Origin: Hysterangium stoloniferum
Lineage: Eukaryota; Basidiomycota; Agaricomycetes; Hysterangiales; Hysterangiaceae
DNA: 64,000 nt
Direction of reading: 5' to 3'
Assembly: GCA_015178975.1 (NCBI GenBank)
Contig: WHVD01000098.1
Coordinates: 266,892-330,891, forward strand
Below are positions 1 through 64,000 of this stretch, piece after piece; the stretch's first letter is position 1, and each line of letters begins with the position of its first letter. The position numbers were made by a program, and so were the translations under genes. Under the pieces are notes generated by a model. It did not search any database and was not told the origin of the DNA. It worked only from the letters and a program-made list of their open reading frames with translations.

Positions 1-714
1 TAGATGCAACAAAGGCACTTTGCACCACCAACCAGTCACTCAATCCTCAAACAGTACCTTGTGGACTCAAGGTAGCTGGGATGAAGCTTGTGGTAAAGAA
101 GAAAAGGCCCCTTCTTTCTAAGAAGCATAGGAAGGAGAGGATGGACTTTGCTTTGGCACATCAGGATTGGACTGTGGAGGACTGGAAGAAGGTGGTGTGG
201 TCTGATGAGACAGGCTGGTTGAGGGAACCCTGAAGTTTGGTGGTGGATCTTTGATGATGTGGGGGTGCATGCTCTGTGTGGGGGGGGGGTTGGTTATGCA
301 TGCAAGATTGATGGAAGGATAAATGGGGATCTCTACATACAGATTCTGGAGTATGATCTGCAAGCCAGCCTCAGGGATTATGGTAAATCTGCAGATGATG
401 TCATCTTCCAGCAGGATAATGACCCCAAGCATACCTGCAAGAAGGCCCAGAATTGGTTCCAAGAAAATAGTTTCAGGGTTCTCTCATGGCCAGCACAGTC
501 TCCTGACCTGAATCCTATTGAACACTTATGGAATCACCTGAAGAGGAGGGTTGGCAGGGTATGGGAATGCACCCCAGGGGATGGAAGAGCTTTGGGAGAG
601 GGTGGTAGAGGAATGGTACAAGATTGATGCAAAGGTGTGCCAGGATTTGATTGAAAGTATGCCTAGGAGGGTTGCAGATATATTAAAGGCAAAGGGTGGC
701 TATACCAAGTACTA
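1..714 (+). pseudogene. Tc1/mariner transposase fragment (DDE), frameshifted, 5' truncated by window edge
   Basis: Conceptual translation gives the catalytic half of a Tc1-like transposase: a VVWSDET-like first Asp motif near 195-215, then [10 protein letters not shown] (second Asp, about 409-438) and [13 protein letters not shown] (catalytic Glu, about 508-537). The reading frame changes at least twice: around 215-265, where the G-rich run disturbs the [15 protein letters not shown] motif, and near 570, after which the family C-terminal tail (AKGGYTKY, stop about 714) is in another frame. It is homologous to the better preserved transposase at 32858-33915. No terminal inverted repeat is visible within the window. 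A dead DNA transposon; the family call is firm, non-functionality is certain from the frameshifts. Confidence 0.85.
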
Positions 715-843
715 AATATAAGTAATTTCTTGCCAAAAGCCTGTCAGTGACAAAAGGTATCCAATGACCCCTCTCTATTAAAATATTCATATTGTTACCA
801 TATATGGATATTACATAAAGACATATGGTATCTTGGATTATAC

Positions 844-1425
844 ATGATAAAGTATGTTGGCAAATATTTCGGTGATTTTTGCAACTTTATCTACTGGGGT
901 ATAAGCTATACAAGTTTAAACTGCAAAACATTGGATACATTTTGTAAGTCACTGTACAATAAGAAAAGGAGATCAGTGGAAGATATCTCAGAGGGAGATT
1001 ATGTTCTAATCAATCCTCATTCTCTCAAGCTTGTTGAAGCCAAAGGACCCAGGAGGAAACTCATACAAAGATGGATAGAACCATTCAAAGTCTTGGAGAA
1101 GATCAATCCTCAAGTCTTTTGACTCCACATTCCCTTGGAATATCAAATACACCCTGTGATCAACTGAGACCATCTTAAAAAGTACCATTTTTCCCCCAAG
1201 GAATTTGGATCAAGGGCACTACTCCACAACCTTTAGGAACTAGACTGTAACAATGGGGAGTACAAAGTAGAGGCTATAGTGGGACACAAAAAGCATCAAA
1301 ATCAACTACTTTTTCAAGTTCGATGGAAAGGATATGGACCAGAAGAGGACACTTGGTTAAACGGCAATGACCTTTGTAATGCCCCCACTCTTCTCAGAGC
1401 TTACAAAACTATCTATCAAATCTAA
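844..1425 (+). pseudogene. Ty3/gypsy pol 3' end (integrase C-terminus and chromodomain), decayed
   Basis: The stretch near 976-1122 translates to the integrase C-terminal segment found before chromodomains (GDYVLINPHSLKL, then KLIQRWIEPFKVLEKI). After frame disruptions around 1123-1260, a chromodomain-like block appears at about 1261-1425 (QVRWKGYGPEEDTWL, then a terminal helix ending YKTIYQI and a TAA). It belongs to a gypsy lineage different from elements A-F, judging by the motif wording. No LTR or upstream pol domains are recognisable next to it, so it is an isolated scrap. The chromodomain would have guided integration to marked chromatin in the live element. Confidence 0.75.
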
Positions 1426-4090
1426 CAATTATTTCACCTTTCATGATGAGAACACTGCTTATTACTTTTTAACTCTACCCTCCCTTATTCATTCCCCTTG
1501 GCCTTTCACCTTGATAACCGAGCAGAGCTTAAAATTAATATAAAATACATAAATTCACTAAAGAAATTTTTATCCCCCTTTCTCTTCCCTCCACATCAAT
1601 CTCACAAACCAGTACACTATGTTGCAGGAACAACAAACCAAACCCAGACTCCCCAACTTCAAAAGAATCCTGTGACCTCAAACTATTAATACTTCTACCA
1701 CATCATCTCGTACTGAAAACATCAAGCACTGTATGGGTAATTCTGGGATGCCACCATCAATGCACTCCACCTTGCAGGACAACACGGCAGGAATTTCCAC
1801 CAGCTCGGGGAGCAGAACTGTTTTTACTCCATATACATACTCCTCTCCCTAGGCCCTGACTCCCAAACTTTAAAAGGATACCTCGGCCCCAAACAACGGT
1901 TCCTCCTGCCCCACCACCTCAAACAGAGATTGTTGAGCACTTGGGGGAGGCCTCTTTGTCCACATATCCTACATGGATGGACCCTGTCCAAAAAGCTGTG
2001 CCCCCATCCTCTGACACTTGGGGGGCTCCCATGGGAACATGGAGCAAAACCCCCCCACCCCCTCATAGTATCTTCCCTTCCACCGAAGAGGAGATCAGGA
2101 AAAAACAGCAGTCCAATGCATTCTCTGCATGAGTTCAGGAGGAACTAAAAACGCTCAAGAGGAAGAGGAGGGAGGAGTACTTAGAAGGACAGCGAAAGAT
2201 GGGTGCTAGGGATAATGTCCCCTCTAAGTGGACATAGCAGGAATGGAGGAGAATGGAAGGAAGCAACAACCCTTCAGCCATTGCTCCCCCCCAGGCCATA
2301 AGTGGACGGATTTCACTGAGATGGACTGCAGTGATGGTGGCATGCTATGTGTTCGGAGCGTGGGACAGAAAAGCAGGAAGGGAAAGGATGGTGTCACCTT
2401 CTATGATTGGGACAGAGTAAGGAGGATCAAATTACAAAGCATTGCATTACGACACAGGGATGGAGTTGAACTACCTCCCAGACCTCCCTCCCAACATGGG
2501 CCCCAGGAATGAACCTACCAGATGGGGCCCATCGATTTCTCATCTGACTCAGAGGACAACCAACCATGCTACCCCACCTACAACAACAAGTACCTCAGCA
2601 CTGACTCCCATGAGGGTTTTTTACTTCCTGACAACATTCACTTCTTCATGAGTGACCCTAACCAGTGAAAAAAATTACTGACTTCTGTCAGGGTTTGGAG
2701 GGGGTATCATCTGGCCAACCCTGCAATGCCATCCAGCTCCACCCACCTCCATCCATTTCTTCTGTGCCCCCACTGCAGCTCTTCATACCCTTTTCAGAGC
2801 TGTTGGAAAGTCTTGAGCCACCCACCACTGACCTGCCTCCACTCCCCTCTATACCATTACTTCCCTCATACCACTGCCCTCACCCCCTCCCACACTGTGG
2901 ACCACTCCACCCTCCCACACATCACCTAACCCCCTTGTCACCACCCACACTACCCTGATGCCATTGTTCTCTACAGTGTCGGACACATCCCACGTTCTCT
3001 TGCCAGTTCAGAGTCTCCCACCTGCCTCTCCCTACTCACCTTGCATTTTCCTTGGGAGCCCCATTCATCAACCTGACATTACATTGATGGACGTTGATCA
3101 CCCAATCCAGGAAGTCCTCGAGGAGCCTCCCCCAGTCATGGAAGTCTCTGAGGAACCCCTCCCAGCCATGGAAGTCTTTGAGGAACCTCCTCCAGCCATG
3201 GAAGTCTTCGAGGAGCCTCCCCCCTTAAGCAAAAAGGTGAAAGGGAAGGGGAGGGCTGATGTCCAGGATGATGAGCCCTTACCATTGACCCCACCCTGTT
3301 TGCAGCCCTCCACCACAACTGCCTTCTCCCCCTCCCTCTCGGGACACGGCCAACTTGGCTCATTTCTCACAGGCAGGTTAGATGCACATGTCAATTAACT
3401 ACCCTTCCGACATTTTTACTGTGGGATGCACACTAATGCGACTGGGGCAAACCTCATGGCAACCCCTTCTTAAAGGGCAGATCCAAGGGTATAGTGGATC
3501 CCTCACACTGTTGGACCACATGAGTACACTTTACCTTTACTTACGCATCAATGACCCTAAGGAACAGCTGCATTTAGTGGAGGACATCGAACAGGTTGAG
3601 CTCTCCATGTTTCAGTCCCTGCTAGTGGACTCCACTTGTGTCCTTCCTGAGCATGCACTGATTAATTCAGCTGTGGACTTGGTCGACCTGTTAGAGCATC
3701 TGCTATTGGATTCTGATGCCCCGGGAGGACTTCCCTCTGGTGGGGACGTGAGCCATACACCACCTCCCACACCTGACCCACCATCACTGCACCCCCAGCT
3801 CCCTCTCATCACCTGCATTACAGCCACCTCTGCTGATCACATTTGTGCTATCATTCAAACACGTCAAAAGGCCTACAGTCATTAGATCTCCTCCATTCAG
3901 AGGCTGGACGAGTTGACATCCACCAATGATGTTTTGAAGTGGGAGGACATTGTCACTTCCTTCTGCACCAAGCATCTTGCCTGGGGAAATGCTATCCTGC
4001 ACCTCAGAGGTTCTTCACAGGATGCATAGGGAGGAGTTCCAAGTGTCCTTCGACACCTTCTTTGACATAGCTCTTCGACCTGGGGGGCAC
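1426..4090 (+). other. Decayed ORF-bearing region of unknown identity, probably transposon-derived
   Basis: Several interrupted plus-strand reading frames occur (about 1930-2150, 2228-2660, 2665-2958, 2958-3398, 3382-3885, and a continuation to about 4130 after single stops and frame changes). Their products are proline/serine/threonine-rich with one EEPPP repeat block; a helical Leu/Asp-rich part lies near 3430-3720. I recognise no family. The position directly after a gypsy chromodomain and directly before a solo LTR suggests a retroelement gag-like or accessory region, but this is inference. Nothing here looks like an intact host gene. Confidence 0.35.
3111..3224 (+). repeat. 30-bp coding tandem repeat (EVxEEPPPxM), about 3.8 units
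   Basis: Four consecutive 10-codon units encode EVLEEPPPVM, EVSEEPLPAM, EVFEEPPPAM and EVFEEPPP. The units keep frame and differ mainly by single substitutions, consistent with in-frame slippage duplication in a formerly translated ORF. Confidence 0.85.
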
Positions 4091-4696
4091 TGTGAGAGGT
4101 ACTGTGAAATATACTCTGAAATATAGTCTGGATGAGTCCACACTATATTTCCATTATTATTTCTATTTTTCTCTCTATTTTATTATATGCATATATTTAG
4201 TTCAACAACCTATGCATTCAGTACATAGACTCTTGTGGGCACATATGCACCAGACCTATGTATTCTAGCACCTATAGTTAGAACTCAGACATTTTTACCC
4301 TGAAACCATGACTTGCCCAGACACCCACTTAGTGTCCTGCAAGTTGTGATTGGGTATCATCTCAACTGTCACAGATGGGCCTTAACTATCAGTGCAATCA
4401 CTGTTTCGAACTATACTAGTCAAAACTCGATCCATTATCTCAATCTGTGTGTACTAAATCTGTGCTACTCTGTTTGTTCGACTCTCTTGTTATTTCCTTA
4501 ATCACTAGAGCAGTCACTCAGAATCGTACTTCAAAGTCGATTCTCTTCCAGTCATCTTACATAGCTATCTATTCTACTTAAGATAGCTAATCCTTTCAAC
4601 CATATTGAACTAGATGGTCAATACATTGTCATGTCATACCTAAATGGTTGATATTCTTCATATATAGAATGGTTAGAACTTCCACCACTCTTCACA
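4091..4696 (+). mobile_element. Solo LTR, family LTR-7 (606 bp)
   Basis: Begins TGTGAGAGGTACTGTGAAAT and ends CCACCACTCTTCACA, so it has TG...CA termini with an inverted TGTGA/TCACA. A second copy at 7264-8963 defines both ends exactly. Flanking 5-mers (ggcac / ggagg) do not match, so this copy probably results from recombination or marks an old junction; it abuts the truncated end of the copia fragment that follows. Confidence 0.85.
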
Positions 4697-5183
4697 GGAG
4701 GTTACTGGTAAGATGTGGAACATGGAGAACTCTTTCAAACTCTATTATTATATTTCCTTTGCCTTTAGGCTTGACGCACACAGCTCCTATCCTTGCAGAC
4801 ATAATCATGTGTCCATTTGCAACTTGGATAGGAATTTGAAATGGTTTATAACTTGAAAACCAGTGACAATGTGGAGTCATGTGCAAAGAAGCACCTGTAT
4901 CAGCAGTCCAATCAGAACTAGCACAGACAAGGAGAGCACAAGATGGATTGGAAATGTCAGGAATGAAAGCACTTGCATTTCCAGCAGACTCTGGCTGTTT
5001 TTCTGCTGATGCTTTGTCAGAGACATCAGTATCACCTTTGGCTGCCTTTCCCTTTTTACACTCCTTCTTCCTCTGCTCTAGTTGGTCCAGTGCCTTCTTC
5101 TGTGCCCATTTATAGAAAGTACAATCATCTTGTATATAAGAGGGACACTTGCAGAAGGTACAAATGGAATTATCAGAAGACAT
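4697..5183 (-). pseudogene. Ty1/copia gag-protease fragment
   Basis: Minus-strand translation of about 160 residues shows a degraded zinc knuckle near the start (CTFCKCPSYIQDDC: the expected His of CCHC is Tyr), a Lys/Glu-rich linker, the copia aspartic protease active site WTADTGASLHMT, and the conserved downstream block LHVPHLTSNLL. The frame is open but is cut off at the LTR-7 boundary at 4696, exactly where copia integrase would begin. No copia RT is present in the window. The His-to-Tyr change is one C-to-T transition away from intact. Confidence 0.85.
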
Positions 5184-5208
5184 GCTTGGAGGGTTTGATA
5201 CATTTCTT

Positions 5209-5311
5209 TGTGATGTGTTAGTCTTATTTTAGTAGTTGTTTTCACAAAAAAGCACAGCTCATACTGTACTTTTCTAGTGAAATATTATTAAAATAAGACT
5301 AATACATCACA
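5209..5311. repeat. 103-bp inverted repeat (hairpin, MITE-like)
   Basis: A 23-bp arm reading TGTGATGTGTTAGTCTTATT... at 5209-5231 is the reverse complement, with one mismatch, of 5289-5311, leaving about 57 nt between arms. The terminal sequence resembles the 3' end of LTR-5 (AAATAAGCCTAATACATTACA at 53608-53628), so this may be a collapsed LTR-end palindrome rather than a true MITE. Confidence 0.7.
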
Positions 5312-5640
5312 AATTGGTGGACATTCTGGGAAATACTGTGTTCAATTAGCAGTTCAAGTAGCAGTTCAGTTTCTTAAGTAGTTTACTGATTACAAACAGG
5401 CCTTATATTATCTCAAGGAATTCACCTTTATAAGGCCTTATTAAAAAGGAACACCAACTGTTGGGACTGGTTCTTAAATTAAGACAGTCTTTAGTTCTCC
5501 TGAAAATAACCAGGTAGTCACTCCTGTGCCTCTGGGATTAAGCTCTTTAGCTGACAACTGAGTGTTCAGTAAATTAGCTCCTTTAGTTTACTTAGTTACA
5601 TTAGTTTATATTCATACATATCTGTTTCATATATATACAT

Positions 5641-5767
5641 ATTCACATATTCACATATTCACATATTCACATATTCACATATTCACATATTCACATATTC
5701 ACATATTCACATATTCACATATTCACATACTGTATTCACATATTCACATATTCACATATTCACGTTA
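5641..5767. repeat. 8-bp microsatellite (CACATATT)n
   Basis: About fifteen nearly perfect tandem copies of CACATATT, interrupted once near 5726-5735. The flanks 5312-5640 hold no recognisable gene. Confidence 0.95.
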
Positions 5768-5812
5768 TTCACATCTAACTGCTACATTTTAAAAGCCTCC
5801 AATGTTAGCAAC

Positions 5813-6846
5813 TGTTAAGAGTCATATGTGGAGCTTATTGGAGGGTTTCTGGAGAAACCTGTGGGAAAGCTGGTAGGACTTGGCTTCAGCTTATAGGCTG
5901 CACCCTCATGAGATCATTTCATCCAATTTCAGATGGGCAGATGGGAATCCCAGGGAGTCCAGGAGGGATTCGTGGGTTGAGAGGTCAGGGAGTTGACTGT
6001 GGGAATCCCGTGGAAGTTGAGGGGTTGGGCAGAGATGAGTCAGGGGTTGAGATAGATGGGTCAGGGGTCGGGTGATACTGTAGATGGGTCGGAGCCTGTG
6101 GGCTCCAATGAGGTAAAGCACCAGTAGGACTTGGCTTCAGCTTATAGGCTGCACCCTCGTGAGATTGTGTTGTCCAATTTCAGACAGGTGGATGGGAATC
6201 CTGGGGAGTCTGGGAGGGGTTTGTGGGTTGAGTGATAGATGGGTCAGAGCCTGTGGGCTCTGACGAGGTAAAGCAGTGTATTTAAAAGAGAAGATTTAGA
6301 GCAGAAAATGTGCTTGAGATTACTGGGGAGAATCTAAGCTGATTTTCTGACTGGATTGTATGTACAACATCTGCCAGACTATATAGACTGTGGAATGTAT
6401 AATATACCAAATCCAGTAATAATGAAAACTAAACTAGCAAACATGAAATGAGATAAGTAAACACCAAACTTGGTGTTAGGAACAGAATGGGGCAGAGTGG
6501 AGTCTGAATCGTGACAGGTTGTTAAACCATAATGGGAATGGGGTGGGAGTGGAGTCTGAAGTGTGACAGGTCATTTTACCATAATGGGAACAGGGCTCAG
6601 TTAGAGAGCTGTCAGGTTTTCTGAGTGGGGTCCAGTGACTGGTGTGTGGGACAGGGTCAGAGATAGACCGGAGTGGGTTCCAGCGGGTATTCCAGTGACT
6701 GATACATGAAGTAATAAAGGTCGAGTGTGGACAGGTCTGACATCTGGAGTCCAGTGGGTATTCCGGTAAACTGATAATTGGTGCATGTAGGGTGCAGGTG
6801 CATATAAGTTAGTGCCCAGAGTCCAGCAGGTTTTCTGGTCATAACA
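5813..6846 (-). mobile_element. LTR-2 copy with internal duplication, 3' LTR of the 7-kb relic
   Basis: Shares the LTR-2 signature (GTAGGACTTGGCTTCAGC, the GACTGGATTGTATGTACAAC block, and the end TCTGGTCATAACA). The segment 5872-6120 is partly repeated at 6124-6280, making this copy about 200 bp longer than the 834-838 bp copies in element C. Its outer end (about 5803-5813) is too diverged to fix exactly. Adjacent internal sequence at 6847-6860 is a purine tract on the minus strand (AAAGGGAGGGTAC), so this was the 3' LTR of a minus-strand gypsy element. Confidence 0.8.
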
Positions 6847-6957
6847 GTACCCTCCCTTTATGCCGAAGTCCCAAAGAGGCTCTAGAACTTGATAAGGTTT
6901 TGTCAGCTACACACATGTGTCAGAAAGTCATGTCAGTTACATGTATGTGTCAAAGAA

Positions 6958-6990
6958 TCACATGATCTGGAAGGTAAGGTTCAGACATGA
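6958..6990 (+). promoter_or_regulatory. Promoter of accessory gene in the 7-kb relic
   Basis: TCACATGA (E-box core) at 6958-6965 and a TATA-like CCTATATAAAA near 6994-7004 precede the ATG at 7053. The same order and spacing recur in element C. Confidence 0.5.
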
Positions 6991-7052
6991 TGAGCCTATA
7001 TAAAAAATTGAAAAAATTGAAAATTTCTTCTTCTTTATTACCCCCATCATCA

Positions 7053-9663
7053 ATGGGTCCCAAATCAACGCCATGCAAACCAGTGCCAACTGCTGAGCCC
7101 TCCACAGGCACTTCATATTGGGCTCCACTCACCACTGCCCAAATCCTGGTGCAGCGGGAGGAGCAGCTGACAATGAGAGGAGGTGGAGAGGAAGGCCAAG
7201 GAGGCTGAGGAACAGTTGGACAGAGAATACCAGGCAGCACTGGTTGCAGAGAAAGAGGCCGAGTGTGAGAGGTACTGTGAAATACACTCTGAAATACAGT
7301 CCAGATGAGCCCACACTATATTTCCATTATTATTTCTATTTTTATCTCTATCTTATTATATGCACAAGGCTGTGACCTGTGGGGGGCAAGCCCCCACCAT
7401 GCTACCATCCCACAACTTTACTCGGTCACTTCACAACCTGGTGAATCAATAATAATGAGCAGTTATATCTGTCTTGGAATAGCATTTTCAAATACTTGAT
7501 CACATAACCTTTGTATTACCTTCTGTGACCACTTCTGTACATTCCAGCTTTCCATTTATTCTCATTCAGAGACTTATTTTAAAGTGATTAATGTTTACAT
7601 TATTCAGAATACTTCTGAAAATTCACTGAACCTAAAAAATGTAAGTCAGTCTCCTTTTGGAACCTTGCTGAATACTTACTCATGGATCAATAATAACATT
7701 CTTAAATACTACATATTTGGCTTGGAATAGTATTTTCATTCTTAATTTGTTTCTCTTCATACCCCACTTTCCTTCCATTCCACTCATGTCTGTCATTGAA
7801 TCTTTTAGTATAAATTATTGTCTTGTATTCTACTAATCTCCAGTTCAAACATTGATTTAGAACCTTTGGGTTAAGAACCACATTGTTCAGGCCCCTATGT
7901 GTATTTTCAACCTATATATACTGTCCCCTAGCATGGTGATACTCAGCAACACACCCACTTAATGCTTTCCTTTTCCAACCACTCTATCTCAGTTCTGTTC
8001 TAATGACATTCTATTATTCCTTACATCACTTCACCATATTATTTGCCATCTCAGAATATTCATCTTTTTTTTTGTTGTCTTGTATTCCTCTTCTTAATAT
8101 CCAGTTCTGTTTCCCAATTTCCTTTGTTCTCTGAATATCAAATCTCCACCTTCAGCTCTGTGCTTCCATTTATTTTAGTATACATAAAACCCCATGATGT
8201 ACACTACTATCCTTCAGTTTGATTATTGACTTACATAAAATACTCATGTAGAATCCCACTCTCATCTTTAGAGGTGTATGCAATAATACCTTCATTTACT
8301 TTTAAGTTTGCTAGTGTCTGCCAGACTGAGACTTATGACCCTTTTTGACCTTAGCCTCTGAACCCCCATTTACAGCTACATTTTTAGAATCCCCCTCTCA
8401 TGTTTAGAAGCTGATGGAATAATACCTTCAAAGTATTGTTCATACTGCTTAATCCTTTTGCTGGTGTCTGGCCAGACTGAGACTTACTGTATGTACTCTA
8501 GTGCCTATAGTTAGAACTCAGACACTTTTTACCCTGTAACCATGACTTGCTCAGACACCCACTTAGTGTCCTGCAAGTTGTGATTGGGGTATCATCTCGA
8601 CTGTCACAGATGGGCCTTAACTGTCAGCACAATCACTGTTTCAAACTATACTAGTCAAAACTCGAACCGTTATCTCAATCTGCATGGACTACATCCATGC
8701 TACTCCATTTATTCGACTCGCTTGTTGTTTCTTTAATCACTAGAGCAGTCGCTCAGAATTGCACTTCAAAGTCAATTCTCTTTCAGTCGTCTTAGCTATC
8801 TATTCTACTTAAGATAGCTAATCCTTTCAGCCATATTGAACTAGATAGTCAATGCACACTTTGGTCTGTATTAGACTTAGATAGTCAATACATTGTCATG
8901 TCGTACCTAAATGGTCGATATTCTTTGTATATAGAACAGTTAGAACTTCCACCACTCTTCACACTGAGGAGCAGAGGAAGAGGGATGAGGAGGAGGCTGT
9001 GTGGGCTGCCATGGAGCAAGCCAAGGCAGCTGTGGAGAGAGCTGCAGTTGCCACAGGTAAAGTAAGTACTGGTGATCCACAAAGTCGACTTTACTGATTC
9101 TGCCCTTTTAGTGCAAAGTGGTAGAGGTCGAGTCCAAGTCTGAGGGGGAGCTGGAGAGCCCCCAAAAGGTGAGTCTTGGATCCATGGGATATTCCAGGGA
9201 CTAACCATGTCAACAGAAGGCAAGGAAAGTGGCTCCAGTCCACCTGCAAGTCAAGAACAATCCACAATGCTCCGGTTGTAATGACTGGAACACTGACTGC
9301 CATCAGAAGTCTGGGGCAGGGACCAGGTTGTTGGCAATGTGTGCACCTCAAAGTGAGGTGCTCACTTGTCCACAAGCCCATGGGATCCATGGCGTGAGAA
9401 GTGAGTGGGTCAGACAGGCCCATGGGCTTGGAGGAGGTCCTGGGATGGATAGCTGGGGCCATAGAGTACCAAAATGAGTTGCTTGAGAAGAGCAACCGGG
9501 TGCAAGTAGTTGTGGTGAAAGAACTCTGGGGGCTCCATGAGGAGTTTTGGACATTCCTGGTGGAGTATGGCATTATGTGTATGCAGAACTGCAAATCATG
9601 AGTTCTGAGGAGCCCAGCTCAGATGAGGATGGGGTTTTCGCAGAGATAGCAGAGCTCCCACAT
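7053..9663 (+). pseudogene. Accessory zinc-cluster gene (family-2 type), interrupted by LTR-7
   Basis: Homologue of the accessory gene of element C. It starts MGPKSTPCKPVPTAEPSTG at 7053, runs into a Glu/Ala-rich coiled coil, is split by the LTR-7 insertion at 7264-8963 (target duplication CCGAG/CTGAG), and resumes. Exon 1 then ends in a consensus donor (GTAAGT, 9059-9064); exon 2 (about 9111-9168) encodes an acidic linker; exon 3 starts after CAACAG at about 9217. The zinc cluster begins CSGCNDWNTDC, then a one-base shift places the second half (CWQCVHLKVRC) in the next frame. The copy ends abruptly at the LTR-2 boundary 9664. Non-functional. Confidence 0.75.
7264..8963 (+). mobile_element. 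Solo LTR, family LTR-7, long form (1700 bp) with target duplication
   Basis: Termini match 4091-4696. The flanks CCGAG (7259-7263) and CTGAG (8964-8968) are a 5-bp duplication with one C/T difference. Relative to the 606-bp copy, this one has about 1.1 kb of extra AT-rich sequence between about 7362 and 8488. Either this is the full-length LTR and the other carries a deletion, or it received a further insertion; I see no termini that decide. No gene is visible in the extra segment. Confidence 0.85.
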
Positions 9664-10269
9664 GTTAGGGTACGTACATGGTGGGTTTCCAGAGAAACCC
9701 GCAGAATATCTGGTAGGACTTGGCTTCAGCTTATAGGCTGCACCCTCGTGAGATCGTGTTGTCCAATTTCAGACAGGCGGACAGGAATCCCAGGGAGTCC
9801 AGGTGGGGTTCATGGGTTGAGGGGTTGTAGGTCGGAGGTCATGGGTTGAGGGGTCGTGAGTTGAGATAGATAAGAGAGATAGATGTGCCAGAGCCCATGG
9901 GCTCTGACTAGTGTGAGTGGTGTAATTCAAGTAGGAGTTTAGAGTGGAAATGTATTAGATTACTGGGGGGAATCTAAGCTGATTTTCTGACTGGATTGTA
10001 TGTACAACATCTGCCAGACTAAATAGACTGTGGAATGAATGACATACCAAATCCAGTAATAATGAAACGAAACTAGCAAAACATAAAATGAGAATAGTAA
10101 ACACCAAATTTGGTGTTAGGAAAAGGATGGAACAGAGCGGAGTCCAAATCATGACAAATCATAAACCATAACAGGAAACAGAGTGGGAGCAGAGTCCAAA
10201 TCATGACAAGTCATTTGACTAAAATGGGAATGGGGCTCTGTTAGAGGGATGACGGGTTTTCTGAGCGGG
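9664..10269 (-). mobile_element. LTR-2 fragment truncated by element C
   Basis: Starts TGTTAGGGTACGTACATGG and follows LTR-2 up to the TTTTCTGAGCGGG block, where the left LTR of element C begins at 10270. The remaining about 230 bp of this LTR are not found beyond the right end of element C. Confidence 0.85.
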
Positions 10270-11103
10270 TGTTAGGATACACACACAGGCCGGGTCTCCG
10301 GAGAAACCTGTGGGATATCCAGTAGGACTTGGCTTCAGCTTATAGGCTGCACCCTCCCTAAATCGTGTTGTCCAATTTTGAACAGGTGGACAGGAATCCC
10401 AGGGAGTCCGGGCAGGGGTCGTGGGTCGTAGGTCAGAGGTCGGAGGTCGTGGGTCGTGAGGTGTGAGTTGTGAGTCGAGATGGTCAAGAGAGATAGATGT
10501 GCCGGAGCCTGTGGGCTCCGACTAGTGCGAGCGGTGTGAATCAAGCAAGGGTTTTAGAGCAGAAAATGTTATTAGATTACTGGGGGGAATCTAAGCTAAT
10601 TTTCTGACTGGATTGTATGTACAACATCTGCCAGTTTATATAGACCATGGAATGCATGACATACCAAATCCAGTAATGATGAAATGAAACTAACAAAACA
10701 TAAAACAGGAATAGTAAACACCAAGTTTGGTGTTAGGAACGGGACGGAACGGAGCAGAGTCCGAATCGTGACAAAGCATAACCCATAACGGGAAACGGAG
10801 CAGGAGCGGAGTCCTAAATTGTGACAGGTCATTTGACTAAAACAGGAACAGGGCTCGATTAGAGCAGTGATGGGATTCTGAGCAGGGTCCAGTGACTGAT
10901 GCGTGGGACAAAGACGGACATAGACAGAGATGGAGTCCGGGGGAAGTCTGGTGACTGATATGTGTCTTAATGAGGTCAAATGTAACGAGTCTTGTTATAC
11001 GGAGTCCAGGCGGGAAATCCTATAAACAGACAATTGGTGCTTGTAGCGCGTGGGGGTGTATGTGTTAGTGCCCAGAGTCCGGTGGGATTGTCCGGTCATA
11101 ACA
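10270..11103 (-). repeat. Element C 3' LTR (LTR-2)
   Basis: 834 bp, TGTTAGG...CATAACA on the plus strand. Compared with the relic at 6847, about ten bases matching GTACCCTCC are missing just inside its boundary (11104), so the polypurine tract of this element is lost. Confidence 0.9.
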
Positions 11104-11205
11104 CTTTATGCCGAAGTCCCAAAGAGGCTCTAGACCTAGATAAGGTTCTTGTCGGCTACACACATATGTCAAAAGTCATGTCGGTTACACGTATGTGTCA
11201 AAGAG

Positions 11206-11253
11206 TCATGTGATCTGGAAGGTAAGGTTCAAATGTGGCGAGCCTATATATAA
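11206..11253 (+). promoter_or_regulatory. Putative promoter of the antisense accessory gene in element C
   Basis: TCATGTGA (E-box CATGTG) at 11206-11213 is followed by TATATATAA at 11245-11253, about 52 bp upstream of the accessory ATG at 11305. It lies inside the retroelement, between accessory gene and 3' LTR, and points against pol. The E-box/TATA pair is conserved in position in five other accessory-gene copies. Confidence 0.55.
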
Positions 11254-11304
11254 ATTTGAAAAAATAGAAATTTCTTCTTCTTTATTACCCCCATCATCGA
11301 TACA

Positions 11305-12327
11305 ATGGGACCAAAGCCCACGCTGCGCAAGCCTATGCCAACCACCAGGCCCTCCATGGGCAGTCAGTACCGGGCGCCACTCCCCGCTGCCCAAATTTTG
11401 GCACAGTGGGACGAGCAACATTGACAGCGAGAAGAGGCGGAACGAGAAGCCTGAGAGGTGGAGGAGGCCCTGAATAGGGAGTACCAGGTGGCAGTGGCCG
11501 TGGAGGAAGAGGCTGTGAGGCAGAAACAGAAGGATGAGGAGGAGGCTGTGTGGGTGGCCATGGAGAAGGCCAGGGTGGCGGCAGAGAAAGCCCGGGTGGC
11601 CGTGGAGAGAGCCGCGATTGTTGCAGGAAAGGTAAGTCCCATCATTCGACTTGTTGTGTTTTTCTTTGACTTGGTGTTTCAGTGCAAGGCAGCAGAAGTC
11701 GAGTCCGAGTCTGAGGGAGAGGCAGAGAGCCCCAACAAGCTAAATTTCGGGTCTGTGGGAATACCGTGGAGCTAACTGTATCAACAGAAAGCAAGGAAGG
11801 CGGCGCCAGTCTGCCTACCGACTTGGAACGACCCGCGGTGTTCCGGTTGTAATGACCGGAACACTGAGTGTAATTGGAAGTCCGGCCGGGGCCCGGGATG
11901 TTACCAGTGCGCACACCTCAAGGCGAGGTGCTCGCTCATTCATGAGCAGGCCACAGGGTCCGGTAGTACACGGGAAAGTGGCGGGTCGGATGGATACTCT
12001 GGTCTGGAGGAGGTTTTGGGACGGATCGCTGATGGGATTGAAGCCCAAAACGAGTTGCTCCAGAAGGGCAACAAGGTCAGTGTTGTCATGGCCACTGATC
12101 TCCGCGCAATCCACGGGGACCATTTCACATTTCTGAGGGACTATGCAGGGTTTGTATGTGAGAAGCCAGAGGAGGGGAGTTCTGAGGAGGCCAGTTCAGA
12201 TGAGGAGGGGGTGCCCACAGAGGTCGCGGAACTAACCGAGGAGATGAATGCCACAGGAAAGGCTGAGGCGGGAAAACAGGAGGCGGGGAAAAAGAACAGC
12301 CCCATCAATGTAGATGAAGAAGAGTAG
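11305..12327 (+). pseudogene. Accessory zinc-cluster gene of element C (3 exons, two nonsense codons)
   Basis: Exons 11305-11631, 11683-11739 and 11788-12327 give 307 codons in one continuous phase. Exon 1 is an Ala/Glu/Lys/Arg-rich coiled coil, exon 2 a short acidic linker, exon 3 a zinc cluster CSGCNDRNTEC then CYQCAHLKARC (Cys spacing 2-6-9-2-6, matching Zn(II)2Cys6), followed by another helical region and an acidic, Lys-rich C-terminus. Intron 1 (51 bp) has GTAAGT...TTTCAG. The intron 2 donor is CTAAAT where the relic at 9169 has GTGAGT. In-frame TGA codons stand at 11422-11424 and 11452-11454. Runs convergent with pol, whose stop is 192 bp away. In the family, Zn2Cys6 domains bind DNA; the role here is unknown. 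Confidence 0.8.
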
Positions 12328-12519
12328 TAGTAATAATAATTTTTTTGAATATAAAGTAAAATGTGAAAAAAAAACATAAAAGTCAAAGTCAGAGTCCATG
12401 GGTAATCTGCTTGAGGACTTGACAAGACATGTCAGAACCTGTAAAAGCAAAGAGAGACATAGGGCGACAGGGAATAATGAAAATGAGTCCAAACGTAACA
12501 CGGGGTCCGCGGAGTGTGG

Positions 12520-15500
12520 TCAGAGAGACGATAATGGTCCAGGTTTGAGTGGATAAGCTGTATGAAAGTCAGTAACGATTTCCGTGGCATTACCGAGTTC
12601 TGTGGCCAAAATCCATGAGGTTTCTTCATCGGTGCCCTCGTAACCCGCCCACTTGACCAAGTAAAGCAGTTTACAAGTGCATCGACGCTTGTCAATTTTT
12701 GAATCTAAAATCTGTGAGATTTCAAACTCAGGTTCTCCGTCAATAATGACAGGAGGAGGCGGAGATTGCATGCGATCCAGGATAGTGTTAGCAGTACAAG
12801 GTTCTAGCATAGAAACATGAAATACTGGGTGTACCACACACATGCTATCCGGAAGCCGTAGAGTCCAAGAGACTGAACCTACTTGTGCAATGATTTCAAA
12901 CAGACCTAAATATTTTTCAGCAAGCTTTTTTGATGGACGGGTAGTCCGAAAGAATTGAGCTTTGACATAAACACGGTCGCCAATCTTGAAATTGGGTGGC
13001 GGGATCCGGTGTTTGTCCGCTGAATGTTGGTATTGCTCTTGGGCGGACAATATTGCAGTCCGGAGTTCCTCGTGGAGCTCGTGGAGGTCCATGGTGAACT
13101 CTTGAGCGTGAGCGGAGGTGAGATTTCGTTCTGGATGTACTGTAATATTGGGATTATATCCTTTATTTGCAAAGAACGGGGAAACACCAGTAGTGGCTGA
13201 GGGTGCATTGTTGTAAGCAAATTCTGCAAGTGGTAACAAGGATTTCCAATTGTCCTGTTGGTAGTTGCAATATATGTGGAGGTATTGTTCCAATGTCTGG
13301 TTGACGCGTTCGGTTTGTCCGTCGCCTTCCGGGTGATGTCCGGACGTGAAATGTAATGTCATGTCCAAGGATTTTCCGAGGGATCTAAAGAAGTGAGACA
13401 CGAACTCTGATCCTCGATCAGAAGTCACGTGGGATGGAACTCCGTGCTTGGAAAATACATGGATAATGAAAAGTTCCGCTAACTGCACGGACATAATTGT
13501 GTCATATGTAGGGATGAATGTACTGTACCTTGTTTTGAGAATCTGTCAACAACGACTAGAATGGCGGAAAAGCCTTCGGAATCTGGTAGGTATTCAATGA
13601 AATCCATAGAGATAGAATTCCACAGTTGTTCTGGTACCGGGAGTTGTTTCAAAAGGCTGTATGGCTTGTGTCGCTGAGATTTCGAGCGGGGACAAGTAGT
13701 GCAAGATTTACAATAGTGCTTAACAAATCCATGGAGTCCGGGCCAAGTATATTCTCTTCTTATTAATGATAGAGTTTTGTTGTACCCGAAATGTCCTGAG
13801 AGTGGATGATCGTGTTTGTATTGAAGGATCCTGAGGCGGAGGCCGTCGGAGTCCGGTAGATCCTATCGTCAAGTCTAATGAAACCATGCTGATCAAGAGA
13901 CCACCGGGGTTGATCAGAGTCCATGGGATTGTCAAGGTGAGCTTTAGTTATTGGGTCTAGTGGAATTGCCGATAGTATATCTTGATGTAACTTCTTGATA
14001 TCCATAATGATAATTCCATGGACAATGGGATTGATGAGGAAAGTTGTGTGGACTGATGTGGTAAGTTGCTGATTCGTGAAAATAGGTTTCAGGTTGTGCA
14101 GATTTACCGTGGCATAGTCGTTGTTCCCCTCTTTAGGATAGACATCCCATTGTCTAGTTAAAGCGTCGGGTTTGCTGCCGAGATGGACAGGTTGAAAATG
14201 GATAATCATGTTGAAAGCAGATAGGTATTCAGACCAGCGGGCCTGCCGGTGGGTCAAAAGTTTTGTGGTAGAAAAGTATTCCAGGTTTTTGTGATCTGTT
14301 ACAATGTCAATAGGAGCTCCTGAACCTTCCAAATAGTGTCGCCACGCTTTGAAAGCGGAAAATATTGCCAGACGTTCTTTATCATGAACATCGTAGTTGA
14401 GCTCTGCTCCGGTAAAAGTCCGGGACAGAAAGGCCACGGGGTGGACTTCTCCGTCGGAGTCCTGGATAGACAGAATGGCTCCAAGTGCATAACCCGAGGC
14501 GTCCGTTTCAACAATGAGCAGGAAGTCCGGTTTCCAATGCAACAGAATAGGAGCTGTAGAAAAAGAATTTTTTAAAAGATTGAAAGCTGTTTGACACTTA
14601 TCATTGAAATTCCACTTGAGTACCCTTACGCGTGAGACGGGTAAGGGGTACCGTGATGTTGGAATATCTGCGGATAAATCGTCTGTAAAAATTGGCAAAG
14701 CCGAGGAAGGATTGTATATCTTTAACTTTTCGGGGTTCAGGCCAATCTTTGATGACTTGCACTTTAGTTTCATCCATGCGGAGTCCATCGGATCCCATCA
14801 TGAAACCTAGGTATTCCATGGAGTCCGTGTCAAAAGTACATTTTTTACCATTTGTGAATAAACCATGTTGTCTGAGCCTCCAGAGAACTTCACGTACTTG
14901 TTTGTTGTGTTCCATGGGATTCTCGGAGTAGATAAGAATGTCGTCCAAGTAAACAATGATGCATACATTGAGCATGTCGGAGAAAATGTCATTGATAAAA
15001 TGCTGAAAAACAGACGGAGCATTGGTGAGTCCAAAGGGGATCACCAACCACTCGAAGGCCCCATAACGGGTTCTAAAAGTGGTTTTCCATTCGTCGCCCG
15101 CGGCGATCTGGACCAAATGATAGGCATGTTTGAGATCAATTTTGGTGTAAATCCGGGCATTCTGCAGAGCATCGAGCAGATCAGATATAAGTGGGAGTGG
15201 ATATTTATCCTTCTTGGTGACAGCATTGAGTCCTCTAAAATCAACACAAAGTCGAAGAGATCCATCCTTTTTTCTGACAAACAGAACAGGTGCTCCAAAA
15301 GGAGATTTTGAGGGTCGGATAAAACCTATGGACAGATGTTCATCCAGGAAATTGCGGATTGCGGAAAGTTCCGTGGATGAGAGCCGGTAAATATGTCCTA
15401 GGGGTGGCTGGGTGCCATCTTCAAGATCGATTTTTAAGTCGTATTCTCTGTGAGGTGGAAGCTGGTCAGCTTTCCACTTGCAAAAAACATCCACGAAGTC

Positions 15501-16260
15501 ATGATATTTCTCCAGGACGCCTTCTAGGTCAGCGGCTTGCTCAGATTTGGATACCGGGGTTGAAAAATGTCCAGTTGCTTCATCAATTTTTAAGTTGATA
15601 GTGAACACCTGGGACCCATCCATTTTTGAAGCCCTAATAAAAGCTGCAGCATTAATCAGAGAAATGGACGGAGGTGCCATGGGTTCCGGGGAAGCTATGG
15701 GTGCTGTAGGGATCACAGGAGTCCTCGAGACTGCAGGTGCCGGGAAGGCCATGGGTGCCGTGGAGGCCGAGACAGGCACAGTTTCCTCGGCTGCCGTGGG
15801 GGTCCAGAATGTTACACTGTTAGCTATCCAGTCAATCAACGGATTGTAGCAGGTAAGCCAGTTATGTCCTAGGACCACCGAGCAACTTGAGTCTAACTGG
15901 GTCACATAGAAAGTGACCAATTGAGATGTTCCACACGGGAAACTGATGGATAAATCACAAGCTTGGGTAACAACCGAATTACTTGTGCCATCGAAGAGGC
16001 GGAGACCGACGGGATTTATCGAATAAGTTGACAAAGAATTTTTTTTTGCGTGAATTTTGTATCTAAAAAACAATGAGTCGAGCCGGAATCTATGAGAGCT
16101 GAAAAAATGAATTTTGGAATCATATTAGACATAAGTTTAACGAAAAGTGAATCAGAATGAGAAAGAGTGGATGTGTTGAGGCGAGTAAACTCTTGAATGT
16201 GCGGAGAGGCAACGCAACCCCCAACCCGCACGGAGTCCATGGGGTTGCTTACTCTTTTTT
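12520..16260 (-). pseudogene. Element C pol (PR-RT-RNaseH-INT-chromodomain), frameshifted
   Basis: Read in the -1 frame relative to gag. Protease active site ALIDSGSTHCFLD near 16100-16060; RT with VPxPPFGLTNAPSVFQ-like block and the catalytic YLDD at about 14965-14950; RNase H (ETDASGYALGA, TDHKNL); integrase HHCC (CKSCTTC near 13690-13715) and DDE-bearing blocks (TSDRGSEF, HPEGDGQTERVNQ); chromodomain near 12590-12720 (LVKWAGYEGTDEETSW), stop at 12520. Frame is lost at an eight-base T run near 16040-16047, around 14620, and again around 13500-13760. All domains are present, so this was a complete chromoviral polyprotein before decay. Confidence 0.9.
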
Positions 16261-17529
16261 CGAGTCGGAAGCCGGTTTGTCCTTCGACGGGGTTTCTGTG
16301 GAGGCCTTGGCTGTTCGACCCTTTGAAGAGTTTGCTTTTGCCAGTGGACATTCCGGGACTCAATGACCAGGTTTCCCGCACAATAGACACAGGTTGTTAT
16401 CCATATGACATTGTCTTTCCTGTGGGGTCAATTTGCCATTGGGTCCGAGTTTGCCTGAGAGGTCGGGTTTTCCGGCTTGCTTGCTGGACTGTTGACCCTT
16501 GTTATTGTCCTTATTGTCCTTGTTGTTGTTGTTGTTGTTTGAAGACTTTTTATCGTTCTTCTTGTCGGATTGTGTGGAGTTCTGGTTGCTGGTTGACGAA
16601 TTGTTGTTGTTTTTATTGGCCGTGGACTTGTTTACTTTGTCCGCGGAGGTCTCGCGGGCAACTTCCGTGTGACATTCCCAATAATGTGCGTCCGCGTTTT
16701 GAGCTTTGAATTGCATATGGGACAGGGTTTTTGGCTTGCCATCTTCTCCTTTTGAGACTTCGTCTTTAAGGCGGGATGGCAGACCGGTGTAGAATTGGTG
16801 GCAGAGAGCAGGATTGCCCCACTGACAACAAGCTGCAAGATTATTGAATTGGATGATATAGTCTGTGATGCACTGCATGTCCTTCATATGAAGATTTGTG
16901 AGACTATTCTCGGCTTCTCCTGTCGGGTCATATGGGCCAAAGTTGGTTTCAAGCTCCTCAACAAAAGCATCCCAATTTTCGAGCCAAAGCGGCTCTTCCT
17001 CAGAAATCCCGCTAAAAGCCAGTTCGAACCATTTCAACACGGATCCCGACAAATATGAAAGTGTGTAGTTGACCTTTCGGGAGTCCGTGGAGAATGCAGC
17101 GGCTTGATCGCAGAAGTTGAAGCGACATTGCATGAGGAAAGTAGAGAGCTTGTTTGGGTTGGAACCTGTGAAGGGTTCCGGAGCATTGACTTTTGACCGT
17201 GGAGGTTCTTGTTCCTTTTTCTTTCATTCTTCGAGCAGGTGCATCATGAATTTATCTATAGTACCTGCTAAAAATTCAGAAGTAGGATCCCTTGAGTGTG
17301 GTCGTTCGTAAAGCAGAGGATTTTCGACACCTTTGCCCTTGTCGGGGGTCATGGAATCGTCCTCATGCTTGGATTCGTCCTGGTTTTCCAGGACTTCTCC
17401 GATATGGGCTTCTTCCACAGAGTCCGACTGGTTCACAAGTGTCTGACTGGTATACAAAGTTAACAGGGAATGAAGAGTCGACGGTCCAGGTAATGATGCC
17501 TGTGCGCGTGTATTTCTTCTTGGTGGCAT
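16249..17529 (-). pseudogene. Element C gag (capsid plus CCHC), two nonsense codons
   Basis: Starts MPPRRNTRAQASLPGPSTL at 17529. The capsid-like retrotrans_gag core lies around 17150-16750 (FTGSNPNKLSTFLMQCRF, later WDAFVEELETNFGPYD), followed by an Asn/Lys-rich low-complexity linker and the zinc knuckle CLLCGKPGH. TGA codons interrupt it at 17224-17226 and at 16360-16362, the latter inside the knuckle directly after the His. It ends TCG AAA AAA GAG TAA at 16249, the same terminal codon pattern as element B gag, with pol taken up in the -1 frame. Confidence 0.88.
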
Positions 17530-17565
17530 AATGAAAACAATCTGCGAGTATTAGTCAGAAAATAC

Positions 17566-18403
17566 TGTTAGGATACACACACAGGGTGGGTCTCCGGAGA
17601 AACCCGCAGGATATCCGGTAGGACTTGGCTTCAGCTTATAGGCTACGCCCTCGCTAGATCGTGTTGTCCAATTTCGAACAGGCAGATGGGAATCCCGGGG
17701 AGTCCGGGCGGGGGTCGTGGGTCATAGGTCGTAGGTCAGAGGTCGTGGGTCATGAGTTGTGAGTTGTGAGTCGAGATGGTCGAGAGAGATAGATGTGCTG
17801 GAGCCCGTGGGCTCCGACTAGTGCAAGTGGTGTGAATCAAGCAAGGGTTTTAGAGCAGAAAATGTTATTAGATTACTGGGGGAAATCTAAGCTAATTTTC
17901 TGACTGGATTGTATGTATGTACAACATCTGCCAGTTTATATAGACCATGGAATGCATGACATACCAAACCCAGTAATGATGAAACAAAACTAACAAAACA
18001 TAAAATGGGAATAGTAAACACCAAGTTTGGTGTTAGGAATGGGACAGAACAGAGCGGAGTCCGAATCGTGACAAAGCATAACCTATAACGGGAAACGGAG
18101 CGGGAGCGGAGTCCTAAATTGTGACAGGTCATTTGACTAAAACAGGAACAGGGCTCGATTAGAGAGGTGACGGGATTCTGAGCAGGGTCCAGTGACTGAT
18201 GCGTGGGACAAAGACGGACATAGACAGAGATGGAGTCCGGGGGAAGTCCGGTGACTGATATGTGTCTTAATGAGGTCGAACGTAACAAGTCTTGTCGTAC
18301 AGAGTCTGGGTGGGAAATCCTATAAACAGACAATTGGTGCTTGTAGCGCATGGGGGTGTACGGGTTAGTGCCCAGAGTCTGGTGGGATTGTCTGGTCGTA
18401 ACA
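17566..18403 (-). repeat. Element C 5' LTR (LTR-2)
   Basis: 838 bp, near-identical to 10270-11103. The internal region begins on the minus strand with GTATTTTCTGACTAATACTC (17565 downward), the candidate primer-binding region. Confidence 0.9.
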
Positions 18404-18850
18404 GGATAAAACAGTTCTAACATTGAAACGTGAAAGACAGGATGAATTCCTTTGAGATGATTGGGAAGTTTTAATCTGTATGAATGAGATCCTGGTCAAG
18501 CAATGATTTTGAATGGGCCTAATAATTTTTCCGATAATTTTTTCAATGGTCAAGTTGTTCGAATGAAATCGGATCATATGAAGACTTGAGAATGGATCGG
18601 AAAGTTGAATGACTCTTTTCGATGTATGTCGGAATATTTTTGATAACGTATTTACACTTTCTGGATATTTGATTTGAGATGTTTATGTAAAGCTTTGAGA
18701 TCTGTCATATAATTGTGAGCTAGAGTGGAAGCTGAATCTTTTTCAGGGTAAATTTCTAACAATGGATGATAACCTTTATTAGCAAAAAATAGTGTTTCAC
18801 CAGTTGTTTCAGAAGGTGCATTGTTGTAAGCAAATTCAGCTAAAGGAAGT
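18404..18850 (-). pseudogene. Fragment of family-3 (element E-like) gypsy integrase C-terminus
   Basis: Plus-strand sequence closely parallels 26830-27280 in element E (for example GTTCTAACATTG, then GATGAATTCCTTTGAGATGA). It is the minus-strand integrase/linker part of that family. Cut on the left by element C and on the right by LTR-4 at 18851; neither junction shows a matching target duplication. Confidence 0.85.
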
Positions 18851-20127
18851 TGTGAGGTATCAGCCTCATCTTATAATATTCTCTTAATTTTCTGTGAATT
18901 ATCTAATATTTTCTCGAATTTATTGTATTTTTATTATATTTTTATTGTGAAATATAAGGCCTAATTCCTTTTAACTTCACATAATAATAGCATATATGAG
19001 CTCATATAATGCTATTATATCTTATTTATTTTATTATAATTTTTAACTAATTATTTATATTTTATTTACTTAGTTATTGCTTTTCAGCACATTGTTTTGC
19101 TTCAATGTGCACATTTTTGGAGTCATGTGACTTATTAGATAAGCCTCTGGTGTCGGGATATCACACAAGTCATGAATGTGACTGTAACAACTTACTCGAG
19201 TCATAATTTGATTCCACTGACTCATCAAATGCTTCCGTCCTGGGACCGCGGCCTTGAACCTTCATGTTCAAGCCAAAGGTTGGAACCCTTGTCTCAGAGA
19301 GGGGAATCACATGGTAATAAAGGGTAAAAAATAAGTAGAATATGAGGTCATTATGACCTAAATAATGACCTCATAAAGTAAATAAATGATTAAATATTTA
19401 GTTATCGAAATGTATATAAGGAGGGCCAAGTTTCCAATAAAATCAATCTATCTCACATTTTACTGCACAGCTCAGAAGCTTATCTAGTCATCCTAAGGAC
19501 AATAATAGCCTTAGTCCGATACACTAACTGCAAGCACCTACACTTGCAGAATCTTGAATCTTTGTCAGCAACTCTTGAACTTAGCTAATCATCTAAGTTC
19601 CCCCAGCCTCACAGCTACCCTTTAGGCTTATTAATTACATAATAAACCTAATAAGTATCTAAGTATCCTTACTGAAATTCCCTGCCAATACTAGATTATT
19701 CAAGGCCCAGCCCTAAGTTTATTGAATTAATCAAGTACAAGCACTCAAATAATCCAATACACATTATTTTCTATATTAATAAATTATTTAACACCTTGTT
19801 AAATAACTATTAATAGTTACAAATAAGCATACAAGAATCTGAAGCTTTATATCAAGTCTCTGCTAAGTTACTGTGCATATACTCAGCTTCTAGCCCCTAT
19901 TCTCAAGGAATAGTTCTTTTATTTGCTAAAAGAGTCATACATATATTGTTCTATTGAACCTTTCAATAATCAAAGTAAGCATTGATTTGAGTTGTTTAAG
20001 CTTAATAGCACAGCTCATTAATCTATCAGTATTTAAATTACTGGACCTTTGCTTGTTTTATTGTTGAAGCTCTGTGACACTATAGCATATATTGAGCTAT
20101 CTAAGAGAAACCCCTGAATACATTACA
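18851..20127 (+). mobile_element. LTR-4 copy (1277 bp)
   Basis: Begins TGTGAGGTATCAGCCTC and ends CCTGAATACATTACA. An inverted copy at 44668-55533 confirms both ends. It contains a palindromic TATGAGGTCAT...TGACCTCATA pair near 19340-19375, GTCAC/GTGAC motifs near 19120-19185, and a TATATAAGGAG box near 19413 that may be the U3/R promoter. Flanks (gaagt / cgacc) do not match, so it sits at a recombinant junction. No coding sequence. Confidence 0.85.
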
Positions 20128-20332
20128 CGACCCCTTGGCCTGACACTTGACTTATCCTTTGGTTCCGATTGGTAACTCACCGAGAGGTGCTTGTTAGGAC
20201 TAGTCTTCACCTGTCCAAAATTTAAGGACACGCAACAAATAGTTGCAAGGGCGCAGCACATAAGCTGAAGCCAAGTCCTTCTGATCGGTCCCCGTCAGCC
20301 TACCGACACTAGTCAGTTTTCAGTTCTTAACA
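20128..20332 (+). repeat. LTR-1 fragment (3' part of element F 5' LTR)
   Basis: Matches the last about 205 bp of the element B LTR, including the shared CATAAGCTGAAGCCAAGTCC block (20259-20278) and the end AGTTCTTAACA. Upstream part replaced by LTR-4. Confidence 0.88.
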
Positions 20333-21425
20333 CAGCTCTGGAACCCAAACCCGAGGATGGCAACCAACCCATACCTCAGGCTAGTGGTTCTAAGAAGTCT
20401 GTGAAACAAAAACCAGACTTTGATCCTGACAAGACATGGGAATTGTTCTCAGGTACCCTAGGATCCCTTAACGAATTCCTTAAAAGCAATACCAAGGAAA
20501 AAGAACCTGGGCAAACCCGAGTCAACAAACCTGAACTGTTTACTGGCTCAAACCCGAAGAAATTGCCGACATTTCTTATGCAATGTTGATTCAATGTTTG
20601 GACCGCCTGGCTGCTTTCGCAATGGATGACTGAAAGGTAAATTTTGCACTCTCATACCTTAAGGATTCCACAGCAGCCTGGTTTGAACCCACATTCTCTG
20701 GCCTCACCTCTGAAGATCCTGTTCACAATTGGGATGCCTTTGTTGAGGAACTGGACACAAACTTCAGTCCCTATGACCAAACCAGTGATGCTGAAACCAC
20801 ACTTTCTAATCTCAAAATGAAAGACACCCAGCGCATCACCGACTACATCGTCCAGTTCAACAACCTCGCCACGTGTTGCAACTGGGGCAATTCGGCCCTC
20901 CGTTACCAGTTTCACTCTGGCCTCCCATCTCACCTCAAAGACGAAGCTTCCAAAGGAGAGACCCGCAAACCAAAGACTCTCCCCCTCATGCATCTAACAG
21001 CCCAAAACACAGATGCCTGATACTGGGAACGATGTTCGGAAATCAGTCGCAAAAACCCATCAGACAAAAAATCATTGGACAATAAGAATGCCAACAAGTC
21101 TGGTAATCAAAACACCAACAATAGTAGCAACTTGAACTCCGATAAAAAGTCCGAAAACAAGGGTTCTAATGACAAAAAAGGCAAGGGCAAACAGTTGAAT
21201 AAGTCTGAAGATAAAGACAAACCTGACTTAACTGGCAAACTCAGCTCCTATGGCAAGCTCCTACCACAGGAAAAGCAACACTGAATGGACAACAACCTTT
21301 GTTTGTTGTGTGCAGATCCTGGACACTGAGTCACCACATGCCCAAAGGTCACAAAAGCCTGATGAGCCAATACGGCCACAACCTCACAACCGGCTAAGCT
21401 GGCTGCCAAGTCAAAAAAAGATTAA
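20333..21425 (+). pseudogene. Element F gag, 5' deleted
   Basis: Aligns with element B gag from about codon 70 onward; the first about 65 codons and leader are deleted. The capsid core (LSNLKMKDTQRITDYIVQFN) and Asn/Lys/Ser-rich linker are recognisable. TGA codons occur at 20587-20589, 20629-20631 and others, and at the zinc knuckle region near 21305-21330 the frame is open only in pieces. Ends with an A7 run and GATTAA at 21413-21425, the frameshift position of the family. Confidence 0.85.
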
Positions 21426-23883
21426 GCAACTCTCTGGATTCCGTGCAGTTGGAGAGTTGCATTGAATCTCCCCGCACACTGGAAAATTGTCATCTTAATG
21501 CATCCACCCTGTATGATCCTAATTCCTTGTTCATAAATCTTACTTCAGAATCCCTCAGGAGTCTCACTTTTCGAGCTCTTGTAGATTCAGGTTCAACCCG
21601 TTGTATTATAGATACAAGTTTTTCCCAAAGAAATCAGTTAAAAACCTATGCAATAGATCCGATTCCACTCCAACTCTTCGATGGTATGCCACAGTTAATC
21701 CGCATAATTTCAAGCCCATGTTTTCATTGGAACAACTGTCCGCATCTATCCGAGCCACTTACCTCATTCATCCAGTCTTGCGAAGTGTTATCCTTATGGA
21801 TACCGAAAAGTTACACCAAGATATACTATCGGCAATTCCATTAGACCCAGTCACCAAAGCACACCTTGATAACCCATCCAACCCCAATCAACCCCAATGG
21901 TCATTAGACTCACAAGGTTTCATTAGACTCGACAACCGCATCTATGTACCGGATTCTGATACCCTTCGGCTGTGAATCCCACAACATAAGCACAACCACC
22001 CGATCTCAGGACATTTCGGCCTCAATAGACTCTTTCACTCATTAGAAGAGAATATACATGGCCCGGCATCCGAGATTTCATTAAGCACTATTGCAAATCC
22101 TGTACAACATGTTTATGCTCTAAATCACAGTGACACAAACCATATGGCCTACTCAAACAATTACCAATACCAGAAAAACCCTGGAAATCAATTTCTATGG
22201 ATTTCATCAAGCACCTACCAGCATCCGAAGGTCATACAGCAATCCTAGTTGTTGTGGAGCGGCTCACAAAGCAAAGTATTTTCATTCCAATATATGACAC
22301 GATAACATCTGTACATTTAGCCGAATTATTTGTCACCCATGTATTTTCCAAGCACAGCATTCCATCGCATGTCACATCTGATTGTGGATCCGTGTTTGTC
22401 TCTCATTTTTTTAGGTCACTCAGAAAAGCACTAGACATGAAATTACACTTCACTTTGGGCTATCACCTGGAAGGTGATGGCCAAACCAAACACATGAATC
22501 AAACTTTGGAACAGTACATTCGTGTCTATTGTAACTATCAACAAGACAATTGGAAATCACTACTACCACTAGCCGAATTCACATATAACAACACACCAAA
22601 TGGCGCTCAAGGCTTCGTTACAAACCTTGACGAGCTACATCAAGAACTTCGTAAAACTATTACAATCGCCCAAGAATGATACCAACGGTCCACAGATAAG
22701 AATCGACTTCCACCTCCTGATTTCAAGATTGGAGACCAAGTATTCATTAAAGCTGAGTTTTTCCGAACTACTAGACCCTCTAAGAAGCTCACTGAAAAAT
22801 ATTTAGGTCCTTTTGAAGATATAGCACAAGTTGGCATGCTTTCATGGATGCTTCGGCTTCCCGACAACATGCGTGCAGTGCACCCAGTATTTCATGTATC
22901 TATGTTAGAACCTTGTGTTGCTAACAATATACCGGATCACATACAACCACCACCTGTAAAGGGTTGAGTAGTTTACCACTCAATATGTGATTGTTATCGA
23001 CTAACAATAGTGCGAAGAATGATCGACTAGTAGTTTTAGATAGTAAAATTGTAGATTACGATTGACCTTCAAGGTGTGATCGGTAGGTGATTACAAGGGC
23101 AGATCGACCTTACGGTGCAATCCGACTGTGTAGCTAGTTGGCCCGATGGCCAAGTAGATCAGGGAAAGAGTTTATCACGAGAAGGGAAGAATAATCTAGA
23201 GAAGTGAGCAATGCTGGACATTCTTACTGTGTGAAGTGATAACTTGAAGTTGAGCTGATTAATAATAATGCACTTCGACTATTTCAGTGTGAAGAGTCGT
23301 TATGGATAATTGGAGATGAGAGAGAGTGTGTGTGTGTCTTGTTAGATGATACCCCAAACCAGTACTTGCATCTTGCAGGTGATGGTTGTTGGGGTTGAAA
23401 AGTGTCTAACATTCTCTTGTGTGACTACTACTGTGACATGCACATACTTCTTGTGGGCTAGAGCACCCACAAGCATACATGGACTCTCGAACTAATAAAA
23501 AGGGAATATGGCCCGTATTTATGAGTGATAGAGAAGGAAATAAAAGTATAAAACATAAAGGAAATAAAGGAAATATAAAGTGGCTAAAGGGTAAGGCTTA
23601 GAGTCTTTAGTCGCACCTCCTATGCAACCTATCCTTCACACCACCTCCACCCATGATCATTGATGGAGAACCCAAATTTGAGATATTGGAGATCCTAGAT
23701 TCAAAAATCGACAATTGCCAACCCTCATGTAAATTACTTTATTTAGTTAAATGGGCTGGCTATGAAGGTACAGACAAAGAAACTTCATGGATCCCAGCTA
23801 CAGAGCTCAGCAATGCATCAAAGATCATTTTAGGGTTTCATCAAGCTTATCCGAATAAACCCGGTCCTCTAGATTCTCTATAA
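21413..23883 (+). pseudogene. Element F pol with large RT deletion; INT and chromodomain parts remain
   Basis: Protease start (ALVDSGSTRCIID near 21575-21612) is fused after about 21690 directly to the linker downstream of RNase H (TVNPHNFKPMFSLEQL), so RT and RNase H, about 1.8 kb, are deleted. Integrase follows (SDCGSVFVSHFF, with the DRG Arg changed), then a second deletion of about 100 bp near 22600, the LTR-6 insertion (22955-23640), and the chromodomain (LVKWAGYEGTDKETSW) to the stop at 23881-23883. The deletion junctions retain only short shared bases. Confidence 0.87.
22955..23640 (+). mobile_element. Solo LTR, family LTR-6 (686 bp), TSD CCACC
   Basis: TGTAAAGGGTTGAG...CTATCCTTCACA inserted into the pol linker before the chromodomain. 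Both flanks read CCACC (22950-22954 and 23641-23645), and removing the insert restores the Pro-rich linker codons seen in elements A and B. Only copy of this family in the window; no coding sequence. Confidence 0.92.
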
Positions 23884-24155
23884 GTCATCTCACGTGGTAC
23901 CCGACCTTTTTCCAACTATGCCTTATGTTTTCATGCTATGTTTGTTTGTTTTATGTAAAACCATTATATTTTTACTACCTAAAGGTTTCCTCTACAACTT
24001 CCCCTTCTTCTTCAGCTTCCAAACCTTCCCCCTCACCGACGGCCATGGACACCTCTTCACCGACCCTTTCCAATACCTGTTAGAGTATGTACACGGCAGG
24101 TTTCTGGAGAAACCCACGGAATATCCGGTAGGACTTGGCTTCAGCTTATAGGCTG

Positions 24156-24629
24156 TGTCACGAATTGATTATTCTTCAATAAAGTCAAATAATATTCTAC
24201 TAATCGAACTTGAAAGCCTTGTTTGATGAAGTATATATTCACCCTGTTGATGAAGTAAGAGGCTATTACCAGTTGCAAGAACTCACAGAAGTATTTGTCG
24301 AAGAAGTTACGATGATAGATTACTAGTATCACTAATTTACAGATATTTTGACTGACTTCCCTCATTCCTTTCATAGCCCTTTTATGCTTTTCTTTGTATT
24401 GTTATGACTATGTTATGAACTAATAATGAAATCATACATGACGTCGAAATGAGACATGTCAAAATGAGACATGTCAAAATGAGACATGTCAAAATGAGAC
24501 ATGTCGAAAGAGATTCAATGTTGTTGAATAATGTTCGGGTTTGTCAAGTCAAATTTGATGAGTCGAAGAGTTGTCGAAAGTTACCTTTGAATATTTGTGA
24601 CAATATTGTGACTTGTAATGGTTGTGACA
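24156..24629 (-). repeat. LTR-3, left copy, with 15-bp tandem array
   Basis: TGTCACGAATTGATTATTC...GGTTGTGACA. Contains four tandem 15-bp units of ATGAGACATGTCAAA at about 24447-24507, each with the palindrome GACATGTC. The right LTR lacks this array, which explains the 58-bp length difference. Confidence 0.9.
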
Positions 24630-25405
24630 GTATCCTCCCTTTGTGACTGAGCCCATGAGGTCGGAGTTTGAAAAGTTTTTCCGTCATCTATTTTCATCTT
24701 TATCAATCAATGTCTGATATAGAAGTCAATCAACTCAAATCAGAATCCAAGTTTTTGGGTTTCAAGGATACAGATGCAGTTGTTGATGTGGTTGGTAAGT
24801 CAATTTCTGGGATTTCTTTAAATTAGTTAATAAGTTATTTTTTAGAAGAAACTCCCAAAAAGTGCATAGCAGATTGTGAAGAACCGTTCAACAAGGCAAC
24901 TCGTAAGGGAATTGGGATGCAATGGGAATTTGAGGCAAAATCGGAAAATTCATAATTTTTCAGTTTTGTCAATTTTTTGTCGATTTTTGCTAATTTGTTT
25001 TTTCCAGTTGCACCATGTGTTTTAACATGAATTTTGTGTGCAAGAAGAGTAATGCATCGTCAAATTGTGATCGGTGCAATCGATTGCATCGGGCCTATTA
25101 TTGGACTGTAAATAGGCCAGCCGGAAAACCACATCGAAACCGAAAAAAGAGTCGAAACATGATCAAAGAATCAAGAAATGAAAGTGAAGATGGTAGTCCA
25201 GGGATTCGCAAACTTGGACAAAGGAAGAATATTCGTTGCAACATTATGTCAAGAATGTCAAATTTTTCAAGACAGTCGAGAAGGTTGGAAAATCGGTTGG
25301 ATAATCACTTGGAGAAAGAGATAAAATCGATTGGTGAAAGGATGTTGAAATTGGAAGAAACTATGGAAGATTTAATCAGTGAAGTCAAAGCATTTAGAGA
25401 GGATT

Positions 25406-26339
25406 TGTTACGACCGTGTCGTAACCTGTGTCGCAACCCGATGGTCCCCGAGAATACTATAGTCTATCGATGTTCAAAGTTATTGATCAAGTCATCATTT
25501 TGGCAACCTTCGGAACACCGACACTGATGTATACCTTCACAGCGATCAAACCCCATTTATGCCCCTGTCAAAATATACTCGTACCATCTGGTTATGCTTT
25601 GATACATCCCTTTTCATTATGATGATCTGTTTTACTCTATGTTTCACATATGCCCATATATACTTGTAGCCCATGGACTATTCCCTTTTCTCGTAATCCC
25701 GCTCTTGGCTAATCTCAGCTTCCGATCTTATCGTAACCTTCTGGTTTCTAGTCAAGTCTATTTGTCAAATAGTGTTTCCGCTCTTCCCTTAGTTAGTAGT
25801 TTCTAGACGCCGATAACTCATATATAGACCTGCTGTAATGTAACTACTAGACAATTAGAATATTGACTTAGATCGACTTAGATACTCTTCTAATTTCCGA
25901 CTCCATTATCTATTCACGACCACCACATTCTGACCCCATCTGATTTACGATTCAACCTACATTTACGACTTCAACCTCTAATCCCGACTCTCAGTCTCCG
26001 ACTCTCGGTCTCCGACACTCTCAGTCTCTGACACTCTCAGTCTCCGACACTCTCAGTCTCTGACTCTCGGTCTCCGACTCTCTCAGTCTCCAACTCTTGG
26101 TCTCCGACTCTCAGTCTCTGACTCTTGGTCTCTGACCCCTCAGCCCAACCCTCGACTTATCCTTCAGTTTCCGATCGGTAGTTTACCGAGAGGTTTACTC
26201 GACAGGACTAGTTTCTGCCCGCCCAAAATTTAAGGACACCCGACGGTAACTTGTGAGGGCGCAGCACATAAGCTGAAGCCAAGTCCTTCCATTCAGTCCC
26301 CGTCGGTCTGCTGACATCCATCAGTTTCTGCTCTTAACA
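25406..26339 (+). mobile_element. Solo LTR-1 (934 bp) in element E, TSD GGATT
   Basis: TGTTACGACCGTGTCGTAACC...CTGCTCTTAACA with perfect GGATT duplications (25401-25405, 26340-26344). It is about 200 bp longer than other LTR-1 copies because of a CTCTCAGTCTCCGA-type tandem repeat at about 25975-26135. Confidence 0.92.
25975..26135. repeat. Degenerate 11-14-bp tandem repeat (CTCTCAGTCTCCGA) in LTR-1
   Basis: Roughly a dozen copies alternating CTCTCAGTCTCCGACA and CTCTCGGTCTCCGA. In element B the corresponding place has one copy (CCACTCTCGGCCCCGACCCC), so this is a local expansion. Confidence 0.85.
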
Positions 26340-26580
26340 GGATTTTTCAATTTTGTCAAAGAAATTGGTCAAAAGTGGTGATTTTAACAAGGAGACTGAT
26401 ATTAGTGTTAATAGTGGAAGATTTAGAGGGGCATGGTTTGATAAAATGGCGGAGTTGAGAGAGGAAGGAATTGAGGATTTATAGATACTTAAAATTTTGA
26501 TATAATTGATGTTACTTGCATTTTGATATTTTTTTTTCAATTTTGTCAAATAAGTGTCAAAAGATAGTTGAATGAAATTT

Positions 26581-29500
26581 TTAGTGTCGTGGAAGATTTG
26601 GATATTTTTGATGAAATTCTTCGATAAGGTCAAAAGCATTTTCGAGATCTTGAGATCCTAACCACAAAGTTTCTTTGTCTGTTCCTTCGTAACCTAACCA
26701 AGCAACTAAATATTGTAACGAATCTTTATATCTTTTATTGAATTTTGAATCCAAAATTTTTCAAATTTCATATTCAGGTTCTTCTTCAACATAAATTGGT
26801 GGAGGAGGAGGTTGTTTTTGATTTGGGAAAGTATTGGGATAAAATGGTTCTAACATTGAGACGTGAAAGATGGGATGAATTCCTTTGAGATGATTGGGAA
26901 GTTTTAATGTATATGAATGAGATCCTGGTCGAGCAATGATTTCAAATGGGCCTAATAATTTTTCCAATAATTTTTTCGATGGTCGAGTCGTTCAAATGAA
27001 GTCGGATTGTACGAAGACTTGAGAATGGATCGGAAAGTCGAATGACTCTTTTTGATATATGTTGGAATATTTTTGATAATGTATTTGCACTTTCTGGATA
27101 TTTGATTTGAGATGTTTATGTAGAGCTTTGAGATCTGTCATATAATCACGAGCTAGAGTGGAAGCTAGATCTTTTTCAGGGTGAATTTCTAATAATGGAT
27201 GATAACCTTTATTAGCAAAAAATGGTGTTTCACCAGTCGTTTTGGAAGGTGCATTATTGTAAGCAAATTTGGCTAAAGGAAGTAATTCGGTCCAATTGTC
27301 TTGTTGATAATTGGAATAGATTCATAAATATTGTTCGAGAGTTTGATTGATTCGTTCAGTTTGCCCATCACCTTCAGGATGGTATCCTGAAGTGAAATGT
27401 AATTTCATGTCAAGCGCTGTTCCGAGAGATCGAAAGAAATGCGATACAAATTCAGATCCTTGATCAGAAGTTACATGACTTGGGACTCCATGTTTTGAAA
27501 AGACATGTAATACAAAAAGTCAAGCGAGTTCGGGAGCGTTGATCGTAGTATAAGTTGGAATGAATATTGCTTGTTTCGAAAGTCGATCGACTATTACGAG
27601 TATTGAGTCGTAACCATTCGAGGTCAGTAATTGTTCAATAAAATCCATCGAGATCGAATGCCATGGTCGAAGAGGAATCAGAAGTTACTTAAGTAATCCA
27701 ATGGGTTGATGTCATGGAGTTTTCGATTTTGTACATATTACACATAATTGAATAAAATCTTGAATATCTTGTTGGAGTTGTGGCCAAAAGAAATCTCGAT
27801 ATATTGTTCGATACGTTTTCATTTGACCGAAATGGCCTGCGGTAATATGATCGTGTCGTGATTGAAGAATTCGAAGTTGGAGATTTTGATAATCGGGAAC
27901 GTAAATTCTGTTTCAGAAACATAAAAAATCTTGTTTGTTCTTTTGCCAATCTTCTTCAGTGCCATCGGAAATCTGTCAAATTTTATTGAGAGTAAATTGA
28001 TCTTCTTTTTGAGCTTTGAATATATCTTTCAATAGTTGATCTGTATCCATAATGAGAGTAGCTTTTCTGGCTATTGGAAGATAATATGTTGCATGCAAAG
28101 AAGCTTGAATTTGTTCATTTGTAAATACCAGTCGAAGATTAGTCGGATTCTTTTTTGAGTAATTGGGTTCATTCAGATAAATGTCATTTCTTCTTGAAAG
28201 AACATCTGTTTTCAAATTAAGTTTTCCCAGTCAAAATCAAATAATCAAATTGAAAGTCAATAAATATTCTGCCCATCGAGCTTGTCGTCGAGACAAAATT
28301 CGAGTTGTCACAAAATATTTGAGATTCTTGTGATCCATTAAAACTTCAATTGGTTCTTTTGTTCCTTCAAAATAATGTCACCAAATTTTAAAAGATTTGA
28401 ATATTGCCAATAATTCTTTATCGTAAGTGTCGTAATTAATTTCAGAGGTCGAAAGAGTTCCTGAATGATAAGTGACTGGATGAATTTCATTATCAGGAGT
28501 CTGCATAGAAAATATTGAAGCTATGGCATGATCAGAAGTGTCAGTTTCAAGTATAGGTTTGTAGTCTGGATTCCAATGAATTAAAATTGGAGCTGTAGTA
28601 AATTCTTTTTTCAAATAGTTAAATGCATGTCGACATTTTTCATCGAAATGCCATTGAACCTTTTTTCGAGTAAGTTGAGTCAATGGTAAAACAATTTCAG
28701 AATAACTTGGAATAAATCTTCGATAGAAATTCACGAATCCTAAAAATGATTGAATGTCACAGACTTTTTGTAGTTCAGGCCAATCTTGAATAACTTTGAT
28801 TTTTTCTTCATCCATATATACACCTTGAGGAGAAATAACATATCCTAGAAACTCGACACTGGTTTTATGAAATTCGCATTTTTCGGGTTTTGCAAATAAT
28901 CGATTTTGTTGAAACCGTCGAAGAACTTCTCAAACATGTTGTAAATGTTCTTCAAGATTGTCGGAAAATATTAGTATGTCATCGAGATAGATAATTACCC
29001 AAATATCAAGTAAATCTGAAAATATTTTGTTCATTAATTGTTGAAAGGTTGCCAGAGCATTGCATAGTCCAAAAGGCATAACCAAATATTTGAAAGATCC
29101 ATATCAAGTCTGAAAAGCTGTTTTCCATTCGTCACCTGGAGCAATCCTAACTAAATTATAGGTGCCTCAGAGATTGATTTTCATAAAATATTTCACTGTT
29201 TGAAGTCAATCCAAAAGATCAGGAATTAAAGGAAGTGGATATCAGTTTTTTCATGTGATTTCATTAAGTCCTCGATAATTGACACAAAGTTGTAGGCTTC
29301 TGTCTTTCTTCTTAACGAATAAAATCAGTGCGCCGGCAGGAGATTGCGATGATCGAATAAATTTCTTTGAAAGGTTTTCTTGGAGATATTCTCGTAGCAC
29401 TTGAAGTTCTGTCTCGGATAACAAATTGATCGGACCATAGGTGGAGTAGTTCCTTCTTCTAATGGGATAGTGTGATCATAACTTTGATGCTGAGGTAAAG

Positions 29501-30313
29501 CTTCAGCTTCCTTTTTGTTGAAAATGTCCAAGAAGTCAGAATATTCGGTCAGAACGTTCAGTATGTCAAATGAAGTTGAAGTCGTGGTTTTTGCACCAGA
29601 GGCCTTACAAGTCTTGAAAGATTCATCACAAATAAAGACCACAAAAGTTTGAGAGTCTTTTGCTTTCACAGCTCATAAAAAAGTCTTCTGATTGACTATG
29701 TTGATATTCAGATTGACAGTCTCGGATTTCGATTCTTCACAGATTTTCTCAGATGTCAATGAATGACTCACCGAGGTCAAAGCATGCTTCTCTTCCAATA
29801 ATGTTTTGATTGATGGTTGAATCAGATTCAGATTTGTTGAAGGTGTCGAAGTAGGTTCGAACGATATACAGCCAGATCGCCAGTCAATTGCAGGATTGTA
29901 TTGCTTCAGCCAGTTGAGTCCTAATACCACTTGACAAGACGAGTTGAGATTGGTTAAAAAGAATTGTAATTCTTGAGTCTGCCCAGATGGAAAGTAAACT
30001 GGTAATGTAGTCATATACATAATTTGTCCTGATGTTGGAGTTGATCTGTCGATTAATTTTAATGATAACGAATTTTTCAATTGGTCGAAAGATAGATTAT
30101 TTTGTTGTGCAAATGTTTTGTCCATAAAAAGATGACTAGATCCTGAATCAATTAATGCTTTCATTTTTGGAATTTTCTTTAATTTAAGTTCAATAATTGA
30201 AGAATCAGAAATTGTTACCGCTCGTAATATTACACAGGAATCTTTTTCGGTGTGATTGAGTTTTCTTTGATACTCCTCTTCACACGCCTGAAGAGTATCC
30301 CTTTTCAATTTTC
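26581..30313 (-). pseudogene. Element E pol (PR-RT-RNaseH-INT-chromodomain), heavily mutated
   Basis: Recognisable blocks in order: protease ALIDSGSSHLFMD (about 30165-30125), RT with YLDDILIFS near 29000-28970, post-RT FLGFVNFYRRFIPSYS (about 28740-28690), RNase H (ETDTSDHAIASI), integrase with FPDD-like region and HPEGDGQTERINQ near 27350-27390, the integrase C-terminal LLGPFEIIARPGSHSYTL (about 26950), and a chromodomain ending at the TAA 26581-26583. Dozens of in-frame stops and several frame changes. Frame relation to gag is -1, as in the other families. Confidence 0.88.
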
Positions 30314-31500
30314 CAATTTAACATTTGATGTTTGATTTGACTGGTCAGATTGAGTTGTCGAATCTTGGATTTCAATGATTTGTCCTTTTGCAATTTGACG
30401 AGTTTTTCTTTTTGGGCAATCTCTCACCAAATGGCCTTTTTCTCCACATAATATACATAACCCTTCTTTAAATCTTCTGTCTTGTTCGGCAGGAAGTAAT
30501 CGTCCATCAGCTCCTAAAATTGTCGAAGATGGTGTTGCTTGAGTTGAAGGCCTAAATGTTCTTGAAGTCGAAGTTATCAGTTTTGAAGTCGAAGGTATTC
30601 ATGATGTTGAAGGATAGGTCGTAGGCATCGCCGACTGTCTTCTTTCAAATCTTCGTGGAGTCGAACTTGATTCTGTTTCACATTGTCATTCATTCTCTCG
30701 CATCCAATAGTAAGAATTGAGTTGAAGGGCTGCCATTCACAGTTCAGCAAAACTTCTGGGCTGAACTTGAAGCTTCACTATTTCATCCTTAATTCGATTT
30801 GGAAGTCCTTTATAAATTCATCATCGTAAAGCAAATTCGTCATATCGAGTTTGAGCAGCAAGACTTGTAAATTGAATTGAATACTTTGCCATATGATGAA
30901 GCTTTCATTCGAAGATTATCGAGTTTTTCTTCAGCTTCTCCTTCTGCATCAATTTCTCCAAACTGAGCATATAATTCATCTAGAAAGTCAAGATAATCCA
31001 CAAGGAAAGATGGCGGAGGAATTGGGGGATTTAATAAGAAAGGTTGCCACCACTCTTGAGCTGTTTTCTGAAAATATGAAGTTACCATTGTAATTTTCAA
31101 TTGATCAGATTCAAACGATTTTGGTCGAGATCGAAAGACCATTTTGCATTGAGCGATAAAATTCTTCAACATCAAAGGTTCTTCTCCAGTAAACTCTTCA
31201 CTGTGATTTCGGGCTCCTTTGAAGACATCTGGTCCTTCAATACTTTTCCAAGCGCATCTCTGAAATGTGATAGCATTGTTTCATCTTCAGACATAACAGG
31301 TTCGGGAGGTGGAGACTTGGGCAAAGGTGTTAGAGGGGATTTGGATTTTTAAATTGGCAAGATCGGCTCTTCTCGAACTTCTTCGGGTTCTTGAATTGAA
31401 GACATCATAGCTCTTCGAGTTTTGGTCAAAGGAGAAACTGGAATTTGCGATGGCCGAATAACTCTTGGTGATGGAATGGGAGCCACGGATTGAAGTGCTG
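30305..31500 (-). pseudogene. Element E gag (capsid and CCHC), mutated
   Basis: The capsid core is visible at 31175-30840 (MVTSYFQKTAQEWWQPF, then DFLDELYAQFGEID). The zinc knuckle CILCGEKGHLVRDC is intact at about 30468-30427. Ends TTG GAA AAT TGA at 30305-30307, immediately followed by the pol frame at -1. The N-terminus around 31500 is too decayed to place the start; the region up to the LTR at 31571 holds the leader. Confidence 0.75.
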
Positions 31501-31570
31501 TAGAACTCGATGCTTTGGTAGTCTCGGATCATGTCCTGGGCTTCATCAACAGTTGATAGTCGAAATATAC

Positions 31571-31986
31571 TGTCACAAATCGATTATTCTTCAATAAAGT
31601 CGAATAATATTCTACTAATCGAACTCGAAAGCCTTGTTCGACGAAGTATATATTTGCCCTGTCGATGAAGTAAGAAACTATTACCAGTCGCAAGAACTCA
31701 CGGAAGTATTTGTTGAAGAAGTTACAACAAGATAGATTACTAGTATCACTAATTTACAGATATTTTGACTGACTTCCCTCGCTCCTTTCATAGCCCTTTT
31801 ATGCTTTTCTTTGTATCATTATGACTATGTTATGAACTAATAATGAAATCATACATGACGTCGAAAGAGATTCGATGTTGTCAAATAATGTTTGGGTTTG
31901 TCAAGTCAAATTTGATGAGTCGAAGAGTTGTCAAAAGTTACCTTTGAATATTTGTGACAATATTGTGACTTGTGATGGTTGTGACA
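31571..31986 (-). repeat. LTR-3, right copy (5' LTR of element E)
   Basis: 416 bp, TGTCACAAATCGATTATTC...GGTTGTGACA. The internal region begins GTATATTTCGACTATCAAC reading the minus strand from 31570. Confidence 0.9.
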
Positions 31987-32553
31987 GACTGTGCCCTCAC
32001 GAGATTGTGTTGTCCAATTTCAGACAAGCGGACAGAAATCCTGGGAAGTCCGGGCAGGGTTCATGGGTTGAGGGGTTGTAAGTCGGAGGTCATGGGTCAA
32101 GAGGTCGTGAGTCGAGATAAGTAAGAGAGATAGAGATAGATGCGCTGGAGCCTGTGGGCTCTGACTAGCGTGAGCGGTGTAATTCAAGTAGGAGTTTAGA
32201 GCGGAAAATGTATTAGATTACTGGGGGGAACCTAAGCTGATTTTATGACTGGATTGTATGTACAACATCTGCCAGTTTAAATAGACCGTGGAGTGAATGA
32301 CATACCAAATCCAGTAATGATGAAATGAAATGAGCAAAACATAAAACAGGAATAGTAAACACCAAGTTTGGTGTTAGGAATGGGACGGAATCTGAATAGT
32401 GACAAATCATAAACCATATTGGGAAACGGAGTGGGAGCAGAGTCCAAATCGTGACAGGTCATTTGACTAAAATGGGAACAGGGCTCTGTTAGAGGGAAGA
32501 CAGGTATTCCAAGCAGGGTCCAGTGAGTGATGCATGGGACAAGGTCGGACATA

Positions 32554-32766
32554 CAGTAGGCAACAAAACCCTTACAATGTTTTGTACTTTTTGAAAGACA
32601 TGGCTATTCCTCCAGAAATAAATTCTGTAAAATGCCAAAAATATTATGTAATATACTTCAACATCATACCTTCCAGAAATGCACAGCCACAAGGCACCAC
32701 ATCCTTATTTGGTAAGTCCACATTACACACAAACCAATAGCTCATTGTAAGGGTTTTGTTGCACAC
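32554..32766. repeat. Left terminal inverted repeat of the mariner (213 bp)
   Basis: Outer copy of the 20-mer at 32560-32579 and an inverted inner copy at 32743-32762. Reverse complement at 33942-34154. Confidence 0.93.
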
Positions 32767-32857
32767 ATTTTTAAAGTTCAAAATGGGTCCTAGTCACATG
32801 ACTTTGTTTATAAAGTTCAACAAAGTCATGTGACCACTCTTCCCCAATGTATATAAG

Positions 32858-33915
32858 ATGAAAGCAACCAGTTGGAATCCCACAATCACCCTACTCACAA
32901 TGAAAAAGCTCTCCTCCAGCCAAATCCAACATGTTCTTACTCTACTTGACTCTGGCATTTCTGGAGCTCAAATATGTTACCAAACTCATCTCAGCAGTGC
33001 CTCCATCAGTCGTATTCACTCTGAGCATCACCCTGACCTCCCCAAATGCTCTGGTGGCCATCCTACAAAGCTTACGACAGCCAATATTGCCTATGCTAGA
33101 AGAATAATTTGCATGGGGAAGGTTGATAATGGCACACAGGCAACCAAGAAACTTATAGACATCATCAACACTCCTATTACTTCCCAAACAGTGCATCACC
33201 ACCTCAAAACCATAGGCATGAGGGCTGTGGTAAAGAGAAAAAGGCCACTTCTCAAACCTCATCATCAGAAATCTTGATTGGAGTTTGCAGAAAGACATTT
33301 GGAATGGACCCTGGAGGACTGGAAGAGGATTATATGGTCTGATGAGACTAAGATTAATAGGCTGGGATCAGATGGAAGGAAATATGTGTGGAAAAATGTG
33401 GGTGAGGGGTTAAATGATAGGTTAGTAGAGGGAACAGTCAAGTTTAGAGGAGGAAACCTGATGATGTGGGGATGCATGGGCTGGGATGGGGTTGGGTTTG
33501 CAACCAAAATTGATGGGAGGATGGATGCTGAGCTTTATGTGGAGATCCTGGATGATTAACTCCAGCAAACCCTCAAATATTACAACAAAACAGTGGCTGA
33601 CATTGTGTTTCAACAAGACAATGACCCCAAACACACCAGCAAAAAGGCCCAGAAATGGTTCACTGACCATGATGTTACAGTCCTCAAGTGGCCTGCACAA
33701 TCTCCTGACATGGATTCTATTGAACATCTGTGGAATCATGTCAAAAAGAAGCTGGGGGAGTATGAACAGCCTGCAAATAGTGTTCATGAACTGTGGGAGA
33801 GGGTGCAGAAGGTGTGGGAAGAGATTCCAAAGGAGGAGTGTCAGAAGCTTATTGGAGTATGCCTAGAAGACTTGCAGCAGTGATTAGAGCAAAGGGGGGC
33901 CATACTAAATACTAA
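32858..33915 (+). pseudogene. Tc1/mariner DD34E transposase, two stops and one late frameshift
   Basis: One frame runs from 32858 (alternative start MKKLSSSQIQ at 32900) to about 33856, interrupted only by TGA 33275-33277 (position of a family Trp) and TAA 33557-33559. N-terminal HTH regions (SSSQIQHVLTLLDSGISGAQ; SQTVHHHLKTIG) bind the inverted repeats in this family. The catalytic triad is [15 protein letters not shown] and SPDMDSIEHLW, with 34 residues between second Asp and Glu. A one-base loss near 33856 shifts the tail; the family ending AKGGHTKY lies in the next frame, stop 33913-33915. About 340 codons, normal length. Both stops are single transitions. Confidence 0.88.
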
Positions 33916-33941
33916 TTTCTTGTAATAATAGTCTCAAAATA

Positions 33942-34154
33942 GTGTGCAACAAAACCCTTACAATGAGCTATTGGTTTGTGTGTGATGTGGACTTACCAAA
34001 TAAGGACATGGTGCCTTGTGGCTGTGCATTTCTGGAAGGTATGATGTTGAAGTATATTACATAATATGTTTGGCAATTTACAGAATTTACTTCTGGAGGA
34101 ATAGCCATGTCTTTCAAAAAGTGCAAAACACTGTAAGGGTTTTGTTGCCTACTG
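33942..34154. repeat. Right terminal inverted repeat of the mariner (213 bp)
   Basis: Mirror image of 32554-32766 with the same internal pair of inverted 20-mers (one mismatch in the outer copy). Confidence 0.93.
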
Positions 34155-34970
34155 TAGACAGGGACAGAGTCCGGTGGGTTTTCCAGTGACTGAAACACAA
34201 TGTAATGAAGTCGAACATAGACAAGTCTGACGTACGGAGTCTGGTGGGAATTCCAGTAAACTGACAATGGGTGCATATAGGGCGTGGGTGTGTATATGTT
34301 AGTGCCTGGAGTCCGGTGGGAATTCCAGTTGTAACAATACCCCAACTCCAGGCCCAACTCCATCACAACTCAACACTTCTAAATATTGTTCAAGTTGCTC
34401 CCCAAGCGACTCAATCGTGCTGGTTTTTTTGTCCAACCCAACGCCCAATAATTGCAATTGCTCAGTCATGAGCCCTTGTTGATGCAGTGTCTTGAATTGG
34501 AACCGAGTCATCTCTGAGAAATAGGTGCACATGAGGTGGTTTTGCTCCTCTAACACATTGGCCTGCCATTCTTGGTAGGACTCGTTCCCATCAGCATCTG
34601 GGAATATGCACCCAAGCTTTTGATTGGCACACTCTTGACAGGTGCAGCCCTGACCACTTGCCCATGGATGGCAAGTCCGACCCCATTTAGTGCACTGGTT
34701 GCACTTTGGGTCATTTTTGGGCCCCACCTTGGGGGCCTGTTTTTGTTTCTATAATCAAAAAAATTAGAAAATTCTAAAGTTAGGAACCTGAACCCACCTT
34801 GGGGCTCAACGGCCCCAGTACATCCTCCTCATCCTCCTCTTCCTCTTCATCATCAGACTCTGAAGGTGTCGTGGCCTTGCACTGAAAATAAAAAGTCAGC
34901 ATGGTCCACAAAAGAAATGGGAACTGACTTACCTTTCCCTCTCGCTTCTTTTTCGCCACCTCTCGCACCT

Positions 34971-35105
34971 GATTGGCCTCCTGCTGCTTCTTCTTCACAT
35001 GCACCACTCCTCTCGCACCTGATCAGCCTCCTGCTGCTTCTTCTTCACATGCACCACTCCTCTCACACCTGATTGGCCTCCTGCTGCTTCTTCTTTGCAT
35101 GCACC
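34971..35105. repeat. 50-bp tandem repeat, 2.7 units
   Basis: Units begin GATTGGCCTCCTGCTGCTTC at 34971, 35021 and 35071 and agree apart from a few transitions. Lies in exon 1 of the element F accessory gene. Confidence 0.9.
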
Positions 35106-35169
35106 ACATCCCAGTGCTTGCACACAGCCTCTTCTACTGCCAGTTTATTTTCCTTGGCCTCTATGTATG

Positions 35170-35312
35170 GTCGCCAGCTCCTCCTTCTCCTTCTGCTCCT
35201 CCTTCTCCTTCTGCTCCTCCTTCTCCTTCTGCTCCTCCTTCTCCTTCTGCTCCTCCTTCTCCTTCTGCTCTCCTTCTCCTTCTGCTCCTCCTTCTCCTTC
35301 TGCTCCTCCTCC
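35170..35312. repeat. 18-bp coding tandem repeat (CTCCTCCTTCTCCTTCTG), about 7.5 units
   Basis: On the minus strand it encodes alternating Gln/Lys/Glu hexapeptides that extend the coiled coil of the accessory protein. One unit lacks three bases. Confidence 0.92.
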
Positions 35313-35613
35313 TCATGCACCTTCCTTTTCTCCTCAAGCAGTCATCGACATTCTTGCACACTAGATTACCCACTCAGAACTGACATGGGAGTGACCATCA
35401 ACTGAACTGGGAATGGTTTCAACCCTGAACCAATGGTCATGGTGGTCAAGGGAAGAGAAGTGAAAGATCAAGTGCCAGCACCCCTCGAATTTTTATATGT
35501 AAATTTTTACTGAGTCACATGATGTCTTGACATACCAACCATACCTGACAAGTTTTTACATACAGAATCTAGATTTTCAGCCTCCTTAGGATTTCGGCCA
35601 AATGGGGGGATAC

Positions 35614-36358
35614 TGTTACAACCATGTCACAACCTGGCAGTCCCCAAAGTTATTACTGCCTATCAACGTTTCAAGTTAGCATCCAAGTCACCACATCGGA
35701 AAATGTCAGACTCCCAACACTGATGTATGCTTTTGCAGTGATCAAACTCCATTTATGCCCCCATCAAAATATACTCATACTATCTGGTTAAACTCTGATA
35801 CGTCCCTTTTTATTATGATGATCCATTCTACTCTATGTTTCACATATGTCTATATATACGTGTAACCCTCAGACTATTTCCTTTTCTCGTAATCCCACTC
35901 TCGGTTATATCATGGCCTCTGAACTAATCGTAACCTTCCCATTCCTAGTCAAGCTTATTTGTCAATACCATTTTCCGCTCTTCCCATAGTTAGTATTTTC
36001 TAGACACCGAATACTTATATATGAACCCGCTGTAGTTGTAGTTACTAGACAATCAGAATATCAACTCAGAATACCCTCTTACACCTCTAGAAGTCTTATA
36101 CTAAGTATCCCACTATCTGCCTTCGTGTGCACTCGCCCACTCTCGGTCCCTGACCCCTTGGCCCGACACTCAACTTTCCTTTGTTTCTGATCAGCAGCTT
36201 GCCGAGAGGAACTCGTTAGCACTAGTCTTCACCTGTCTGAAATTTAAGGACACTCGATGGATATTTGCGAGGGCACAGCACATACATAAGCTGAAGCCAA
36301 GTCCTTCCGATCAGTCCCTGTCAGCCTACTGACACTAGTCAGTTTTCAGTTCTTAACA
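35614..36358 (+). repeat. Element F 3' LTR (LTR-1, 745 bp)
   Basis: TGTTACAACCATGTCACAACC...CAGTTCTTAACA. Preceded by the purine tract AAATGGGGGGATAC (35600-35613). Confidence 0.92.
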
Positions 36359-38626
36359 CTTGAATCCCTTGCTGTGTCAATGTTTGTTAAACTATTTGAG
36401 AGAGTAAATAGCCAGATACATACATTACATGAAGCCAAACTCCACCCATTTTATAGAGTTGGACCTCCCAACCAGTACAATCTCTATTGTCAGCCTCCTG
36501 ACATAGAGCCTCCCCTTTACCCCTTGCTTAGATCTTAACAATGGGCCAGGATTATCAAAAAGGTAATCTACAGAGAAACATGTGTTGGGGCACTGCAGGC
36601 AGTGACACTACGGTCAGGGATACCAATAGCAGGGTGCTGGAGGGTTATGAGGGTAAAACCAAGTTGCAGGGATCCAAAATAATAGGATCCTAACACGAGC
36701 TCCACTTGTCTTTAAAACCAGACCCCTGGGTTAAGTATGTATAGACCTTCCAGGTTTCCATCCTGCTCCCCCTTGTTCCCAACACCTTAACAGAGAATGT
36801 CAAAAAGAACTTGTGGTCATCTGTGTCAATAACTGGAGCAAACACAAAATCAATGAGCATACCATGAGCCTCAGATAAATTTAAAAAGAAAAAACACCTA
36901 AAAAATGCATAAACCCATAACAAGGTCCAGTCAGAGCCGGAAACGGTACTTAACAATCTAACTGACATCGCTGATTGACACACCCCTACATGACCTGATA
37001 TAGTCGACGAGAAAAAACAATGCCGAGTACTGTCCTAGTCAACTACATGCATGTACCTTATAGCCAGGATATATACAAGGATATATCAACGGGAAGGGTG
37101 TAGTGATCACCTCGTTTGGCTGCATAACATTTATCACTTAGCCAAAAGATCAATAGGAGTGGACCACTCTCCAATGAGAGTACAATCCTCCGCAAGACAG
37201 AGTGTAGGCATGTACGATATACCCCCGGCTAACATTAGAAAATCAGAGAGTTAACTAGAGGACCGAAATGACTCCAGGCCAGATAAGCACCTAATCCTCG
37301 TCCGTCGCAGCACACCTGTCGAATCAATACAAGTTAAGAGGGGGCACTACTCCGAAGCAAACATGAGCTCCCAATCTGGATGGTGGATTTCTGTTGTGCG
37401 GAGACACCTACTAACGAAGGATGGCTTGGCGTGTACAATGCCAATTCGTATAACTCGTCAATCAAATTTGCATTCCTAAAGGCTCCCCACCGTGCGTCGA
37501 TCATCAACCGAGCTCCGCATAGCTTCGTTGCATCCAACGAAGCATACTTCAAATGGCTAGCGTCCACTATAAGGAGCATAGCTAGTACACTGGCCCATGG
37601 TGTCAAACCCCAACCAGACCACCCACACTCCAAAATATTGCTCTGGGTAGTGTAGCGCGGAAAACGGCAGGGGGGATTCAGTTACCAAGGAAGCAAAAGA
37701 TGCTCTGCTAAAGGGGCACAGCGGTGCAGGCGAAGAAGAACCAGAAGACTTCTTAATCCCGAATGAAAGGTAGCTTACAACTTATCATTGGTACAAAACA
37801 ATTACGAAGTCGTATAATATAAACTTGTGAACAAGATGCAACCTCAGTGAGCTTAAAAAAAATTATTTATCTTTTTCGAGACAAAAAAGATTATCAGTAT
37901 GGATACATTGTTATAGCCCACAATGCGATTACAGTGATGGCACCTCCCTCTGAATCTCTAGGACTCAACTATTTGTGTTAACACACATTACAGCTAGAAG
38001 AGGGGTTTACAAGGATGCATCGAGCCTTCAGCTGGTAAAGAAGGGTTGAATCGAAAGTAATAATAAGGGGGTCATGCATGAAGACAGAAGAAAGGGGTGA
38101 TAATTCATGGTAAAAAAACGCCCAATTGAGCACTCATTCACACATATTAAAAAGAGTGTAATTGATTATGATGAAGTAAGAATGAGTGGCTTAAAGACTC
38201 CGGCATTGCCAATTGTCGGACCATCCCCAATTTGGTGCACAATTGGCAATACAGTATAATTCGAAAGAAGTTTGTGCTGTACTGATAGATCATGAACTAT
38301 CAAAGATTAAGACCAGGGACATCAAAATTTGTGAGCAACCATCAAATATTAGATCTGATCCTTTGAGCTATTACTAGTTCTGATGAAATGCTTGAAGTTT
38401 GTTCCAAGTTCAGAGCATTATTAAGATCGGAGTTTCAAAGACCATACAACGGGCGTCTCTTACAATCTGTCACCAGTTCCGTCGCAGTTGCTCGTCGTTC
38501 CACAAGGTGACAAGCAGGAAAGTCCATAACTCGGAACTAAACTACTTGCTGTCCGAGTGGCTCGTCTATCACACGTATATCTTTCAGTTGGAACCACACT
38601 GATTACGGCCGTTGCAACCGATAACT
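36359..38626. other. Host intergenic region, no confident gene
   Basis: 36359-36690 has a short open plus-strand frame with no recognisable motif. 36690-36983 has a minus-strand frame of 97 codons, likewise unrecognised. 37334-37655 is open on both strands (minus frame of about 100 codons containing SLDATKLCGARLMIDARW); I cannot decide whether either is expressed. 38205-38250 holds a perfect 12-bp inverted repeat (ATTGCCAATTGT / ACAATTGGCAAT). The last few hundred bases should contain the CLA4 promoter, but I see no convincing TATA box. Confidence 0.4.
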
Positions 38627-41525
<2,899 letters not shown>

Positions 41526-43976
41526 AGTGACGTGCCCTCCATTTTCACACCTGTCATACCGTGCCATGGAATGAATTCATTCATGCACTATTCCCTTATT
41601 TATATTCAGGTTGCGGATATTTCCCTGCGTGGTCCGTGACTTGCCTTGATGTTTGTTTATCGTTGGAACGCGGCCTTCTCCACATTATGACTCACTGTTC
41701 GTTGAACCGTTCCTGTTATGTCCTTGCAACGCATCTCTTCGGGACGCTGAACGCGTATCCTGTCTGTCTTAGTACGAATTTAATAGATCCCCGTGTTCCC
41801 CGATCGTGCACGACCTCTCTTGCCTGTATGTATATACCATCAGATATATAAAGCTTAAAAGCATTCAATCATTTCATCGAGGCATCGTATGATGAAATAT
41901 GGGAGGTATTGAGACTCCGAATGTGTATGGTACCTCCCAAACGGGATGCGCAGTGACAGCCGCTACTTATACCGTAAAACGTGGTGATTATGTAATCACG
42001 TAAAACTAAAGGGTCCGTGCGTAAGACTGGGGGCACCAGGATTACAGCTGCAGGCCAAAACGGCAGGAAAAAGAATGCAGGACAAACACTATCCTTTGAT
42101 ATATCTGTTGTGGACCAGTCTGCAGGCCCCTCTGTAAATGATTCTCCATCCTAAACCTTTGATATCCCTGTGATTGGTCTCAAAAGTGGCTGTGAGCATT
42201 TGCCTACAGCCAAAGAAGCGAAAATAAATTTGAGAAATCTTCCAAAACAAAAGTGTGTAATTCAGGACAGTAATAGTGTATCATTTTTAAAATATCATTA
42301 ATATAATATTTATATATACATATATCTATTATTAGAGTTAGTACAATCCTAATATAAATAAATAATAACAGGTTTTTCACCATTTGATACCTGGGCCTGG
42401 GTGATTGAAGTAACACCTTCACATTCCTTTATATCCACTTCCAACTCATGGTCAGAGGTTGTTGTGCTCAACCTATGCATCAATGTAGATTGTAGTACTT
42501 TCATTCTTCTTGGACACCCTTTTTGTCTAGTCTTTATTCAGGCTCTAAATTTGCAATTGGCGAAAGGGGGCCATGCCCTCCTTGCAACTTTACCTTCCCC
42601 CCCCCTCTTTACCTTTTCCTCTAACTTCCATACCCCCTCCTCTTCCCCTCTCAACCCTCCTGCCCCCCAACCTGCTGCTTCTAAACCTCCTTCACCCCTC
42701 CACTTTGCTTTAGGGTACTTTCTCCCCTGACCACTATGTATCTTAGTTATGCAATGCAGTATACAAATGTATTAAAAAAAAGGTGGGGGGGGGGGCACAT
42801 CCACCACACATTTAAGGTTCTGATGGCTTTATCACGGAAACTTTGAAATAGCAGCCACCCTTATCAAGACTGACCCATCTTTTGGGGCTATAGGATTTTA
42901 TTATTTTTGACCATGCAGCCCCCCTGGATGCAATCAAATTTACATGAATGGATGTCTGCCACTTCTGATCAAGCAATGGAGTTTTCTTCACTGAAAACTT
43001 GGCTGGACTATCTATCGGGACGAACTAGTTAGAGAGACATATTTTGTCTCACACACTGGCAAGAGGGACATGACATTTTCTGGTCTGGATGGCAGGCTTC
43101 TAGTATTACACTGAGAACCTGTTTCCTTATATACAGACTAGTTTGAAGGAGCATTCGGATGGCATCAGAGATGCAAACTACATACACAATACCTCCATCA
43201 TCAGACAAACATTGGATGATATGATATCTGTGAATAGCACACACCCTATTTCACAGTCACCTGAGGTCCACGACAGACCTGGTAGCAAACTCCCAAGGCC
43301 CAACGAAAGATACCAATATTCTGTTTTCACAGTGCTCATAAGAATCTCCCAACACCTTCCAGATTTTTCTGTGGTCATGAACCCAGGACTCTCGTGCTCA
43401 CTCCCAAGGGTTACTGTTTTATACAATAGAGCAACAGAGCTGTCCCTATTCTGAAGCAGATGATGAATTGGAATATGGCATCTGCCGCATGGTGAAAGAT
43501 GACCTGCCAGTGGAGTGCCAATGAAATCACAGCAGAATGTACATAATGATATATTGACTAACAAAGCACCCCACTGCAAGTTGGCCCCAGTTTGTTCTGG
43601 TGGCCTGCCATTTGATTCAAGCCTGTGAAACTAGCTTACAGCTCATAGAAATCATAATACAACCTCCCTATGTTCAAGATGACTAATACCATTTGTGCAG
43701 TGAATGGTGTTCTAGCTTGGGCTACTTGCTGTGGGTAATACTGCCAAAGTTCATCCACTCTCAAATGGTTGCTAGCTTGTGGTAGACCACATAAGTTTCT
43801 CCCAACTTCTGGGATCATGTTTAGTTCTCTTGGTGAGGTTCACTATCTACTGTCACAATAGAATCAAATATATTTGCTAATAATGTGAGATGAGCTCAGT
43901 AGTTTGAGAACAACTTGTTGCCACCATAGTCTGTGTGGTATTCTGTGATAGTAGAAAACCAGACAAGTAAGGTAAG
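41526..43976. other. Host intergenic region downstream of CLA4 with relics
   Basis: 41901-41938 carries an inverted pair GGGAGGTA/TACCTCCC and 41984-41999 a GTGATTA-TG-TAATCAC hairpin; either may be transposon ends or 3' structures. 41990-42140 has a short unrecognised open frame. 42240-42375 is very AT-rich. 42595-42730 is C-rich on the plus strand. 42774-42795 is an A then G homopolymer run. 43020-43580 includes a tRNA-like segment (listed separately). 43620-43976 has no recognisable gene. The LTR-2 target GTAAG is at 43972-43976. Confidence 0.4.
43376..43446 (-). repeat. tRNA-like segment, possible SINE head
   Basis: Minus strand reads GTTGCTCTATTGTATAAAAC (A-box-like TTGCTCTATTG), then after about 35 nt GTCCTGGGTTCATGACCAC (B-box-like GGGTTCATGACC). 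Order and spacing fit an internal RNA polymerase III promoter from a decayed tRNA. No tail or second copy is visible in this window. Confidence 0.35.
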
Positions 43977-44738
43977 TGTTAGGATATGTACAGGGCGGGT
44001 CTCTGGAGAAACCCGCAGAATATCCGGTAGTATTTGGCTTTAGCTTATAGGCTGCGCCCTCGCTAGATTGTGTTGTCCAATTTCTGGCAAGTGGATGGGA
44101 ATCCCGGGGAGTCTGGGTGGGGGTCGTGGGTCGTAAGGTCATAGGTTGGAGGTCGTGGGTCGTGAGTCGAGATTGGTGAGAGAGATAGATGTGCAGGAGC
44201 CCGTGGGCTCCGACTAGTGTGAGGGGTGTGATTCAAGTAGGGTTTAGAGCGGAAAATGTATTAGATTACTGGGGAATCTAAGCCGATTTTCTGACTGGAT
44301 TGTATGTACAACATCTGCCAGTTTAAATAGACTGTGGAGTAAATGTCATACTGAATCCAGTAATAATGAAATGAAGCGAGCAAAACATAAAATGGGAATA
44401 GTAAACACCAAATTGGTGTTATGAACAGGATGGAACGGAGTGGAGTCCGAATAGTGACAAATCATAAACCATAACGGGAAACGGAGCGGGAGCGGAGTCC
44501 AAATCGTGACAGGTCATTTGACTAAATGGGAACGGGGTTCTGTTAGAGGGAAGACGGGTATTCTGAGCGGGGTCCAGTGACTGATGTGCGGGACAAGGTC
44601 AGACATAGACATAGATGGAGTCCGGTGGGTTTTCCGGTGACTAAAACACAATGTAACAAAGACGAACTGTAATGTATTCAGGGGATTCTCTTAGATAGCT
44701 CAATATATGCTATAGTGTCACAGAGCTTCAACAATAAA

Positions 44739-45462
44739 TGTTATGACCAGGTCGCAACCCTATCGGTCCCCGAGGTTATCACCACCTATTGACAATTTCA
44801 AGTTACCACATTGGAGACTATCGGCCCCCGAAGCTGATGTATGCTTTCGTGGTGATCAAACCCCATTTACGCCCACATCAAAATATACTCGTACTATCTG
44901 GTTAAACTTTTGATACGTCCCTTTTTATTATGTTAATCTGTTCGATCCTATGTTTCACATATGTCTATCTATATTTGTAGTTCTCGAACTATTTCCTTTT
45001 ATCATAATTCCGCTCTCGGTTATCATCAGCCTCCGAACTAATCATCAACATTCCCGTTCCTAGTCAAGTTTATTGTTAATACCATTTTCCGCCCTTCTCC
45101 CCATTAGTATTTTCTAGACGCCTGTTACTTGTATATGAGCCCACTGTAGTTACTAGGCAATCAGAATATCGACTCAGAATACCCTCTCACGTCTGCAACA
45201 GTCTCATACTAAAGAATTCTCCTATCCACCTTCGCGTGCACTCGCCCACCTTCGGCCCCGACCCCTTGGCCCGACACTCAACTTGTCCTTTGGTTCCGAT
45301 CAGTATCTCACCAAAAGGTACTTCCTAGGATTAGTCTTCGCCTTTCTGAAATCCAAGGACACCCTACAGATATTTGCGAGGGCGCAGCACATAAGCTGAA
45401 GCCAAGTCCTTCCGATCGGTCCCTGTCGGCCACCGACATTAGTCAGTTTCTAGTTCTTAACA
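44739..45462 (+). repeat. Element A 5' LTR (LTR-1, 724 bp)
   Basis: TGTTATGACCAGGTCGCAACC...TAGTTCTTAACA. Followed directly by GTATATTCTGATTTTACACT (45463 on), the candidate primer-binding region. Confidence 0.95.
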
Positions 45463-45500
45463 GTATATTCTGATTTTACACTCGCATTTTCTGTTTAATC

Positions 45501-46800
45501 ATGCCTCCGAGGAAAAATGCCAAGCCTAGCGGCGAAGCAGAATCTTCCACTCTCAAGTCTCCTTTCTTGTACACAGCCCGAGCTACTCAGAGAACCCCGC
45601 TACCAGAAACCTCCGAAGAATCTCGCTTTGTGGAGATTACCGGCAATGCCGAAGAAGTAACTGAAGCAACCAAACCCGAAGCAACTGAAGAGATTAACAA
45701 TCAATCAGCACCGGAACACGAACCCGAGGATGGCGACCAACCTCAGGCTAGTGGTTCCAAGAAATCCATGAAAAAGAAACCGGCTCTTGACCCTGAAGAG
45801 ACATGGGAATTGTTTTCAGGTACTCTAGGATCCCTTAACGAATTCCTTAAAAGCAATATCAAGGAAAAGGAACCTGGGCAAACCTGAGTCAACAAACCCG
45901 AGCCATTCACTGGCTCAAACCCGAAGAAATTGCCAACATTTCTTATGCAATGTCGATTCAACTTTCAGGACCGCCCAGCTGCATTCGCAATGGATGACTG
46001 AAAGGTAAACTTCGCACTCTCGTACCTTAAGGATTCCGCAGCAGCCTGGTTTGAACCCGCATTCTCTGGCCTCACCTCCGAAGACCCCGATTGGCTTCAC
46101 GATTGGGATGCCTTTGTCGAGGAACTCGAAACCAACTTCGGTCCCTATGACCAAACCGGCGATGTAGAAACCGCGCTTTCTAATCTCAAAATGAAAGACA
46201 CTCAGCGCATCACTGATTATATTGTCCAGTTCAACAACCTTGCCACGCATTGCAACTGGGGCGATTCGGCCCTCCATTACCAGTTTTACTCCGGCCTTCC
46301 GTCCCCCCCCCCAAGACAAAGTTTCCAAAGGAGAGACCGGCAAGCCGAAGACCCTCCCTCTCATGCGTCTGAAAGCCCAAAATGCAGATGCCCGATACTG
46401 GGAATGACGTTCGGAAATTAGTCACGAAAACCCCTCGGACAAGAAATTGTCAGATAATAAGAACACCAACAAGTCTGGTAATCAAAACACCAACAACAGT
46501 GGCAATTCGACCTCCGATAAGAAGTCCGAAAACAAAGGGTCTAACGACAAAAAAGGCAAGGGAAAACAGTCGAATAAGTCTCAAGACAAAGACAAACCCG
46601 ACTTAACTGGCAAACTCGGCTCCGATGGCAAGCTCCTACCACAGGAAAAGCAACGCCGAATGGACAACAACCTTTGTTTGTTGTGCACAGATCCCGGACA
46701 CCGAGTCACTGCATGCCCAAAAGCCACAAAAGCCCAATCGGCCAATACGGCCATGACCTCACAACCGGCCAAGCCGGCTGCTGAGTCAAAAAAAGATTAA
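45501..46800 (+). pseudogene. Element A gag, three nonsense codons and one frameshift
   Basis: Starts MPPRKNAKPSGEAESSTLKS like element B. TGA at 45885-45887, 45999-46001 and 46405-46407 each replace a CGA present in B. A run of ten C at about 46304-46313 replaces TCTCGCCTCAAAGACG-like sequence and shifts the frame. The zinc knuckle CLLCTDPGHRVTAC is intact. The end reads TCA AAA AAA GAT TAA, so here the slippery site is the canonical A AAA AAA heptamer. Confidence 0.92.
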
Positions 46801-49800
46801 GCAACTCTCTGGATTCCGTGCGATTGGAGAGTTGCGTTGAATCTCCTCGCACACCGGAAAATTGTCATCTTAATGCATCCGCCTTGTATGATCCTAATTC
46901 TTTGTTCATAAATCTTACTTCGGAACCTCTCAGGAGTCTCACATTTCGAGCTCTCATAGATTCAGGTTCAACCCATTGTTTTATAGATACAAGTTTTTCC
47001 AGAAAAAATCAGTTAAAAACCTATGCAATAGATCCGATTCCACTCCGACTCTTTGATGGTACCTCAAACTCCGTAATCTCGCAAGCCTGCGAACTCCAAC
47101 TTCGGTTCCTGTGTGGAACCTTTCAGACAGTTACATTTTTTGTAACACAGTTGGACCCGAGTTGCTCCGTGGTTCTAGGACATAACTGGCTCACCCGCTA
47201 CAATCTGTTGATTGATTGGGTATTGGGCAGTATCCATTTCCGAACCCCGTCGGCGCCCAATACGACTGGTCCGTTTCCGCCTGTTTCGGCAAATATGGCC
47301 TCTACAGCACCTCCAGCCCCCATGGCAAATCCGAGCTCTCCGCCGCCCATCTCTCTGATAAATGCCGCAGCTTTTATGAGAGCCATCAAGTTGGACGGCT
47401 CCCAAGCATTTACAGTCAATCTTAAAGTTGACGAAGTCACCGGTTGCTTTGCATCCCCGGTGGCCGAACCAATCGCAGATTTGGAAGGTGTTCCCAAAAA
47501 ATACCATGAATTTGCAGATGTCTTCAGTAAACAAAAAGCCGATCGACTCGCCCCTCATAGGCCTTACAATTTGAAAATTGACATTGAAGATGGTTCACAT
47601 CTGCCCCTAGGCCCAGTTTATCCTCTCTCGCAGTCCGAATTATCGGCTATTCGAGATTTCTTGGACGAACATTTGGCTATAGGTTTTATCCGACCCTCAA
47701 AGTCTCCTTATGGAGCCCCTGTCCTATTCGTTCGGAAAAAAGACGGTTCCCTTCGACTTTGTGTTGACTTTCGAGGACTAAATGCGATTACTCGAAAAGA
47801 CAAGTACCCATTACCACTAATCTCCGATTTACTCAATGCCCCTCGGAAGGCCCGAATCTATACAAAGATAGACCTCAAGCATGCCTATTATTTGGTTCAG
47901 ATCGCCGAAGGCGACGAATGGAAAACGGCTTTTCGCACTCGCTATGGCTCCTTCGAATGGTTAGTGATGCCTTTCGGCCTCACCAACGCTCCATCGGTCT
48001 TTCAACATTTTATCAACAACGTCTTTTCCGACCTCCTCGACATTTTTGTCATTGTGTACTTAGACGATATCCTCATATTCTCCAAAGATCCTACACTTCA
48101 TGATGAACACGTTCGTGAAGTTCTCCGAAGACTCCGAAAACATGGTCTTTTTGCGAATGGTAAAAAATGTTCTTTTGATGTTGACACAGTTGAATATTTA
48201 GGGTTTATGATGGGACCTGACGGTCTCCGCATGGACGACTCTAAAATTCAAGTCATTCAAGATTGGCCGGAACCCTGAAAGGTTAAGGATATTCAACCCT
48301 TTTTAGGCTTCGCCAATTTTTATCGTCATTTCATTCATAACTACTCAAAAATTACCGTTCCACTCACTCATCTTACTCATAAAGATGCCCCATGGATTTT
48401 CTCCGAAGAATGCCGATCAGCATTCCAGGAATTGAAAAGTGCGTTTACATCCGCCCCTATTTTGTTGCACTGGAAGCCCGACGTTCAACTAATCATGGAA
48501 ACTGATGCTTCGGACTATGCACTTGCTGCGATATTGTCCATTCTGGACACCGATGGTGAAGTACACCCAGTAGCTTTTCTGTCTCGCACATTTTTGGCAC
48601 CCGAACTCAACTATGACGTTCACGATAAAGAACTACTCGCAATATTTGAAGCTTTCAAGACATGGCGACATTATTTGGAAGGTTCGGCCCAACCGGTAGA
48701 TATGTATTATTACAGACCACAAAAATTTAGTTTACTTTTCAACCACAAAACTCCTCACCCGTCGACTAGATGATGGGACGTCTATCCTAAAGAGAGGAGT
48801 AGCGACTATGCCACAGGTAATCTGCATAATTTCGAACCTATGTTTTCATCGGAACAACTGTCCGCGTCTATCCGAGCTACTTACCTCATTCATCCAGTCT
48901 TGCGAAGTGTTATCCTTATGGATACCGAAAAGTTACATCAAGACATACTATTGGCAATTCCATTAGACCCAGTCACCAAAGCACACCTTGATAACCCGTC
49001 CGACCCCGATCAACCCCGATGGTCATTAGACTCACAAGGTTTCATTAGACTTGACAATCACATTTACGTACCGGATTCCGACACTCTTCGGCTGCGAATC
49101 CTACAACATAAGCACGACCACCCAATCTCAGGACATTTCGGCCTCAATAAGACCCTCTCACTCATTAGAAGAGAATATACATGGCCCGGCATCTGAGATT
49201 TCGTTAAGCACTATTGTAAATCTTGTACTATGTGTCTACACTCTAAATCACAGCGACACAAACCATATGGCCTACTCAAACAATTACCGATACCGGAAAA
49301 ACCCTGGAACTCAATTTCTATGGATTTTATCGAGCACCTACCAGCATCCGAAGGTCACACAGCAATCCTAGTTGTTGTGGATCAGCTCTCGAAACAAAGT
49401 ATTTTCATTCCAACATATGACATGATAACATCTGTACAGTTAGCTGAATTATTCGTCACCCATGTATTTTCCAAGCATGGCATTCCGTCGCATGTCACAT
49501 CCGATCGCGGATCCGAGTTTGTCTCTCACTTCTTTAGGTCACTCAGAAAAGCGCTAGACATGAAGCTACATTTCACTTCGGGCCATCACCCGGAAGGCGA
49601 TGGACAAACCGAACGCATGAATCAAACCTTGGAACAATACATCCGTGTCTATTGCAATTATCAACAAGACAATTGGAAATCACTACTACTGCTAGCCGAA
49701 TTCGCATATAACAACACACCGAATGCCACTACTGGCATTTCGCCTTTCTTCGCAAATAAAGGCTACAACCCCAACATCGCAATCCACCCAGAACGCGATC

Positions 49801-50402
49801 TCGCATCCGCCCATGCTCAAGACTTTGTTACAAACCTTGACGAGCTACATCAAGAACTTCGTAAAACTATCGCAATGGCTCAAGAATGATACCAATGGTC
49901 TGTGGATAAAAACCGACTTCTGCCTCCTGATTTCAAGATCGGAGACCGAGTATTCGTTAAAGCCGAGTTTTTCCGAACTACTAGACCTTCTAAGAAGCTC
50001 TCTGAAAAATATTTAGGTCCTTTTGAAGTTATAGCACAAGCCGGCACGCTTTCATGGACGCTTCAGCTCCCCGACAACATGTGTGCAGTGCACCCGGTAT
50101 TTCATGTATCTATGTTAGAACCTTGTGTTGCTAACAGTATACCGGATCACATACAACCACCACCTCCACCTGTAATCATTAATGGGGAACCCGAATTCGA
50201 GATATCAGAAATCCTAGACTCAAAAATCGACAATCACCGACGCTCATGCAAATTACTTTATTTGGTCAAATGGGCTGGCTACGAAGGAACAGATGAAGAA
50301 ACTTCGTGGATCCTAGCTACAGAGCTCGGTAATGCTTCGGAAATCATCCTAGGGTTTCACCAAGCTTATCTGAACAAACCTGGTCCCCTAAATTCTTTAT
50401 AA
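46785..50402 (+). pseudogene. Element A pol (PR-RT-RNaseH-INT-chromodomain), three nonsense codons and a deletion
   Basis: The same frame is kept from the frameshift site to the stop at 50400-50402. Protease ALIDSGSTHCFID near 46953-46991; [11 protein letters not shown] near 48058-48084; RNase H ETDASDYALAA near 48500; integrase blocks TSDRGSEF and HPEGDGQTERMN; chromodomain LVKWAGYEGTDEETSW near 50263-50310. TGA at 48276-48278, 49194-49196 and 49887-49889 correspond to Arg CGA codons in B. Around 48765-48775 about 90 bp present in B are missing and an additional stop results. Confidence 0.92.
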
Positions 50403-50493
50403 GTGTTTCACATGGTATCCGACCCTTTTCCGACTATGCCTTATGTTTTCACGCTATGTTTTGTTTGTTTAAAAAAAAAAAAATATTGACTAT

Positions 50494-51482
50494 CTAATTC
50501 TCTTCCTCTACAACTTCTCCCTTCTCTCCAGCCTCTGAACCCTCTCCCGCACCGACAGCCACCGATACCGCTTCACCGACCTTCTCCGACACCCCAATCT
50601 CATGCCCATGGCAACTCGAGACTTCCAAATACTGCTCAAGCTGACCACCGAGGGACTCGATAATGCTGGTCTGTTTCTCCAGTCTGATGCCCAAGAGTCG
50701 CAATTGCTCGGTTTGAGCCCTTGTTGTTGCAATGTCTCGAATTGGAACCGAGTCGTCTCCGAGAAATAGGTCCGCATAAGGCGGTTTTGCTCTTCTAGAG
50801 CGTCGGCCTGTCACTCCTGGAATGATCCATCGGCCCCCGGGAAAACGCACCCAAGCTTCTGATCGGTGCACTCTTGACAAGTGCAGCCCCGACCACTAGC
50901 CCAAGGGTGGCATGTTTGACCCCGTTTTGTGCACCAGTTGCACTTAGGGTCATTTTCGGGCCCCACCTTTGGGGCCTGCTTTTGTTTCTATAGGAAAATT
51001 ATTAGCAGAAGTTTTTATTCAGGAAGCCGAACCCACCTTGGGGCTTGACGGCCCTGGTGCATTCTCCTCATCCTCCTCTTCCTCTTCATCATCGGACTCC
51101 GAAGGCGTCGCAGCCTTACGCTAAAATAAAGTAACATATAAATCAGTAAAATCTATAAGAACATCGGCCGGAGCCGACTCACCTTCCCCTCCCGCTTCTT
51201 CTTCGCTGCCTCCTCTCGCGCCCGTTCGACCTCGCGCTGTTTTTTCTTCGCAAGCACTGCATCCCAGTGCTTGCGTGCAGCCTCTTCCGCTGCCTGCTTT
51301 TTCTCCTCAGCCTCTATGGCTGCCAGCTCCTCTCTCTCTTTCCGCTCCTCCTCTTCATGTGCCTTCCACTTCTCCTCGAGTATGCATCAACGTTCCTGCG
51401 CGTTAGCCGGTCCACTCGGGACCGACAAGGGAGCGACCGTTAACCGAACCGGGAAGGGTTTTGACCCCGAACCTATAGTCAT
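50494..51482 (-). pseudogene. Accessory zinc-cluster gene of element A
   Basis: Minus-strand exons 51482-51183, 51120-51037 and 50987-50494 with GT...AG introns. Exon 1 encodes a Glu/Lys/Ala coiled coil, exon 2 an acidic linker, exon 3 the zinc cluster CNWCTKRGQTC, ten residues, CQECTDQKLGC (spacing 2-6-10-2-6), then a Gln/Leu-rich helix. Inactivated by TGA at 51387-51389 in exon 1, TGA near 50820 (Trp codon in element F) and a one-base loss near 50722. Convergent with pol, whose stop lies 92 bp away. Confidence 0.82.
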
Positions 51483-51556
51483 GGTGGTTGAGGGAAGAGA
51501 AGTGGAAATACAAGCGCCAGGACCCCTCGAATTTTTATATGTAAAATTTTGCCAAG

Positions 51557-51564
51557 TCACATGA
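51557..51564 (-). promoter_or_regulatory. E-box of the element A accessory promoter
   Basis: TCACATGA on the plus strand; a TATA-like TTTTTATAT lies at 51532-51540, between it and the accessory ATG at 51482. Equivalent site in element F at 35515-35522. Confidence 0.5.
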
Positions 51565-52204
51565 TGTTTTGACACACCAAACCATACCCGACGAGTTTTA
51601 CGTACGGGATCTAGATTTTTGGCCTCCTTGGGATTTCAGCCAAATGGGGGATACTGTTACGACTGTGTCACAACCCTATCAGTCCCCGAGGTTATCACCA
51701 CCTATCGATGATTTCAAGTTACCACATCGGAGACTATCAGCCCCCGAAGCTGACTGTTATGTATTTCTAAGCTTTTTCCGATTTTTTAAACAATTTCCCC
51801 TAACAAATTGCGAAAACAAATATTTAAATGTAATTATATCGCGATGACAAAATTGTACTATATTTGCTTGATTTATCTTGAATTTATACAATTTACTTTG
51901 TATTTTTAACATATAAATTGAGCAAGTTATTAAATTTTTATCTTTTATTCTTTTTTGATGTCGGTGACTCAGCGCTTAGTCACAACGCGTGAAAAGATCA
52001 TGTGATATTCACATGGTATTTCAAACTCCGATGCCGACAAAACGCGATTTGAAATACTCGTGCATTATCAAGGCGAAATATATATATACATATTTCTATA
52101 TTATTATAATAAAATATTATATTTATAACTAACTACAAGTAAATTAATAATTATATAATAATATAAAACCGGCCTGGCATTTATTACACGGCGCGCGGGA
52201 AAAT

Positions 52205-52345
52205 CGTCACAACGAGTGACAACCGTCACAACAGGTGACAGTTGTCACAAGGGCGCGCGACTGTCACAGAGGCGCGCGACGGTCACAAAGGCGTGTGATG
52301 GTCACAGAGGCGCGCGACTGTCACAACGCGTGACAGTCACAAGAC
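52205..52345. promoter_or_regulatory. GTCAC/GTGAC array with exact 19-bp periodicity
   Basis: GTCAC starts at 52244, 52263, 52282, 52301 and 52320, exactly 19 bp apart, separated by AGGCGCGCGAC-like spacers; inverted GTGAC copies precede and follow. CpG-rich inside an AT-rich LTR. Confidence 0.7.
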
Positions 52346-52424
52346 GCGAAGGATGTCATGCGCGCGCACAGGCGCGAGAGCATTATATAATCATATATGC
52401 TACTTCAGCAAAAACCGGAAATCT

Positions 52425-52652
52425 CTGGAACATTCCAGTGGCTTCCAAAGGAATAGTAGATAGTAGATACTAATAATAGATAGAATATTGTAGAATATTC
52501 TATAAGATTCCAGTAAGTTCTATTATGCCAAGAATATTCTATAGTGTCTTAGAAGTAGTTAGAACCTTCCACTATGCTCTAGAAAATTCTAGAAAATTCT
52601 AAAATGACATCATTCCTTCCAGAATGACATCATTCAATCTTCTAGAATCTTC
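52425..52652. promoter_or_regulatory. Heat-shock element (HSF-binding) array upstream of a TATA box
   Basis: Perfect alternating module GAAaaTTCtaGAAaaTTC at 52582-52599; GAAtaTTGtaGAAtaTTC at 52483-52500; TTCtaGAAtcTTC at 52640-52652; further pairs near 52430 (GAAcaTTC), 52532-52539 (GAAtaTTC) and 52617-52624 (TTCcaGAA). The nGAAnnTTCn pattern is the known HSF trimer site. TATATAAG follows at 52674. Confidence 0.7.
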
Positions 52653-55600
52653 TAAATGTCTCAGACCAAAATGTATATAAGGAGCTCAGCTCCAGCCCTG
52701 AAAACAAATCAATCATTACTACATTTTATTAGCCACATCAGTGTGCCACTGCAGCAAGCAGTTTATTCCACCCCTTGTTGGGCTGTTGGACAAATAAATA
52801 CAAATACTTAGTCACCCCTAGTTGAGCTGCTGACCTAAGTTATCTCAGGATTCCCTTTGTCACCTCTTGTTGAGCTTCTGACAATAGTCCTAACCCCCTG
52901 GTCACTCTTCTGACCAATCAGGATTCCCTGCCTTGTTGAGCTTCTGGTATTAATCCTTTATACTATAGTCATCTCTTAATTGAGTACTGATTATTAGTTT
53001 TCTTTACATTGTTATTTGTAGTCTAAAACTTCAGTCACCTCTAGTTGAGTAATTTGACTGTTTATTACATTGCAAATAATCCCGTTCCTTTGTTCATTTA
53101 TTGTGAATCAGTAAAGCATATTCACATAAACAAATACTGAGAATATCCTTGCAAGATCCTAAGACTACATTAAGATCCTGATAAGTTAATATCACAGTAG
53201 ACCTTGTAGGTTAGTATAAATAAAGCATATATTAGCCAAATAGTGTTTTATTCTATATCTAATCTTTTGACCCGTTTATAAATATTTTTACTGTTTGATA
53301 AATAGTATAAAATATATATAAACTAGCTAGCATTGAAGTTAAATCTAGCTTTGGAATCAGTAAATTGTTATTCATATTTTAGTAGTGTTTTTACAGAAAA
53401 AGAACAAGCTTGCACAAGCAGCTCTCAAAACCTTCTTTGCGAAGTTGGGTGCATATATTCAAGTAAACTCTTGATTTCAGGGGTTCTAAGTCTATTTAGG
53501 CTGCCACTGATTAATATCAAATACTTAAATTATTTTACCTTGTAGTGAATTGAGTATTTGCACACTTTGATAGAGCATTGGACTCCTTTTTCCAGAAAAT
53601 AATATTAAAATAAGCCTAATACATTACACTGACGTATGCTTTCGCAGTGATCAAACCCCATTTACGCCCACATCAAAATATACTCGTACTATCTGGTTAA
53701 ACTTTTGATACATCCCTTTTTATTATGTTAATCCATTCGATCCTATGTTTCACATATGTCTATCTATATTTGTAGTTCTCGAACTATTTCCTTTTATCAT
53801 AATTCTGCTCTTGGTTATCATCGGCCTCCAAACTAATCATCAACTTCCCGTTCCTAGTCAAGTTTATTGTTAATACCGTTTTCCACCCTTCTCCCCATTA
53901 GTATTTTCTAGATGCCTGTTACTTGTATATGAGCCCGCTGTAGTTGTAGTTACTAGGCAATCAGAATATCGACTCAGAATACCCTCTCACATCTGCAACA
54001 GTCTCATACTAAAGAATTCTCCTATCCGCCTTCACGTGTGCTCACCCACCTTCGGCCCCAACCCCTTGGCCCGACACTCGACTTGTCCTTTGGTTCCGAT
54101 CGGTATCTCACCAAAAGGTACTTCCTAGGATTAGTCTTTGCCCGTCTGAAATCCAAGGACACCCTATGGATATTTGCGAGGGCACAGCACATAAGCTGAA
54201 GCCAAGTCCTTCCGATCGGTCCCTGTTGGCCACCGACATTAGTCAGTTTCTAGTTCTTAACAATAAAACAAGCAAAGGTCCAGTAATTTAAATACTGATA
54301 GATTAATGAGCTGCGCTATTAAGCTTAAACAACTCAAATCAATGCTTATTTTGATTATTGAAAGGTTCAATAGAACTGTGTATGACTCTTTTAGCAAATA
54401 AAAGAACTATTCCTTGAGAATAGGGGCTAGAAGCTGAGTATATGTGCAGTAACTTAGCAGAGACTTGATATAAAGCTTTGGATTCTTGTATGCTTATTTG
54501 TAACTATTAATAGTTATTTAACAAGGTGTTAAATAATTTATTAATAGAGACAATAATTTGTATTGGATTATCTGAGTGCTTGTACTTGATTAATTCAATA
54601 AACTTAGGGCTGGGCCTTGAGTAATCTAGTATTGGCAGGGATTTCAGTAAGAATACTTATTAGGTTTATTATGTAATTAATAAGCCTAAAGGGTAGCTGT
54701 GAGGCTGGGGGAACTTAGATGATTAGCTAAGTTCAAGAGTTGCTGACAAAGATTCAAGATGCTGCAAGTGTAGGTGCTTGCAGTTAGTGTATCAGACTAA
54801 GGCTATTATTGTCCTTAGGATGATTAGATAAGCTTCTGAGCTGTGCAGTAAAATGTGTGAGAGATAGATGATTTTATTGGAAACTTGGCCCTCCTTATAT
54901 ACATTTTGATAACTAAATGATTAGCTAATTATTTAATTTATGAGGTCACTAGTTAGATCATAATGACCTCATATTCTACTCATTATTTACCCTTTATTTA
55001 TCACATGATTCCCCTCTCTGAGACAAGGGTTCCAACCTTTGGCTTGAACATGAAGGTTCAAGGCCGCGGTCCCGGGACGGAAGCAAACAATGAGTCGGTG
55101 GAATCAATTAATGACTCAGGTAGTCACATCCGTGACTTGTGTGACATCCCGACACTGGAGGCTTATCTAATATGTCATGTGACTAGTGTTACAGTCACTC
55201 GTGTGACTAAATGCTAGTCACTAGTGTGACTGTATGAGCCGGATTAGGTAATGTATCATGTGATGCCCAAATGCATACATCAAGCAAGGCAATGTGCCGG
55301 GCAGTAATAACTAAGTAAATAAAATATAAATAATTAGTTAAAAATTATAATAATTTAATTAAGTAATAATAGCATAATATGAGTCCATATATGCTAATAT
55401 TTATGTCAAGTTAAAAGGAATAAGGCCTATTTTTCACAATAAACATAGTAAAAATACAATAAAAATTCAAGAAAATATTAAGTAATTCAAAGAAAATTAA
55501 GAGAACATTATGAGATAATGCTGATACCTCACATGAACATAGACGAGTCTGACATACGGAGTCCGGTGGGAATTCCAGTAAACTGATAATGGGTGCGTAT

Positions 55601-55797
55601 AGGGTGCAGGTGCATATACATAAGTTAGTACCTGGAGTCCGGGCAGGATTTCCAGTCATAACAGTAAGCAGGAGAACTCTTTTATTAGAGAGTATTTGCA
55701 ATAACATAGTAATAAGTAGTACACACAGCAATCAAATACAAACATCCACTCCAATGCACAACCTCTCCGAGAAAATTCCTTCCTTTAATTCCATCCA

Positions 55798-56387
55798 TCA
55801 CACCACAGTACTGTTAGCCCACGTCAATGGGATACTATCAATCCACCTCACAATAAGATCAGCCGCAGCCTCAGATTGATCAAAGGGAACCATGTGTCTA
55901 AAATAAACAGGGGGGGGACATGAGTCAAATCCTGGGCAGGAAAAACACCAGACAACCACATACCCCACCTCATTCACTACTACAAAGGTATAGTTGGTGC
56001 CGACAGAGTGAACATCACCTGCCTCTTTCCCACTGCTAAGTGTAACCCATTTTCTGGTCTGTGTTTTCTTGAAGGCTTCTGCAAAGGGTGACCATCGAGG
56101 TTGTGTACCCATGCCTCATTTCCCTGTATAGCACATTTTAAAAGCTATACACAGATTCTAAATATATATATATATACAATGAAATTGCACATGAAATCTA
56201 GAGTGAGGAAACTTTTGAGCATTTTGTTCTCTTCATTTTTCAAAAGACGGTAACATGTGACATACCAGCTTTGCCGGCATACACCAGCAGTCTAACCCCT
56301 TGTTCAAAAGTGGAATGAGCAATTCAGCCACATTGTGCACAGAATCACCCTGCAGCATAAATGTGAGATTTACTTCTATATTACAGT
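55798..56387 (-). pseudogene. Serine carboxypeptidase (peptidase S10), C-terminal exons, damaged
   Basis: Minus-strand exons 56387-56266, 56196-56177 (20 bp), 56123-55964 and 55897-55798, with GT...AG introns. They encode CNIEVNLTFMLQGDSVHN, then LLVYAGKADFMCNFIGNE containing the catalytic Asp, WVTLSSGKEAGDVHSVG, and the catalytic His in GHMVPFDQSEAA, ending TWANSTVV stop. In this family the enzyme removes C-terminal residues in vacuole or secretory compartments. One base is missing in the G run near 56303 and the frame slips again near 56086. An upstream intron acceptor (TTGGTTTTCAG) abuts 56387, and element B begins at 56449, so the 5' exons with the nucleophile Ser, if present, lie beyond element B outside the window. 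Confidence 0.8.
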
Positions 56388-56448
56388 CTGAAAACCAACA
56401 GGGAGAGAAGAAGGTCAGACACAATAAACCGAGTGTTAACTTTACAGG

Positions 56449-57171
56449 TGTTACGACTGTGTCGTAACCCTTCGCAAACCGACGGCCCCCGACGGAATAC
56501 CCTCGTTATACGTCTCCGACAATACAACACCTCGGAAGCCGTCGGACCCCCGACGCTGACGTATGCTCTCCGGTCAATCAAACCCGACTACGCCTTTCTG
56601 TCTGGTTATGTTTTGATATGTCCCTTTCATCATGTTGATCCGTCTCATCTTATGTTCCACATATGTCTAACTATATTTGTAGTCCTCGAACTATTTCCTT
56701 TTATCGTAATTTCCATTCTCGGTGATCATCGGCCTCCGAACTAATCATAAACTTCCTGTTCCTAGTCAAGCTTATTGTTAATGCCGTTTTCCGCCCTCCT
56801 CCCCATTAGTACTTTCTAGACGCCTGTTACTTGTATATGAACTCGCTGTAATTGTAGTTACTAGGCAATCAGAATATCGACTCAGAATACCCTCATACGT
56901 CTATAGCAGTCTCATACTAGGAGAATCTCTCTTCCGCCTTCACGTGCGCTCGCCCACTCTCGGCCCCGACCCCTTGGCCCGACACCTGACTTTTCCTTCG
57001 GTTCCGATCGGTGTCTTGCCGAAAAGTTCTTCTTAGGATTTAGTCTTCGCCTGTCCGAAATTTAAGGACAACCTACGGATATTTGCGAGGGCGCAGCATA
57101 TAAGCTGAAGCCAAGTCCTTCCGATCGGTCCCCGTCGGCCACCGACATTAGTCAGTTTCTAGTTCTTAACA
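56449..57171 (+). repeat. Element B 5' LTR (LTR-1, 723 bp)
   Basis: TGTTACGACTGTGTCGTAACC...TAGTTCTTAACA. Contains the block shared with LTR-2 (GCGAGGGCGCAGC at 57085, then ATAAGCTGAAGCCAAGTCC). Confidence 0.95.
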
Positions 57172-57194
57172 GTATATTCTGATTTTACACTCGC
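57172..57194 (+). promoter_or_regulatory. Candidate primer-binding region of element B
   Basis: GTATATTCTGATTTTACACT directly after the 5' LTR. It lacks the TGG expected for a tRNA 3'-end primer. Elements A, C and E begin their internal regions with GTATATT or GTATTTT too, so the start is conserved. Confidence 0.4.
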
Positions 57195-57209
57195 ATTTTC
57201 CGTCTAATC

Positions 57210-58508
57210 ATGCCTCCGAGGAAAAATGCCAAGCCTAGCGGCGAAGCAGAATCTTCCACTCTCAAGTCTCCTTTCCTGTATACAGCCCGAGCTACTCAGA
57301 AAACTCCGTTACCAGAAACCTCCGAAGAATCTCGCTTTGTGGAGATTACCGGCGATGCTGAAGAAGTAACCGAAGCAACCGACCCCGAAGCAACTGAGGA
57401 GATTAACAATCAACCAGTTTTGGAACACGAACCCGAGGATGGCGACCAACCTCAGGCTAGTGGCTCCAAGAAGTCTGCAAAGAAGAAACCGGCTCTCGAC
57501 CCTGAAGAAACATGGGAATTGTTTTCAGGTACACTAGGATCCCTTAATGAATTCCTTAAAAGCAATATCAAGGAAAAGGAACCTGGGCAAACCCAAGTCA
57601 ACAAACCCGAGCCATTTACTGGCTCAAACCCGAAGAAATTGCCGACATTTCTCATGCAATGTCGATTCAACTTTCGGGACCGCCCGGCTGCATTCGCAAC
57701 GGATGACCGAAAGGTAAACTTCGCACTCTCATACCTTAAGGATTCCGCAGCAGCCTGGTTCGAACCCGCATTCTCTGGCCTCACCTCTGAAGACCCCGAT
57801 TGGCTCCACGATTGGGATGCCTTTGTCGAGGAACTTGAAACCAACTTCGGCCCCTACGACCAAACTGGCGATGCAGAAACCGCGCTTTCTAATCTCAAAA
57901 TGAAAGACACTCAGCGCATCACCGATTATATCGTCCAGTTCAACAACCTCGCCGCGCGTTGCGACTGGGGCGATTCGGCCCTCCGATACCAGTTTTACTC
58001 CGGCCTTCCGTCTCGCCTCAAAGACGAAGTTTCCAAAGGAGAGACCGGCAAGCCGAAAACCCTCCCTCTCATGCGCCTGAAAGCCCAAAACGCAGACGCT
58101 CGATACTGGGAACGACGTTCGGAAATCAGTCGCGAAAACCCGTCGGACAAAAAATCATCGGACAACAAAAATGCCAACAAGTCTGGTAACCAAAACACCA
58201 ATATAACTGGCAACTCGACTTCCAATAAGAAGTCCGAAAACAAAGGGTCTAACGACAAAAAAGGCAAGGGCAAACAGTCGAATAAGTCTCAAGACAAAGA
58301 CAAACCCGACCTAACTGGCAAACTCGGCTCCGATGGCAAGCTCCTACCACAGGAAAAGCAACGCCGAATGGACAACAACCTTTGTTTGTTGTGTGCAGAT
58401 CCCGGACACCGAGTCGCTGCATGCCCAAAAGCCACAAAAGCCCGATCGGCCAATACGGCCACGACCTCACAACCGGCCAAGCCGGCTGCCGAGTCGAAAA
58501 AAGATTAA
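57210..58508 (+). CDS. Element B Gag (capsid, low-complexity linker, CCHC zinc knuckle), intact
   Basis: 432 codons from ATG 57210 to TAA 58506-58508. N-terminal about 120 residues acidic and unstructured; capsid-like retrotrans_gag core about 125-290 (PFTGSNPKKLPTFLMQCRFN, WDAFVEELETNFGPYD, RITDYIVQFN); Asn/Lys/Ser-rich linker 310-370; zinc knuckle Cys392-Cys395-His400-Cys405 (CLLCADPGHRVAAC), which in this family binds genomic RNA. The protein would assemble virus-like particles in the cytoplasm. No stop or frameshift compared with A, C and F, so this is the reference copy. Ends in the A6 slippery run from which pol is reached by -1 shifting. Confidence 0.95.
   Translation: MPPRKNAKPSGEAESSTLKSPFLYTARATQKTPLPETSEESRFVEITGDAEEVTEATDPEATEEINNQPVLEHEPEDGDQPQASGSKKSAKKKPALDPEETWELFSGTLGSLNEFLKSNIKEKEPGQTQVNKPEPFTGSNPKKLPTFLMQCRFNFRDRPAAFATDDRKVNFALSYLKDSAAAWFEPAFSGLTSEDPDWLHDWDAFVEELETNFGPYDQTGDAETALSNLKMKDTQRITDYIVQFNNLAARCDWGDSALRYQFYSGLPSRLKDEVSKGETGKPKTLPLMRLKAQNADARYWERRSEISRENPSDKKSSDNKNANKSGNQNTNITGNSTSNKKSENKGSNDKKGKGKQSNKSQDKDKPDLTGKLGSDGKLLPQEKQRRMDNNLCLLCADPGHRVAACPKATKARSANTATTSQPAKPAAESKKD
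58497..58508 (+). promoter_or_regulatory. Gag-pol -1 ribosomal frameshift site
   Basis: Gag frame TCG AAA AAA GAT TAA; the -1 frame reads AAA AGA TTA AGC and continues open through pol. The shift window is an A6 run ending three bases before the gag stop. Element C has TCG AAA AAA GAG TAA at the same place. Confidence 0.65.
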
Positions 58509-61500
58509 GCAACTCTCTGGATTCCGTGCGGTTGGAGAGTTGCGTTGAATCTCCTCGCACACCGGAAAATTGTCATCTTAACGCATCCGCATTGTATGAT
58601 CCTAATTCTTTGTTCATAAATCTTACTTCGGAACCTCTCGGGAGTTTCACTTTTCGAGCTCTCATAGATTCAGGTTCAACCCATTGTTTTATAGATACAA
58701 GTTTTTCCAGAAAAAATCAGTTGAAAACCTATGCAATAGATCCGATTCCGCTCCGACTTTTTGATGGTACCTCAAACTCCGTAATCTCGCAAACCTGCGA
58801 ACTCCGACTTCGGTTCCCGTGTGGAACCTTTCAGACAGTTACGTTTTTTGTAACACAGTTGGACTCAAGCTGCTCCGTGGTTCTAGGACATAACTGGCTC
58901 ACCCGCTATAATCCGTTGATTGATTGGGTATTGGGCAGTATCCATTTCCGAACCCCGTCGGCACCCAATACGACTGGTCCGTTTCCGCCTGTTTCGGCAA
59001 ATATGGCCTCTACAGCACCTCCGGCCCCCGTGGCAAATCCGAGCTCTCCGCCGCCCGTCTCTCTAATAAACGCCGCAGCTTTTATGAGAGCCATCAAGCT
59101 GGACGGCTCCCGAGCATTTACAGTCAATCTTAAAGTTGACGAAGTCACCGGTCACTTCGCATCCCCGGTGACCGAACCGATCGCAGATTTAGAAGGTGTT
59201 CCTAAAAAATACCATGAATTTGCAGATGTCTTCAGTAAACAAAAAGCCGATCGACTCGCCCCTCACAGGCCTTACGATTTGAAAATTGATATTGAAGATG
59301 GTTCACATCCGCCCCTAGGTCCGGTTTATCCTCTCTCGCAGTCCGAACTATCGGCTATCCGAGATTTCTTGGATGAACACTTGGCTATAGGTTTTATCCG
59401 ACCCTCAAAGTCTCCCTATGGAGCCCCTGTCCTATTCGTTCGGAAAAAAGACGGTTCCCTTCGACTTTGCGTTGACTTTCGAGGACTAAACGCGATTACT
59501 CGAAAAGACAAGTACCCATTACCACTAATCTCCGATTTACTCGACGCCCCTCGAAAGGCCCGAATTTATACAAAGATAGATCTCAAACACGCCTATCATT
59601 TGGTTCGGATCGCCGAAGGTGACGAATGGAAAACAGCTTTTCGCACTCGCTATGGTTCCTTTGAATGGTTAGTGATGCCTTTCGGCCTCACCAACGCTCC
59701 GTCGGTCTTTCAACGTTTTATCAACGACGTCTTTTCCGACCTACTTGACGTCTTTGTCATTGTGTACCTAGACGACATCCTCATCTTCTCCGAAGACCCT
59801 ACACTTCATGATGAACACGTCCGTGAAGTCCTCCGAAGACTCCGAAAACATGGTCTTTTTGCGAATGGTAAAAAATGTTCTTTTGATGTCGACACGGTTG
59901 AATACTTAGGCTTCATGATGGAACCCGACGGTCTCCGCATGGACGACTCTAAAATTCAAGTCATTCAAGATTGGCCGGAACCCCGAAAGGTTAAAGATAT
60001 TCAGTCCTTTTTAGGCTTCGCCAATTTTTATCGCCGTTTCATTCACAATTACTCAAAAATTACCGTTCCGCTCACTCGTCTTACTCGCAAAGACACCCCG
60101 TGGAATTTCTCCGACGAATGCCGATCGGCATTCCAGGAATTGAAAAGTGCATTTACATCCGCCCCTATTTTGTCGCACTGGAAACCCGACGTTCAACTCA
60201 TCGTGGAAACTGATGCTTCGGACTATGCGCTTGCCGCGATATTGTCCATTCTGGACACCGATGGTGAAGTACACCCAGTAGCTTTTCTGTCTCGCACATT
60301 TTCGGCGCCCGAACTCAACTACGACGTTCACGATAAGGAATTACTCGCAATCTTTGAAGCTTTCAAGACATGGTGACATTATTTGGAGGGCTCGGCCCAC
60401 CCGGTAGATGTTATTACAGACCACAAAAATTTAGTTTACTTTTCAACCACAAAACTTCTCACCCGTCGACAAGCTCGATGGTCCGAATACCTCTCCGCTT
60501 TCAACATGGTAATCCGCTTCTGTCCCGGCCGCCTTGGTGGAAAACCCGACGCTATGACTAGACAATGGGACGTCTATCCTAAAGAGGGGAGTAGCGACTA
60601 CGCCACAGTTAACCCGCATAATTTCAAACCTATGTTTTCATCGGAACAACTGTCCGCATCTATCCGAGCCACTTACCTCATTCATCCAGTCTTGCGAAGT
60701 GTTATCCTTATGGATACCGAAAAGTTACATCAAGACATACTATCGGCAATTCCATTAGACCCAGTCACCAAAGCACACCTCGATAACCCGTCCGACCCCG
60801 ATCAACCCCGATGGTCATTAGACTCACAAGGTTTCATTCGACTTGACAATCGCATTTATGTACCGGATTCCGACACCCTTCGGCTGCGAATCCTACAACA
60901 TAAGCATGACCACCCAATCTCAGGACATTTCGGCCTCAATAAGACCCTCTCACTCATTAGAAGAGAATATACATGGCCCGGCATCCGAGATTTTGTTAAG
61001 CACTATTGTAAATCCTGTACTACGTGTTTACGCTCTAAATCACAGCGACACAAACCATATGGCCTACTCAAACAATTACCGATACCGGAAAAACCCTGGA
61101 ACTCGATTTCTATGGATTTTATCGAGCACCTGCCAGCATCCGAAGGTCACACAGCAATCCTAGTTGTTGTGGATCGGCTCTCAAAGCAAAGTATTTTCAT
61201 TCCAACATATGACACGATAACATCTGTACAGTTAGCTGAATTATTCGTTACCCATGTATTTTCCAAGCATGGCGTTCCGTCGCATGTCACATCCGATCGC
61301 GGCTCCGAGTTTGTCTCTCACTTCTTTAGGTCACTCGGAAAAGCACTAGACATAAAGTTACACTTCACTTCGGGCTATCACCCGGAAGGCGATGGACAAA
61401 CCGAACGCATGAATCAAACCTTGGAGCAATACATCCGTGTCTATTGCAACTATCAACAAGACAATTGGAAATCACTACTACCGCTGGCCGAATTCGCATA

Positions 61501-62194
61501 CAACAACGCACCAAATGCCACTACTGGCATTTCGCCTTTCTTCGCAAATAAAGGCTACAACCCCAACATCGCAATCCACCCGGAATGCGATCTCGCATCC
61601 GCCCGTGCTCAAGACTTTGTTACAAACCTTGACGAGCTACATCAAGAACTTCGTAAAACTATCGCAATGGCTCAAGAACGATACCAACGGTCTGCGGATA
61701 AAAACCGACTTCCACCTCCTGATTTCAAGATCGGAGACCGAGTATTCGTTAAAGCCGAGTTTTTCCGAACCACTAGACCTTCTAAGAAGCTCTCTGAAAA
61801 ATATTTAGGTCCTTTTGAAGTTATAGCACAAGCCGGCACGCTTTCATGGACGCTTCGGCTCCCCGACAACATGCGTGCAGTACACCCGGTATTTCATGTA
61901 TCCATGTTAGAACCTTGTGTTGCTAACAGTATACCCGATCGCATACAACCACCACCCCCACCCGTGATCATCGACGGGGAACCCGAATTTGAAATATCGG
62001 AAATCCTAGACTCCAAGATCGACAATCGCAGGCGATCGTGCAAGTTACTTTATTTGGTCAAATGGACTGGCTATGAAGGTACAGATGAAGAAACTTCCTG
62101 GATTCTAGCCACCGAACTTGGCAATGCATCGGAAATTGTTTTAGCTTTCCATCAAACGTATCCAAATAAGCCCGGTCCTTTAGACTCTCTTTAG
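58497..62194 (+). pseudogene. Element B Pol (PR-RT-RNaseH-INT-chromodomain), one premature TGA
   Basis: Single frame from the shift site to TAG 62192-62194, broken only by TGA 60374-60376 in the RNase H segment FKTW-stop-HYLEGS; element A has CGA (Arg) there. Protease ALIDSGSTHCFID with active Asp at 58667; RT FVRKKDGSLRLCVDFRGLN and YLDD at 59765-59776; RNase H ETDASDYALAAIL and DHKNLVYFS; integrase HHCC (CKSCTTC about 61009-61030) and DDE in SMDFIEHL, TSDRGSEF and HPEGDGQTERMN; chromodomain about 61975-62170 (LVKWTGYEGTDEETSW). Without read-through of the TGA, this copy makes no integrase. Otherwise every catalytic motif is intact. Confidence 0.93.
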
Positions 62195-62318
62195 TCCTCG
62201 CACGGTAACCGACGGCCTCCGGTTCTTCAAACATCAAGTCTCACTAGTCGATGCTTTCAATTTTCAATTTTCAATTCACGTTTCAAAAAAAAAGGGGATA
62301 AAATCAATTATTATTTTG

Positions 62319-63326
62319 CTAACTACCCAAAGTACCCTCCACTACTTCCCCTTCCTCCTCGGCCTCCGAAGCTCTTGCTTCACCGACGGCAACCGATATT
62401 CCCTTCCCTCCAGTTTCCTCCAAGGCCCTAACCGGCTCAACTTCGTCCGAACTAGGCAGCTCGAGATACTGCTCGAGCTGCCCCCCGACCCACTGTAACA
62501 TGGCTGTCTGTTCTCCAATAGCCACTCCCAGCAGTCGCATTTGCTCTTGTAGGAGCCCCTGCTGTCGCAGAGACTCGTTTCGCCACCGAGTGGTCTCCGA
62601 GAAGTACAACCGCATAAGGCGGTTCTGTTCCTCCATCGCGTCTGTCTGGCGCTCTCCGTAGATCACACCCACGTCGGCCCCCGGGTAGGTACAACCAAGT
62701 TTTTGACTCGCACACTCTTGACATGTGCGGCCCCGACCGTTCGCCCGAGGATGGCAAGCCCGGTTCCGAGCAGTGCAGCGGTTACACCTAGGATCGTTTT
62801 CAGGCCCCGCCTTTGGGACTCCTTTTTGTCTCTATCACTAAAAGTCAGTAACAGCAAAAAAAAATATATATATGCATAAATACCTTCGGGCTCGAAGGCC
62901 CCGCAGCCTCATCCTCATCTTCCTCGTCCTCTTCATCGGAGACCGACGGTGATACTGCCTTTCGCTGAGAAGAAAACATTAGTAGAGATTCGCAGTGCGG
63001 TATTTCTCCTAACTTACCTTCCCTTCTCGTTTCTTTCTCGCCTCCTCCTCTCGGGCCCGACCGGCCTCCTGCTGTTTTTTCCTCGCAAGATCAGCCTCCC
63101 GACGCTTGCGCGTAGCTTCCACCTCCGCCCGTCTCTTCTCCTCCGCCTCGGCCACCTCAATCGCTTTCAGCTCCTCCATCTCCTTTCGTTCCTCCTCCTC
63201 GCGTGCCTTTTTCCTTGCCTCGAGTTGGCGACGACGCTCTAGTGCATTCAGCGTCCCACTCGGACCCGACGCGGGAGTTACCGTCAGCCTCACAGGGATG
63301 GTCTTCGCCCCAGTGTTCATTGACAT
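62319..63326 (-). CDS. Antisense accessory zinc-cluster protein of element B (3 exons, 300 aa), intact
   Basis: Minus-strand exons 63326-63018, 62964-62884 and 62831-62319 join in phase 0 to 300 codons plus TAG. Introns of 53 and 52 bp have GTAAGT...CTCAG and GTATTT...GATAG ends. Start MSMNTGAKTIP has an ACAATG context. Residues about 27-103: highly charged coiled coil. 104-130: acidic linker (SVSDEEDEEDEDEAAGPS). Zinc cluster Cys146, 149, 156, 167, 170, 177 (spacing 2-6-10-2-6), exactly the fungal Zn(II)2Cys6 pattern, with Arg/Lys-rich surroundings. 195-255: helix with Leu/Gln heptads; acidic C-terminus. Known Zn2Cys6 proteins are nuclear DNA-binding regulators; a role in element transcription, targeting or anti-silencing is inference. 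Ends 125 bp from the pol stop, convergently. Confidence 0.8.
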
Positions 63327-63377
63327 TGTGTTTTGGAGGAAAGATTGAAGAGTAAAGCGCCTTGTAACCTCCCATTT

Positions 63378-63408
63378 CTTATATGCGAAAATTTTACCGG
63401 TCACATGA
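63378..63408 (-). promoter_or_regulatory. Putative promoter of the element B accessory gene
   Basis: On the minus strand TCATGTGA (63408-63401) then TATAAG (63383-63378), 52 bp before the ATG at 63326. Same order as in elements A, C, F and the 7-kb relic. Confidence 0.55.
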
Positions 63409-63499
63409 CGTTCTGACACACAACCCGTAACCGACGTTGTTTTACGTACACGATCTAGATTTTCGGCCTCCTTGGGATTTCGGCCAAATGAGGGGATAC

Positions 63500-64000
63500 T
63501 GTTACGACTGTGTCGTAACCCTTCCGCAAAACCGACGGCCCCCCGACGGAATACCCTCGTTATACGTCTCCGACAATACAACACCTCGGAAGCCGTCGGA
63601 CCCCCGACGCTGACGTATGCTCTCCGGTCAATCAAACCCGACTACGCCTTTCTGTCTGGTTATGTTTTGATATGTCCCTTTCATCATGTTGATCCGTCTC
63701 ATCTTATGTTCCACATATGTCTAACTATATTTGTAGTCCTCGAACTATTTCCTTTTATCGTAATTTCCATTCTCGGTTATCATCGGCCTCCGAACTAATC
63801 ATAAACTTCCTGTTCCTAGTCAAGCTTATTGTTAATGCCGTTTTTCCGCCCTCCTCCCCATTAGTACTTTCTAGACGCCTGTTACTTGTATATGAAGCTC
63901 GCTGTAATTGTAGTTACTAGGCAATCAGAATATCGACTCAGAATACCCTCATACTCTGTCAGCAGTCTCGATACTAGGAGAATCTCTCTTCCGCCTTCGC
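63500..64000 (+). repeat. Element B 3' LTR (LTR-1), truncated by window end
   Basis: First 501 bp of the LTR; aligns to 56449 onward with a handful of single-base indels in homopolymers and a few substitutions. Confidence 0.95.

Follow-up and report, generated by a model that had tools for sequence, protein, structure and literature searches.

A spliced antisense gene of Hysterangium stoloniferum chromoviruses encodes a zinc-cluster-like protein and is accompanied by an excess of inverted CGG dyads along the element

In a 64,000-nucleotide stretch of DNA from the ectomycorrhizal, truffle-like basidiomycete Hysterangium stoloniferum (contig WHVD01000098.1, positions 266,892 to 330,891; hereafter the window), a Ty3/gypsy chromovirus termed element B carries a spliced gene for a zinc-cluster-like protein antisense to its own coding region. 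This gene is old and under purifying selection. We consider the chances about even that its product is a homodimeric, zinc-cluster-like protein that serves as a working component of the lineage and recognises the CGG dyads of its own element, most likely activating it or opening its chromatin.

The gene lies on the minus strand of element B, opposite in orientation to gag-pol, and its three exons splice into a product of 300 amino acids followed by a stop (Table 1). It is bounded by the pol stop (ORF end at 62194) and the start of the 3′ LTR (63500). An intact 300-codon, three-exon minus-strand gene between pol and the 3′ LTR had been proposed in the initial annotation, and we find such a gene at that place. 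For one copy, the deposited H. stoloniferum gene model P0002 joins exons 1, 2 and 3 with junctions identical to ours. The intactness holds for the antisense gene but not for the whole of element B, because pol carries an in-frame TGA at 60374–60376. By Pfam, the element combines gag, protease, RVT_1, RNase H, integrase and a C-terminal Chromo domain, as a chromovirus does. Its LTRs start at 56449 and 63500, with 485 of 495 aligned LTR positions identical. Elsewhere in the window, the minus strand at 28378–30317 holds ORFs of a further gypsy-like element, with reverse transcriptase and protease pieces recognised by eye.

Table 1 Positions of the antisense gene, element B and related features in the window
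Feature	Position	Strand	Remarks
Antisense gene exon 1 (charged coiled-coil-like region)	63326-63018	-	found in 44/48 rows
Antisense gene exon 2 (acidic, PSSPK)	62964-62884	-	
Antisense gene exon 3 (six-cysteine cluster, linker, long helix, acidic tail, stop)	62831-62319	-	
Intron 1	62965..63017	-	53 nt, GT-AG; GT donor in 44/44 exon-1 rows
Intron 2	62832..62883	-	52 nt, GT-AG
TATA-like box (TATAAG) of antisense gene	63378..63383	-	57 nt before ATG
Element B, Ty3/gypsy chromovirus, type I	56449..64000	+	3′ LTR cut by window end
5′ LTR of B	56449..57171	+	3′ end inferred from terminal CA before gag
gag	57210..58508	+	Retrotrans_gag, Ty3_capsid (Pfam); ORF
pol frame, in-frame TGA at 60374-60376	58286..62194	+	ORFs; RVT_1, RNase H, integrase
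Chromo domain, pol end, within exchanged cassette	61988..62155	+	PF00385, residues 537-592 of window:60380-62191
Gene-to-LTR block including polypurine tract	63440..63499	.	92% identity, type I vs II
U3 start of 3′ LTR, diverged along with gene	63500..63680	+	CGG-N3/N4-CCG dyads
Putative exchanged cassette: chromodomain end of pol, antisense gene, U3 start	61880..63680	.	dS jump, identity profile
Element A, type II antisense gene, decayed	50518..51482	-	tblastn of exons 1 and 3
Element C, type C antisense gene, decayed	11305..12327	+	element on minus strand; exon 3 open 11788-12324

A search of the H. stoloniferum genome (111 Mb, 554 contigs) with exon 3 returned at least 151 matches (150 of 648 candidates scored); at least eight, the window copy among them, are identical over 170 residues. 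For types I and II we examined 48 rows, namely 46 fetched loci and window copies A and B. L011 corresponds to a copy already in the window, which leaves 47 distinct places; all rows were detected via the gene, so that elements lacking it fall outside the sample. Pol lies on the opposite strand in 48/48 rows. Where exon 1 is detectable, the intron 1 donor reads GTRWGT (44/44) and a TATA-like box stands upstream of the antisense ATG (44/44): a script located TATAWA at 56–59 nt before the ATG in 27 of the 44, and the other 17 have TATAAG at about 55–61 nt. The six cysteines are present in 44 of the 46 rows with a readable exon 3 start, the exceptions being L035 and L052. Intron sequences have turned over between types, with donor, branch-like and acceptor signals retained apart from exceptions such as L044, whose intron 2 acceptor is without its G. 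Many gene copies contain stops or frame changes. One locus on contig C538 (L061) holds another, older version of the antisense gene, the source of deposited protein P0001, in an AT-rich, apparently nested setting where exon 2 and the intron signals are still legible.

Differences among copies indicate purifying selection on the protein. By Nei–Gojobori counting on chosen pairs, dN/dS was 0.08–0.45 for exon 1 and 0.10–0.35 for exon 3 in all 12 pairs of types I and II (24/24 exon comparisons) and 0.18–0.29 for exon 3 in 10/10 type C pairs; single values are rough, given the shared branches of the pairs, the decay of some copies and a dS near saturation between types I and II. Three of 12 pol comparisons were left out as void, being gapped out-of-frame pieces (winB–L024, winB–L039 and L039–L040, with ratios of 1.29, 1.23 and 0.56). 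The gene is thus not evolving neutrally, at a dN/dS of about 1, which was one of two outcomes that the initial annotation had named as telling against its proposal. A chance ORF is ruled out by this selection and by the conservation of splice signals and cysteines.

A homologue of the same layout occurs in a second element type. Exon 3 of element C (11788–12324) encodes a protein 30% identical to that of B, with cysteines spaced 2-6-9-2-6; the type C gene has the exon order of B and a TATA box, and its window copy is decayed. A genome query with the type C gene gave a first-look list of 1282 candidates; 150 of these were scored, and every one matched. In the young type C copy L074, the LTRs are identical over 821 bp. 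Compared with B, its gag is 54% and its pol 72–84% identical, and apart from word-length matches the two LTRs have in common a single stretch of 76 aligned positions. The data do not support a recent capture from the host, because the gene is present in types I/II and in type C with the same layout, at 30% identity. Relatives were found only in H. stoloniferum, two proteins (P0001 and P0002) by profile search and one protein by a further search; another search returned none, and viral contigs gave none; these searches require shared five-residue words and some scored only the best word-sharing candidates, which limits their sensitivity. P0001 matches the genome at 100% over residues 3–116, and P0002 matches it in four pieces at one place (78–98%). 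Separately, the type C copy (L074 and element C) is strongly enriched in the 9-mer CGGACTCCG and the 7-mers CCGTGGA, CCACGGA and GGACTCC; CGGACTC is not present in element B.

Zn(II)2Cys6 domains (PF00172) follow the pattern C-X2-C-X6-C-X5..12-C-X2-C-X6..8-C. Exon 3 of B encodes C-X2-C-X6-C-X10-C-X2-C-X6-C, as first read in the initial annotation, and both this spacing (44/46 rows) and the 2-6-9-2-6 spacing of type C fall within the family pattern. The suggested search against the Zn_clus profile turned out otherwise: the curated Pfam cut-off (21 bits) was not reached, B was without a match at E values up to 1, two of 11 members matched (best E 0.83), and type C scored 12 bits (E 0.24). We therefore do not file the protein as a PF00172 member and describe it only as working like one. 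Profile alignment of exon 3 with eight host Zn_clus domains in hhalign gave a probability of 76 and an E value of 2.3e-5, with the cysteines aligned. A PDB sequence search with the protein gave no matches at E values up to 10, and Foldseek returned no matching chain. AlphaFold predicted a single helix over exon-3 residues 53–123 (pLDDT 89–97 over residues 61–120) and gave the six-cysteine cluster no confident fold (pLDDT 51–58). Of the coiled coils previously placed on both sides of the cluster, the one in exon 3 agrees with this helix, and the one in exon 1 corresponds to a charged E/R/K/A stretch seen by sequence inspection.

Gal4-type Zn(II)2Cys6 factors have a cluster–linker–coiled-coil order and recognise inverted CGG half-sites with a fixed spacer; their dimers (Gal4, Ppr1, Put3) bind CGG triplets at a spacing set by linker and coiled coil. 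The protein described here resembles them in cysteine spacing, in its cluster–linker–coiled-coil order and in having inverted CGG triplets with a fixed spacer as candidate sites. It differs in lying below the Pfam cut-off, in the shorter spacers of those sites and in being encoded antisense in a retrotransposon. Among the host Zn_clus matches themselves we observed tight runs, with four matches within about 570 bp in a 203-aa frame (L002:1165-1776, contig C115) and two groups of three (C56:27459-28077 and C56:39173-39800), as if several zinc clusters stood in a row per protein.

Comparison of types I and II revealed a sharp break near the end of pol. When B is set against a type II copy from contig C549, dS values are 0.07 for gag, 0.04 for the first pol frame and 0.03–0.06 for the pol codons that follow as far as 61879; they climb to 0.53 at 61880–62029 and 1.31 at 62030–62191. 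In the antisense gene, dS between B and type II copy L040 is about 1.7–1.9. An identity profile of B against three type II copies, in 60-nt windows, gave 0.43–0.82 over the gene (62240–63439), 0.92 at 63440–63499, 0.58–0.76 over the initial ~180 nt of the LTR and 0.86–0.95 further on. The jump in dS and the identity profile together imply that the chromodomain end, the gene and the U3 start share one older history. Fast evolution of the gene was rejected as the source of the contrast with pol, as synonymous sites also rise, and do so at one point. The comparison points to an older cassette, made up of these three parts, that was joined onto a shared gag-pol, probably through template switching between RNAs packaged together. 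The linkage is breakable: in the decayed copy L026, as judged by eye, the gene is of type I and the LTR start resembles type II.

The elements that carry the gene contain an excess of inverted CGG triplets. We compared about 61,440 gapped triplet dyads, each ranked if seen at least five times. CGG-N3-CCG headed the list for B by over-representation (22 observed, 2.9 expected), and it ranked second and third in two type II copies, third in A and fifth in the window's element C. In 25 kb surrounding eight host zinc-cluster matches the same dyad came 8924th, and it had fewer than five occurrences at 18700–44700 of the window. L074 contains CGG-N3-CCG and CGG-N5-CCG 23 times each (4.3 expected) and CGG-N0-ACT 19 times (2.8 expected). 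Another type C copy, at 93% nucleotide identity, contains N3 and N5 nine times each against 1.4, and the decayed window C contains 11 N3, five N5 and six N7 dyads against 1.6. CCG-N1-CGG is also somewhat raised in B (11 against 2.9), and in the codon-permutation control described next other G/C-only dyads are mildly raised (25 against 16.2, 30 against 17.2 and 24 against 18.4, or 1.3 to 1.7 fold).

As the main control, we permuted the synonymous codons of gag-pol, keeping protein and codon usage, and scored 640 palindromic dyads over 1000 shuffles. Type I gag-pol had 11 N3 dyads against 1.91 expected (0/1000 shuffles) and eight N4 against 1.85 (1/1000); type II had 11 N3 against 1.72 (0/1000) and seven N4 against 2.01 (1/1000). 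In type C, N5 reached 17 against 2.55 (0/1000) and N3 12 against 2.06 (0/1000), with N4 at 4 against 2.3 (177/1000) and N7 at 4 against 1.4 (42/1000). After correction by a factor of 640, N3 was significant in types I, II and C (3.4e-3, 1.3e-3 and 1.2e-3) and N5 in type C (1.3e-6); N4 was not significant. Because their gag-pol is common to both, types I and II amount to a single case, with type C the second. No dyad excess was seen at any gap in nine host ORFs (8.9 kb, 254 CGG/CCG triplets; lowest p 0.2), and none in six Copia ORFs, a weak control with only 153 CGG/CCG triplets.

CGG-Nx-CCG sites occupy all three codon phases and are spread along the whole element, not confined to the LTR, which shares in the excess. 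In U3, the opening 150 nt of type I contain N3 dyads at 33 and 83 and an N4 dyad at 93; those of type II (L040) contain N2 dyads at 24 and 80. In the second half of pol, where B and L074 are 75.7% identical in nucleotides, three sites are common at equal spacing, four occur only in B and 14 only in L074 (gaps 2–5); most were therefore gained or lost separately. Dyads of B were preserved no better than control triplets: both type II copies compared keep 19/22 (controls 147/158 and 139/158) and A keeps 9/22 (control 104/158), about as single-triplet loss predicts. Old copies have undergone CpG decay, which accounts for 25 of 45 differences in L021, 64 of 284 in L028 and 64 of 270 in L030. Each CGG half-site contains a CpG, and this together with CpG-to-TpG decay suggests methylation as an opposing force.

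We propose that the antisense gene is a functional, long-retained part of this chromovirus lineage. It would be transcribed from its own TATA promoter beside the LTR, and its product, with six-cysteine cluster, linker, long coiled coil and acidic tail, would dimerise. The dimer is predicted to recognise inverted CGG triplets with a spacer of 3 (with 4) in types I and II, and of 5 and 3 in type C. Elements may have accumulated such sites along their full length, synonymous gag-pol positions included, and protein seated on many sites of its own copies would most likely activate the element or keep its chromatin open against CpG methylation, as VANC does in plants. The gene, the chromodomain end and the U3 start would move together from one element to another, presumably through template switching. 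A spliced gene can survive passage through the sense RNA genome because antisense introns are not introns in that RNA. CGG spacing that depends on type, together with a zinc-cluster-like protein of each type's own, is what a self-binding protein would leave. The initial annotation had suggested that the element brings its own regulator, perhaps binding its LTR to activate it, counter silencing or steer integration. The spliced antisense gene, its selection and a dyad excess that includes the LTR fit that suggestion; the candidate sites extend beyond the LTR, and coating or de-silencing is likelier than promoter control alone because the sites cover the whole element.

Other readings of the same data have to be weighed. 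The protein might bind the same dispersed sites and repress its own family, as a form of copy-number or superinfection control. Phage immunity cassettes, in which repressor and operators are swapped together, give this reading a model, and the joint divergence of gene and U3 start and the type-dependent dyad spacing would suit it; a selfish element, however, has no obvious gain from repressor sites across gag-pol, and we regard repression as unlikely. We give less credence to the idea that the dyads are RNA stem-loops, for example Gag-bound packaging signals, with the antisense protein doing another job. CGG-loop-CCG can fold in the sense RNA, and the mild rise of other G/C-only dyads (1.3 to 1.7 fold) is in keeping with it, but CGG..CCG is up 5 to 7 fold at N3 or N5, the excess concerns one triplet pair that is the known zinc-cluster half-site, and N4 in type C is non-significant (177/1000) although four-base loops suit RNA.

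It is equally improbable that the protein and the integrase chromodomain together choose insertion places or chromatin, so that the cassette is a targeting module: the break falls before the Chromo domain and both would travel together, yet the sites lie inside the element itself, which is no obvious insertion target. Most improbable by far is that the gene is a passenger, captured from the host and of no use to the element. The stops and frame changes of many copies are what such a gene would show, and against it stand low dN/dS in 34/34 exon comparisons, the retention of splice and TATA signals despite intron turnover, and a homologue at 30% identity with the same layout; the results contradict a passenger unless CpG decay distorted the selection estimates. 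Activation or opening of chromatin by a self-binding dimer remains our preferred reading.

Other retroelements are already known to carry an antisense gene between pol and the 3′ LTR. Boty-like gypsy elements of Botrytis cinerea carry brtn in this position (PMC7264820, PMC8365987, PMC4227169), likewise as an extra antisense gene in a fungal chromodomain gypsy element; the accessible descriptions of brtn mention no zinc cluster, spliced structure or self-site array, and on that description set it apart. TRP28 antisense ORFs of plant Retand elements are widespread in their lineage, lie between pol and the 3′ LTR and are predicted to bind DNA; as far as the source describes them, they belong to a non-chromovirus plant lineage, have another protein domain and come with no proposed target sites (PMC11963269). 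VANC proteins of Arabidopsis VANDAL elements, as summarised in their reports, bind DNA sequence-specifically and cause demethylation; their motif is short, dense in their own element and mainly in non-coding DNA, and related VANCs have different targets (PMC5735166, PMC10398659). Dense motifs in the own element occur here too (CGG-N3-CCG, and in type C also CGG-N5-CCG), in an LTR retrotransposon and also in coding sequence, whereas VANDAL is a DNA transposon. VANC is the nearest precedent for the proposed self-binding protein.

The initial annotation knew of no zinc-cluster gene of this layout in fungal chromoviruses. Among the open-licence literature matches listed, in the parts available, we likewise found no zinc-cluster antisense gene in a retrotransposon, no joint exchange of such a gene with U3 and no matching site arrays in gag-pol, so that the novelty, limited to the literature searched, lies in the zinc-cluster version with its cassette and dyads; antisense genes as such are, with brtn, not new to fungal gypsy elements.

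If the proposed reading is right, the unexplained antisense genes of gypsy elements would gain a concrete job, binding their own element, and an LTR retrotransposon would be seen to evolve cis sites in coding sequence for a trans factor that it carries itself. The antisense position has a possible reason as well, since only there are introns safe from being spliced out of the RNA genome. Sequence-specific self-recognition would then extend from plant DNA transposons to fungal retrotransposons. In its fullest form, to which we give somewhat less than an even chance, each type encodes its own dimeric protein and has sites of matching spacing (N3/N4 or N5/N3) throughout, even in coding sequence, with the protein and the U3 start forming an exchangeable specificity cassette. 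If true, such self-recognition would be a retrotransposon counterpart of phage immunity groups or of a VANC-type anti-silencing code.
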